Of a stretch of DNA of 40,622 nucleotides, positions 1-40,622 are shown piece after piece. The notes beneath the pieces are model-generated. The model made no database searches. It saw only the letters and a program-made list of their open reading frames with translations, and was not told the origin of the DNA. The DNA comes from Modestobacter caceresii (lineage in GTDB: Bacteria; Actinomycetota; Actinomycetes; Mycobacteriales; Geodermatophilaceae): contig NZ_JPMX01000050.1 of NCBI RefSeq assembly GCF_000761485.1, forward strand, positions 1 through 40,622. The letters run 5' to 3'. Made by a program: the position numbers and the translations under genes. Numbering within the stretch: the first letter of the stretch is position 1; each line of letters begins with the position of its first letter.

Positions 1-98
1 CGACGACGCAGGCGCTGGGGCAGACCCGGCAGGCCGTCGACGAGCTGTCCCGGATGGCCAGCGACCTGCGGGGGAGTGTGGCCCGCTTCACCTATTGA
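1..98 (+). CDS. Methyl-accepting chemotaxis protein, C-terminal end (partial)
   Basis: Only the last 31 codons are inside the window; they end at a TGA at 96-98. The translated tail (TTQALGQTRQAVDELSRMAS..., ending VARFTY) is a polar heptad-like helix of the kind that closes the signalling domain of chemoreceptors. The gene lies upstream of a che operon on the same strand, which supports the call. The 5' part is outside the window, so the sensor domain and membrane segments cannot be judged. It is followed by a very strong hairpin at 151-194. Confidence 0.6.
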   Translation, partial: TTQALGQTRQAVDELSRMASDLRGSVARFTY

Positions 99-150
99 GC
101 GAGCAGTTTGAACAATCCGTGACGGGGCACTGACCGTCCGGCTGCAACGC

Positions 151-194
151 GCGGAGGTCACCCGCTCGCCGTCCCGCGAGCGGGTGACCTCCGC
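151..194 (+). terminator. Perfect 18-bp hairpin after the chemoreceptor gene
   Basis: The arms 151-168 and 177-194 are exact reverse complements (18 bp) around an 8-nt loop. There is no T-run after it, as is usual for actinobacterial terminators. It separates the chemoreceptor gene from the next gene. The ATG at 195 directly abuts the stem, so it is an unlikely start. Confidence 0.75.
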
Positions 195-251
195 ATGGCG
201 TTGCCGCCCGGGCCCCCAGCACGATGGCCTGACCACTTCCTTGGAGGCGAC

Positions 252-1163
252 GTGCCCTACTCCCTGGTCAGCGCTGCGACGCTCGGCTTCGACCTCGTCC
301 GACTGCCCGCCGGTGGCCAGGTCGCCGACGTCCTGGTGACCGGCATCGGTGCCGACGCCGCCACCCTGCACCGGATCGCTGCCGCGCACCCCGCCGCCGG
401 CCGCCCCGACGACGAGCGCGCGGCCCTCGCCGTCCGCGCCCGCCGGGCCCACGAGCTCGCCGCCGGTGGCGTCCCCCAGCTGCGCGACCTGACCGACCCG
501 GGTGGTGGCGGGGACCGGTCCGCCCGCCTCGTCGCCCTGCTCGAGCGGGGCACGATCGGCAACACCCCGGCCCTGGAGCGGCTGGTGCGCGACGACGTCC
601 TCGGCCCGGAGCACCCCGTCGTGGCCGACCTCGACCCGGCCGTGGCCGCCCAGGCCGCCGACGTGCTGGCCGACGCCGCCACCGGCTGGTGGGCCTCGGA
701 CGCACTCGACGCCCCCACGCGGCAGGAGCTGACCGGCCCGTTCGCCACCGCGACCGCCTGGGAGCCCGGCCCGCGGCCCGACCTGGGCCCGGCTGCCCCC
801 GGTGTCACTGCGTTCTTCGCGGAGCTGCGCGACCTGGACGAGGCCGGCCGCCGGCGGTGGCGGCTGGCCGTCGACGCCGGGCGCGCGCAGCGCCGTCCCT
901 GGGCCGCGGCGATGCACGGCGCCGCGTGGGCCGCGCACGTCTCCGGGCGCACCCGCACCCTCGCCGCTGTCCAGCTGATGACCGTCGGGGTCTTCGCCGA
1001 GGCCGGCTTCTCCCCGCGGGACGGCGCCGAGGGCGTCTGGAACGCGCTGGCCGGCTGCGTGCAGGGGCTGGCCATGGCCGACCTGCTCGACGAGGAGTCC
1101 CTCGCCGTGCTGGGTGGCCCGTGGACCACGGTGACCGGGCGATCCCTCCCCCTCGCGGGGTGA
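252..1163 (+). CDS. Hypothetical protein, about 303 aa, function unknown
   Basis: I do not recognise the family. The frame is open from 195, but the ATG there abuts a terminator hairpin. A GTG at 252 preceded by GGAGG at 243-247 is the better start and gives 303 residues beginning MPYSLVSAATLGFDLVR. No signal peptide or membrane segment is evident. The middle is rich in Asp, Ala and Pro (for example HPVVADLDPAVAAQAADV). The last third has a small-residue helical stretch, with RPWAAAMHGAAWAAHVSG and ALAGCVQGLAMADLLDEE. It lies between a chemoreceptor gene and a che operon, but is separated by a terminator on the left and a promoter-like sequence on the right. A link with motility is only positional. 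Confidence 0.7.
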   Translation: MPYSLVSAATLGFDLVRLPAGGQVADVLVTGIGADAATLHRIAAAHPAAGRPDDERAALAVRARRAHELAAGGVPQLRDLTDPGGGGDRSARLVALLERGTIGNTPALERLVRDDVLGPEHPVVADLDPAVAAQAADVLADAATGWWASDALDAPTRQELTGPFATATAWEPGPRPDLGPAAPGVTAFFAELRDLDEAGRRRWRLAVDAGRAQRRPWAAAMHGAAWAAHVSGRTRTLAAVQLMTVGVFAEAGFSPRDGAEGVWNALAGCVQGLAMADLLDEESLAVLGGPWTTVTGRSLPLAG

Positions 1164-1198
1164 ATCCCGATCGATCCGTAGTACACGCCTGAATCCGC

Positions 1199-1225
1199 TC
1201 AAGGCCCGGCCCCCGATGCCGATAC
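1199..1225 (+). promoter_or_regulatory. Candidate motility-sigma (FliA/WhiG-type) promoter for the che operon
   Basis: TCAA at 1199-1202, exactly 15 nt, then GCCGATAC at 1218-1225. The known consensus for sigma-28/FliA and Streptomyces WhiG is TAAA-N15-GCCGATAA. This copy differs at one base in each box and keeps the spacing. The predicted transcript would begin about 40 nt before the cheB GTG at 1273. Confidence 0.6.
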
Positions 1226-1272
1226 AGCTCTAGAGCGGCCCACCGGCCGGCACATCGGCTGCGGGGGAACGC

Positions 1273-2412
1273 GTGGAACAGATCAGGGTGATGGTCGTCG
1301 ACGACTCCGTCGTCGTCCGCAAGATCGTGACGGACGTGCTGTCCGAGGACCCGATGATCACCGTCGTCGGCACAGCGCCGAACGGTCGGCTGGCCGTGGC
1401 CAAGCTCGAGCAGCTCAAGCCCGACCTGGTCACGATGGACATCGAGATGCCGGAGATGAACGGCATCGAGGCGGTGCGCGCCATCCGCAGTCGTGCGGGC
1501 GGCCAGACGTACAGCCGGGTGCCGATCATCATGTTCAGCACGCTGACCGAGCGCGGGGCCTCCGCGACCCTGGACGCGCTGTCCGCCGGCGCCAACGAGT
1601 ACGTGACCAAGCCGGCCAACGTCGGCAGCGTCGCGCAGTCGATGGAGAGCGTGCGTCAGCAGCTCATCCCGAAGATCAAGGCCCTCACCGGCCGCCCGCA
1701 GACCAGTGGCCCCGCGGCCGCCGCGGTCGCGGCGCCGGTCGCCGTCCGCCCCCCGGTGGCGCGCACCCGCGCCCCCAAGGAGCCGGCAGTACTGGTGATC
1801 GGCTCCTCCACCGGTGGCCCCGAGGCGCTGACCAAGGTGCTGCCGCTGCTGCCGGCCTCGCTGCCGGTGCCGGTGTTGCTGGTGCAGCACATGCCCCCCG
1901 TCTTCACCCGCCAGTTCGCCCAGCGGCTCGACCGGCTCTGCCCGCTCACCGTGGTCGAGGCCGGCGACGGCACCCCGCTGGCGCCCGGCACCGTGCACAT
2001 CGCCCCCGGCGACTTCCACCTGACCGTGGGCACGAGCGGGGCCAGCAAGCGCACCGCGCTGAACCAGGCGCCGCCGGAGAACTTCTGCCGTCCGGCCGTC
2101 GACGTCCTCTTCCGGTCGGTCGTGGCCGCCTACGACGGCGCCGTGCTCGGCGTCGTGCTGACCGGCATGGGCTCCGACGGGCGCGTCGGCGCCGGCCAGA
2201 TCCGGGACGCCGGCGGCACCGTCGTCGCCCAGGACCAGGCCACCTCCGTGGTCTGGGGCATGCCCGGTGCGGTCACCCAGGCCGGCTTCGCCGACGAGGT
2301 GCTGCCGCTGGGCCGGATCGCCGAGGCGATCGTCCGACTGCTCCCGACCCCCCGCCCGGCCGCCAGCTTCGCCGCTGCCCGGGCCGCTGCCCCGATGGGA
2401 GGCCGGCGATGA
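1273..2412 (+). CDS. cheB: Chemotaxis protein-glutamate methylesterase CheB
   Basis: CheB removes methyl groups from (and deamidates) chemoreceptor glutamates during adaptation and is activated by CheA phosphorylation. The protein has 379 residues. Residues 1-125 are a receiver domain with acidic pair D10/D11, phospho-acceptor D56 in MDIEMPEMNG and the KP motif near residue 117. A Pro/Ala-rich linker follows. The esterase domain starts near residue 170 with IGSSTGG (nucleophile S179), VQHMP (H206) and MGSDG (D302), the full catalytic triad. The GTG start at 1273 has a G-rich ribosome site at 1263-1267. Its stop overlaps the cheR start as ATGA, so the two are translationally coupled. It is first in a six-gene operon, behind the candidate sigma-28 promoter. 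Confidence 0.95.
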   Translation: MEQIRVMVVDDSVVVRKIVTDVLSEDPMITVVGTAPNGRLAVAKLEQLKPDLVTMDIEMPEMNGIEAVRAIRSRAGGQTYSRVPIIMFSTLTERGASATLDALSAGANEYVTKPANVGSVAQSMESVRQQLIPKIKALTGRPQTSGPAAAAVAAPVAVRPPVARTRAPKEPAVLVIGSSTGGPEALTKVLPLLPASLPVPVLLVQHMPPVFTRQFAQRLDRLCPLTVVEAGDGTPLAPGTVHIAPGDFHLTVGTSGASKRTALNQAPPENFCRPAVDVLFRSVVAAYDGAVLGVVLTGMGSDGRVGAGQIRDAGGTVVAQDQATSVVWGMPGAVTQAGFADEVLPLGRIAEAIVRLLPTPRPAASFAAARAAAPMGGRR

Positions 2413-3233
2413 CCCTCACCGCCACGAGCTTCGACTGGGTGCGCCAGCTGGTGCACCGCGAGAGCGCGATCGTCCTGCAGCCCGGCAAGGAGTACCTGGT
2501 CGAGGCCCGGCTGCTGCCGATGGCCCAGCAGCGCGGCCTGTCCGGGGTCAGCGAGCTCGTCGAGTCCGTCCGCAACCGGCCGGACCCGGCGACCACCCGG
2601 CGGATCGTCGAGGCGCTCACCACGAACGAGACGTCCTGGTTCCGCGACGGCGACCCGTTCACCTCGCTGACCAGCACGGTGCTGCCGCAGCTGCTGGCCG
2701 CGCGCCGGCCCGACGAGCGGCTGCAGATCTGGTCGGCGGCCTGCTCCAGCGGGCAGGAGGCGTACACGATCGCCATGCTGCTGGCCGACGCGATGCCCAA
2801 CGCCGCCACCCGGGTGTCGATCACCGCGACCGACCTGTCCCAGAAGATGGTGGAGCGCACCCGCGCCGGCCGGTTCAGCCAGCTGGAGGTCAACCGGGGG
2901 CTGCCCGCCACCATGCTGGTGCGGCACTTCACCCGCAGCGGGAACGAGTGGGAGATCGCCCCGGCGCTGCGCCGGATGATCACCGCGACCGAGTGCAACC
3001 TGGCCGCCCCGCTGCCCCGGATGGGCCCCTTCGACGTGGTCTACCTGCGCAACGTCCTCATCTACTTCGACCTGCCCACCAAGCAGGCGATCCTCACCCG
3101 AGTCCGCCAGCTCATGCGCCCTGACGGGTGGCTGTTCCTCGGAGCTGCGGAGACCACGCTCGGGGTCGACGAGAACTGGGAGCGGGTCGTCCTCGGCCGC
3201 GGCTCCGCCTACCGCCCGCGAAAGGGAGCCTGA
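2409..3233 (+). CDS. cheR: Chemotaxis protein methyltransferase CheR
   Basis: CheR methylates chemoreceptor glutamates using S-adenosylmethionine and opposes CheB. The 274-residue length is typical. The N-terminal helical CheR_N part (about 1-75) is followed by the substrate-binding stretch TTNETSWFRDGDPF. The SAM site is SAACSSGQEAYTIAML near residue 112. FDVVYLRNVLIYFD near 210 and GWLFLGAAETT near 245 are also conserved CheR blocks. ATG at 2409 overlaps the cheB stop by 4 nt. The next gene starts 2 nt after its stop. Confidence 0.95.
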   Translation: MTLTATSFDWVRQLVHRESAIVLQPGKEYLVEARLLPMAQQRGLSGVSELVESVRNRPDPATTRRIVEALTTNETSWFRDGDPFTSLTSTVLPQLLAARRPDERLQIWSAACSSGQEAYTIAMLLADAMPNAATRVSITATDLSQKMVERTRAGRFSQLEVNRGLPATMLVRHFTRSGNEWEIAPALRRMITATECNLAAPLPRMGPFDVVYLRNVLIYFDLPTKQAILTRVRQLMRPDGWLFLGAAETTLGVDENWERVVLGRGSAYRPRKGA

Positions 3234-3235
3234 CC

Positions 3236-3631
3236 GTGCGAGCTCTGGTGATCGACGATTCCCGCGCCATGCGGCGCATCGTCGGCAACATCCTCAAGGA
3301 CTTCGGATACGAGGTGCGTGAGGCCGGAGACGGCCAGCAGGCCCTCGACGCGCTGCGGGAGGGAAAGGCCGAGGGCTGGGTCCCCGACCTGTGCTGCATC
3401 GACTGGAACATGCCGGTGATGGACGGGCTGCAGTTCGTCATGGCCGTCCGCGCCAACCCCCACTTCCGCCAGGTGACGCTGATGATGGTCACCACGGAGA
3501 GCGAGACCGGCCAGATCGTCAAGGCGCTGGCCGCCGGTGCCCACGAGTACCTGATCAAGCCGTTCACCGCCGACGCGCTCCGCGACAAGCTGGCGCTGCT
3601 CGGCCTGCTCCCCGAGGAGGTGTCCGCGTGA
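3236..3631 (+). CDS. cheY: CheY-type single-domain response regulator
   Basis: A receiver domain alone (131 aa), as expected for CheY, which carries the phosphoryl signal from CheA to the flagellar motor. Key residues are visible: acidic pair D7/D8, phospho-acceptor D56 in CIDWNMP, the Thr in VTTESE, and the Lys in LIKPF. The reading frame is open further upstream, but that part overlaps cheR. GTG at 3236, with AAAGGGAG just before, gives a protein starting at the first beta strand. The stop overlaps the start of the next gene (GTGA). A second CheY lies two genes downstream. Confidence 0.9.
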   Translation: MRALVIDDSRAMRRIVGNILKDFGYEVREAGDGQQALDALREGKAEGWVPDLCCIDWNMPVMDGLQFVMAVRANPHFRQVTLMMVTTESETGQIVKALAAGAHEYLIKPFTADALRDKLALLGLLPEEVSA

Positions 3632-4128
3632 CCCTGCAGGAAGCCCAGTCGATCACCGCGCTGCTGGACCAGGAGACGGTGCAGAGCATCGCCGACGAGA
3701 TCTGGCCGGCGCTGGTCGGTGACGGCGAGGCGTTCGTGCCCGTCCCGGTCGCACCGCCGGCCGAGGTCGTCAGCGCGTGGGTGACGATCAGCGGCCCGTG
3801 GGACGGCGCCGTCGTCCTCACCTGTGCGCCGGCCACCGCCGAGGCGCTCGCCGAGAGCGTCCTGATGACCCGGCCGCCCACGGTCGTGGACGACGAGGAC
3901 GTCGCCGACGCGCTCGGCGAACTCGCCAACGTGCTCGGCGGCAACATCAAGTCCGTCCTGCCGGGGCCCTCGAGCCTCGGCCTCCCCCAGATCGGTTCCG
4001 CGCCCACCACCGGGCGGCTGGACGACGTCTGCCGCGTCAACGGTCAGTGGCGCGGACAGAGCCTGACCATCACCGTGCAGGGCGCCACCCCGGCGCTGCA
4101 CCCGAGCGGAACTGAGGTGCCGCAGTGA
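3628..4128 (+). CDS. cheX: CheX-family CheY-P phosphatase
   Basis: A 166-residue protein of the CheC/CheX phosphatase fold. The diagnostic active-site pattern [DS]-x3-E-x2-N is present in DALGELANVLGGNIKS near residues 97-112. E and N of this motif act in CheX to hydrolyse the aspartyl phosphate of CheY. A beta-rich N-terminal half (AWVTISGPWDGAVVLTCAP) and C-terminal half (WRGQSLTITVQGA) fit the fold. One phosphatase motif is visible, as in CheX, not two as in CheC. GTG at 3628 overlaps the cheY stop, and its own stop overlaps the next cheY. Signal termination is therefore encoded next to its substrate. Confidence 0.8.
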   Translation: MTLQEAQSITALLDQETVQSIADEIWPALVGDGEAFVPVPVAPPAEVVSAWVTISGPWDGAVVLTCAPATAEALAESVLMTRPPTVVDDEDVADALGELANVLGGNIKSVLPGPSSLGLPQIGSAPTTGRLDDVCRVNGQWRGQSLTITVQGATPALHPSGTEVPQ

Positions 4129-4487
4129 AGATCCTGGTGACCGACGACAGCCGTGTCATGCGGCAGATCGTGATCCGCACCCTCCGACAGGCGGGCTACG
4201 ACGACCACGACATCGTCGAGGCCGTCGACGGACGCGACGCGTTCGACAAGGTCGGTACGGAGAAGCCCGACCTGGTCCTCTCGGACTGGAACATGCCCGA
4301 GATGACCGGCATCGAGTGCCTGGAGGCGCTGCGCGCCTCCGGCTCGCAGGTGCCCTTCGGCTTCGTGACGTCGGAGGGCTCGCCGGAGATGCGCGAGAAG
4401 GCGGCCAACGCCGGCGCCCTCTTCCTCATCGCCAAGCCGTTCAACGAGGACACGTTCAAGGACGCACTGGACGGGGTGATCGCATGA
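4125..4487 (+). CDS. cheY: CheY-type response regulator (second copy)
   Basis: A stand-alone receiver domain of 120 aa with D7/D8, phospho-acceptor D54 in SDWNMPEMTG, the Thr in FVTSEGS and the Lys in AKPF. It begins with GTG overlapping the previous stop and ends overlapping the next ATG (ATGA). It differs clearly from the CheY at 3236, so this is not a recent duplication. Which of the two binds the motor and which acts as phosphate sink cannot be told from sequence. Confidence 0.9.
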   Translation: MKILVTDDSRVMRQIVIRTLRQAGYDDHDIVEAVDGRDAFDKVGTEKPDLVLSDWNMPEMTGIECLEALRASGSQVPFGFVTSEGSPEMREKAANAGALFLIAKPFNEDTFKDALDGVIA

Positions 4488-4969
4488 CCGCGCCCGCACC
4501 GGCGCTCCTGCCCAACCCCAAGCACGTCCGCGACCTGCTCGAGGGGCTGTTCGGCAAGGACGTCACCGTCGCCCCGGGCGACCCGGTGTCGCTCAACGAC
4601 AAGCCGGCCGTCGCCGTCTACGTCGACCCGACGATGGCCACCACGGCCCTCTGCCTGGTCGACATCCGCCTCGCCGCCTGGCTGGCCGGGGCGCTGGCCC
4701 TGCTGCCCAAGGGCGGGCTCGAGGACGCCATCGACGAGGGCGAGCTCTCGGAGATGCACCTGGAGGTCGTCTACGAGGTGGTGAACGTGGCCGCCGCGCT
4801 CTTCAACGGCGGGGGCGTCAACCACTCGAAGCTGTACAAGCTGCACGCACCGGGGGAGTCGATCCCGGGGGACATCGCCGGCCTGGCTGCGGCGTTCAAC
4901 CGGCTCGACCTCAAGGTCGACGTGGCCGGCTACGGCTCGGGCAACATGTCCATCGTGATGGCGCACTGA
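4484..4969 (+). CDS. CheX/CheC-like protein, divergent (161 aa)
   Basis: Last gene of the che operon; ATG at 4484 overlaps the cheY stop. I suggest a divergent CheC/CheX-fold protein: LEVVYEVVNVAAALFNGGG near residues 84-103 keeps E-x2-N, with Glu instead of Asp/Ser at the first position of the motif, and a Pro 22 residues after the Asn. The flanking strands (AVAVYVDPTMATTALCLVD and LDLKVDVAGYGSGNMSIVM) fit the beta sheet of that fold. The operon order cheY-cheX-cheY-this gene supports a second phosphatase or a CheY-binding scaffold. Moderate confidence in the fold, low in the activity. Confidence 0.55.
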   Translation: MTAPAPALLPNPKHVRDLLEGLFGKDVTVAPGDPVSLNDKPAVAVYVDPTMATTALCLVDIRLAAWLAGALALLPKGGLEDAIDEGELSEMHLEVVYEVVNVAAALFNGGGVNHSKLYKLHAPGESIPGDIAGLAAAFNRLDLKVDVAGYGSGNMSIVMAH

Positions 4970-4996
4970 GCTCCACGTCCCACGAGCAGGACCCGA

Positions 4997-5050
4997 ACGA
5001 CCAGGGGAGCGGGACCGGTGCGCGAGCACCGGACCCGCTCCCCTGGTCGT
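4997..5050. terminator. Bidirectional terminator between convergent genes
   Basis: A 25-bp stem (4997-5021 with 5026-5050) contains one A-A mismatch and is closed by a GCGA tetraloop of the stable GNRA type. It sits between the end of the che operon and the end of the leftward hydrolase gene, so it can serve both. Confidence 0.8.
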
Positions 5051-5060
5051 CCGTCCGTGG

Positions 5061-5996
5061 TCAGCGACCGCGGGCGGCCGCCTCGCGCACCGCGTCGGTG
5101 ATCGCCCGGATGCCCTCCGTCGTCCAGAGCAGGGAGTCGTGGTCGGTGCCGGGGACCTCGCGGGCGGTCACGTGGGTCTCGCCGAGCTGCATCGGCTCCA
5201 GCCGCACCTCGTCGTAGAGGCCGGGCACCTCGCCCTGCATGCCGCGGGTGGCCCAGAGCAGGGTCGCCGGCACCGGGAGGTCGGTGGTGGCCTCTAGCAC
5301 CGCCTGGTTGCGGAGCATGTCCGCGCCGTCGACCCGGACCGCCTCGTGCACCACCGCGCTGCGCAGCTCCGGGGGCGTGCCGGTGAGGTCGCGGACGAAG
5401 AACGCGGACACCGGCGGGTCGTCGACCCAGCGGCCCACCGTCGGGTGCCCGGACCAGAAGTCCCGGACGGCGGGGAGGTCGGGGAACGTGCGGTCCAGCC
5501 GGTCCAGGGTCGGCCCGAGGAAGGCGCCCAGCATCGCGTCGGTGTCCGCGGCCGGCGGGACGGCGAAGGGGAGGCCGCCGTCGACCAGCACCAGCCCGTG
5601 CACCATGTCCCGGGCCACCCCGGCGGTGGCCAGCGCGGCGACGAACCCGCCCATCGAGTGGCCGACGAGCACGGTCGCGTCCGCCCCGGCCTGGGCGTCG
5701 GCGCCGAACCGGTCGAGCAGCGCGGCGAGGTCCGCGGCGTGCACGGACAGGCCGTAGGGGCCGGGGAGCCCGGCGCTGCCGGCCCGTCCCCGCAGGTCGG
5801 GGGCGACCACCTCGCACTCACCGGCCAGGGCCGCCGCGACCGGGCCCCAGACCGCGGCGTTCCCGGTGATGCCGTGCACCAGCACCACCAGCGGGGCTCC
5901 CGGGGCGTCGGCCGCCCAGTACAGGGCGGCGAGGTCACCGCCCTCGACCGGGACGGTGATCTCCTCGGGGGAGCGGACGTCGGGAGGGGTGCTCAC
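5061..5996 (-). CDS. Alpha/beta hydrolase
   Basis: A 311-residue alpha/beta-hydrolase-fold enzyme; substrate unknown. The oxyanion motif VLVHGITGN is at 38-46, the nucleophile elbow GHSMGG at 112-117 (Ser114), and the probable catalytic His in PGTDHDSLLW near the C-terminus. No signal peptide, so likely cytoplasmic. The frame is open to a GTG at 6044; I prefer the GTG at 5996 because it gives a conventional N-terminus just before the first strand, but neither start has a strong ribosome site. It follows the AAA ATPase gene in the same direction and may be cotranscribed. Confidence 0.8.
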   Translation of the reverse strand: MSTPPDVRSPEEITVPVEGGDLAALYWAADAPGAPLVVLVHGITGNAAVWGPVAAALAGECEVVAPDLRGRAGSAGLPGPYGLSVHAADLAALLDRFGADAQAGADATVLVGHSMGGFVAALATAGVARDMVHGLVLVDGGLPFAVPPAADTDAMLGAFLGPTLDRLDRTFPDLPAVRDFWSGHPTVGRWVDDPPVSAFFVRDLTGTPPELRSAVVHEAVRVDGADMLRNQAVLEATTDLPVPATLLWATRGMQGEVPGLYDEVRLEPMQLGETHVTAREVPGTDHDSLLWTTEGIRAITDAVREAAARGR

Positions 5997-6069
5997 CCGA
6001 GCCACCCTGCCGTCCCGGCCCCGAGGTCGCACGTGGAACACCACCGGACCCCGACGACGGGGCGCCCGG

Positions 6070-7260
6070 CTACTCGGGGGCGTGCCGGAGCAGGTAGCGG
6101 CCGAAGTGCGGGACGGTGAAGGCGATCTGGCCGCGCTCGGCGGAGTAGACCAGGCCCTTCTTGATCAGTGAGTCGCGGGCGGGGGAGAGGGAGGCGGGCT
6201 TGCGACCGAGGGTGACCGCGACGTCGGAGGTGCCCACCGCGGCGCCGGTCGGCCCGCCGAGCTCGGCCATCGCGTGCATGTACTCCCGCTCGGCCGGGGT
6301 GGCCCGGTCGTAGCGGGAGCCGAAGAAGCCCACCGCGAGCTCGGCCTCGGCGGCCGGTGCGGCCATCGACACGTCGTCGGCGGTGATCGGCGAGGCCGCG
6401 GCGACGTCCCAGGTGACCTTGCCGTAGGCCTGCACGAAGTAGGGGTAGCCGTCGGCGGCGGCGTAGAGGGCGTCCAGCGCGGCGGTGTCGAACTCGACGT
6501 CCTCCCGCTCGGCCGGCGCCAGCAGCGCCCGGTCGGCGGCGGACCGGTCCAGCCGGTCGATCCGCAGGTAGCGGAAGAGCCGTTCGGAGTAGCTCTTCGA
6601 GGCGCTCAGGACGGCGGGCAGGTGGGGGAGCCCGGCGCCGACGACGATCAGCGGCGAGCCCTGCTGGGAGAGCTCGTGGCAGGCGGCGCAGATTGCCGAG
6701 ACGTCGTCGGTCTGCACGTCCTGCATCTCGTCGATGAACAGCGCGACGCCCTTGCCCACGTCGGCGGCGAGGCCGGCCACGTCGCTGAGCAGCTCGACCA
6801 GGTCGATCTCCATGTCGCCGGAGTCGGCACGGCCGGTGGTGGCCGGCACGTCGATGCCGGGCTGCCAGCGGTCGCGCACCTTCGCATCAGCAGGTGCCTG
6901 ACGCTGAGCGAAGGCCTTGAGCGTGCCCAGGACGGCGTCGGTGGACTCCTGGTCGGGGTGGCGCAGCTCGCGCAGCGCCATGTGCAGCGCGGCCGACAGC
7001 GGCCGGCGCAGCGACTGGTCCGGGCGGGCCTCGATCTTCCCGGTGCCCCAGCCGCGGGTGATCGCCGCGGAGCGCAGCTGGTTGAGCAGCACGGTCTTGC
7101 CGACACCGCGCAGCCCGGTGAGCACCAGTGAGCGCTCCGGCCGTCCGCGTGCGATCCGTTCCAGGACGACGTCGAAGGCCGACAGCTCGGTGTCCCGGCC
7201 GGCCAGCTCGGGCGGGCGCTGGCCGGCGCCGGGGGCGTACGGGTTCCGGACGGGGTCCAT
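6070..7260 (-). CDS. AAA-family ATP-binding protein with C-terminal winged-helix-like region
   Basis: A 396-residue P-loop ATPase resembling the AAA_16/ORC1-Cdc6-like group. Walker A is TGLRGVGKTVLLNQL near residues 48-62 and Walker B is VALFIDEMQDV near 180-190. The last ~80 residues, ending KKGLVYSAERGQIAFTVPHFGRYLL, look like a winged helix that could bind DNA. ATG at 7260 has AGGG upstream and is preferred to GTG at 7269. The 5' leader has several palindromes, and a consensus LexA box lies at 7434-7449. Family members act in replication, repair or defence; the role here is unknown, but damage-inducible expression is a reasonable hypothesis. Confidence 0.8.
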   Translation of the reverse strand: MDPVRNPYAPGAGQRPPELAGRDTELSAFDVVLERIARGRPERSLVLTGLRGVGKTVLLNQLRSAAITRGWGTGKIEARPDQSLRRPLSAALHMALRELRHPDQESTDAVLGTLKAFAQRQAPADAKVRDRWQPGIDVPATTGRADSGDMEIDLVELLSDVAGLAADVGKGVALFIDEMQDVQTDDVSAICAACHELSQQGSPLIVVGAGLPHLPAVLSASKSYSERLFRYLRIDRLDRSAADRALLAPAEREDVEFDTAALDALYAAADGYPYFVQAYGKVTWDVAAASPITADDVSMAAPAAEAELAVGFFGSRYDRATPAEREYMHAMAELGGPTGAAVGTSDVAVTLGRKPASLSPARDSLIKKGLVYSAERGQIAFTVPHFGRYLLRHAPE

Positions 7261-7350
7261 GTCGAGCACCCTATGCCGGTGTCTTGCTGTCGGGGTAGAG
7301 ACCGTTAGACGACGGCATCGACCGCCGTCTCGACCACCGTCTGACCGTCT

Positions 7351-7396
7351 CTAGCGACGGCGCTAGACAGGCCGATACGGCGTCAGAGGGCCCTCT
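7351..7396. repeat. Short perfect palindromes in the leader of the AAA ATPase gene
   Basis: CTAGCG/CGCTAG (7351-7356 and 7361-7366, 4-nt loop) and AGAGGGCCCTCT (7385-7396) are exact inverted repeats in the 200-bp gap between the ATPase start and the end of the membrane protein gene. They could terminate the upstream transcript, fold the leader, or be operators. Confidence 0.5.
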
Positions 7397-7433
7397 AAGG
7401 GTCGCGGCGACGGCGATGACGCTACCACGGTGT

Positions 7434-7449
7434 TCGAACAAGCGTTCGA
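7434..7449. promoter_or_regulatory. Consensus LexA (SOS) box
   Basis: TCGAAC-AAGC-GTTCGA matches the mycobacterial SOS box TCGAAC-N4-GTTCGA at every fixed base and also the Bacillus form CGAAC-RNRY-GTTCG. It lies about 175 nt upstream of the leftward AAA ATPase gene and just after the stop of the TVP38-type gene. A TANNNT -10 hexamer for the minus strand is at 7419-7424, so the box would overlap the -35/spacer region. It is embedded in two overlapping palindromes (7431-7440 and 7443-7452). Confidence 0.7.
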
Positions 7450-7464
7450 ACGAGCATCTCCTCG

Positions 7465-8199
7465 TCAGACTCCCGGCCCGCCGGCGTCGGCCGTCCGCCG
7501 ACGACGCTGGGTGGCCACGCCCAGGACCACGAGGGCCACGGTGAGCGGGGCCAGGCTCGCCAGCAGTGGGACCCCGCCGAGCCCGGACGCGCCCACCGTC
7601 GCCCCGATCGACACGTGCAGCACGGTGCCCGGCACCAGGCCGAGTGCACTGCCGGCCAGGAAGTCGCGCCACCGCATGCCGGACAGTCCGGCGGCGTAGC
7701 TGACCACGGTGAACGGCACGATCGGCGTCAGCCGGCCGATCAGCACGGCGAGGAGCCCGCGCTCGGACAGTCGGGCGTCGGCCCGGGCCAGCCGCGGCCC
7801 GGCCAGCCGGGTGACCACCTCCCGGCCGAGCCGGCGGGCGAGCAGGAACCCGGCGGCGGCGCCGAGGACGCCGCTGGTCAGCGCCAGGGCGAGGCCGCCC
7901 CAGAACCCGGCGAGGACGCCGGCGAGCAGGGAGAGCGCGGTACGGGGCACCGGCGCGAGCGTGGCCAACGCCAGGCCGGCGACGAGGGCCGCCCAGCCGA
8001 GGAGGCCGACGTCGGCGAGCCAGTCGCGCAGGGTGGCGACGTCGGGGAGGTCGGCCGTGAGCGCGACGGCGCCACCGGCCACGACCAGGGCGACCAGCAG
8101 CAGGGCACGGCACAGCGTCCGGGCGGGCAGCCGGCGCAGCCGGGCGACCGGCCGACGGGAAAGTGGCGCCGCGGCTGGGTCTTGCGGCGGCGCGCTCAC
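7465..8199 (-). CDS. TVP38/TMEM64-family (DedA-related) membrane protein
   Basis: A 244-residue inner-membrane protein with about six hydrophobic segments, starting with LLLVALVVAGGAVALTA near residue 33. The family signature is visible: a Phe-Trp-Gly region (GFWGGLALALTSGVLGAAAGFLLARRLG) followed by GRLTPIVPFTVVSYAAGLSGMRWRDFLAGSALGLVPG, the conserved GR-x-x-P-x-x-P loop of SNARE-associated/VTT domains. Members are thought to scramble or transport lipids; substrate unknown. It begins with a basic, Arg-rich cytoplasmic tail and ends with another. It points to the AAA ATPase, but the LexA box and palindromes between them suggest separate control. Confidence 0.85.
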   Translation of the reverse strand: MSAPPQDPAAAPLSRRPVARLRRLPARTLCRALLLVALVVAGGAVALTADLPDVATLRDWLADVGLLGWAALVAGLALATLAPVPRTALSLLAGVLAGFWGGLALALTSGVLGAAAGFLLARRLGREVVTRLAGPRLARADARLSERGLLAVLIGRLTPIVPFTVVSYAAGLSGMRWRDFLAGSALGLVPGTVLHVSIGATVGASGLGGVPLLASLAPLTVALVVLGVATQRRRRTADAGGPGV

Positions 8200-8376
8200 C
8201 GGCCCAGTCTCCCAGCGCAGCGCCCCGCCGGGGGGCGACTCCCGGCGAGGCGCGCGATGACCGGTCCGGGCGGGCGCCTCGCGGCGACCGGACCGGCACC
8301 CAGGACAACGAGCGGCGACCTCGGTTGTTCCCCACCGGATCGTGTGACATGCAGCTCTGTCGGGCCATCTGCCGAC

Positions 8377-8406
8377 GTCTAGCGGCGACGCGAGAATCGG
8401 TTAGAC
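8377..8406. promoter_or_regulatory. Inverted GTCTA...TAGAC element upstream of the holin-like gene
   Basis: GTCTAGC (8377-8383) and GTTAGAC (8400-8406) form an inverted pair 20-50 nt before the GTG at 8426. The same heptamer family, G(T/C)TAGAC, recurs at 7304-7310 and 7362-7368 near the AAA ATPase. This may be an operator; no regulator can be named. The rest of the 8200-8425 gap shows only a 9-bp stem (8245-8253 with 8274-8282). Confidence 0.35.
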
Positions 8407-8425
8407 GGGGGGAGTCCCGCCGATC

Positions 8426-8842
8426 GTGATCAATGCGCGTTACCGTGCCGCCGTGGCCACGATCGGCAAGTTCGCCGTCCGCGTCGTCGTGCTGGCGGCG
8501 ATCATCTTCGCCGTGACCCGGCTCGTCGAGGGGATCGAGGTGATCGGCAACCCGACCGGCTTCTTCGGCGAGACCGGCACCTACCTCTGGGTCGCGCTGC
8601 TGTTCGCGCTGGTCAACTCCATCATCGGGCCGATCGTCCGGCTGCTGGCGCTGCCGTTCGTGATCCTCACCCTCGGCCTGTTCCTGCTGGTGATCAACGC
8701 GGCGATGCTCGGCCTCACCGCAGCGCTGTCCGACCGGTTCACCGTCGACGGCTTCCTGGCCGCTCTGTTCGGCGGGTTCCTCATCGCCCTCTTCAGCTGG
8801 ATCGCCGAGCTGGTGCTGCCGTTGAAGGTGCGCGGCCACTAG
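8426..8842 (+). CDS. Phage-holin-superfamily-IV membrane protein (YvlD-like)
   Basis: A 138-residue protein with four predicted membrane helices: FAVRVVVLAAIIFAVTRLV, YLWVALLFALVNSIIGPIV, LALPFVILTLGLFLLVINAAML and FLAALFGGFLIALFSWIAEL. The pattern V-N-S-I-I-G-P-I-V-R followed by L-P-F-V-I-L-T-L-G-L-F is typical of this four-helix family. Despite the name it is a chromosomal house protein in many bacteria, and nothing phage-like surrounds it. Function unknown, possibly envelope stress. GTG at 8426 is used; its G-rich ribosome site at 8407-8413 is rather distant, and the in-frame GTG at 8453 is an alternative. Confidence 0.85.
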   Translation: MINARYRAAVATIGKFAVRVVVLAAIIFAVTRLVEGIEVIGNPTGFFGETGTYLWVALLFALVNSIIGPIVRLLALPFVILTLGLFLLVINAAMLGLTAALSDRFTVDGFLAALFGGFLIALFSWIAELVLPLKVRGH

Positions 8843-8847
8843 CGTCG

Positions 8848-11800
8848 GTGAGCATGGCTCGTCTGGGTTCGGAGTCGGAACGGTCCACACGCATCCCGAC
8901 CGGTCCGGGGGGTGACCGTGCCCACGTCCCCTCGGGTGACGGGACCGGTGACGCGCCCGTCGACGGCCTCGTCGACAGTCCCGTCGACATGGCCTCGCTG
9001 GAGGCAGCGCAGGAGGAGAAGCGCCGGCTGCTGGACCGGGCGGCCACCGCGGCACGCGGGCTGCTGACCGGCCAGGGGGCCCTCCCGGCCGGCGTCCAGT
9101 CGGCCGACACCCCGGTCCTGGTACACCGCTTCTACGCCGGTGAGCCGGCCGCCGAGGTGGTCGGCCACGACCCCGCCGACCTGGCCGCCCTCGCGCTGGG
9201 GCACCTCCGGCTGGCGGCCTCCCGCCGGCCGGGCACCCCGGTCGTCGACGTCCACCGCACCGACGGCGGACGGGCCGTGCTCCGCGTCGTCGTCGACGAC
9301 ATGCCGTTCCTCGTCGACTCCGTGACCGCCGAGGTGACCCGGCAGGGCATCGCCCCCGACCACGTCGTGCACCCGGTCGTGGTCGTCCGGCGGGACGCCG
9401 ACGGCACGCTGGTCGCCTTCTGCGACAGCGCCGACGCCGCCACCTGCGGTGCCGACGCGATCGCCGAGTCCTGGATGTCCGTCGTCCTCTCCGGGCAGGT
9501 CGACGAGGAGGCCGCCACCGACCTGCTGGCCGGCATCCGTGCGGTGCTCGACGACGTCCGCCGCGCGCACACGGACGCCGCCGCGCTGGCCGGTCGGGCC
9601 GGGGAGATCGCCGACGTCCTGGACCGACTGCCCGCCCCCGAGGACGCCGGCCACCCTGCCGACGACCCGGCCGAGGCCGCGGCGCTGCTCCGCTGGCTGG
9701 CCCGGGGCAACTTCCTCTTCCTCGGCGCCCGCGCCGTCGAGCTGGTCGGTGACTCCGCCGAGCCGGCGGTCGACGTGGTCGCCGGCTCCGAGCTCGGCGT
9801 GCTGCGCAGCTCCCCGGACCGCGCCACCTCGGTGGCGCCGGCGGCGCTGGCCGCGCCGGGTGCGGGGGCCGCTCGCCGGGTCCGGATCACCAAGGGCGAC
9901 GCCCGCTCCACGGTCCAGCGCCCGGCCTGGCTGGACCTCGTCGTCGTCGACCTGCCCAGCGACTCGCCGGGCAGCCGCGGCCGCCTGCACCTGCTGGTGG
10001 GCCTGTTCCCGAACGAGGCGTACACCAGCAGCGTCCGGGACGTGCCGCTGGTCCGGCGGACCGCCGCCGCCGTCCTGGCGCGCTCGGGGGTGCCCGCCGA
10101 CAGCCACTCGGGCAAGCAGCTGCTCGACGTCCTGGAGACCTACCCGCGCGACGAGCTGCTGCAGGTCGACGTGGACGAACTGCTGCCGGTGGCGCTGGCC
10201 GTGCTGCACCTGCGCGAGCGCCGGCAGACCCGGTTGTTCCTGCGCCGCGACCCGTTCGGCCGGTTCTTCTCCGCCCTCGTCTACCTCCCCCGCGACCGGT
10301 ACACGACGCAGGTCCGGCTGACCATGCAGCGGCTGCTGCTGGAGCACCTGGGCGGCACCCACGTGGAGTTCACGGTCCGGTCCAGCGAGTCGGTGCTCAC
10401 CCGCCTGCACTTCGTCGTCCGGGTGCCGGTGAGCCGGCGGGGTGGCCCGTCGCTGCCTGACGTCGACGTCCCGGCGCTGGAGGAGGCGCTGGCGGCGGCC
10501 GCCCGCAGCTGGACCGACGACCTGGCCGACGCCCTGGTCGCCCGGCACGGGAGTGACGCACCCCGGCTGCTGGCCCGGGTCGCCGACGCCTTCCCCGCGG
10601 CCTACCAGGAGGACTTCCCGGCGGAGGTCGCCGTGGAGGACCTCGCGCGGCTGGACCGGCTGGCCCCCGGTGGGCTGGACCTGCGGCTGCGGGCGCCGGT
10701 CGGCCCGGAGGGCGAGCGCCGGCTGACCGTGTACCGGGTGGGGGAGCGGCTGCTGCTGTCCGACGTGCTGCCGGTGCTGCAGCACATGGGCGTGGACGTG
10801 CTCGACGAGCGGCCCTACGAGGTCGACCGGATCGGCGCCCCGCTGGCCTGGGTGTACGACTTCGGCCTGGCGTCGCCGACCGTCGAGGTGCCCTTCGCCG
10901 GCACGCTGCCCGAGCGCTTCACCGACACGATCACCGCCGTCTGGGCCGGCCGCGCGGAGGACGACGCCCTGAACTCCCTGGTGCTGCTGGCCGGGCTGAC
11001 CTGGCGGCAGGTGGCCGTGCTGCGTGCCTACGTGCAGTGGCTGCGCCAGGGTGGGCTGCCCTTCGGCCAGTCCTACGTGCAGGAGACCCTCGCCGCGCAC
11101 CCGGGGATCGTGGCCCGGCTGGTCGCGCTGTTCGAGACCCGGTTCCACCCCGACCGCTCGGCGGGCCGCGAGGCGCGCACCACCGCCCTGGTCGAGTCGC
11201 TGACCACGGCGATCGGCGAGGTGGCCTCGCTGGACGCCGACCGGGTGCTGTCCTCGCTGCTGGCCGCCGTCCGGGCGACCCTGCGGACGACGGCGTACAC
11301 GGCCGGCGTCTTCACCGAGGGCGCCCCGCTGGCGCTCAAGCTGGACCCCTCCGCCGTCCCGGACCTGCCCGAGCCCCGCCCGGCGCGGGAGGTGTGGGTC
11401 AGCTCGCCGCAGGTGCTCGGGGTGCACCTGCGCTTCGGTGCGGTGGCCCGCGGCGGGCTGCGCTGGAGCGACCGGCGGGAGGACCTGCGCACCGAGGTGC
11501 TCGGCCTGGTCAAGGCGCAGACGGTGAAGAACACCGTGATCGTGCCGACCGGGGCCAAGGGCGGCTTCGTGGTGCTGCGGGGCCCGGGGGAGGGCGCCTC
11601 CCGCGACGAGGTGCTCGCCGAGGGCAAGGCCTGCTACACCCAGTTCATCGGCGCGTTGCTGGCCCTCACCGACAACCTGGTCGACGGAGAGGTCGTCCCG
11701 CCGCAACGGGTCGTCCGGCACGACGGCGACGACACCTACCTGGTGGTCGCCGCCGACAAGGGGACGGCGACCTTCTCCGACCTGGCCAACTCGGTGGCGA

Positions 11801-13872
11801 TCGAGCGCGGGTTCTGGCTGGGCGACGCGTTCGCCTCCGGTGGCTCGGTCGGCTACGACCACAAGGCGATGGGCATCACCGCCCGCGGCGCCTGGGAGTC
11901 GGTCACCCGGCACTTCCGCGAGCTCGGCGTCGACGTGCAGGCCCAGGAGGTGACCGTCGTCGGCATCGGCGACATGTCCGGCGACGTGTTCGGCAACGGC
12001 ATGCTGCTGTCCGAGCAGCTGCGGCTGGTGGCCGCCTTCGACCACCGGCACGTCTTCGTCGACCCGACCCCGGACGCCGCCGTCTCCTTCGCCGAGCGCC
12101 GGCGGCTGTTCGAGCTGCCGCGTTCCTCCTGGGCCGACTACGACCGCTCGCTGATCAGCGCCGGCGGCGGGGTGTGGCCCCGGACGGCGAAGTCGGTGCC
12201 GGTGTCCGCGCCGATGCGCGCGGCGCTGGGCCTGGCCGACGACGTGGAGGCCCTGAGCCCGCCCGAGCTGGTGCGCGCGGTGCTGCTGGCCCCGGTCGAC
12301 CTGTTGTTCAACGGCGGGATCGGCACCTACGTGAAGGCCGCCGGGGAGAGCGCGCTGGACGTGGGGGACAAGGCCAACGACGCGGTGCGGGTCGACGGCG
12401 GCCAGCTGCGGGTCCGGGTGGTCGGGGAGGGGGGCAACCTCGGCCTGACCCAGCGGGGGCGGATCGAGTACGCGCTGGCCGGGGGGCGGGTGAACACCGA
12501 CGCGATCGACAACTCCGCGGGCGTCGACACCTCCGACCACGAGGTCAACATCAAGATCGCGCTGAACCGGGTGGTGGACGACGGCCGGCTGGACCCCGAC
12601 GGCCGGGCCCGGCTGCTGGAGGAGATGTCCGACGAGGTCGCCGCGGCCGTGCTCGGGGACAACTACGCGCAGAACGCGGCCCTGGCCACCGAGTGCGCCG
12701 CCTCCCGCGGGCTGCTCGACGCCCACCAGCGGTACCTGCGTGCCCTGGAGCGCTCCGGCCGGCTCGACCGCGCGGTGGAGCACCTGCCCGACGACCGGGC
12801 GATCGCCGAGCGTCGCCGCGACGGTCAGGCCCTGACCGGCCCCGAGCTCTCCGTCCTGCTGGCCTACGCCAAGATCGAGGCCGGCGACGCGGTCCTGGCC
12901 TCTGGCCTGCCCGACGACCCGGCGCTGGCCGAGCTGCTCGAGGAGTACTTCCCGACCGCACTGCGCGCCCGGTTCCCCACCGCCCTGGCCAGTCACCCAC
13001 TGCGCCGGGAGATCGTGGCCACGGTGCTGAGCAACCGGGCGGTCAACACCGCCGGTGTCACCGGGCTGTTCCGGTTGGGTGAGGAGACCGGTGCCCCGGT
13101 CGCCGCGGTGGTGCGGGCGCACACCGTCGCCCGGGCGGTGTTCGACGTCGACCGGCTCTGGGACGCCCCCCGGGACCTGGACAACCGGGTGCCGGCCGCC
13201 ACCCAGGTGCACCTACGCACCGAGGCCACCCGGCTGGCCGAGCGGACCACCCGCTGGCTGTTGCGGATCCCCGAGCTCACCGCGGAGCCGGCCGCCACGC
13301 TGGCCCCGGTGATCGAGCGGTTCGCCGGGCCGGTCGCCGAGGTGCGCGCCGGCCTGCCCGGCTGGCTGCTGGGTGCCGACGCCGAGGCCTACGCCGAGCG
13401 GGCCGCGGAGCTGCGGGCCGCCGGCGTCTCGCCGGAGCTGGCCGCGGAGGTCGCCGCGGCGCCGCTGCTGCCGACGGCGCTGGACCTGGCGGTGGTGGCC
13501 GAGGGCACCGGTGCGCCCATCGCGCTGGCCGCGCAGGTGTCGCAGTGCCTGGCCGAGCGGCTGGGCCTGGTGCCGCTGCGGGAGCTGGTCATCGAGCTGC
13601 CCCGGGACCGGCGCTGGCCGTCGATGGCCCGGGCGAGCCTCCGGGACGACCTGGCCACCGAGCAGGCGACGCTGACCGCCGACGTGCTCGGCCTGCGGAG
13701 CTCCGACGGCGAGGAGGCGGCCGAGCTGGTCGAGCGGTGGGTCGACGCCTGGGACGTCGCCCAGCAGCGGGCCGCGGCGCAGCTGGCCGACCTGGCCTCC
13801 GGTGACCACCACGAGCTGGCCGAGCTGCTGGTCGCCGTCCGCACGCTGCGCGGGCTGCGCAGCCGCCGCTGA
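8848..13872 (+). CDS. gdh: NAD-dependent glutamate dehydrogenase, large (about 180 kDa) class
   Basis: The 1674-residue length and sequence match the large bacterial NAD-GDH family (Bac_GDH), which oxidatively deaminates L-glutamate to 2-oxoglutarate and feeds amino acid carbon to the TCA cycle. The N-terminal ~700 residues hold regulatory, ACT-like domains (for example VLRVVVDDMPFLVDSVTAEV near 150). The catalytic core is near residues 865-960: ARGGLRWSDRREDLRTEVLGL, VKAQTVKNTVIVPTGAKGGF and DKGTATFSDLAN. The nucleotide-binding part includes GIGDMSGDVFGNGML near 1045. It starts close after the holin-like gene. GTG 8848 and ATG 8854 are equivalent candidates; the first ~45 residues are low-complexity, so a later start such as ATG 8989 is possible. 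The huge open frame on the opposite strand is a GC artefact. Confidence 0.95.
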   Translation: MSMARLGSESERSTRIPTGPGGDRAHVPSGDGTGDAPVDGLVDSPVDMASLEAAQEEKRRLLDRAATAARGLLTGQGALPAGVQSADTPVLVHRFYAGEPAAEVVGHDPADLAALALGHLRLAASRRPGTPVVDVHRTDGGRAVLRVVVDDMPFLVDSVTAEVTRQGIAPDHVVHPVVVVRRDADGTLVAFCDSADAATCGADAIAESWMSVVLSGQVDEEAATDLLAGIRAVLDDVRRAHTDAAALAGRAGEIADVLDRLPAPEDAGHPADDPAEAAALLRWLARGNFLFLGARAVELVGDSAEPAVDVVAGSELGVLRSSPDRATSVAPAALAAPGAGAARRVRITKGDARSTVQRPAWLDLVVVDLPSDSPGSRGRLHLLVGLFPNEAYTSSVRDVPLVRRTAAAVLARSGVPADSHSGKQLLDVLETYPRDELLQVDVDELLPVALAVLHLRERRQTRLFLRRDPFGRFFSALVYLPRDRYTTQVRLTMQRLLLEHLGGTHVEFTVRSSESVLTRLHFVVRVPVSRRGGPSLPDVDVPALEEALAAAARSWTDDLADALVARHGSDAPRLLARVADAFPAAYQEDFPAEVAVEDLARLDRLAPGGLDLRLRAPVGPEGERRLTVYRVGERLLLSDVLPVLQHMGVDVLDERPYEVDRIGAPLAWVYDFGLASPTVEVPFAGTLPERFTDTITAVWAGRAEDDALNSLVLLAGLTWRQVAVLRAYVQWLRQGGLPFGQSYVQETLAAHPGIVARLVALFETRFHPDRSAGREARTTALVESLTTAIGEVASLDADRVLSSLLAAVRATLRTTAYTAGVFTEGAPLALKLDPSAVPDLPEPRPAREVWVSSPQVLGVHLRFGAVARGGLRWSDRREDLRTEVLGLVKAQTVKNTVIVPTGAKGGFVVLRGPGEGASRDEVLAEGKACYTQFIGALLALTDNLVDGEVVPPQRVVRHDGDDTYLVVAADKGTATFSDLANSVAIERGFWLGDAFASGGSVGYDHKAMGITARGAWESVTRHFRELGVDVQAQEVTVVGIGDMSGDVFGNGMLLSEQLRLVAAFDHRHVFVDPTPDAAVSFAERRRLFELPRSSWADYDRSLISAGGGVWPRTAKSVPVSAPMRAALGLADDVEALSPPELVRAVLLAPVDLLFNGGIGTYVKAAGESALDVGDKANDAVRVDGGQLRVRVVGEGGNLGLTQRGRIEYALAGGRVNTDAIDNSAGVDTSDHEVNIKIALNRVVDDGRLDPDGRARLLEEMSDEVAAAVLGDNYAQNAALATECAASRGLLDAHQRYLRALERSGRLDRAVEHLPDDRAIAERRRDGQALTGPELSVLLAYAKIEAGDAVLASGLPDDPALAELLEEYFPTALRARFPTALASHPLRREIVATVLSNRAVNTAGVTGLFRLGEETGAPVAAVVRAHTVARAVFDVDRLWDAPRDLDNRVPAATQVHLRTEATRLAERTTRWLLRIPELTAEPAATLAPVIERFAGPVAEVRAGLPGWLLGADAEAYAERAAELRAAGVSPELAAEVAAAPLLPTALDLAVVAEGTGAPIALAAQVSQCLAERLGLVPLRELVIELPRDRRWPSMARASLRDDLATEQATLTADVLGLRSSDGEEAAELVERWVDAWDVAQQRAAAQLADLASGDHHELAELLVAVRTLRGLRSRR

Positions 13873-13922
13873 GGCCCCGCCTGCTCGCGACACGCCGAGA
13901 AGAGTGAGTGGAGCACTGATCG

Positions 13923-14393
13923 GTGGGGCACAACCGGCCCGTGAAGACCGTTGTGATCGCCGCCCTCGGCGGACTGCTGACCCTCGCCGGCATCGCGCTG
14001 CTGGTGCTGCCCGGCCCGGGGTTCGTGCTCGTCGCCGCCGGGCTGGCGGTGCTGGCCACCCGCTTCGCCTGGGCGAAGAAGCCGCTGGACTACGCCCAGG
14101 ACAAGGCCGTGGCGGGCGTCGAGGAGGTCGGCCGCAGCCCCTGGCGGGCCGCCGGCGCCGTCCTCGCCGCCCTCGCCCTGGTCGCCGTCGGGGCGCTGGT
14201 GCTCGCCGGGGTGGAACTGCCGTTCACCAATGCCTTCACCGCCCTCGTCCTGGTGTTCTCCGGGCTGTTCCTCGTGGGCACGGTGGTCTTCGCCCGCCGG
14301 CACGAGAAGGTCATGGTGGCCCGGGCGCACCGCCCGGCCGGGGTGGCAGGCACCGACGGCGCCTACCGCGTCGCCCCGTCCACCCAGGACTGA
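13923..14393 (+). CDS. PGPGW-type transmembrane protein
   Basis: A 156-residue membrane protein. The first helix, VVIAALGGLLTLAGIALLVLPGPGFVLVAAGLAVLA, contains the PGPG motif that names the family (PGPGW / TIGR02611). Two further helices follow near 78-100 and 107-125, then a cytoplasmic basic tail (FARRHEKVMVARAHRP). Function unknown in all members I know of. It begins 50 nt after gdh in the same direction; GTG at 13923 has GTGGAG about 10 nt upstream. Confidence 0.8.
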   Translation: MGHNRPVKTVVIAALGGLLTLAGIALLVLPGPGFVLVAAGLAVLATRFAWAKKPLDYAQDKAVAGVEEVGRSPWRAAGAVLAALALVAVGALVLAGVELPFTNAFTALVLVFSGLFLVGTVVFARRHEKVMVARAHRPAGVAGTDGAYRVAPSTQD

Positions 14394-14462
14394 CCTCCGG
14401 CAGCGTCTCGCCCGGGGGGTGAACCGCTCCAGCGTCAGCCGCCCGGCTCGACCCGGCCGGGG

Positions 14463-15881
14463 TCAGAGCTCCGGACGGCGCCGGCCGAAGCCGGTGGCCT
14501 GCTCGAACGCGTGCCCGACCTCCAGCACCCGACGGTCGGCCCGGGGTGCACCGATGACCTGCAGGCCCACCGGCAGCCCGTCGGGGGTGAACCCCCCGGG
14601 CACCGACAGTGCGGGGCACCCGGTCGCCGAGATCAGCGTGCAGGAGCGCATCCAGCCCAGGTAGTCGTCCTGGGGGACGCCGGCGACCTCGGTCGGGTAC
14701 TCCTGCTCGACCGGGAACGGCAGCACCTGGGTGGTCGGCGCCAGCAGCACGTCGTAGCGCTCGAAGAACGCCACGACCCGCTCGAAGAGCGCCGTGTGCG
14801 CCACCTCCGCGCGGCCGACGTCCGCGCCGGTCAGCGCGGCCCCGCGGGCGGCGTTCCAGCGGATCGTCTCCTTCACCTGGTCCGGGTGCTCGCGCACCAG
14901 GTCACCGAAGCTCGCCTCGAACAACCAGGCGCGCAGCACGCCGAACGCCTCGTCGGCGCCGGCCAGGTCGGGACAGTCCTCCTCGACGGTGGCGCCCAGG
15001 TCGCGGAACACCCCGAGCTGCTCCATCAGCACGGCGGTGATCGCCGGGTCGACCGGCACCTGACCGCCCAGGTCGGGGGCCCAGGCCACGCGCAGGCCGG
15101 TCAGCTCGGTCGGCAGCGGCGCGGCGAACGGGGCGCCGGGGTCGCTCAGCGAGATCGGCACCCGCGGGTCCGGGCCGGCCAGCGCCGACAGCCCCAGGGC
15201 GACGTCGGCGACGGTGCGGCCCATCGGCCCCTGCACCGACAGCTGCGACCAGCCGATCGCGGCGGGGTGGGTGGGCACCCGGCCGGGCGTGGGGCGCAGG
15301 CCGACGACGTTGCAGAACGCCGCCGGGTTGCGCAGCGAGCCGCCCATGTCGCTGCCCTCGGCGATCGGCACCAGGCCGGCGGCCAGCGCTGCGGCCGCAC
15401 CGCCGGAGGAGCCGCCGGCGGTGAGCCCGTGCCGGTAGGGGTTGTGCGTGGCCCCGAAGAGGGTGTTGAAGGTGTGCGAGCCGGCCGCGAACTCCGGCAC
15501 GTTCGTCTTGCCGACCCGGATCGCCCCGGCAGCCCGCAACCGGGCGACCACCAGCTCGTCGCGGGCCGGGACCGTCTCGGCGTGCAGCGGCGAGCCCCAG
15601 GTGGTGCGCATGCCGCCGGTGGCGTGGGTGTCCTTGTGCGCGACCGGCAGCCCGTGCAGCGGGCCGACCGGCCCACCCGCGGCGAGCCGGGCGTCGGCGG
15701 CGTCGGCCGCGGCTCGCGCGCCCTCGGCGTCCAGGGTGACGATCGCGTTGAGCTCCGGGTTCAGCCGCTCGATCCGGTCGAGGTGGGCGTCCATCAGCTC
15801 CCGGGCAGAGACCTCCCGGTCGCGCACCAGCGCGGCCAGCTCGGTCGCGGGACGGGTGCACAGGTCGTCGACGTCACTCAT
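14463..15881 (-). CDS. Amidase (amidase signature family)
   Basis: A 472-residue amide hydrolase with the Ser-cisSer-Lys triad: K83 in GLPVAHKD, the Gly-Ser-rich motif TAGGSSGGAAAALAAG near 155-169 (cis-Ser S158/S159) and nucleophile S182 in GSDMGGSLRNPAAF. Full length for the family and no signal peptide, so cytoplasmic. The genes beside it are not gatC or gatB, so it is a stand-alone amidase, not the GatA subunit. It lies 42 nt downstream of yaaA in the same direction. Confidence 0.9.
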   Translation of the reverse strand: MSDVDDLCTRPATELAALVRDREVSARELMDAHLDRIERLNPELNAIVTLDAEGARAAADAADARLAAGGPVGPLHGLPVAHKDTHATGGMRTTWGSPLHAETVPARDELVVARLRAAGAIRVGKTNVPEFAAGSHTFNTLFGATHNPYRHGLTAGGSSGGAAAALAAGLVPIAEGSDMGGSLRNPAAFCNVVGLRPTPGRVPTHPAAIGWSQLSVQGPMGRTVADVALGLSALAGPDPRVPISLSDPGAPFAAPLPTELTGLRVAWAPDLGGQVPVDPAITAVLMEQLGVFRDLGATVEEDCPDLAGADEAFGVLRAWLFEASFGDLVREHPDQVKETIRWNAARGAALTGADVGRAEVAHTALFERVVAFFERYDVLLAPTTQVLPFPVEQEYPTEVAGVPQDDYLGWMRSCTLISATGCPALSVPGGFTPDGLPVGLQVIGAPRADRRVLEVGHAFEQATGFGRRRPEL

Positions 15882-15923
15882 CCCAGCGACCGTACTGGGT
15901 GTCTCAGCGCTGAGGAACCTCGG

Positions 15924-16682
15924 TCAGCGGGTCACGGCAGCCGCCGGGACGACGAGGGTGAGCTCGGTGCCGCCGTCGTGTTCCACGTGCAACCCCGCGC
16001 GGCGCAGCAGCGCCCGCAGCCGGACGACGGAGTCCGGCTCGGCCGTGGTGGTCGCCAGCAGCCGCGCCAGCCGGCCCTTGTGCGCCTTGTTGAAGTGGCT
16101 GACCACCGCACGGGTGCCGTCGGGGCGCTCGCTGAGCACCTGCACGGTGACCGCGCCCGGGACGGGGGCCAGCTCGGCGTAGGCCCCGGACCGCAGGTCG
16201 ACCACCAGGTCGTCGACGCCGGCCAGCACGTCGGTGAGCACCGGCTTCCACAGCGACCGCAGCGCCGGCAGCCCGGGCAGGGAGCTGCCCGCCGAGAGTC
16301 GGTAGGCGGGGACGGCGTCGTCGGCGCGCAGCAGGCCGAACAGCGCCGACCCGACCGCCAGCCGCCCGGCGGCCCGGCGGCGCTGCGCGCGGGTGAGCGA
16401 CCGGACGTCCAGGGCGTCGTAGAGGACGCCGGTGTAGCGCTCGATCGCCGGCATGGTCGGGCTGCAGCGCAGCGCGGCGTTGCGGGCGATCTCGCCGTCC
16501 TGGGCGGGGGAGAGGCCGAGCGCGGCCCGGGCAGCGCGGACGTCGGCAGCGAGGCCCACCACCGCCGCCACCAACTGCTCCCGGAGGGGGTTCAGCTCCG
16601 GGGTGCCGAGGGCACTCAGGTCCAGCGGGGCGCCGCCCCCACCCGGGTGCTTGGTCTCCGACGGTGGCAGCAGGACGAGCAC
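15924..16682 (-). CDS. yaaA: YaaA/UPF0246 family peroxide-stress protein
   Basis: A 252-residue member of the DUF328/UPF0246 family. It starts with LVLLPPSETKHPGG, and carries RYTGVLYDALDV near 80 and the signature SHFNKAHKGRLARLL near 194, corresponding to the K-x-x-K-G-x-x-A-R motif of YaaA. In E. coli YaaA lowers free iron and protects DNA under hydrogen peroxide; the structure suggests DNA binding. The start is GTG at 16682. It is divergent from the PP2C gene, with a 129-bp shared upstream region. One CACGTGGAAC element lies inside the gene at 15980-15993. Confidence 0.9.
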   Translation of the reverse strand: MLVLLPPSETKHPGGGGAPLDLSALGTPELNPLREQLVAAVVGLAADVRAARAALGLSPAQDGEIARNAALRCSPTMPAIERYTGVLYDALDVRSLTRAQRRRAAGRLAVGSALFGLLRADDAVPAYRLSAGSSLPGLPALRSLWKPVLTDVLAGVDDLVVDLRSGAYAELAPVPGAVTVQVLSERPDGTRAVVSHFNKAHKGRLARLLATTTAEPDSVVRLRALLRRAGLHVEHDGGTELTLVVPAAAVTR

Positions 16683-16811
16683 GAGGACGAACGGTAGGTG
16701 ACCGCGCCCGCCGTGTTCGTGGGCGGTCCCAGGGTGCGTGATCTACCGTTCGGCGACCGCTGCGTTCGCAGTGCAGGTCGGTGGGCCGGTGAGGACAGGG
16801 GGTGACGGCAG

Positions 16812-17663
16812 GTGCTCGTGCTCGACAGTGCTGCCGTCTCCACCCGTGGGCCCCGCCCGGACAACCAGGACTCCGCGGTCGCCGGCCCCCAGCTGATCGC
16901 CATCGCCGACGGGGTGGGCGGCAACGTCGGCGGCGCGGTCGCCTCCTCGCTGGTGGTCAACTGGCTGGCCCCGCTGGCCACCGGCAGCACCGGCGAGGGC
17001 GCCGACGACCCGGTGCGGATCGTGGCGAGCGCGAACGAGCGGATCCGGGCGGCCTACACCGAGCGTCCCCGGCTGCGGACGATGGCGACCACGATGACGG
17101 CGCTGCACGTCGACGCCCAGGGGCTGGCGCTGCTGCACATCGGCGACTCCCGCGGCTACCTGCTGCAGGACGGCGAGCTGCAGCAGGTCAGCACCGACCA
17201 CACGCTGGTCCAGGCGCTGATCGACGCCGGCTCGCTCACCCCGGCAGAGGCGAAGGTGCACCCGCAGCGCTCGGCGGTCTACGCCGCACTGCACGGCGCG
17301 GACGACGACGTCGCCGCGGTCGACGTGCTCCGGCTGGACGCCCGCCCCGGTGACCGGGTGATGGTCTGCTCCGACGGGCTGTCCGACGTCGTCCCGCCGG
17401 CCGTGCTGTGCGACCTGCTGGCCGCTGACGGCACCCCCGCCCAGGCCGCCGCGCGGCTGCGGGACGCCGCGCTGGCCGGGCCGCCCACCGACAACATCAC
17501 CGTCGTCGTCGCCGACGTCCTGGAGGCCGGGCCCGACGGCGGGCCGGTCCGGGTGTGCACGTTCGGCGCCGCCACCGAGCTCCGGGAGGAGACCGCCGAG
17601 GCGCTGGAGGCCGTCTGGCCCGGCCCGGTGCCGGTCGGCCTGGTCCAGCACCGCCCCCGCTGA
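16812..17663 (+). CDS. PP2C/PPM-type serine/threonine phosphatase
   Basis: A 283-residue metal-dependent protein phosphatase. Metal-binding motifs are in family order: RPDNQDS near 16-22, AIADGVGG near 30-37, LLHIGDSRGYLL near 108-119, VCSDGLSD near 180-187 and PPTDNITVVV near 220-229. It has no membrane helix, unlike the PstP phosphatase of the actinobacterial division cluster, and no kinase gene is adjacent, so the substrate cannot be named. GTG at 16812 begins just before the first conserved strand. It ends one nucleotide before the end of the convergent lyase pseudogene. Confidence 0.9.
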   Translation: MLVLDSAAVSTRGPRPDNQDSAVAGPQLIAIADGVGGNVGGAVASSLVVNWLAPLATGSTGEGADDPVRIVASANERIRAAYTERPRLRTMATTMTALHVDAQGLALLHIGDSRGYLLQDGELQQVSTDHTLVQALIDAGSLTPAEAKVHPQRSAVYAALHGADDDVAAVDVLRLDARPGDRVMVCSDGLSDVVPPAVLCDLLAADGTPAQAAARLRDAALAGPPTDNITVVVADVLEAGPDGGPVRVCTFGAATELREETAEALEAVWPGPVPVGLVQHRPR

Positions 17664-17664
17664 C

Positions 17665-18614
17665 CTAGGTCCAGTAGAGCAACTGGGCGGTGGGGAGCCG
17701 GTCGGCGATGGCGCCGGTGAACCAGCTGCGCAGCTCCCCCATGGTGTCGCGCGGGTAGACGTGCTTCACGGCCCCGTACTTGCCGCGCTTGGTGGTCCGC
17801 GCGGCCTCGTCCATCTCCAGCTTCGTCCGCGGGTACCAGTCGGTCAGCGTCGCCTTGCTGCCCGGCGTGAACCGGTGGGTGATGCACTCGACGGTGAGGT
17901 CGGTGCCGGTGGGGAGCGCCGCGGCGACGTCGTCCAGCAGTTGGCCGTACTCCTCGCGCCAGCCGTCGGTGGGCATGATCGGTGCGATGGTCAGCCCGAC
18001 CGGGTAGCCGGCGGCGGCCACCGTGCCCAGGGCGGCGATGCGGCCGGCGACGGGCGAGGTCGCACCCTCGAGGCGGCGGGCCACCGAGGCGGCGTTCACC
18101 GAGAAGCGCAGCCGGGTTCGGCCGCCGTGCGGCAGGTCGAGCAGGCCGGCGACGTCGTCGAACTTGGTGGTCGCTCGCAGCTGGACCGGCCCGGCCCAGG
18201 AGCGGGTGCCGAAGTGCTCGATCGCGGTGGCCAGGCCGCCGGTCAGGTACTCGATGGCCAGCGGGTCGGTGTAGCAGGACGCCTCGAACGTCGTCCCCTC
18301 CGCGCCGCGCGCGGCGGTGCCGGAGGTGACCGCCCCGCGGCCGACGGCGGGATCGGCTGCAGGCGGCGCTTGGACGGCGGGGGGACGACCACGGCCATCG
18401 TCTGCTTGGCGGCCATGAACGCCGCCCGGTCACCGTCGCCGCGCAGGTTGGGCAGCCGGTCGCCGGGCAGCAGCTCGATGTCGGACACCCCGGCCGCCTC
18501 GAGCCGGGCGACGACGCGTCGGCCGTGCGGGCGCTCAGCGGCCGACCGGGTGACGAGGACGCGGGACGGCGTCCACAGGCGGGTGGGGGCGGGGGCGACG
18601 AGCGCGGTGGTCAT
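17665..18614 (-). pseudogene. Spore photoproduct lyase-like protein, disrupted (radical-SAM segment deleted, frameshifted)
   Basis: The N-terminal part, from ATG 18614, reads in one frame as far as KRRLQPIPPSA near 18345. The C-terminal part continues in another frame, from about 18340 (GRGAVTSGTAARGAEGTTFEASCYTDP) to YWT at 17668. Both match actinobacterial spore photoproduct lyase-like proteins. In intact members as I recall them, about 45 residues lie between these blocks, including C-x3-C-x2-C (GCPAHCQYCY), which binds the radical-SAM [4Fe-4S] cluster. No such cysteines occur in any frame here. A deletion of roughly 140 bp that is not a multiple of three explains both defects; GGCC at the junction could be a microhomology. 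The product cannot be an active lyase. A sequencing error would have to be large. Confidence 0.8.
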
Positions 18615-18711
18615 CACCTGGTGCAACGACCACCGGCGCGTCGCCCTTCCTGCTCAGGCGGCGTGTCGCTCGCCAGCACCCTCGCCGGGGAGCCGGTTCA
18701 CGACCGTGGTC

Positions 18712-19251
18712 TCACGGCCGTACATCGACGTCCTGGTCCGCCGGGCGCTGGTCCCGGTCGGACGGCACGACGGCCGTCTCCGCGGCGTCGTCGTCGCCGA
18801 GTCGCTGGTCGTCGTCGACCCGCTCGTCGTCGTCGCCGAGCTGCTCGTCGTCGCGAGGGTCCGCGTCGTGCACGATGCCGGTGCGCGCAGTGTCCGTGTC
18901 CGTGTCGTGCTCGATGCGGTTCTCGTGGCTCCCGGACTTCGCCAGGCCGCGGGCGACCAGGTAGCCGATCGTCAGGAACGCGATGTAGCGGAGGGCGGAC
19001 TCGGCCCCGAAGGGGTCGTCGCCCCCACGGCCGTCCGCGTCGACGGCGAGCGCGGTGATGACGACGCCGAGCACGGCGGCCGCGTACGCGATGAACTCGG
19101 TCGTCCTCAGCGCGGACTTGGTCTCGGTGCTCGCGCGGAGGTGGACTGCCTCGGCAGACGGGCCCCTGGTGTCGGTGCGGTTCCCGTTGCGATTCGCCCT
19201 CTGGCTGTTCGCTGCCTTGGCGCGCTTCTTCCGGCGCTGGTTGCGGGACAT
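18712..19251 (-). CDS. Small two-helix membrane protein with long acidic tail (paralogue of next gene)
   Basis: ATG at 19251 with GGAG 8 nt upstream gives 179 residues. The N-terminus is very basic (MSRNQRRKKRAKAANSQR). The core has two membrane helices: TEFIAYAAAVLGVVITALAV and ALRYIAFLTIGYLVARGLA, joined by a short DGRGGDDPFGAE loop. The last ~60 residues are mostly Asp, Glu, Arg and Gln (for example DDERVDDDQRLGDDD), probably disordered. The core closely matches the neighbouring 19357-19632 gene, so the two arose by tandem duplication. Function unknown; similar cores occur widely in Actinobacteria as hypothetical proteins. Confidence 0.75.
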   Translation of the reverse strand: MSRNQRRKKRAKAANSQRANRNGNRTDTRGPSAEAVHLRASTETKSALRTTEFIAYAAAVLGVVITALAVDADGRGGDDPFGAESALRYIAFLTIGYLVARGLAKSGSHENRIEHDTDTDTARTGIVHDADPRDDEQLGDDDERVDDDQRLGDDDAAETAVVPSDRDQRPADQDVDVRP

Positions 19252-19356
19252 GGGTGGTGCTCCGATTCGTTGTGGCGCTGTTGCTCGTGGCACGCGACCG
19301 GGGTCGCTCGAGCCAGCGGATCCGTGGTCCGCGGCTCGTCGAGTTCCCCGCAGGGG

Positions 19357-19632
19357 TCAGTTCCCGTGCTCGTCGTAGAAGTCGCGACTGCCCGACTTGG
19401 CCAGCCCGCGGGCCACCATGTAGCCGATGGTGAGGAAGGTGATGTAACGGATGGCCTCAGAGGCGCCGAAGGGGTCACCGTCGCCGACATCGCCGTCCCC
19501 GACGACGAAGGCGGTGATCACCACGGCCGCCACTGCGGCGACGTAGGCGTACAGCTCGGTGGTCTTCGTCGACGCCTTGGTCTCGGTGCTGAGACGACGG
19601 TCGCGGATGGTGCGCTGGGCGGTGTTCGCCAC
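19357..19632 (-). CDS. Small two-helix membrane protein (91 aa)
   Basis: GTG at 19632 follows AGGAGA at good spacing and gives 91 residues, MANTAQRTIRDRRLSTETK onward. Two membrane helices (LYAYVAAVAAVVITAFVV and AIRYITFLTIGYMVARGLA) flank a short Asp/Gly loop, and the protein ends SGSRDFYDEHGN. The frame is open far upstream, but the start with a ribosome site also matches the start of homology with the paralogue. It precedes that paralogue by 105 bp in the same direction. Function unknown. Confidence 0.75.
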   Translation of the reverse strand: MANTAQRTIRDRRLSTETKASTKTTELYAYVAAVAAVVITAFVVGDGDVGDGDPFGASEAIRYITFLTIGYMVARGLAKSGSRDFYDEHGN

Positions 19633-19976
19633 GGAGTTCTCCTGGAGGTGTGTCGAGTGGGCGCGTGGCAGAGCGCACGCGGTCGCAGCCATGACAGGAG
19701 GCGCGCCGGCATGAGGCTCGTGGGGATGACTGGAGAGCGAGTGGTGACGTGCTCGTCGCTCGCCGGTCCGGCAACGCACGGATGCAGGAGTCCGCACTGC
19801 TGGAACTCTCCCGGCGCCATTCCTACGGCACCTGCGGTCCACCCGCCACTTGAGAGCGCAGTAGATCTCGGCCGGCCCGGATCTCGCACGAAGGGCGCAT
19901 CTGGCCGGACACATGGGGCGCACGGGCGGAACAGGTGCGTTGGCGTATACCCGGGGGGGTATGTACGCTGCAGTGC
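19633..19976. other. Intergenic region between divergent genes
   Basis: 344 bp between the small membrane protein gene (minus) and the CsoR-family gene (plus). The right end carries the promoter and operator listed separately. I see no convincing gene or strong hairpin in the rest. Confidence 0.5.
19940..19969 (+). promoter_or_regulatory. Promoter with CsoR-family operator in its spacer
   Basis: TTGGCG (19940-19945) and TACGCT (19964-19969) with an 18-nt spacer form a good -35/-10 pair. Transcription would start at about 19976-19977, exactly at the GTG of the repressor gene, which has no ribosome site; the mRNA is probably leaderless. The spacer holds the inverted repeat ATACCC-GGGG-GGGTAT (19947-19962), typical of CsoR/CstR operators. 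Autorepression is inferred. Confidence 0.7.
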
Positions 19977-20243
19977 GTGGACATCCCCCAGGGCGAGCTC
20001 GCCGACGTCGTGAAGCGCCTCAACCGCATCCAGGGCCAGATCGGCGGCATCGTCCGGATGATCGAGGACGGCCGCGACTGCGCTGCGGTGGTCACCCAGT
20101 TGGCGGCCGCGTCCAAGGCGTTGAACAAGGCGAGCTTCGCCGTCGTCAGCACCGGGATGCGGTACTGCTCGATCAACTCCGAGGAGGAGACCCGCGAGGT
20201 CGACCTCCGTGAGCTCGAGCGCTTGCTGCTCTCGCTCGCCTGA
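19977..20243 (+). CDS. CsoR/RcnR-family repressor, CstR-like persulfide sensor
   Basis: An 88-residue all-helical DUF156 repressor. Two conserved cysteines, C35 (in GRDC) and C64 (in MRYC), are 29 residues apart, as in CsoR and CstR. The position of the copper-binding His of CsoR, four residues before the second Cys, is G60 here, so the Cu(I) site Cys-His-Cys is incomplete. A Cys pair without the His is the pattern of CstR, which senses persulfides by forming di- or trisulfide links. The downstream persulfide dioxygenase, rhodanese and TauE genes fit this. GTG at 19977 is chosen because residues before it precede the promoter -10. Confidence 0.85.
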   Translation: MDIPQGELADVVKRLNRIQGQIGGIVRMIEDGRDCAAVVTQLAAASKALNKASFAVVSTGMRYCSINSEEETREVDLRELERLLLSLA

Positions 20244-20270
20244 TGTCCACGACGCCCGGAGGAGAGGCCC

Positions 20271-20321
20271 ATGGCACCCACCCGGGTCGCCGGGGCCCGG
20301 GAGGGCGAGTCGGCCGTGTGA
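20271..20321 (+). CDS. Possible 16-aa leader peptide ORF
   Basis: ATG at 20271 follows an unusually strong ribosome site, GGAGGAGAGG (20258-20267), and opens a 16-codon frame (MAPTRVAGAREGESAV) ending at 20321, between the repressor and the persulfide dioxygenase gene. It may couple translation or be the remnant of a gene. No homology is claimed. Confidence 0.25.
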   Translation: MAPTRVAGAREGESAV

Positions 20322-20357
20322 GCGACCGGAGCGCCGACGCCCTTGTCTGACCCTCAC

Positions 20358-20378
20358 ATACCCCTACCCCGTACGGTA
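20358..20378 (+). promoter_or_regulatory. Second, degenerate CsoR-family operator candidate
   Basis: ATACCCC-TACCCC-GTAC-GGTA directly precedes the ribosome site AGGAG (20381-20385) of the dioxygenase gene. It shares ATACCC half-sites with the operator at 19947-19962 and holds an imperfect TACC...GGTA inverted pair, plus a TANNNT hexamer (20372-20377). It suggests a second promoter controlled by the same repressor. Confidence 0.45.
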
Positions 20379-20391
20379 CAAGGAGCGCACC

Positions 20392-21768
20392 ATGCAGATC
20401 GACATCATCGAGACGACCAGTCTCGGGGACCGCAGCTACGTGATCAGCGACGCCGGGGTGGGCGTGGTCGTCGACCCTCAGCGAGACATCGACCGTGTTC
20501 AGGCCTTGGTTGCCGACCGGGGCGTCACCATCAGTCATGTGCTCGAGACCCACGTGCACAACGACTACGTCACCGGCGGGCTCGAGCTGGCCCGGGTGAC
20601 CGGCGCGGCTTATGTCGTCCCTGCCGGGGACAGCGTGTCCTACGAGCGGGTCCCAGCGTCTGATGGCGACGTGCTGGTCGCCGGGCCGATGCGGCTGCGA
20701 GTGCTGCACACGCCCGGGCACACGCACCACCACGTCTCCTACGTGCTCGCCGACACGGAGGGCGCCGTGCAAGCGGTCTTCACCGGCGGCTCGATGCTCT
20801 ACGGCGCGACCGGCCGCACCGACCTGCTGGGCGCCGAGCACACCGACACGCTCACCCACGCCCAGTTCCACTCGGTGCGGCGCCTGGCCGACGAGCTCCC
20901 GGCCGGCACTGCGGTGTTCCCCAGTCACGGCTTCGGCAGCTTCTGCGCCGCGACCCCGACCAGCGGGACGTCCTCCACCGTCGGGGAGCAGCGCAGGGTC
21001 AACCCCGCGCTCACCCAGGACGAGCAGGCATTCGTCGACCAGCTCATCGCCGGTCTCGGCGCATACCCGGCCTACTACGCCCACATGGGCGCGACCAACG
21101 CGGCCGGCCCCGATCCGGTCGACCTGTCCTTCCCGCGAGCGGTCGATCCGGAGGAGCTGGCCACCCGCCTGGCGGCGGGTGAGTGGGTGGTCGACCTGCG
21201 GGCTCGCACCGCCTTCGCCGCCGGCCACCTGCCTGGGGCGTTGAACTTCGAGCTGAGCACCAACTTCGTGACCTACCTGGGCTGGCTCTACGACTGGGGC
21301 GCCCCCCTGACGCTCATCGGGGAGTCCGAGCAGCAGGTCGTCGATGCCCGCCGCGAGCTGGTCCGCATCGGCATCGACCGCCTGGCCGGTGCCGCTGTCG
21401 GAAGCCCGGAGGCGCTGGCTGCGGGCCGGGAGCTGGGTTCCCACCCGGTGACGGACTTCGCGGGCCTCGCCGCTCAGCTCGGCGAGCACGAGGACACCGT
21501 CGTCCTGGACGCCCGCCGCGACGACGAGCGTTCCGCCGGCGGCGTGCGGGGTTCCATCCACATCCCGATCCACGAGCTGCCCGGGCGGATCGACGAGGTC
21601 CCGGCCGGGGAGGTCTGGGTCTACTGCGGCTCGGGCTACCGCGCCTCGATCGCCGCATCGATCCTGGCTTGCGCCGGCCGTCGTCCCGTGCTGGTCAACG
21701 GCGGCTACGGCGACCCCGACACCGGTTCCGCCGCTGTCGGGCTGCACACCACGTCGGTCCAGGCCTGA
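20392..21768 (+). CDS. Persulfide dioxygenase-rhodanese fusion (CstB-like)
   Basis: A 458-residue enzyme of three domains. Residues 1-230 are a metallo-beta-lactamase fold with THVHNDY (H54, H56, D58) and TPGHTHHH (H110). Residues ~245-345 are a rhodanese domain without an active Cys. Residues ~365-450 are a rhodanese with active-site loop CGSGYRAS (Cys412). This order (dioxygenase, pseudo-rhodanese, rhodanese) is that of CstB, which turns persulfide into sulfite and thiosulfate. The usual TGD motif supplying an Asp iron ligand reads TGG here (G133), and the family HxHxDH ends in Tyr; I believe both occur in other actinobacterial homologues. ATG at 20392 has AGGAG at proper spacing. Confidence 0.85.
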   Translation: MQIDIIETTSLGDRSYVISDAGVGVVVDPQRDIDRVQALVADRGVTISHVLETHVHNDYVTGGLELARVTGAAYVVPAGDSVSYERVPASDGDVLVAGPMRLRVLHTPGHTHHHVSYVLADTEGAVQAVFTGGSMLYGATGRTDLLGAEHTDTLTHAQFHSVRRLADELPAGTAVFPSHGFGSFCAATPTSGTSSTVGEQRRVNPALTQDEQAFVDQLIAGLGAYPAYYAHMGATNAAGPDPVDLSFPRAVDPEELATRLAAGEWVVDLRARTAFAAGHLPGALNFELSTNFVTYLGWLYDWGAPLTLIGESEQQVVDARRELVRIGIDRLAGAAVGSPEALAAGRELGSHPVTDFAGLAAQLGEHEDTVVLDARRDDERSAGGVRGSIHIPIHELPGRIDEVPAGEVWVYCGSGYRASIAASILACAGRRPVLVNGGYGDPDTGSAAVGLHTTSVQA

Positions 21769-21781
21769 GGGGCGAGCTCCG

Positions 21782-21955
21782 ATGTGTCGAGCAGTTGCCT
21801 GTCGGACCTGCGGTCTGACCACCTCGGCCGGCTGTGGCCAGCACGTCGACCGGGTCCTCGCCGGCGTCCCGTCCGCGGAACGCTGCCCCGGCCACGCGCC
21901 CACAGCCACGTCCACCACTGCCAGCCGGCTCCGCCGGCTGCTGCGCCGCTCCTGA
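21782..21955 (+). CDS. Small Cys-rich protein (57 aa)
   Basis: ATG at 21782, 13 nt after the dioxygenase stop and preceded by GGGGCGAG, opens a 57-codon frame starting MCRAVACRTCGLTTSAGCG and continuing QHVDRVLAGVPSAERCPGH. Five cysteines in the first 40 residues, including C-x2-C and C-x-x-C-like spacing around T-C-G-x-x-T-x-x-G-C-G, suggest a zinc or iron site. I recall very similar short proteins (MCR-x-V-x-C-x-x-CGK-T-T) in many actinobacteria, of unknown function. Its place within the sulfur operon suggests a role as thiol or metal carrier; this is inference. Confidence 0.7.
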   Translation: MCRAVACRTCGLTTSAGCGQHVDRVLAGVPSAERCPGHAPTATSTTASRLRRLLRRS

Positions 21956-22023
21956 ACCCCGGTCGCCACCGGTGCCCCCGCTCGGTGGCGACCGGCCCCT
22001 CCTCGAGAAGAAGACACCACCAG

Positions 22024-22641
22024 ATGACCAGCCCTCTCCGCATCGCTCCCGACGCCGTGGCCGCCCAGCTCGACGACCCGGTCGCCCCCACCCTCCTGGA
22101 CGTCCGCACACCGGCTGAGTACGAGACCGCGCACGTGCCCGGCTCGATCAACGTCCCCCTGCCCCTGGTCCACGAGCACGTCGAGACCCTCGCTGCCGCC
22201 CTGGACGGCCCGGTCGTGCTGATCTGCCAGGCCGGCAACCGCGCCCGCACCGCGCACGACGCGCTGGCCGCCGCCGGTGCCGAACAGCTCTCGGTCCTGG
22301 ACGGCGGCATGAACGCCCACACCGCCGCCGGGCATCCGGTCCGCCGCGGCCGCCGGCGGTGGGCACTGGAGCGCCAGGTCCGCCTGGTCGCCGGCGGCAT
22401 CGTCGCCGGGAGCGTCCTGGCCTCCATCCGCTTCCCCAAGGCCCGCTTCCTGGCCGGGGGCATCGGCGCGGGTCTGACCCTGGCTGCGGTGACCGACAGC
22501 TGCGCCATGGGTGCAGCCCTCTCGGCCCTGCCCTACAACCGGGCTGATCAGCCGGTCCGCCTGGACGACGTCCTGGACGTGCTGCGGTCAGCCACCACCG
22601 GACCCGCCCGCGCCACGGCGAACGCCACCGCGAACTCGTGA
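22024..22641 (+). CDS. Rhodanese-domain protein with membrane domain (YgaP-like)
   Basis: A 205-residue protein. Residues 1-105 are a rhodanese domain with the active loop CQAGNRA (Cys near residue 75) after LLDVRTPAEYETAHVPGS. Residues ~118-175 hold two membrane helices (LVAGGIVAGSVLASIRF and FLAGGIGAGLTLAAVTDSCAMG), a DUF2892-like domain as in YgaP. It would move sulfane sulfur at the inner face of the membrane. ATG at 22024 has GAGAAG upstream, and its stop overlaps the GTG of the exporter gene (GTGA), so the two are coupled. Confidence 0.85.
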   Translation: MTSPLRIAPDAVAAQLDDPVAPTLLDVRTPAEYETAHVPGSINVPLPLVHEHVETLAAALDGPVVLICQAGNRARTAHDALAAAGAEQLSVLDGGMNAHTAAGHPVRRGRRRWALERQVRLVAGGIVAGSVLASIRFPKARFLAGGIGAGLTLAAVTDSCAMGAALSALPYNRADQPVRLDDVLDVLRSATTGPARATANATANS

Positions 22642-23417
22642 TCGCCGCAGCGATCGGTCTCGGCCTGGTCATCGGCGCCCTCGTCGGGCTCCTCGGCGGC
22701 GGCGGGTCGATCCTGGCCGTGCCCGCCCTGGTCTACGTCGTCGGGCAGCCGCTCCCCCAGGCCGTGGCCACATCGCTGCTGGTCGTCGGCATCACCGCCG
22801 TCGTCGCCCTCCTGCCCAGACTGCGCGCCCGCCAGATCGCCTGGCGGATCGCCCTGCTCTTCGGCGCAGCCGGAGCGGCGACGGCCTTCGCCGGGGCCGC
22901 GGTCAACCGACTGTTGCCCGGCGACGTCGTGCTCGCGATCTTCGCGCTGCTGATGATCGCGGCCGGCCTCCGCATGCTGCAGGACAGGCCCGCCACCGGA
23001 GCCGCCTGCGCCACTGGCCACGGCACCGTCAACTGGCGCCGCTGCCTGCCCCGGACCATCGCCGGGGGACTCGTCGTCGGTTTCCTCACCGGGATGCTCG
23101 GCGTCGGCGGCGGGTTCCTGATCATCCCCGTGCTGGTCGTCGCACTCGGCCTCCCGATGACCACAGCCATCGGCACCTCGCTCGTCATCGTGGCCGTCAA
23201 CTCCGCCGCCGGATTCGCCGCCCACGCCGGCGACGCCCCCATCGACGTGCCCATCACCGCCGGCTTCACCGCAGCGGCAGTCGTCGCCGCTCTCGTGGCG
23301 GGGCGCCTGGGCGCGCACCTGGACACCGGCCGGCTCAAGCGCTGGTTCGCCTGGCTCGTGTTCGCCGTCGCCGCCCTGGTGCTCGGACAGGTCGGCATCA
23401 GCGCCGCATCGGCCTGA
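22638..23417 (+). CDS. TauE/SafE-family sulfite/sulfonate exporter
   Basis: A 259-residue membrane protein with about eight helices in two repeated halves. Each half begins with a Gly-rich motif: GLLGGGGSILAVPALVYV near 16-33 and GMLGVGGGFLIIPVLVVALG near 153-172, the hallmark of the TauE/SafE family. Within this operon the likely cargo is sulfite or thiosulfate made by the persulfide dioxygenase. GTG at 22638 overlaps the rhodanese stop. It ends one nucleotide before the end of the convergent xthA gene, leaving no room for a terminator. Confidence 0.9.
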   Translation: MIAAAIGLGLVIGALVGLLGGGGSILAVPALVYVVGQPLPQAVATSLLVVGITAVVALLPRLRARQIAWRIALLFGAAGAATAFAGAAVNRLLPGDVVLAIFALLMIAAGLRMLQDRPATGAACATGHGTVNWRRCLPRTIAGGLVVGFLTGMLGVGGGFLIIPVLVVALGLPMTTAIGTSLVIVAVNSAAGFAAHAGDAPIDVPITAGFTAAAVVAALVAGRLGAHLDTGRLKRWFAWLVFAVAALVLGQVGISAASA

Positions 23418-23418
23418 C

Positions 23419-24255
23419 TCAGGGCTCGAGAGCCGGCTCCCGGCAGAGCAGCTGGTCGGCCAGGTCGACGACGACCGGTGCGTGGTCGCTGGCGCCCTTG
23501 CCCTTGCGCTCCTCGCGGTCGATCCGGGCGCCGGTGACCCGACGGGCCAGCGCCGGCGAGCCGAGCACGAAGTCGATCCGCATGCCCTCGCGGCGAGGAA
23601 AGCGCAGCTGGGTGTAGTCCCAGTACGTGTAGACGCCGGGCCCCGGCGTGTACGGCCGGACGACGTCGGTGAACCCGGCCTCGACCACACCCCGGAAGGC
23701 GGCCCGCTCGGGCTCGGAGACGTGCGTGGAGGAGCTGAACACCGAGATGTCCCAGACGTCGTCGTCCTGCGGGGCGATGTTCCAGTCGCCGACCAGCGCG
23801 ACCTGCGCCTCGGCGTCCTCGGTGAGCCACCCGCCGGCGTGCACCCGCAGCGCCTCCAGCCACTCGAGCTTGTACTGCAGGTGCGGGTCGGTGAGCGTGC
23901 GGCCGTTCGGCACGTAGAGGCTCCACACCCGCACGCCGCCGCACGTGGCGCCGAGCGCCCGGGCCTCCTGGGCGGGCTCGACGCCCTCCTTCGACGACCA
24001 CGAGGGCATCCCCGGGAAGCCGACCTGGACGTCGCTGAGCCCGACCCGGGACAGCAGGGCGACGCCGTTCCACTGCGAGTGGCCGACGTGCGCGACGTCG
24101 TAGCCCAGCGCCCGGAACCGGTCCTCCGGGAACTGCTCGTCCTTGCACTTGGTCTCCTGCAGCGCCAGGACGTCGACGTCACTGCGCTGCAGCCAGGCCT
24201 CCACCCGGTCGACTCGGCTGCGGATGGAGTTGACGTTCCAGGTGGCCAGGCGCAC
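23419..24255 (-). CDS. xthA: Exodeoxyribonuclease III (AP endonuclease)
   Basis: A 278-residue Mg-dependent nuclease that cuts at abasic sites in base excision repair and trims 3' ends. Conserved active-site blocks are complete: RLATWNVNSIRSR (N7), LALQETKCKD (E34), VGDWNIAPQDDDVWD near 150-165, RIDFVLGS near 225 and the terminal SDHAPVVVDL with catalytic Asp-His. The frame is open upstream but GTG at 24255 gives exactly the family N-terminus. It is convergent with the TauE/SafE gene. Confidence 0.92.
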   Translation of the reverse strand: MRLATWNVNSIRSRVDRVEAWLQRSDVDVLALQETKCKDEQFPEDRFRALGYDVAHVGHSQWNGVALLSRVGLSDVQVGFPGMPSWSSKEGVEPAQEARALGATCGGVRVWSLYVPNGRTLTDPHLQYKLEWLEALRVHAGGWLTEDAEAQVALVGDWNIAPQDDDVWDISVFSSSTHVSEPERAAFRGVVEAGFTDVVRPYTPGPGVYTYWDYTQLRFPRREGMRIDFVLGSPALARRVTGARIDREERKGKGASDHAPVVVDLADQLLCREPALEP

Positions 24256-24286
24256 GGACGCCGAGCCTAGGCGAGCGCCGTCTCCC

Positions 24287-25249
24287 TCAGGCTTGGGGGA
24301 GCGGGGTGAGCTGGGTGTCCTGGCGGGCCTGCATGCGGGTGCGCATCCGGTCCCGGCTCTCCACGAACTTGGTGGCCTGGGCGTCCAGGCCGACCAGGAA
24401 CTGGGCCAGCTCCTCGCGGGCCTGCTCGCCCTCCGGCCCCAGGTTGGTGCGCTCGAACACCTGCCACGCACGGAGCACGGGCTGGATGACCTCGTCGTGG
24501 TGCAGCCGCAGGTCGTAGATGCCGGCCTTGGCGATGAGCACGGAGTTCTTCCGGAAGCCGGCCATGGTGGCGCCGGGCATCTCGAAGCGCATGACCTCGT
24601 CGGCGACCGCCCGCATGGTCTTGTCGGGCTCGATCTCGAACGCCGCGGAGACGATGTTCCGGTAGAAGACCATGTGCAGGTTCTCGTCCTTGGCGATCCG
24701 GGCGAGCAGCTTGTCGGCGATCGGGTCACCGGTGGCCTTGCCGGTGTTGCGGTGGCTCACCCGGGTGGCCAGCTCCTGGAAGGAGACGTAGGCGACCGCC
24801 TCGAGCGGGGTCTTGTCCCCGGAGTCGTAGCCGGAGGTCATGTAGTCCATCCGGGCCCGCTCGAGCTCGACGGGATCGACGCCGCGGGTGACGACGAGGT
24901 AGTCGCGCAGTGCGATGCCGTGCCGGTTCTCCTCCGCCGTCCACCGGCCGACCCAGGTGCCCCAGGCGCCGTCCCGGCCGAAGCGGGTGGCGATCTCCCG
25001 GTGGTAGCTGGGGAGGTTGTCCTCGGTGAGCAGGTTGGTGAACATGGCCGCCTTGGCGGTCTCGTCCAGCCGGGACTGCTCCGGCGACCAGTCCTCGCCG
25101 CCGAGGAAGGCGAAGTCCCGACCCTCCGACCACGGGACGTAGTCGTGCGGGTGCCATTCCTGGGCCAGTCCGATGTGCCGGTTCAGGTTCTCCTCGACCA
25201 CCGGCTCGAGCTCGGTGAGCAGTGCTGCCTCGCGGGACGTGTGGGACAC
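24287..25249 (-). CDS. Acyl-ACP desaturase (DesA-like, ferritin-like diiron)
   Basis: A 320-residue soluble diiron desaturase of the FA_desaturase_2 family, which introduces a cis double bond into acyl-ACP and supports membrane fluidity. Two metal-binding E-x2-H motifs are visible: AEENRHG near residue 105 and KDENLHM near 192. Other conserved parts are EEWHPHDYVPW-like QEWHPHDYVPW and SFQELATRVSHRNTG. GTG at 25249 has a perfect GAGGAGG ribosome site. A partner ferredoxin system is not in the window. Confidence 0.9.
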   Translation of the reverse strand: MSHTSREAALLTELEPVVEENLNRHIGLAQEWHPHDYVPWSEGRDFAFLGGEDWSPEQSRLDETAKAAMFTNLLTEDNLPSYHREIATRFGRDGAWGTWVGRWTAEENRHGIALRDYLVVTRGVDPVELERARMDYMTSGYDSGDKTPLEAVAYVSFQELATRVSHRNTGKATGDPIADKLLARIAKDENLHMVFYRNIVSAAFEIEPDKTMRAVADEVMRFEMPGATMAGFRKNSVLIAKAGIYDLRLHHDEVIQPVLRAWQVFERTNLGPEGEQAREELAQFLVGLDAQATKFVESRDRMRTRMQARQDTQLTPLPQA

Positions 25250-25378
25250 GATCGACCTCCTCGGTCTGGTACCTGCGTTGGGGTGACCTGCGGGACGGTG
25301 ACGGCGGCGCAGCCGATCGCGATCACACCTGACCCTTCCGTACCCGAGGACGCCCACACCAGACATCCGGGTGTGACC

Positions 25379-25413
25379 GGCCTCACGACCCCGCTCTCCC
25401 GGGGGGTGAGGCC
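25379..25413. repeat. Hairpin in the divergent desA/LCP control region
   Basis: GGCCTCAC (25379-25386) and GTGAGGCC (25406-25413) form an 8-bp stem with a partly paired CCCC/GGGG interior. It lies in the 244-bp gap between the leftward desaturase and the rightward LCP gene and could be an operator or leader structure. I see no certain -35/-10 pair here. Confidence 0.4.
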
Positions 25414-25493
25414 GTCCCGCAGCCCCGTGATGGGTGGCCGAAACGGTGCGATCATGGCCAGATGACCGGATCCGGGACGCGTGGGGCTGCCGC

Positions 25494-27068
25494 GTGAGCG
25501 ACGACTCAGCGACCCAGCAGGGCAGACGGCGCGGCCGGCACGCCGTCCGCGGCTTTGGGCCGGCCCTGCTGCTCACCGTGGTCGGTGCCCTGGTGCCCGG
25601 GTCCGCCTTCCTGGCCACCGGGCGGCGACGCCTCGGTGCGGCGGTCGTCGTCGTCTTCATGGTGCTGCTCGGCGCCGTGGCCTACCTGGCCACCACGGGC
25701 CTGCGCGACGTGATCCAGGTGGCCGTCGACTCCGCGGCCCTGCGGTGGGTGGTCGGCGGCATCATCGCCCTCGCGTTGGCGTGGCTGCTCGTCGTCCTGA
25801 TCGGTTACGCACTGCTGCTGCCGCGCCGCACCCGGGGCTGGCAGCACGTGGTCGGTGCGGTCGTCGTGCTGGCCCTCTGTGCGGCGGTGGTCGTCCCCGC
25901 CGTGTGGGCGGTCCGCATCGCCAACGCCCAGGCCGAGCTGCTCGACAGCGTGTTCGCCGACCGGGACAGCGCCACCGTCACCGACTCGTCCGACGGGGCC
26001 GATCCGTTCGGCGACCGGGAGGAGGTCAACTTCCTGCTGCTGGGCGGGGACGGCGGCGAGGGCCGCGACGGGGTCCGCACCGACACGGTGATCGTCGCGA
26101 ACGTGCAGACCGACACCGGCGAGACCACGCTGTTCAGCCTGCCCCGCAACCTGCAGGAACTGCCGTTCCCCGAGGACAGCCCGCTGGCCGAGGTGTACCC
26201 CGACGGGTTCTACGCCGGGAGCGAGAGCGAGAGCCTGCTCAACGCCGTCTACCGCAACGGCCCGGCCTGGTACCCCGACGTCCTGGGCCCCACCGACGAC
26301 CCGGGCGCCGACTTCCTGAAGCTCGGCGTGGGCGAGGCGCTCGGCCTGCAGATCGACTACTACGTGCTGGTCAACCTGGACGGCTTCAGCCGGCTGGTCG
26401 ACGCGCTCGGCGGCATCGACGTGAACGTGAACTACTACGTGCCGATCGGTGGCGAGCCCACGCTCGGGATCCTGCCCGACGACTACATCGAGCCGGGCCC
26501 GGACCAGCACATGGACGGCCAGCGCGCACTCGATTACGCCCGTGGCCGGTTCGGCCTCACCGACTACCAGCGGATGGACCGCCAGCGGTGCGTGATCAGC
26601 GAGATCGTCGAGGCCGCCGACCCGATGACCCTGCTCAGCCGGTTCCAGCAGCTGGCCGCGACCACGCAGGACATCGTGTCCACCGACGTGCCGCAGTCCC
26701 GGCTGGACGACCTCGTGGACTTGGCGTTCAAGGTGAAGGACGCCGAGATCCGCAGCGTCGTCTTCGACGACACGGTGATCGACCCGGCCTACCCGGACTA
26801 CGACCGGATCCGGGCGCTGGTGCAGCAGGCGCTGGGCAACTCGTCGGACACCCCGTCCGCGGACACCTCACCGGCCCCGAGCACCCCGGCCGAGCAGGAC
26901 GCGACCGAGGACGGGGCGGCGCCGTCCCCCACGTCGTCGGCCGGCGCGACCAGTGCCGCGCCGGCGGAGCCGGACCCGGCCGCCGAGGTCGGCGACGCCT
27001 GCGCCTACGACCCGGCGCAGGCGCGGGCCGCCCGCGCGGAGGGGGAGCCCCCGACCCGCAGCGGCTGA
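25494..27068 (+). CDS. LytR-CpsA-Psr (LCP) family cell-wall glycopolymer transferase
   Basis: A 524-residue membrane enzyme of the family that attaches anionic glycopolymers (in actinobacteria, arabinogalactan or teichoic-acid-like polymers) to peptidoglycan. It has four N-terminal membrane helices (for example LLLTVVGALVPGSAFLATG and WVVGGIIALALAWLLVVLIGYALLL), more than the single helix of most members. The LCP domain runs from about residue 175, with NFLLLGGDGGEGRDGVRTD, TLFSLPRNLQ, LDGFSRLVDALGGIDVNV and ALDYARGRFG. A Ser/Thr/Pro/Ala-rich tail follows. GTG at 25494 is chosen; the frame is open to 25434, but that part overlaps the control region. Confidence 0.9.
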   Translation: MSDDSATQQGRRRGRHAVRGFGPALLLTVVGALVPGSAFLATGRRRLGAAVVVVFMVLLGAVAYLATTGLRDVIQVAVDSAALRWVVGGIIALALAWLLVVLIGYALLLPRRTRGWQHVVGAVVVLALCAAVVVPAVWAVRIANAQAELLDSVFADRDSATVTDSSDGADPFGDREEVNFLLLGGDGGEGRDGVRTDTVIVANVQTDTGETTLFSLPRNLQELPFPEDSPLAEVYPDGFYAGSESESLLNAVYRNGPAWYPDVLGPTDDPGADFLKLGVGEALGLQIDYYVLVNLDGFSRLVDALGGIDVNVNYYVPIGGEPTLGILPDDYIEPGPDQHMDGQRALDYARGRFGLTDYQRMDRQRCVISEIVEAADPMTLLSRFQQLAATTQDIVSTDVPQSRLDDLVDLAFKVKDAEIRSVVFDDTVIDPAYPDYDRIRALVQQALGNSSDTPSADTSPAPSTPAEQDATEDGAAPSPTSSAGATSAAPAEPDPAAEVGDACAYDPAQARAARAEGEPPTRSG

Positions 27069-27073
27069 CCCCG

Positions 27074-27706
27074 TCAGCCGGCGAGCACGACCAGCAGGGT
27101 GCGCGGGCCGTGCACGCCCTCGACCCGCTGCAGCTCGATGTCGCTGGTGGCCGAGGGGCCGCTGACCATCGTGAGCGGGCGCAGCGGGTCCAGCCGGGCC
27201 AGCCCCTCGGGCACGCTGCCCACCACCTGGTCGGCGGTCACCACGCAGACCAGGCAGTCCGGCAGCAGCGACAGCGCCCGTCGTCCGCAGGCCGGTGAGC
27301 CGTCGAGCACCAGGGTGCCGGTCTCGGCGATCGCCACGGCCACCGCGGTGACCGAGGCGGCCCGGTCGGCGAGCTGCACCGCGGGGCGGTCGTCGTCGAC
27401 GTCGCAGCCGGCCGGCCGCCAGTTCTCGGCCAGCCCGGGGGCGACGACGACGTCGCCGGCCGCCCACCCGGCGCCCAGCCCCTGGTACAGGGCGGCCCGC
27501 ACGGTGGCGCCCACCTCGGCGGGGGAGCAGCGCAGCACCGTGGCCCGGTAGTCCTCCACCCGGTCGACCAGCAGCTCCAGCAGTTCCGGGTCGCCGGCCG
27601 GGCGGCCGTCGGTCTGTCGGTAGTCGCGGACCACCTCGTCGGGTGTCGTCCGGTCCGCGCCCAGGGCCTGGCGCACCCGGGACAGCACCTCGTCGCGGGC
27701 GCTCAC
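27074..27706 (-). CDS. lutC: Lactate utilization protein LutC (LUD domain)
   Basis: A 210-residue LUD-domain protein, third subunit of the LutABC complex that oxidises L-lactate to pyruvate. Visible family features: the N-terminal helix SARDEVLSRVRQALG, the Gly-rich loop IAETGTLVLDGSP near 135, LLPDCLVCVV near 155 and SGPSATSDIELQRVEGVHGPRTL near the end, which is very characteristic of LutC. GTG at 27706 is preferred to GTG at 27730. It follows lutB by 55 bp, and that gap contains a CACGTGGAAC element. It ends 5 nt from the convergent LCP gene. Confidence 0.92.
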   Translation of the reverse strand: MSARDEVLSRVRQALGADRTTPDEVVRDYRQTDGRPAGDPELLELLVDRVEDYRATVLRCSPAEVGATVRAALYQGLGAGWAAGDVVVAPGLAENWRPAGCDVDDDRPAVQLADRAASVTAVAVAIAETGTLVLDGSPACGRRALSLLPDCLVCVVTADQVVGSVPEGLARLDPLRPLTMVSGPSATSDIELQRVEGVHGPRTLLVVLAG

Positions 27707-27723
27707 CGTCGTCCGCCGGCGGT

Positions 27724-27737
27724 GTTGCACGTGGAAC
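27724..27737. promoter_or_regulatory. GTTGCACGTGGAAC element (parS-like)
   Basis: This 14-mer in the lutB-lutC gap is identical to the reverse complement of 15980-15993 and differs at one base from 6026-6039. It matches 12 of 14 positions of the ParB site core GTTTCACGTGAAAC. It may be a degenerate parS or another regulator's site. Confidence 0.35.
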
Positions 27738-27761
27738 GTCTGCCCATGGGAGCCCGCCCGC

Positions 27762-29243
27762 TCATGACCCGTGCTCCCGGACCCAGGACTCCACGAACGT
27801 CTCCTTCGGCGGGGTGGGCAGGTCGCGGCTGCGGGTCCAGCCGGAGACCGGCGGGGGCAGCGCGTTGGGCAGCGTGGGCCTCCCGCGGGCGATCAGCCGG
27901 CCCAGCCGGGACGCCCGCTGGGCCAGGTGCCACAGCCGGGGGTGCGACATGACCTTCGACAGACCGCGGAAGGCCACCGCCTCCGCCGTCGGCCGTTCCT
28001 GGGCCTCGACGTGCTCGGCGCGCAGGTGCACCAGGATCGACGGGATGTCGATGGCCACCGGGCAGACGTCGTAGCAGGCGCCGCAGAGCGAGGAGGCGTA
28101 CGGCAGCGAGGCGTTGTCCTCCACCCCGGTCAGCATCGGGGAGAGCACCGCGCCGATCGGCCCGGGGTAGACGGAGCCGTAGGAGTGCCCGCCCGCCCGC
28201 TCGTAGACGGGGCAGACGTTCAGGCAGGCCGAGCAGCGGATGCAGTGCAGCGCCTCGCGGCCCACCTCGTCGGCGAGCACCGCGGTGCGGCCGTTGTCCA
28301 GCAGCACCAGGTGGAACTCCTGCGGCCCGTCGCCGGGGGTCACGCCGGCCCAGGTCGAGGTGTAGGGGTTCATCCGCTCGCCGGTGGAGGAGCGCGGCAG
28401 CAGTTGCAGGAAGACCTCGAGGTCGCGCCAGGTGGGCACCACCTTCTCGATGCCCATGACGGTGATCAGCGTCTCCGGCAGGGTCAGGCACATCCGCCCG
28501 TTGCCCTCGCTCTCCACCACGGTGAGCGTGCCGGTCTCGGCGACGGCGAAGTTCGCGCCGCTCACCGCCACCCGGGCGCGCAGGAACCGCTCGCGCAGGT
28601 GGGTGCGGGCGGCCATCGCCAGCTGGCGGGGGTCGTCGGTGAGGTCGGGGTCGACGCCGGGGATGGTGCGGGCGAAGATCTCCCGGATCTCGGCGCGGTT
28701 CTTGTGGATCGCCGGCACCAGGATGTGCGAGGGCTTGTCCTCCCCCAGCTGCACGATCAGCTCGGCCAGGTCGGTCTCGAAGACGTCGAGCCCGGCGGCC
28801 TCCAGCGCCTCGTTCAGGCCGATCTCCTGGGTGGCCATCGACTTGACCTTGACCACCTCGGTGGTGCCGGTGGCCTGCACCAGCCGGGTGACGATCTCGT
28901 TGGCCTCGTTCGCGTCCCGGGCCCAGTGGACGACGCCGCCGCGGGCGGTGACCTGGCGCTCCAGCTCCTCGAGGTGCTCGTCGAGCCGGGCCATCGTGGC
29001 GGCCTTCAGTGCCCGGCCGGCCTCGCGCAGCTGTGCCCAGTCGGGCAGCTCGTCGACCACCTTGGCCCGCTTGCCGCGGATCGTGCTGGTGGCGTGGCCG
29101 AGGTTGGCCCGCAGCTGCCCGTCGCGCAGCGCGCCCCGGGCGGCGTCCGGGAAGGACTGGTCGCCGCGCAGGTGGCCCACGCCGCGGGGGGCGGTCGGGA
29201 GGCCGAGGAACGTGGGCGCCTTCGGCGGCACGGTGGCGGTCAT
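27762..29243 (-). CDS. lutB: Lactate utilization iron-sulfur protein LutB
   Basis: A 493-residue protein with an N-terminal LUD-like part and a C-terminal ferredoxin part. Two [4Fe-4S] motifs are clear: CIRCSACLNVCPVY near 325 and CGACYDVCPVAI near 375. The block VAVSGANFAVAETGTLTVVESEGNGR is highly typical of LutB/YkgF. It transfers electrons from lactate in the LutABC complex. ATG at 29243 overlaps the lutA stop (ATGA). It lies in the operon lacI-lutA-lutB-lutC. Confidence 0.95.
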   Translation of the reverse strand: MTATVPPKAPTFLGLPTAPRGVGHLRGDQSFPDAARGALRDGQLRANLGHATSTIRGKRAKVVDELPDWAQLREAGRALKAATMARLDEHLEELERQVTARGGVVHWARDANEANEIVTRLVQATGTTEVVKVKSMATQEIGLNEALEAAGLDVFETDLAELIVQLGEDKPSHILVPAIHKNRAEIREIFARTIPGVDPDLTDDPRQLAMAARTHLRERFLRARVAVSGANFAVAETGTLTVVESEGNGRMCLTLPETLITVMGIEKVVPTWRDLEVFLQLLPRSSTGERMNPYTSTWAGVTPGDGPQEFHLVLLDNGRTAVLADEVGREALHCIRCSACLNVCPVYERAGGHSYGSVYPGPIGAVLSPMLTGVEDNASLPYASSLCGACYDVCPVAIDIPSILVHLRAEHVEAQERPTAEAVAFRGLSKVMSHPRLWHLAQRASRLGRLIARGRPTLPNALPPPVSGWTRSRDLPTPPKETFVESWVREHGS

Positions 29244-30013
29244 GCCGACACCGCCGGACGGGTCTGCTGGTCGGGGGTCACTGCTTCCTCCGTCGAGGCG
29301 AGGATCTCGGCCAGGTGCACCGTGCGGGTGCCGGCCCGGAGCCGGGAGAGGCCGCCGCCGATGTGCATCAGGCAGGAGGCGTCCCCGGCGGTGCAGACCT
29401 CGGCGTGGGTGCCGAGGACGTTGGCCATCTTGTCGGTGAGCATCGCGGTCGAGGTGTCGGCGTTCTTCACCGCGAACGTGCCGCCGAAGCCGCAGCACTG
29501 CTCCGCGCCGGGCAGCTCGACCAGCTCCAGCCCGCGCACCGCCCGCAGCAGCTGGTAGGGCCGGTCGCCCACCTTGAGCAGCCGCAGCGAGTGGCAGGTC
29601 GGGTGGTAGGTGACCCGGTGCGGGTAGTAGGCGCCGACGTCGGTCACCCCCAACACGTCGACCAGGAACTGGGACAGCTCGTAGGTGCGCCCGGCCAGCT
29701 CCTCCGCCTCGTCGGCCAGCCGGTGCTCCCCGGCCCGGCGGGCGACGGCGGCCTGCTGGTGGTGGATCGAGGCCACGCAGGACCCCGACGGCGCCACGAT
29801 CGCCTCGGCGCCGGCGAAGGCCCGCACGTGGTTGGCGACGATCGGGACCGCCTCCCGGCGGTACCCGGTGTTGACGTGCATCTGCCCGCAGCAGGACTGC
29901 CCCGGCGGGACCACGACCTCGTGTCCCAGCCGTTGCAGCAGCGTGGCGGTGGCCCGGGCCACCGAGGGGGTCAGGGTGTCCACCAGGCAGGTGGCGAAGA
30001 GCGCGACCTTCAC
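29240..30013 (-). CDS. lutA: Lactate utilization protein LutA (CCG domain)
   Basis: A 257-residue protein with two cysteine-rich CCG domains: SCCGQM near residue 41 and QCCGFGG near 160, plus GSCVASIHH and TYHPTCHSLRLL, which together bind iron-sulfur clusters as in LutA/YkgE and heterodisulfide reductases. GTG at 30013 has a perfect GAGGAGG ribosome site. It starts 15 nt after the LacI-family gene and is coupled to lutB by a 4-nt overlap. Confidence 0.95.
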   Translation of the reverse strand: MKVALFATCLVDTLTPSVARATATLLQRLGHEVVVPPGQSCCGQMHVNTGYRREAVPIVANHVRAFAGAEAIVAPSGSCVASIHHQQAAVARRAGEHRLADEAEELAGRTYELSQFLVDVLGVTDVGAYYPHRVTYHPTCHSLRLLKVGDRPYQLLRAVRGLELVELPGAEQCCGFGGTFAVKNADTSTAMLTDKMANVLGTHAEVCTAGDASCLMHIGGGLSRLRAGTRTVHLAEILASTEEAVTPDQQTRPAVSA

Positions 30014-30028
30014 GGGCGGCTCCTCCTC

Positions 30029-31063
30029 TCAGCTCGCGACGGTCGGGCGGAGTCGCCGGACCGCGCTGGACTCGCGGACGACGAGCATCGGCTCGAAGAC
30101 GGGTTGGTCGTGCTGGTGGCCCTCGGCTGCAGCCTCGTCCAGCAGCAGCTCCGCCGCGCGGCGGCCGAGTTCCTGGCGGGGCTTGCGGACCGAGGTCAAC
30201 GGGACGGCGGCGGCTGCGGCGTAGTCGATGTCGTCGTAGCCGACGATGGCGAAGTCGTCTGGCACCCGGACCTGGTGGCGCACCATCTCCTGGAGCACCC
30301 CCATCGCCAGCAGGTCGTTCGCGCAGACGGCGGCGGTGGGGCGGAGCCCGGCCGGCAGGCCGAGGATGCGGGACGCGGCCTCGCGGCCACCGGCGACGGT
30401 GAGCGTCCCGGGGGTGATCACGGCGAGCGCGTCGTCGGACCCGGTGCCCTCGCGGACGGCGGCGACGACTCCCTGGTAGCGCTCCTGCAGCTGGGGCAGC
30501 CCCTCGGGGCCGCCGATGAAGGCGATCCGGCGGTGCCCGCGCTCGAGCAGGTGGTCGGCGGCCAGCCGGCCCCCGAGGACGTCGTCGACGGCCACGGCGC
30601 ACTGGTCGGGGCCGGCTGCCCGGCGATCGAGCAGCACGACCGGGACGCCCCGTTGCCGCAGCGTCTCGATCTGCGGGGAGAGCTCCGCGGTGGGGGTGAG
30701 GACGACCCCCCGCACCCGCTGCTCGGTGAGCGCCTCCAGGTGGGCGGCCTCCTTGGCCGGCCGGCCGTCGGAGTTGCAGAGGATCACCGAGAGCCCCTGC
30801 GCGTTGGCCACCTCCTCGACCCCGCGGGCGACGTCGGTGAAGAACGGGTTGGCGATGTCCAGCACGACCAGCCCGATGGTGCGGCTGCGGCCGGCCCGGA
30901 GGTGACGGGCCGACTCGTTGCGCACGAAGCCCAGCGCGGTGATCGCGCCCAGCACCCGTTCCCGGGTGCCGGGGCTGACCGTGTCGGGCCGGTTGAGGAC
31001 GTTGCTGACCGTGCCGACCGAGACGCCGGCGTGGACGGCGACGTCCCTGATGCTGGCGGTCAG
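30029..31063 (-). CDS. LacI-family regulator of rhamnose/lactate genes, apparent CTG start
   Basis: A 344-residue LacI/GalR repressor. The helix-turn-helix is intact: IRDVAVHAGVSVGTVSNVL then NRPDTVSPGTRERV, followed by the sugar-binding domain from TIGLVVLDIANPFFTDVARG to GYDDIDYAAAAAVPLTSVRK. In this frame there is no ATG, GTG or TTG between the upstream stop and the helix-turn-helix. A CTG at 31063, 5 nt after GAGGGGG, gives the expected N-terminus (M-TASIRDVA). The next GTG at 30955 would remove the DNA-binding helices. It is divergent from rhaM and directly upstream of lutABC, so it most likely represses both in the absence of rhamnose or an intermediate. Confidence 0.85.
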   Translation of the reverse strand: MTASIRDVAVHAGVSVGTVSNVLNRPDTVSPGTRERVLGAITALGFVRNESARHLRAGRSRTIGLVVLDIANPFFTDVARGVEEVANAQGLSVILCNSDGRPAKEAAHLEALTEQRVRGVVLTPTAELSPQIETLRQRGVPVVLLDRRAAGPDQCAVAVDDVLGGRLAADHLLERGHRRIAFIGGPEGLPQLQERYQGVVAAVREGTGSDDALAVITPGTLTVAGGREAASRILGLPAGLRPTAAVCANDLLAMGVLQEMVRHQVRVPDDFAIVGYDDIDYAAAAAVPLTSVRKPRQELGRRAAELLLDEAAAEGHQHDQPVFEPMLVVRESSAVRRLRPTVAS

Positions 31064-31092
31064 CGCTGCCCCCTCGGTTCCCGGTCGGCCCG

Positions 31093-31121
31093 TTGACCGC
31101 TCGCACGCAGCATCCTACTGT
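31093..31121 (+). promoter_or_regulatory. Promoter of the rha operon
   Basis: TTGACC (31093-31098), 17-nt spacer, TACTGT (31116-31121). The start of transcription would be near 31128, about 35 nt before the rhaM GTG. The inverted repeat CTGTGG-C-CCACAG (31118-31130) overlaps the -10 and start site and may be a second regulator's site. Confidence 0.5.
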
Positions 31122-31137
31122 GGCCCACAGCACCTTG

Positions 31138-31149
31138 TGAATCGTTTCA
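31138..31149. promoter_or_regulatory. LacI-type operator for the rhamnose locus
   Basis: TGAATCGTTTCA is a near-perfect palindrome with the central CG that LacI-family repressors use. It lies just downstream of the predicted rha start site and before the rhaM ribosome site GAGGAGG (31152-31158), in the region shared with the divergent LacI gene. Binding there would block the rha promoter. Confidence 0.65.
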
Positions 31150-31162
31150 GCGAGGAGGGTCC

Positions 31163-31522
31163 GTGCCCCGCGTCTGCTTCACCCTCCAGGTCCGGCCCGA
31201 CCGGCTCGAGGAGTACCGCGAGCGGCACGCCGCCGTGTGGCCGGAGATGCTCCGCGCGCTCCGGGACGCCGGCTGGCGCGACTACCAGCTCTTCCTGCGC
31301 GAGGACGGGCTGCTCGTCGGCACCGTCGTCACCGACGACCTCGACGCCGCCCAGGCCGCCGTGGACGCCGCGGAGGTCAGCGCCCGCTGGGAGGCCGAGA
31401 TGGCCCCCTTCTTCGAGACCGGGGACGGCCGCGGCAAGTCCTCGCTCGACCTCGTCTTCGACCTCGACGCCCAGCTCCGGGCCGCCGGGGAGCACACCAC
31501 CACGAACGGAGAGACCCCGTGA
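31163..31522 (+). CDS. rhaM: L-rhamnose mutarotase
   Basis: A 119-residue RhaM-family protein that interconverts alpha and beta anomers of L-rhamnose. Conserved residues: EYRERHAAVWPEML with the His, the strand RDYQLFLREDGLLVG, and SARWEAEMAPFF. GTG at 31163 has a perfect GAGGAGG site. Its stop overlaps the rhaI start (GTGA), so it is translationally coupled to the isomerase and first in the rha operon. Confidence 0.93.
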   Translation: MPRVCFTLQVRPDRLEEYRERHAAVWPEMLRALRDAGWRDYQLFLREDGLLVGTVVTDDLDAAQAAVDAAEVSARWEAEMAPFFETGDGRGKSSLDLVFDLDAQLRAAGEHTTTNGETP

Positions 31523-32691
31523 CCACCGACTTGCGCGCCCAGGCGCTCGCCGCCCTCGCCGAGCAGACGATCGAGCTGCCCTCCTGGGCGTTCGGCAACG
31601 CCGGCACCCGCTTCAAGGTCTTCAGCACCCCCGGCGTGCCGCGGGACCCGTTCGAGAAGATCAGCGACGCCGCCCAGGTGCACCGGCACACCGGCGCCGC
31701 GCCGCGGGTCTCGCTGCACATCCCGTGGGACCTGGTCGACGACTTCGGGAAGCTCGCCCAGCACGCCACCGACGAGGGCGTCTCCATCGGCGCGATCAAC
31801 TCGAACCTGTTCCAGGCCGACGAGTACAAGCTCGGGTCGCTCACCCACGCCGACCCGGCCGTGCGGGCCAAGGCCGTGGCCCACCACGTGCAGTGCATCG
31901 ACGTCATGCGGGCCACCGGCTCCACCGACCTGAAGATCTGGCTGCCCGACGGTACGAACTACCCGGGCCAGGACGACATCACCGACCGCCAGGAGCGGCT
32001 CGCGGAGTCACTGCAGCAGATCTACGCCGAGCTGGACCCCGAGCACCGGCTGATCCTCGAGTACAAGTTCTACGAGCCGTACTTCTACACGATGGACATC
32101 CCCGACTGGGGCACCTCGCTGCTGCACTGCCTGGCCCTCGGCGACCAGGCCAAGGTCGTGCTGGACACCGGCCACCACGCGCCGAACACCAACATCGAGT
32201 TCATCGTCGCCCAGCTGCTGCGGGTCGGCCGGCTCGGTGCGTTCGACTTCAACTCCCGCTTCTACGGGGACGACGACCTGATCGTGGGCGCGGCCGACCC
32301 GTTCCAGCTGTTCCGGATCATGAACGAGATCGTCCGGGCCGACGCGCTCCGCCCGGACTCCGGCGTCAACTTCATGCTCGACCAGTGCCACAACATCGAG
32401 CCGAAGATCCCCGGCCAGATCCGCTCGGTGATGAACGTCCAGGAGGCCACCGCCAAGGCGCTGCTGGTCGACCGTGAGGCGCTGCGGGCCGCGCAGCGCA
32501 GCGGTGACGTGCTCGGCGCGAACGGCGCGCTGATGGACGCCTACAACACCGACGTCCGCCCGCTGCTCGCCGAGCTGCGCGAGTCCAAGGGCCTGCCCGC
32601 CGACCCCTACCGGGCCTACGCCGCCTCCGGCCACGCCGAGAAGGCCGCCGCCGAGCGCGTCGGCGGCCAGCAGGCCTCCTGGGGCGCCTGA
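31519..32691 (+). CDS. rhaI: L-rhamnose isomerase (RhaI type)
   Basis: A 390-residue TIM-barrel isomerase converting L-rhamnose to L-rhamnulose. It belongs to the RhaI group known from Pseudomonas stutzeri, not the longer E. coli RhaA. Metal and substrate regions: LEYKFYEPYFYTMDIPDWG near 174, VLDTGHHAPNTNIEF near 213, FDFNSRFYGDDDL near 243 and FMLDQCHNIEPK near 284. The coding frame is open well upstream inside rhaM; GTG at 31519 overlapping the rhaM stop is the natural start. It is followed by a 96-bp gap with a hairpin. Confidence 0.93.
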   Translation: MTTDLRAQALAALAEQTIELPSWAFGNAGTRFKVFSTPGVPRDPFEKISDAAQVHRHTGAAPRVSLHIPWDLVDDFGKLAQHATDEGVSIGAINSNLFQADEYKLGSLTHADPAVRAKAVAHHVQCIDVMRATGSTDLKIWLPDGTNYPGQDDITDRQERLAESLQQIYAELDPEHRLILEYKFYEPYFYTMDIPDWGTSLLHCLALGDQAKVVLDTGHHAPNTNIEFIVAQLLRVGRLGAFDFNSRFYGDDDLIVGAADPFQLFRIMNEIVRADALRPDSGVNFMLDQCHNIEPKIPGQIRSVMNVQEATAKALLVDREALRAAQRSGDVLGANGALMDAYNTDVRPLLAELRESKGLPADPYRAYAASGHAEKAAAERVGGQQASWGA

Positions 32692-32698
32692 GCAAGGA

Positions 32699-32750
32699 CC
32701 CTGCTGCCCCCCACCACTCGCTCCGCTCGCGGCGGGCCCCTGCAGCAGGG
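32699..32750 (+). repeat. Intercistronic hairpin between rhaI and the aldolase gene
   Basis: CCCTGCTGC (32699-32707) and GCAGCAGGG (32742-32750) are exact 9-bp arms around a GC-rich interior. It lies within an operon, so it is more likely an attenuator, mRNA stabiliser or dispersed repeat than a full terminator. Confidence 0.5.
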
Positions 32751-32787
32751 CCGCGCGAGGACCCTCAGCGCCGAAAGGACCCACCTC

Positions 32788-34824
32788 ATGACGAACCCCG
32801 TGGTCAGTGACCTGCTCGCCCGCTCCAACCGGCTGGGCAAGGACCCGCGCAACACCAACTACGCCGGTGGCAACACCTCCGCAGCCGGCACCGAGACCGA
32901 CCCGGTGACCGGGCAGCCCGTCGAGCTGCTCTGGGTGAAGGGGTCCGGCGGCGACCTCGGCACCCTGACCGAGGGCGGCCTGGCCGTCCTCCGGCTGGAC
33001 CGGCTGCGCTCGCTGGTCGACGTCTACCCCGGCGTGGACCGCGAGGACGAGATGGTCGCCGCCTTCGACTACTGCCTGCACGGCCGGGGCGGCGCCGCGC
33101 CGTCCATCGACACCGCGATGCACGGCCTGGTCCGCGCCGCGCACGTCGACCACCTGCACCCGGACTCCGGCATCGCGCTGGCCACCGCGGCCGACGGCGA
33201 GGGGCTGACGGCCGAGTGCTTCGGCGACCGGGTGGTCTGGGTGCCGTGGCGCCGTCCCGGGTTCCAGCTCGGCCTCGACATCGCCGACATCGCGGAGAAG
33301 AACCCGCAGGCCATCGGGGCCGTCCTGGGCGGGCACGGCATCACCGCCTGGGCCGACACCAGTGAGCAGTGCGAGGCCAACTCGCTGGAGATCATCCGGA
33401 CGGCGGAGCGGTTCCTCGCCGAGCGCGGCCGCCCGCAGCCCTTCGGTGCGCCGCTGCCCGGGTACGAGGCGCTGCCGGAGGCGGAGCGCCGGGCGAGGGC
33501 GGCCGCGCTGCTGCCCGTCGTCCGCGGGCTGGCGAGCACCGACAAGCCGCAGGTCGGGCACTACACCGACTCCGACGTCGTGCTGGACTTCCTGGCGTCG
33601 GCCGAGCACCCGCGGCTGGCCGCACTGGGCACCTCCTGCCCCGACCACTTCCTGCGCACCAAGGTGCGCCCGCTGGTGGTCGACCTGCCGGTGTCCGCCC
33701 CGGTCGAGGACGTCGTCGCCCGACTCGAGGAGCTGCACGAGGCCTACCGCGCCGACTACGCCGCCTACTACGAGCGGCACGCGAGCCCGGACTCCCCGCC
33801 GATGCGCGGCGCGGACCCGGCGATCGTGCTGGTGCCCGGCGTCGGCATGTTCAGCTTCGGGGCGAACAAGCAGACCGCCCGGGTCGCCGGTGAGTTCTAC
33901 GTCAACGCGATCAACGTGATGCGCGGCGCCGAGTCGGTCTCCACCTACGCGCCGATCGACGAGAGCGAGAAGTTCCGGATCGAGTACTGGGCGCTGGAGG
34001 AGGCCAAGCTCGCTCGGATGCCGAAGCCCAAGCCGCTGGCCACTCGGGTCGCGCTGGTGACCGGCGCGGCGAGCGGGATCGGCAAGGCGATCGCCCAGCG
34101 GCTGGCCGCCGAGGGGGCCTGTGTCGTCGTCGCCGACCTGGATCTGGCCAAGGCCTCCGACGCCGCTGCGGAGATCGGCTCGTCCGACGTCGCGGTGGGC
34201 GTGGCGGCCGACGTCAGCGACGCCGAGGCGGTGGCCGCGGCGTTCCGGGCAGCCGTGCTCGCCTTCGGTGGGGTCGACCTGGTGGTCAACAACGCCGGGC
34301 TGTCGATCTCCAAGCCGCTGCTGGAGACCACGGAGCAGGACTGGGACCTGCAGCACGACGTGATGGCGAAGGGCTCGTTCCTGGTCTCCCGCGAGGCGGC
34401 CCGGATCATGATCGAGCAGGGGATGGGCGGCGACGTCGTCTACATCTCCAGCAAGAACGCCGTCTTCGCCGGCCCGAGCAACATCGCCTACTCCTCGACC
34501 AAGGCCGACCAGGCCCACCAGGTGCGGCTGCTGGCCGCCGAGCTCGGCGAGCACCAGATCCGGGTCAACGGCATCAACCCCGACGGCGTCGTCCGCGGGT
34601 CGGGGATCTTCGCCGGCGGCTGGGGCGCCAAGCGGGCCGCGGTCTACGGCGTCCCGGAGGAGGAGCTGGGCAAGTACTACGCCCAGCGCACCCTGCTCAA
34701 GCGCGAGGTGCTGCCCGACCACGTCGCCGACGCCGTCTTCGCGCTGACCGGTGGCGAGCTCACCCGGACGACCGGGCTGCACGTCCCGGTCGACTCCGGC
34801 GTCGCCGCCGCCTTCCTCCGGTGA
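32788..34824 (+). CDS. rhaEW: Bifunctional rhamnulose-1-phosphate aldolase / lactaldehyde dehydrogenase
   Basis: A 678-residue fusion. Residues ~1-400 are a class II aldolase-like domain with zinc-ligand candidates HVDHLHPDS near 114 and GGHGITAW near 180. Residues ~415-678 are a short-chain dehydrogenase with NAD motif VTGAASGIGKAIA near 425, NNAG near 503 and Y-x3-K in YSSTKAD near 568. This architecture is that of RhaEW (YuxG) of Bacillus: cleavage of L-rhamnulose-1-phosphate to DHAP and L-lactaldehyde, then oxidation of lactaldehyde to lactate. ATG at 32788 has AAAGGA upstream. A full-length paralogue lies at 37419-39464. Confidence 0.9.
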   Translation: MTNPVVSDLLARSNRLGKDPRNTNYAGGNTSAAGTETDPVTGQPVELLWVKGSGGDLGTLTEGGLAVLRLDRLRSLVDVYPGVDREDEMVAAFDYCLHGRGGAAPSIDTAMHGLVRAAHVDHLHPDSGIALATAADGEGLTAECFGDRVVWVPWRRPGFQLGLDIADIAEKNPQAIGAVLGGHGITAWADTSEQCEANSLEIIRTAERFLAERGRPQPFGAPLPGYEALPEAERRARAAALLPVVRGLASTDKPQVGHYTDSDVVLDFLASAEHPRLAALGTSCPDHFLRTKVRPLVVDLPVSAPVEDVVARLEELHEAYRADYAAYYERHASPDSPPMRGADPAIVLVPGVGMFSFGANKQTARVAGEFYVNAINVMRGAESVSTYAPIDESEKFRIEYWALEEAKLARMPKPKPLATRVALVTGAASGIGKAIAQRLAAEGACVVVADLDLAKASDAAAEIGSSDVAVGVAADVSDAEAVAAAFRAAVLAFGGVDLVVNNAGLSISKPLLETTEQDWDLQHDVMAKGSFLVSREAARIMIEQGMGGDVVYISSKNAVFAGPSNIAYSSTKADQAHQVRLLAAELGEHQIRVNGINPDGVVRGSGIFAGGWGAKRAAVYGVPEEELGKYYAQRTLLKREVLPDHVADAVFALTGGELTRTTGLHVPVDSGVAAAFLR

Positions 34825-34830
34825 CTCCGC

Positions 34831-34856
34831 ACCACCAAAATGGCCATTTTGGTGGT
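34831..34856. repeat. 26-bp perfect palindrome between the aldolase gene and rhaB
   Basis: ACCACCAAAATGG followed immediately by CCATTTTGGTGGT, an exact inverted repeat without a loop. It is AT-rich in the centre, unlike its surroundings. It begins 6 nt after the aldolase stop and ends 14 nt before the rhaB start. It may be an operator, an mRNA hairpin limiting read-through, or a dispersed repeat. Confidence 0.85.
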
Positions 34857-34870
34857 CATGGGGGGCGGGA

Positions 34871-36337
34871 GTGAGGCTGGCGGCGGTGGACCTGGGGGCC
34901 TCCAGTGGGCGGGTGATGGTCGGGCGGGTGGGTCCGGGCCGACTGGAGCTGCACGAGGTCAACCGGTTCGCCAACCGGCCGGTCCGGGTCGCCGGCACGC
35001 TGCACTGGGACGTGCTGGCGCTCTACGCCGGGGTGCTCGACGGCCTGCGGGCCGCCGGCCGGGACGTCGGGCCGCTGGACGGCGTCGGCATCGACAGCTG
35101 GGCGGTCGACGTCGGGCTGCTCGACGCCGACGGCGCGCTGCTGGGCAACCCGGTGCACTACCGGGACGCCCGGCACGCCACCGCCGTCCCCGGGGTGCAC
35201 GAACTGGTGTCACCGGCCGACCTCTACCGGGTCAACGGCCTGCAGCACCTGCCGTTCAACACGGTCTTCCAGCTCGCGGCGATGCGGCAGCTGGCCGGGT
35301 TCGGACTGGCCCGGCACGCGCTGCTGGTCCCCGACCTGCTGGCGTACTGGCTCACCGGGGCCGTCGGGGCCGAGCTCACCAACGCGTCCACCACCGGGCT
35401 GCTGGACGCCACCACCCGGCAGTGGTCGACCGACCTCGTCGACCGGCTCCGCCTCCCGCACGAGCTGTTCCCGCCGTTGCGGCAACCCGGGGACCGGCTC
35501 GGCGAGCTCACCGCTGACGTGCTCGCCGAGACCGGGCTGACCGGGCCGGTGCCGGTGACGGCGGTGGGCTCGCACGACACCGCCTCCGCGGTGGTCGGGG
35601 TGCCGGCGGAGTCCGAGCGCTTCGCCTACGTCTCCTGCGGCACCTGGTCGCTGGTCGGTGTGGAGCTGCCCGACCCGGTGCTCACCGAGGCCAGCCGGGA
35701 AGCGGGGTTCACCAACGAGCTCGGGGTGGACGGAACGGTCCGTTACCTGCGCAACGTGATGGGGCTGTGGCTGCTGCAGGAGTCGTTGCGCACCTGGCAG
35801 TCGGCCGGCCTGCCGGCCGACCTCACCGAACTGCTGCACGCCGCGGCCCGGGAGCCGGCCTTCGGCGCGGTCGTCGACTGCGACGACGACCGCTTCCTGC
35901 CGCCCGGTGACATGCCGGCCCGGATCGCGGAGGTCTGCCGGGAGACCGGGCAGACGCCGCCGCAGAGCCAGGCCGCCACCGTCCGCTGCATCCTGGACAG
36001 CCTGGCGCTGGCCTACCGGCGCACGGTGCGCCAGGCGGCCGAGCTCTCCGGGCGGTCGGTGGACGTCGTCCACCTGGTCGGCGGTGGCGCTCGCAACACG
36101 CTGCTCTGCCAGCTCACCGCCGACGCCTGCGGACTGCCGGTGCTGGCCGGCCCGGTCGAGGCGGCGGCGCTGGGCAACGTGCTGGTCCAGGCCCGCGCCG
36201 GGGGTGCGCTCAGCGGGGGGCTCGCCGAGCTCCGGACGCTGCTGCGGGCCACCCAGCAGGTCGTCCGGCACGACCCCACCCCGTGCCAGGAGGCCGCGTG
36301 GCAGGCCGCGGAGGACCGGGTCCGGCGCACCCGCTGA
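34871..36337 (+). CDS. rhaB: L-rhamnulokinase
   Basis: A 488-residue FGGY-family kinase that phosphorylates L-rhamnulose at O1. The N-terminal ATPase motif is AAVDLGASSGRVMVGRV, then DGVGIDSWAVDVGLLD near 75 and HDTASAVVGVPA near 235. CGTWSLVGVEL near 256 and VVHLVGGGARNTLLCQLTADA near 397 complete the RhaB pattern. GTG at 34871 is used because earlier codons in this frame translate the palindrome. Last gene of the rha operon. Confidence 0.93.
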   Translation: MRLAAVDLGASSGRVMVGRVGPGRLELHEVNRFANRPVRVAGTLHWDVLALYAGVLDGLRAAGRDVGPLDGVGIDSWAVDVGLLDADGALLGNPVHYRDARHATAVPGVHELVSPADLYRVNGLQHLPFNTVFQLAAMRQLAGFGLARHALLVPDLLAYWLTGAVGAELTNASTTGLLDATTRQWSTDLVDRLRLPHELFPPLRQPGDRLGELTADVLAETGLTGPVPVTAVGSHDTASAVVGVPAESERFAYVSCGTWSLVGVELPDPVLTEASREAGFTNELGVDGTVRYLRNVMGLWLLQESLRTWQSAGLPADLTELLHAAAREPAFGAVVDCDDDRFLPPGDMPARIAEVCRETGQTPPQSQAATVRCILDSLALAYRRTVRQAAELSGRSVDVVHLVGGGARNTLLCQLTADACGLPVLAGPVEAAALGNVLVQARAGGALSGGLAELRTLLRATQQVVRHDPTPCQEAAWQAAEDRVRRTR

Positions 36338-36367
36338 GCGCGGCCGGGAGTCCCGTCAGGAGCCCCG

Positions 36368-36402
36368 CCAGGGAGCCCGGCCCGGCGACCGGGCTCCCCT
36401 GG
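36368..36402. terminator. Terminator hairpin between convergent sugar operons
   Basis: GGGAGCCCGG (36371-36380) pairs with CCGGGCTCCC (36389-36398); the stem extends to CCA/TGG with one bulged base. It lies 30 nt after rhaB and just before the end of the leftward epimerase gene, so it can stop both operons. Confidence 0.65.
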
Positions 36403-36412
36403 GGTCAGCGCC

Positions 36413-37300
36413 TCAGCCCGGTGCGCCCCGCCGCGCCGCCGCCCCGGCCAGCCCGGCCTTGGTGAACGCCAGGGCGTCGCGGGCCAGGGCGTGGTTGTCC
36501 GTCCACAGGTTGCGCCAGATCGCCAGGTCGTTGGAGAGCGTGCGGTGCACGACCTCCGAGGAGAACGACTCGAACGTCACGATGCCGTCGTAGCCGACCT
36601 CGTCCAGGGCGCCGAAGAACTCCGCCCAGGGGATCGAGCCGGTGCCCAGGGCCCCGCGGTGGGACTCCCCGACGTGCACGTAGCCGAGTCGCCCCGCCGC
36701 TGCGGCCGCCCGCACCGCCTCGGTGAACGAGTGCTCTTCGATGTTCATGTGGTACGTGTCGAGGTGGGCCATGACGTTGGGCCGGTCCACCGCGGCGATG
36801 AAGTCCAGCGTCTGCTGCGTGGTGTTGAGGACGTTGGTCTCGTACCGGTTGCAGAACTCCAGCGCGAGGGTGATCCCCGACGCGGCGGCCTTGTCCGCCA
36901 GCCAGGCGATCGCCTCCTGGGAGTTCGCCCGGCCGCGCTCGGTCGCCGGGGCGTCGTACTTGCCCAGCTTGGAGTAGAGCACCCCGCACAGCGTCGTCCC
37001 GCCGCTGTCCCGCAGCACTCCGAGGGCGGTGGCCAGCCGCTCCCGGCCACGGGCCACCGTGTCGGGGTCCTCGCTGGACACGTCGGTGTCCGCGCCCAGC
37101 CCGAGGGAGGCGCTGACCTGCAGGCCGTGCTCTTGCAGCAGCCGCGCCGTCAGGTCGGCGTCGTACCCGGTCGGGTCGATCGGGGCGATCTCGATCAGGT
37201 CGTACCCGGCCTCGGCGCTGGCGGCGACGGCCCGGCGGGCCTCCTCCGGGGACCAGCCCCCGGTCCAGACCAGGGCGTGGACACCGTGGGTGACAGGCAT
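36413..37300 (-). CDS. Ketose 3-epimerase-like TIM-barrel protein
   Basis: A 295-residue member of the sugar phosphate isomerase/epimerase (AP_endonuc_2) family, most like D-tagatose/L-ribulose 3-epimerases. Candidate metal ligands are in family order: Glu in LALEFCNRYE near 147, Asp in AHLDTYHMN near 180, HVGESHR near 209 (the H-x2-E-x2-R motif) and Glu in TFESF near 241. It would invert C3 of a free ketose. ATG at 37300 has AAGGAG upstream. It ends the leftward cluster kinase - aldolase/dehydrogenase - epimerase, but is separated from the aldolase gene by a terminator-like hairpin. Confidence 0.85.
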   Translation of the reverse strand: MPVTHGVHALVWTGGWSPEEARRAVAASAEAGYDLIEIAPIDPTGYDADLTARLLQEHGLQVSASLGLGADTDVSSEDPDTVARGRERLATALGVLRDSGGTTLCGVLYSKLGKYDAPATERGRANSQEAIAWLADKAAASGITLALEFCNRYETNVLNTTQQTLDFIAAVDRPNVMAHLDTYHMNIEEHSFTEAVRAAAAAGRLGYVHVGESHRGALGTGSIPWAEFFGALDEVGYDGIVTFESFSSEVVHRTLSNDLAIWRNLWTDNHALARDALAFTKAGLAGAAARRGAPG

Positions 37301-37360
37301 GGGACTCCTTCCTCGTGCCCCGGGACCGGGGCGTGCGACAGGTGGTGCGTGAGCTCGTCC

Positions 37361-37390
37361 AGGTCAGGTCAGGTCAGGCGAGGTCAGGAG
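37361..37390. repeat. Short tandem repeat, AGGTC-type pentamers
   Basis: Six consecutive 5-nt units: AGGTC three times, AGGCG, AGGTC, AGGAG. They lie in the 118-bp gap between the aldolase gene and the epimerase gene and may vary in number between strains. Confidence 0.6.
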
Positions 37391-37416
37391 CCCGGCCCGG
37401 GGGCCGGGCTCCTGAC
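37383..37416 (-). terminator. Perfect 15-bp hairpin after the second aldolase/dehydrogenase gene
   Basis: Arms 37383-37397 and 37402-37416 are exact reverse complements with a CGGG tetraloop, directly after the stop of the leftward gene (37419). It would terminate or attenuate transcription before the epimerase gene. Confidence 0.75.
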
Positions 37417-37418
37417 GG

Positions 37419-39464
37419 TCAGCGCAGGAACGCGGCGGCCACCCCGGAGTCGACCGGGATGAGCAGGCCGGTGGTCACCGCGAGGGTGCCGTTGGTGAGC
37501 GCGAGGACGGCGCCGGCCACGTGCTCGGGGAGGACCTCCTCCTTGAGCACGGTCCGCTGGGCGTAGTACTTGCCCAGGTCCTCCTCCTCGACGCCGTAGG
37601 TCTTCGCCCGGGAGGCGCCCCAGCCGCCGGCGAAGATCCCCGACCCGCGGACCACGCCGTCGGGGTTGATGCCGTTGACCCGGATGCCGTCCTCGCCCAG
37701 CTCGGTGGCCAGCAGCCGCACCATGTGCGCCTGCGCGGCCTTGGCCGAGGAGTACGCCAGGTTGTTCGGTCCGGCGAAGACCGCGTTCTTCGAGCAGATG
37801 TTGACCACGTCGCCGCCCAGCCCCTGGCCGCGGAGCACCCGGGCCGCGGCCTGGGTGACCACGAAGCTCCCCCGGGTCATCACCGCGAACTGGGCGTCCC
37901 AGTCGCCGAGGGTGGTGTCCTCGAGGGAGCCCGGCTTCACGAACCCGGCGTTGTTCACCACGATGTCGAGGCCGCCCAGCCGGAGCACCGCCTCCTGCAC
38001 CGCCGCGGCGACCGCAGCGGGGTCGGAGACGTCCATCCGCACCGCGACGGCCCGGTCCGGGCCGCCGAGCTCGGTGGCGACCTCCTGGCTCTTGGCCAGG
38101 TCCAGGTCGGCGATGACGACGTCGGCACCGTGCTCGTGCAGCAGCCGGGCGGTGGCCAGGCCGATCCCGGAGGCGCCGCCGGTCACCAGCGCGACCCGGC
38201 CGGACAGTGCCTTCGGCTTCGGCCGGCGCTTGAGCTTGTCCTCCTCCAGCTGCCAGTACTCGACGGCGAACTTCTCCGCCTCGCTGATCGGGGCGTAGGA
38301 GGACACGCCCTCCGCGCCGCGCATCACGTTGATCGCGTTGACGTAGTACTCCCCCGCCACCCGGGCGGTCTGGTGGTCGGCGCCGAAGGAGAACATGCCG
38401 ACGCCGGGCACCAGCACGATCGCCGGGGCCGAGCCCCGCATCGCCGGGGACCCGGGGGTCGCGTGCCGGGAGTAGTAGGCGCTGTACTCCGCCTGGTACT
38501 CCGCCAGCAGCTCGGCCAGCCGGGCGTCGACGTCCGCCAGCGGCGCGTCGACCGGGACGTCGAGCACCATCGGCCGGATCTTGGTGCGCAGGAAGTGGTC
38601 GGGGCAGGAGGTGCCCAGCGCCACCAGCTCGGCGAGCTTCTCCCGGGACAGGAAGTCCAGGACGACGTCGGAGTCGGTGAAGTGCCCCACCTGCCGGCTG
38701 CTCGCCGAGGCGACCCGGCGCAGGGACGGGAACAGCTCGGCGGCTCGGGCCCGCCGCTGTGCCTCGGGCAGCGCGACCCGGTCGGCCACCACCGCGCCGA
38801 ACGGCTCGGGCACTGACCGGCGGGCCAGGAACTCGGCCGCCTCGTCGATGATCCGCAGCGCCCGCTCCTGCGCCTCTGCCGAGGTGGCACCCCAGCTGGT
38901 CAGCCCGTGCCCGCCGAGCACGGCGCCGATCACGGTCGGGTCCTGGGCGAGCTGCGACACCTGCCGGCCGAGCTCCCACCCGGGCCGCTTCCACGGCACC
39001 CAGGCCACGGCGCCGCCCCACAGCTCCTGGACCAGGGCGGGCCCGTCCGCGGCGCAGGCCAGGGCGGTCACCGAGTCCGGGTGCAGGTGGTCGACGTGCG
39101 GGCAGTCGACCAGGCCGTGCATGGGGGTGTCGATCGACGGGGTCGCCCCGCCGGTGCCGAACGCGGCGTGCGGGAAGAGGCCGACCATCTCGTCCTCGTG
39201 CTCGACGCCGCGGTAGACGTCGTCCAGGGCCAGGAAGGGCTCCCGCTGCAGGACGGCGAGCCCTTCCGCGCGCAGGGTGCCCAGGTCGCCGCCGGAGCCC
39301 TTCACGTAGACCAGCTCGACGTCCTTGCCGGTGGCCGGGCTGGGGACCGTGACCTTGACCGACGTGTTGCCGCCGCCGTAGTTGGTGACGGTGGGGTCGC
39401 TGCCGTAGCGGTGCGACCGGGCGAGCAGCTCGCGGACGCCCTCGGGCAGGTCGGTGTCGCTCAT
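37419..39464 (-). CDS. Bifunctional aldolase / short-chain dehydrogenase (RhaEW paralogue)
   Basis: A 681-residue protein with the same two-domain layout as the gene at 32788: class II aldolase (HVDHLHPDS near 115, GGHGLTSW near 180) and short-chain dehydrogenase (VTGGASGIGLATA near 428, NNAG near 508, YSSAKAAQ near 573). Long blocks are identical or nearly so (GTSCPDHFLRTK, NVMRGAE, GINPDGVVRGSGIFAGGWGA), others differ, so this is an old duplication with likely different sugar specificity. ATG at 39464 starts at the point where homology begins; codons upstream in frame overlap the kinase gene. It lies between an epimerase and an FGGY kinase gene. Confidence 0.9.
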   Translation of the reverse strand: MSDTDLPEGVRELLARSHRYGSDPTVTNYGGGNTSVKVTVPSPATGKDVELVYVKGSGGDLGTLRAEGLAVLQREPFLALDDVYRGVEHEDEMVGLFPHAAFGTGGATPSIDTPMHGLVDCPHVDHLHPDSVTALACAADGPALVQELWGGAVAWVPWKRPGWELGRQVSQLAQDPTVIGAVLGGHGLTSWGATSAEAQERALRIIDEAAEFLARRSVPEPFGAVVADRVALPEAQRRARAAELFPSLRRVASASSRQVGHFTDSDVVLDFLSREKLAELVALGTSCPDHFLRTKIRPMVLDVPVDAPLADVDARLAELLAEYQAEYSAYYSRHATPGSPAMRGSAPAIVLVPGVGMFSFGADHQTARVAGEYYVNAINVMRGAEGVSSYAPISEAEKFAVEYWQLEEDKLKRRPKPKALSGRVALVTGGASGIGLATARLLHEHGADVVIADLDLAKSQEVATELGGPDRAVAVRMDVSDPAAVAAAVQEAVLRLGGLDIVVNNAGFVKPGSLEDTTLGDWDAQFAVMTRGSFVVTQAAARVLRGQGLGGDVVNICSKNAVFAGPNNLAYSSAKAAQAHMVRLLATELGEDGIRVNGINPDGVVRGSGIFAGGWGASRAKTYGVEEEDLGKYYAQRTVLKEEVLPEHVAGAVLALTNGTLAVTTGLLIPVDSGVAAAFLR

Positions 39465-39519
39465 GGGACGGGGTCTCCGTTCTGGCAGCCGGGCTGCCGT
39501 TGGTGCTGATCGGGGGTGG

Positions 39520-40622
39520 TCATGCCGCGCCGGCGGCGGGCAGGAGGGCGCGGCGGCGGAGCTCGGCCAGGAACCGCTGGTAGCCCTCCTCCAGTTGCGG
39601 CACCTCGGCCGGGTCGGGGTCGACGACCAGGTCGGGGTGGACGGCGCGGGCGACGACCTCGGCCAGCAGGTCACCGAGGTCCTCGATTCGCGTGGTCGCC
39701 GTCCAGCCGGTCGCGGCCAGCAGCGCGGCGCCGACGCCGCTGCTGGGGTCGCGGGGCCGGGCCACCGGGCGGGCCAGGGTGCTGGCGCGGACCTGCAGCC
39801 AGGGGAGGGAGCGGCTGCCGCCGCCGGCCACCCGGTGGTCGGTCGAGGGCACGCCCAGCTCGGCGAGCCGGTCCAGGCCCAGCCGCTCGACGAAGGCCAC
39901 CCCGTCCAGCTCCGCGCGGTGGCGCTGCGCGGGCGATGGCGGAGGTCCCGGCGGTCGCCGGGGGTCGACGAGGAAGCCGGTCGTGTCGGGGTCGGCGAAG
40001 GGGAAGCGCTCGCCGGTGCGCGGCGGCGGGGGCAGCGGGTAGGCGATCAGCGGGGAGGGGCCGGTGGCGAGGGCGGCGGCGTCCAGGGCGGGCAGGTCAC
40101 CGGTCGCGGTCAGCACCCCGGCGCCGGAGTTGGAGGCGCCGCCGGGCCACCAGCGGCCGCCGGGAGCCAGGTGCGAGTAGACCGGGCCGGCGTCGATCCG
40201 GTGGTCGCTGACGCCCTTGAGCACCAGGGTGGTGCCGAGCACGCCCATCGTCTGGCCGGGGCGCACCGCACCGGCGGCGACCTGCGCGGTGCAGCCGTCG
40301 GTCATGCCGGCGACCACGACCCCCCCGGGGGGCAGCCCGAGCCCGGCGGCGACGTCGGGCAGCACGGTGCCGACCACCGTTCCCGGGTGGACCAGGGGAG
40401 GCAGCGTGCCGGCCGGGACGCCGCCGTCCGCGAGCAGCTCCGGCCAGCGGGCGGCGGCCGGGTCGATGCCGGCCTTGAGGGCGTGGGAGGTGTCGCTGAC
40501 CAGCTGCCCGGTCAGCGCGGCGACCACGACGTCGGCGCTGTGCAGGTAGTGCCGGCCCGGGGCGGGCGCTGTGTCCGGCTGGCCGGCGAGCCACAGCAGC
40601 CGGCCGACCGTGCCGGCCGAGC
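39520..40622 (-). CDS. FGGY-family carbohydrate kinase, N-terminus cut by window end
   Basis: 366 residues are visible, from SAGTVGRLLWLAGQP at the window edge to the stop at 39520. The frame stays open to the right edge, so the start and the N-terminal ATPase motif are outside. VVAGMTDGCTAQVAAGAV, GVLGTTLVLKGVS and WWPGGASNSGAGVL resemble the D-ribulokinase/AtXK-1 branch of the FGGY kinases more than the rhamnulokinase branch; this comparison is from memory. VAGGGSRSLPWLQVRA near the end is the usual FGGY_C loop. It is the first of the leftward sugar cluster and would phosphorylate the ketose used by the aldolase. Confidence 0.85.
   Translation of the reverse strand, partial: SAGTVGRLLWLAGQPDTAPAPGRHYLHSADVVVAALTGQLVSDTSHALKAGIDPAAARWPELLADGGVPAGTLPPLVHPGTVVGTVLPDVAAGLGLPPGGVVVAGMTDGCTAQVAAGAVRPGQTMGVLGTTLVLKGVSDHRIDAGPVYSHLAPGGRWWPGGASNSGAGVLTATGDLPALDAAALATGPSPLIAYPLPPPPRTGERFPFADPDTTGFLVDPRRPPGPPPSPAQRHRAELDGVAFVERLGLDRLAELGVPSTDHRVAGGGSRSLPWLQVRASTLARPVARPRDPSSGVGAALLAATGWTATTRIEDLGDLLAEVVARAVHPDLVVDPDPAEVPQLEEGYQRFLAELRRRALLPAAGAA

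Follow-up and report, generated by a model that had tools for sequence, protein, structure and literature searches.

The locus

The window analysed here, a 40,622-nucleotide stretch of DNA from the soil actinobacterium Modestobacter caceresii, holds a set of five genes (19977-23417), all on the + strand and separated by small gaps. An 88-residue repressor is encoded at 19977-20243 (+, GTG start). It carries C35, G60 and C64, belongs to the CsoR/RcnR sequence family (Pfam Trns_repr_metal, PF02583, 2.8e-22) and counts 4m1p and 7mq1 among its PDB relatives. Downstream lie the genes for a 458-residue persulfide dioxygenase/rhodanese-like/rhodanese fusion (PDO; 20392-21768, +), a 57-residue cysteine-rich protein of no named family (21782-21955, +), a 205-residue rhodanese with a YgaP-like membrane domain (22024-22641, +; C68) and a predicted 259-residue TauE/SafE-family exporter (22638-23417, +; Pfam TauE 6.3e-45), whose start overlaps the end of the preceding gene by 4 bp. 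The membrane rhodanese matches Pfam Rhodanese (1.8e-17) and YgaP-like_TM (1.5e-5) and contains a hydrophobic segment at residues 119-137; by Pfam match alone, its domain order is that of YgaP.

Two operator-like inverted repeats punctuate the set. Operator 1, ATACCCGGGGGGGTAT (19947-19962), has the full ATACCn6GGTAT form around a TACCn6GGTA core at 19948-19961 and ends 14 nt 5' of the repressor start. Operator 2, TACCCCGTACGGTA (20365-20378), is given as the TACCn6GGTA core and ends 13 nt 5' of the dioxygenase start; the full form was noted at operator 1 only. A motif search of the whole 4.95-Mb genome finds nine TACCn6GGTA sites, two of which fall within 431 bp at this locus.

How widely is this arrangement kept? 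Among 20 loci from relatives, 13 (from 10 genomes) encode a repressor at least 58% identical to that of the window. All 13 have a dioxygenase homologue (70-93% identical), a TauE gene and an n6 operator just 5' of the repressor gene; 11 have a full-length rhodanese-membrane gene, and the small cysteine-rich gene went undetected in five. Because the set and its n6 operator recur in 13/13 close relatives, the arrangement is more than chance. The five-gene set of the original prediction is confirmed by gene calls, Pfam domains and retention in relatives, and the conservation that it proposed to check is, in these 13 loci, full for PDO and TauE and partial for the membrane rhodanese and the small gene. 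Its description of the operon as complete did not hold up: a search of the whole genome found no TusA, neither SQR nor CstA (which has a TusA-like domain) is among the operon genes, and the window lacks the stand-alone rhodanese gene that 11/13 relatives carry in the interval at 20244-20391 (+). Both ends of this interval align with the locus of one relative, L043, and the interval is 262 bp shorter in the window.

A repressor without the copper histidine

The repressor gene had been drawn from 19940. Since operator 1 falls in the 5' part of that interval, the start is most likely the GTG at 19977. With this start, the predicted C35, C64 and glycine in place of the copper-binding His are borne out, the glycine being Gly60. 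In sequence comparison, Gly60 occupies the position of the His in the genome's other CsoR-family protein, a C-H-C paralogue encoded elsewhere, beside HMA-domain and E1-E2 ATPase genes (Pfam) and with an n7 operator; the window repressor therefore does not have the C-H-C copper site of copper CsoRs. It does have the marks of the CstR type: the family, two cysteines kept without the copper His, linkage to PDO, rhodanese and TauE genes, and the ATACCn6GGTAT operator. The claim that a CstR-like, non-copper repressor heads the operon agrees with the absent His, the n6 operators and the separate copper-type CsoR, and the suspicion of misannotation proved apt, as the three named plasmid records examined call the corresponding repressor a 'metal-sensitive transcriptional regulator'.

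In fact, operator spacing follows the same division. Within 300 bp upstream of His-less repressor genes, n6 sites occur in 32/70 cases and n7 sites in none: 31/56 and 0/56 among the best 80 of at least 483 named loci, 1/14 and 0/14 in a second sample, with 25/56 and 13/14 genes having no n6 site in that range. Copper-type repressors have n7 in 40/44 cases (29/30 and 11/14) and n6 in 0/44. In the genomes examined, a spacer of six or seven bases would set His-less and copper-type repressors apart, a distinction that appears to be new here. An absolute rule is weakened by the n7, copper-like site that precedes pdo in 6/13 close relatives. Dioxygenase genes among the best 80 of at least 483 named loci have n6 in 12/41 cases and n7 in 3/41. 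Because of the n7 sites in both sets, copper input to some of these operons is possible.

Comparison with known circuits

The closest studied system that we found is the ScCsoR-ScPDO-SctauE-Scrhod circuit of Streptomyces coelicolor (SCO0618-SCO0621), and not just the Staphylococcus cst operon. According to PMC7533328, a two-cysteine CsoR-type repressor with no cited copper role binds ATACCn6GGTAT, also at its own promoter, controls a PDO-rhodanese fusion, TauE and rhodanese, and leaves DNA when polysulfide modifies Cys37. The window has the same operator-linked repressor, PDO, TauE and rhodanese, so its core circuit, being of the kind published in 2020, is already known. Measured against this account, the window differs in gene order and adds the 57-residue protein and the YgaP-like membrane rhodanese; neither 'small protein' nor 'cysteine-rich' occurs in the main text of PMC7533328. 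The same paper reports persulfidation of ScCsoR at Cys37 only, which makes the C35-C64 di- or trisulfide that had been expected doubtful.

With the S. aureus cst operon (CstR, TauE, CstA, CstB, SQR), as PMC5480029 gives it, the window shares CstR-type logic, a three-domain, CstB-like PDO and TauE; unlike it, the window operon has neither CstA nor SQR, the genome has no detected TusA, and there is an extra small protein. The cst-like logic of the original prediction thus stands, with Streptomyces as the closer studied match. What remains of the earlier interpretation is a CstR-like repressor over persulfide genes; completeness, the C35-C64 chemistry and Staphylococcus as sole parallel do not. 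That interpretation overlooked the pair of operators, the extent to which the small protein follows the regulon, and the dioxygenase's loss of the iron-ligand Asp (below). The copper CsoR of Streptomyces lividans shares the repressor family and a TAC/GTA inverted-repeat operator with the window, but PMC3902906 gives this operator as TAC-X9-GTA (n7), against TAC-X8-GTA (n6) here, and the window repressor lacks the copper His.

A dioxygenase homologue without its iron-ligand aspartate

The fusion protein matches Pfam Rhodanese and Lactamase_B and aligns with PDB entries 3tp9 (1.4e-58) and 3r2u (5.8e-48), the latter presumably staphylococcal. A metallo-beta-lactamase domain, a rhodanese-like domain and a C-terminal rhodanese with its cysteine give it the architecture of a type III PDO. 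Its iron site is another matter: H54 and H110 are kept, but Gly133 stands where the PDB relatives, 3r2u included, have the iron-ligand Asp, so that the 2-His-1-Asp site is not intact. To place this change we compared 65 sequences (80 matches, less 10 that were short or contained a stop and six exact duplicates, plus the window). Glycine replaces the Asp in 58/65, and H54, H56, D58, H110, R142, D144, H179, C185 and C412 are invariant in 65/65. Linked to the Gly change is an Ala-to-Asn difference next to the two histidines. This Gly-for-Asp clade seems to be described here for the first time. In AcPDO, variants D130A, D130E and D130H keep 0.5-2% of activity (PMC6060420). Because the window enzyme lacks the Asp and these variants are nearly inactive, its dioxygenase activity should not be assumed.

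A small cysteine-rich protein tied to the regulon

The 57-residue protein follows the pattern MC-x4-C-x2-C-x7-C-x2-H-x13-C-x2-H, in which C2, C7, C10, C18, H21 and C35 are near-invariant over sets of 72, 29 and 30 sequences; the window copy has an unusual W15S change, Ser15 standing where relatives have an aromatic residue. The window protein matches nothing above the Pfam cut-off. Across the 72 members Pfam gives no family, the sole NCBIfam match is a weak one to RnfB in 2/72, a PDB profile search with the family returned no match (best E 0.54), and the family-common stretch CGKTTWAGCG had no occurrence in the literature searched. A structure predicted from the 72-sequence alignment reached pLDDT 63.9 and pTM 0.34, too weak for a fold search.

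Its genomic company is more telling. Among the best 80 of at least 483 named loci (found with search patterns that included GCGQHVD, so that conservation of this stretch is partly selection), the 250 bp preceding the small gene hold an n6 operator in 35, a control pattern in one and n7 in none; the CsoR-family genes of these loci are His-less (C-G/A-C) in 56/56 cases. An order-wide sample, limited to the best match in each genome, gave 59 loci. Of these, 29 come from the 31 PDO-negative genomes, where one very weak match was set aside and another locus was not retrieved. The other 30 come from the 48 PDO-positive genomes, after removal of 16 in the same family as the window and two covered elsewhere as L057 and L058. 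Here a His-less repressor lies within about 5 kb of the small gene in 36/59 loci and a copper-type one in 3/59; the operator is upstream in 19/59 (control 0/59), and in 16/59 neither a His-less repressor nor PDO nor the operator was detected.

Over 298 genomes, taken to be the same in both searches because the totals agree and identifiers recur, the small gene was found in 79 (E<=0.001), PDO in 126 (E<=1e-45) and both in 48 (odds ratio 2.8, p 1.8e-4, uncorrected for kinship). These counts argue against a small gene that is invariably accompanied by PDO. In Terrabacter and Nesterenkonia the small gene has the regulon's operator, and tblastn (E 1e-4) detected no homologue of PDO, repressor, rhodanese or TauE in the 7 kb around it. 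We assign the small protein to the regulon on account of the operator that frequently precedes its gene, solo copies included. Its family, conserved among actinobacteria and so far without a name, is probably linked to the His-less CsoR regulon, a link that is new here.

Alternative readings

Could this be a copper operon, the repressor a copper sensor and the small protein a counterpart of MymT, a copper metallothionein? The CsoR family, the Cys-rich small protein, the n7 sites before pdo in relatives and database names of the 'metal-sensitive regulator' kind would suit this reading. Yet the window repressor lacks the copper His, and a separate C-H-C CsoR with an n7 operator is encoded in the genome beside HMA and ATPase genes. 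In the 80 named small-gene loci, moreover, all 56 CsoR-family genes are His-less, and the small gene has an n6 site upstream in 35 and an n7 site in none. We reject the copper reading, which is extremely improbable. It is also very improbable that the repressor responds to a different thiol-reactive species (nitroxyl, hypochlorous acid, electrophiles or formaldehyde), with sulfur as only one input: S. aureus CstR does react directly with nitroxyl (PMC5480029), and FrmR is in the same family as the window repressor, but the other four genes, for PDO homologue, rhodanese, TauE homologue and small protein, fit sulfur, and the Streptomyces repressor answers to polysulfide according to PMC7533328.

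The two remaining alternatives concern single components. The dioxygenase homologue might be a persulfide hydrolase, transferase or carrier, in an operon that moves sulfane sulfur without oxidation. Gly133 and the near-inactive AcPDO variants speak for this; the nine invariant residues speak against it, as do Gly-type homologues on two Streptomyces plasmids. These adjoin a regulator whose cysteines, 37 and 66, have the numbering of ScCsoR, and for ScPDO both O2 uptake with GSSH and oxidation of persulfide to sulfite are reported (PMC7533328), with a published activity of 1.19 umol O2/min/mg; the link runs through the regulator's numbering and not through the residue of SCO0618. We regard a non-oxygenase as unlikely. 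The small gene, for its part, could be a hitchhiker or code for a zinc protein with no part in sulfur chemistry, given its lack of a known family, its low-confidence model, the five of 13 close loci where it went undetected and the 78/126 PDO-positive genomes with no detected copy. Its near-invariant residues and the operator at solo small genes argue otherwise, and we hold this reading to be rather doubtful.

Proposed function and implications

Taken together, gene content, operators and recurrence make the locus very probably a reactive-sulfur-responsive detoxification operon. We envision that persulfide or polysulfide would react at repressor C35, helped by C64, and that the modified repressor would leave DNA. 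The PDO-rhodanese fusion would then convert low-molecular-weight persulfide to sulfite, possibly to thiosulfate via its rhodanese domain. The last two proteins would act at the membrane, the rhodanese moving sulfane sulfur and TauE exporting sulfite or thiosulfate. More speculatively, the 57-residue protein, stabilised by zinc, may accept or carry persulfide and pass sulfur on to the rhodaneses or PDO. A bolder proposal, which we offer tentatively and as one that may well prove wrong, joins an actinobacterial PDO clade working without the Asp carboxylate (two His, Gly and the linked Ala-to-Asn) to a small five-Cys/one-His protein acting as the TusA-like, dedicated persulfide carrier of a CstR-type regulon.

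Should the Gly-for-Asp enzymes prove to be true dioxygenases, PDOs would no longer all obey the 2-His-1-carboxylate rule; should they not, many operons now taken to oxidise persulfide do not do so. The one-base spacing difference would offer an easy guide to correcting the annotation of 'metal-sensitive regulators' and of the genes they control. Finally, an unannotated family of small proteins would gain its first functional context, in a persulfide regulon across many Actinobacteria.

A variant of the actinobacterial persulfide circuit

Five genes, read from the sequence, lie on the plus strand of the window between 19977 and 23417. A CsoR-family repressor without the copper His (19977-20243, GTG start) is followed by a persulfide dioxygenase-rhodanese fusion (20392-21768), a small Cys-rich protein (21782-21955), a rhodanese-membrane protein (22024-22641) and TauE (22638-23417). 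Because gaps of 13 bp and 68 bp flank the small-protein gene, and TauE starts 4 bp inside the gene before it, cotranscription is likely. The persulfide operon described in the original prediction is real and its main reading was right; in fact, it is a variant of the circuit already published for Streptomyces coelicolor (SCO0618-SCO0621; PMC7533328).

The repressor has 88 residues from the GTG at 19977, with C35, G60 and C64. The 4.95-Mb genome, of which the window is contig C50, holds one other CsoR-family match (locus L174), with Cys, His and Cys at the equivalent places. An HMA-domain gene and then an HMA/E1-E2 ATPase gene lie downstream of it. Thus a copper-type sensor is present outside the operon, and the window repressor is the one without the copper His. 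In all three named plasmid records inspected, the corresponding repressor is called a "metal-sensitive transcriptional regulator". By residue count, the two Streptomyces repressors among these have their Cys at positions 37 and 66, the very numbers reported for ScCsoR of S. coelicolor.

Other arrangements were also seen. Genome G009 encodes on contig C2 (L047:1194-1504) a further, divergent repressor that lacks the His; it is 52% identical, has an n6 operator of its own and is some 3 kb away from the main operon. In Rhodococcus jostii RHA1, the plasmid pRHL3 (L280), typed as mobilizable, carries a DUF2892, DUF302, TauE and dioxygenase cluster headed by a His-less repressor; a DUF302 gene also adjoins the dioxygenase in locus L278.

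The stand-alone rhodanese

Between repressor and dioxygenase, 11 of the 13 relatives with a close repressor encode a stand-alone rhodanese (exceptions L050 and L052). The window interval (20244-20391) aligns at both ends and is 262 bp shorter than in the relative's locus L043; a deletion of the gene here is probable. A ribosome-site-like sequence and a start codon seem left over in this interval.

Operator spacing

The predicted operator ATACCCGGGGGGGTAT stops 14 nt short of the repressor's GTG and matches the published ScCsoR motif, ATACCn6GGTAT (PMC7533328). A second putative core, TACCCCGTACGGTA (20365-20378), ends 13 nt before the dioxygenase. The genome holds 9 TACCn6GGTA sites, against 49 for the reversed control pattern. 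Among 20 relatives' loci, an n6 site directly precedes the repressor in all 13 with a close repressor; in four of the remaining loci the His-less repressor is more distant, and the last three lack a close one.

Copper-type repressors go with n7, one base longer: 29/30 in one sample (29 C-H-C and one C-H-S, at least 22 from the window's own genus) and 11/14 in another, with n6 in 0/44. The published copper operator TAC-X9-GTA of S. lividans (PMC3902906) is the n7 form. Of the 56 His-less repressors from the named small-gene loci, 31 have an n6 site within 300 bp and none an n7 site; a second set has n6 in 1/14 and n7 in 0/14, and many of those 14 genes probably do not head their operon. A limited look at partial literature texts, aimed at this one-base rule, found no statement of it.

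Counting against a strict rule, an n7 site precedes pdo in 6 of the 13 relatives, hinting at possible cross-talk of pdo with copper control. In the named loci, pdo genes have an upstream n6 in 12/41 and n7 in 3/41. The six relatives are L044, L045, L046, L047, L049 and L052, where the window has n6; in four of them the n7 sequence is TACCCCTACCGGGTA.

A small protein tied to the regulon

Among the 80 named loci, the best of at least 483 small-protein loci, an n6 operator lies within 250 bp upstream of the small gene in 35 (control pattern, 1). These 80 loci (1.04 Mb) hold 116 n6 sites in all, against 15 for the control and at most 11 for each other spacing from 2 to 12. Their 56 CsoR-family genes comprise 38 C-G-C, 18 C-A-C and no copper type. 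Terrabacter and Nesterenkonia loci have a solo small gene with an operator 37-52 bp upstream, and all 12 tested genomes with a solo small gene encode elsewhere a CsoR-family protein with Cys-Gly/Ala/Asn-Cys. In a less selected sample of 59 small-gene loci from the order, a His-less repressor lies within about 5 kb in 36 and a copper-type one in 3, the operator is upstream of the small gene in 19 (control 0), and 16 have no His-less repressor, PDO or operator. From these counts the family is firmly tied to the regulon, though its more distant members are not in every case.

Over 72 members, Pfam matched no family and NCBIfam gave just a weak RnfB match (2/72, best E 0.0061). C7, C10, C18, H21 and C35 are invariant in these 72, and C2 is kept in 71. 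The 29 proteins from the order-wide search all keep C2, C7, C18, H21 and C35, and 28 of them keep C10; in 30 others, C2 and C10 occur in all and C7, C18, H21 and C35 in 29 each. Residue 15 (21824-21826) is Ser in the window and Trp in the other 71 aligned members (Trp 22, Tyr 7, His 1 in the 30 others), and the L043 protein (L043:4834-4998) has a damaged first Cys pair, with C7 plus one residue lost. Constraint may be weaker in the window's subgroup, perhaps to the point of decay. TusA was not detected in the window genome by a search positive in 11 of 14 control genomes; a carrier role for the small protein is attractive given this absence, which is not evidence for the role.

A Gly-type dioxygenase

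The PDB relatives of the window dioxygenase by sequence are 3tp9 and 3r2u. In the A. caldus enzyme, H57, H113 and D130 bind the iron, and D130A, D130E and D130H leave 0.5-2% activity (PMC6060420). The window enzyme has H54 and H110, and Gly133 replaces the Asp (FTGGSML versus FSGD). Is this decay? Across 65 aligned sequences, the window included, Gly occupies this position in 58 and Asp in 7, and a FastTree tree parts the two by a single split (support 1.0). Asn57 accompanies Gly133 in 56/58 and Ala57 accompanies Asp in 7/7, while H54, H56, D58, H110, R142, D144, H179, C185 and C412 are invariant. That one ligand is gone while these other residues are kept speaks for an altered but functional site and against decay.

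One Rhodococcus and two Streptomyces plasmids encode Gly-type enzymes too, the latter with a gene set similar to the S. coelicolor circuit. For ScPDO of S. coelicolor (SCO0618), which is not claimed here to be Gly-type, the Vmax reported with GSSH is 1.19 umol O2/min/mg (PMC7533328). Another kind of homologue, 38-39% identical (L057:12149-13444 and L029), has Gly at the Asp position, yet Ala at 57 and ARTD for GRTD.

Within this variant of a published circuit, three things are worth following: the family of the small protein, the clade of Gly-type dioxygenases and the rule on operator spacing.
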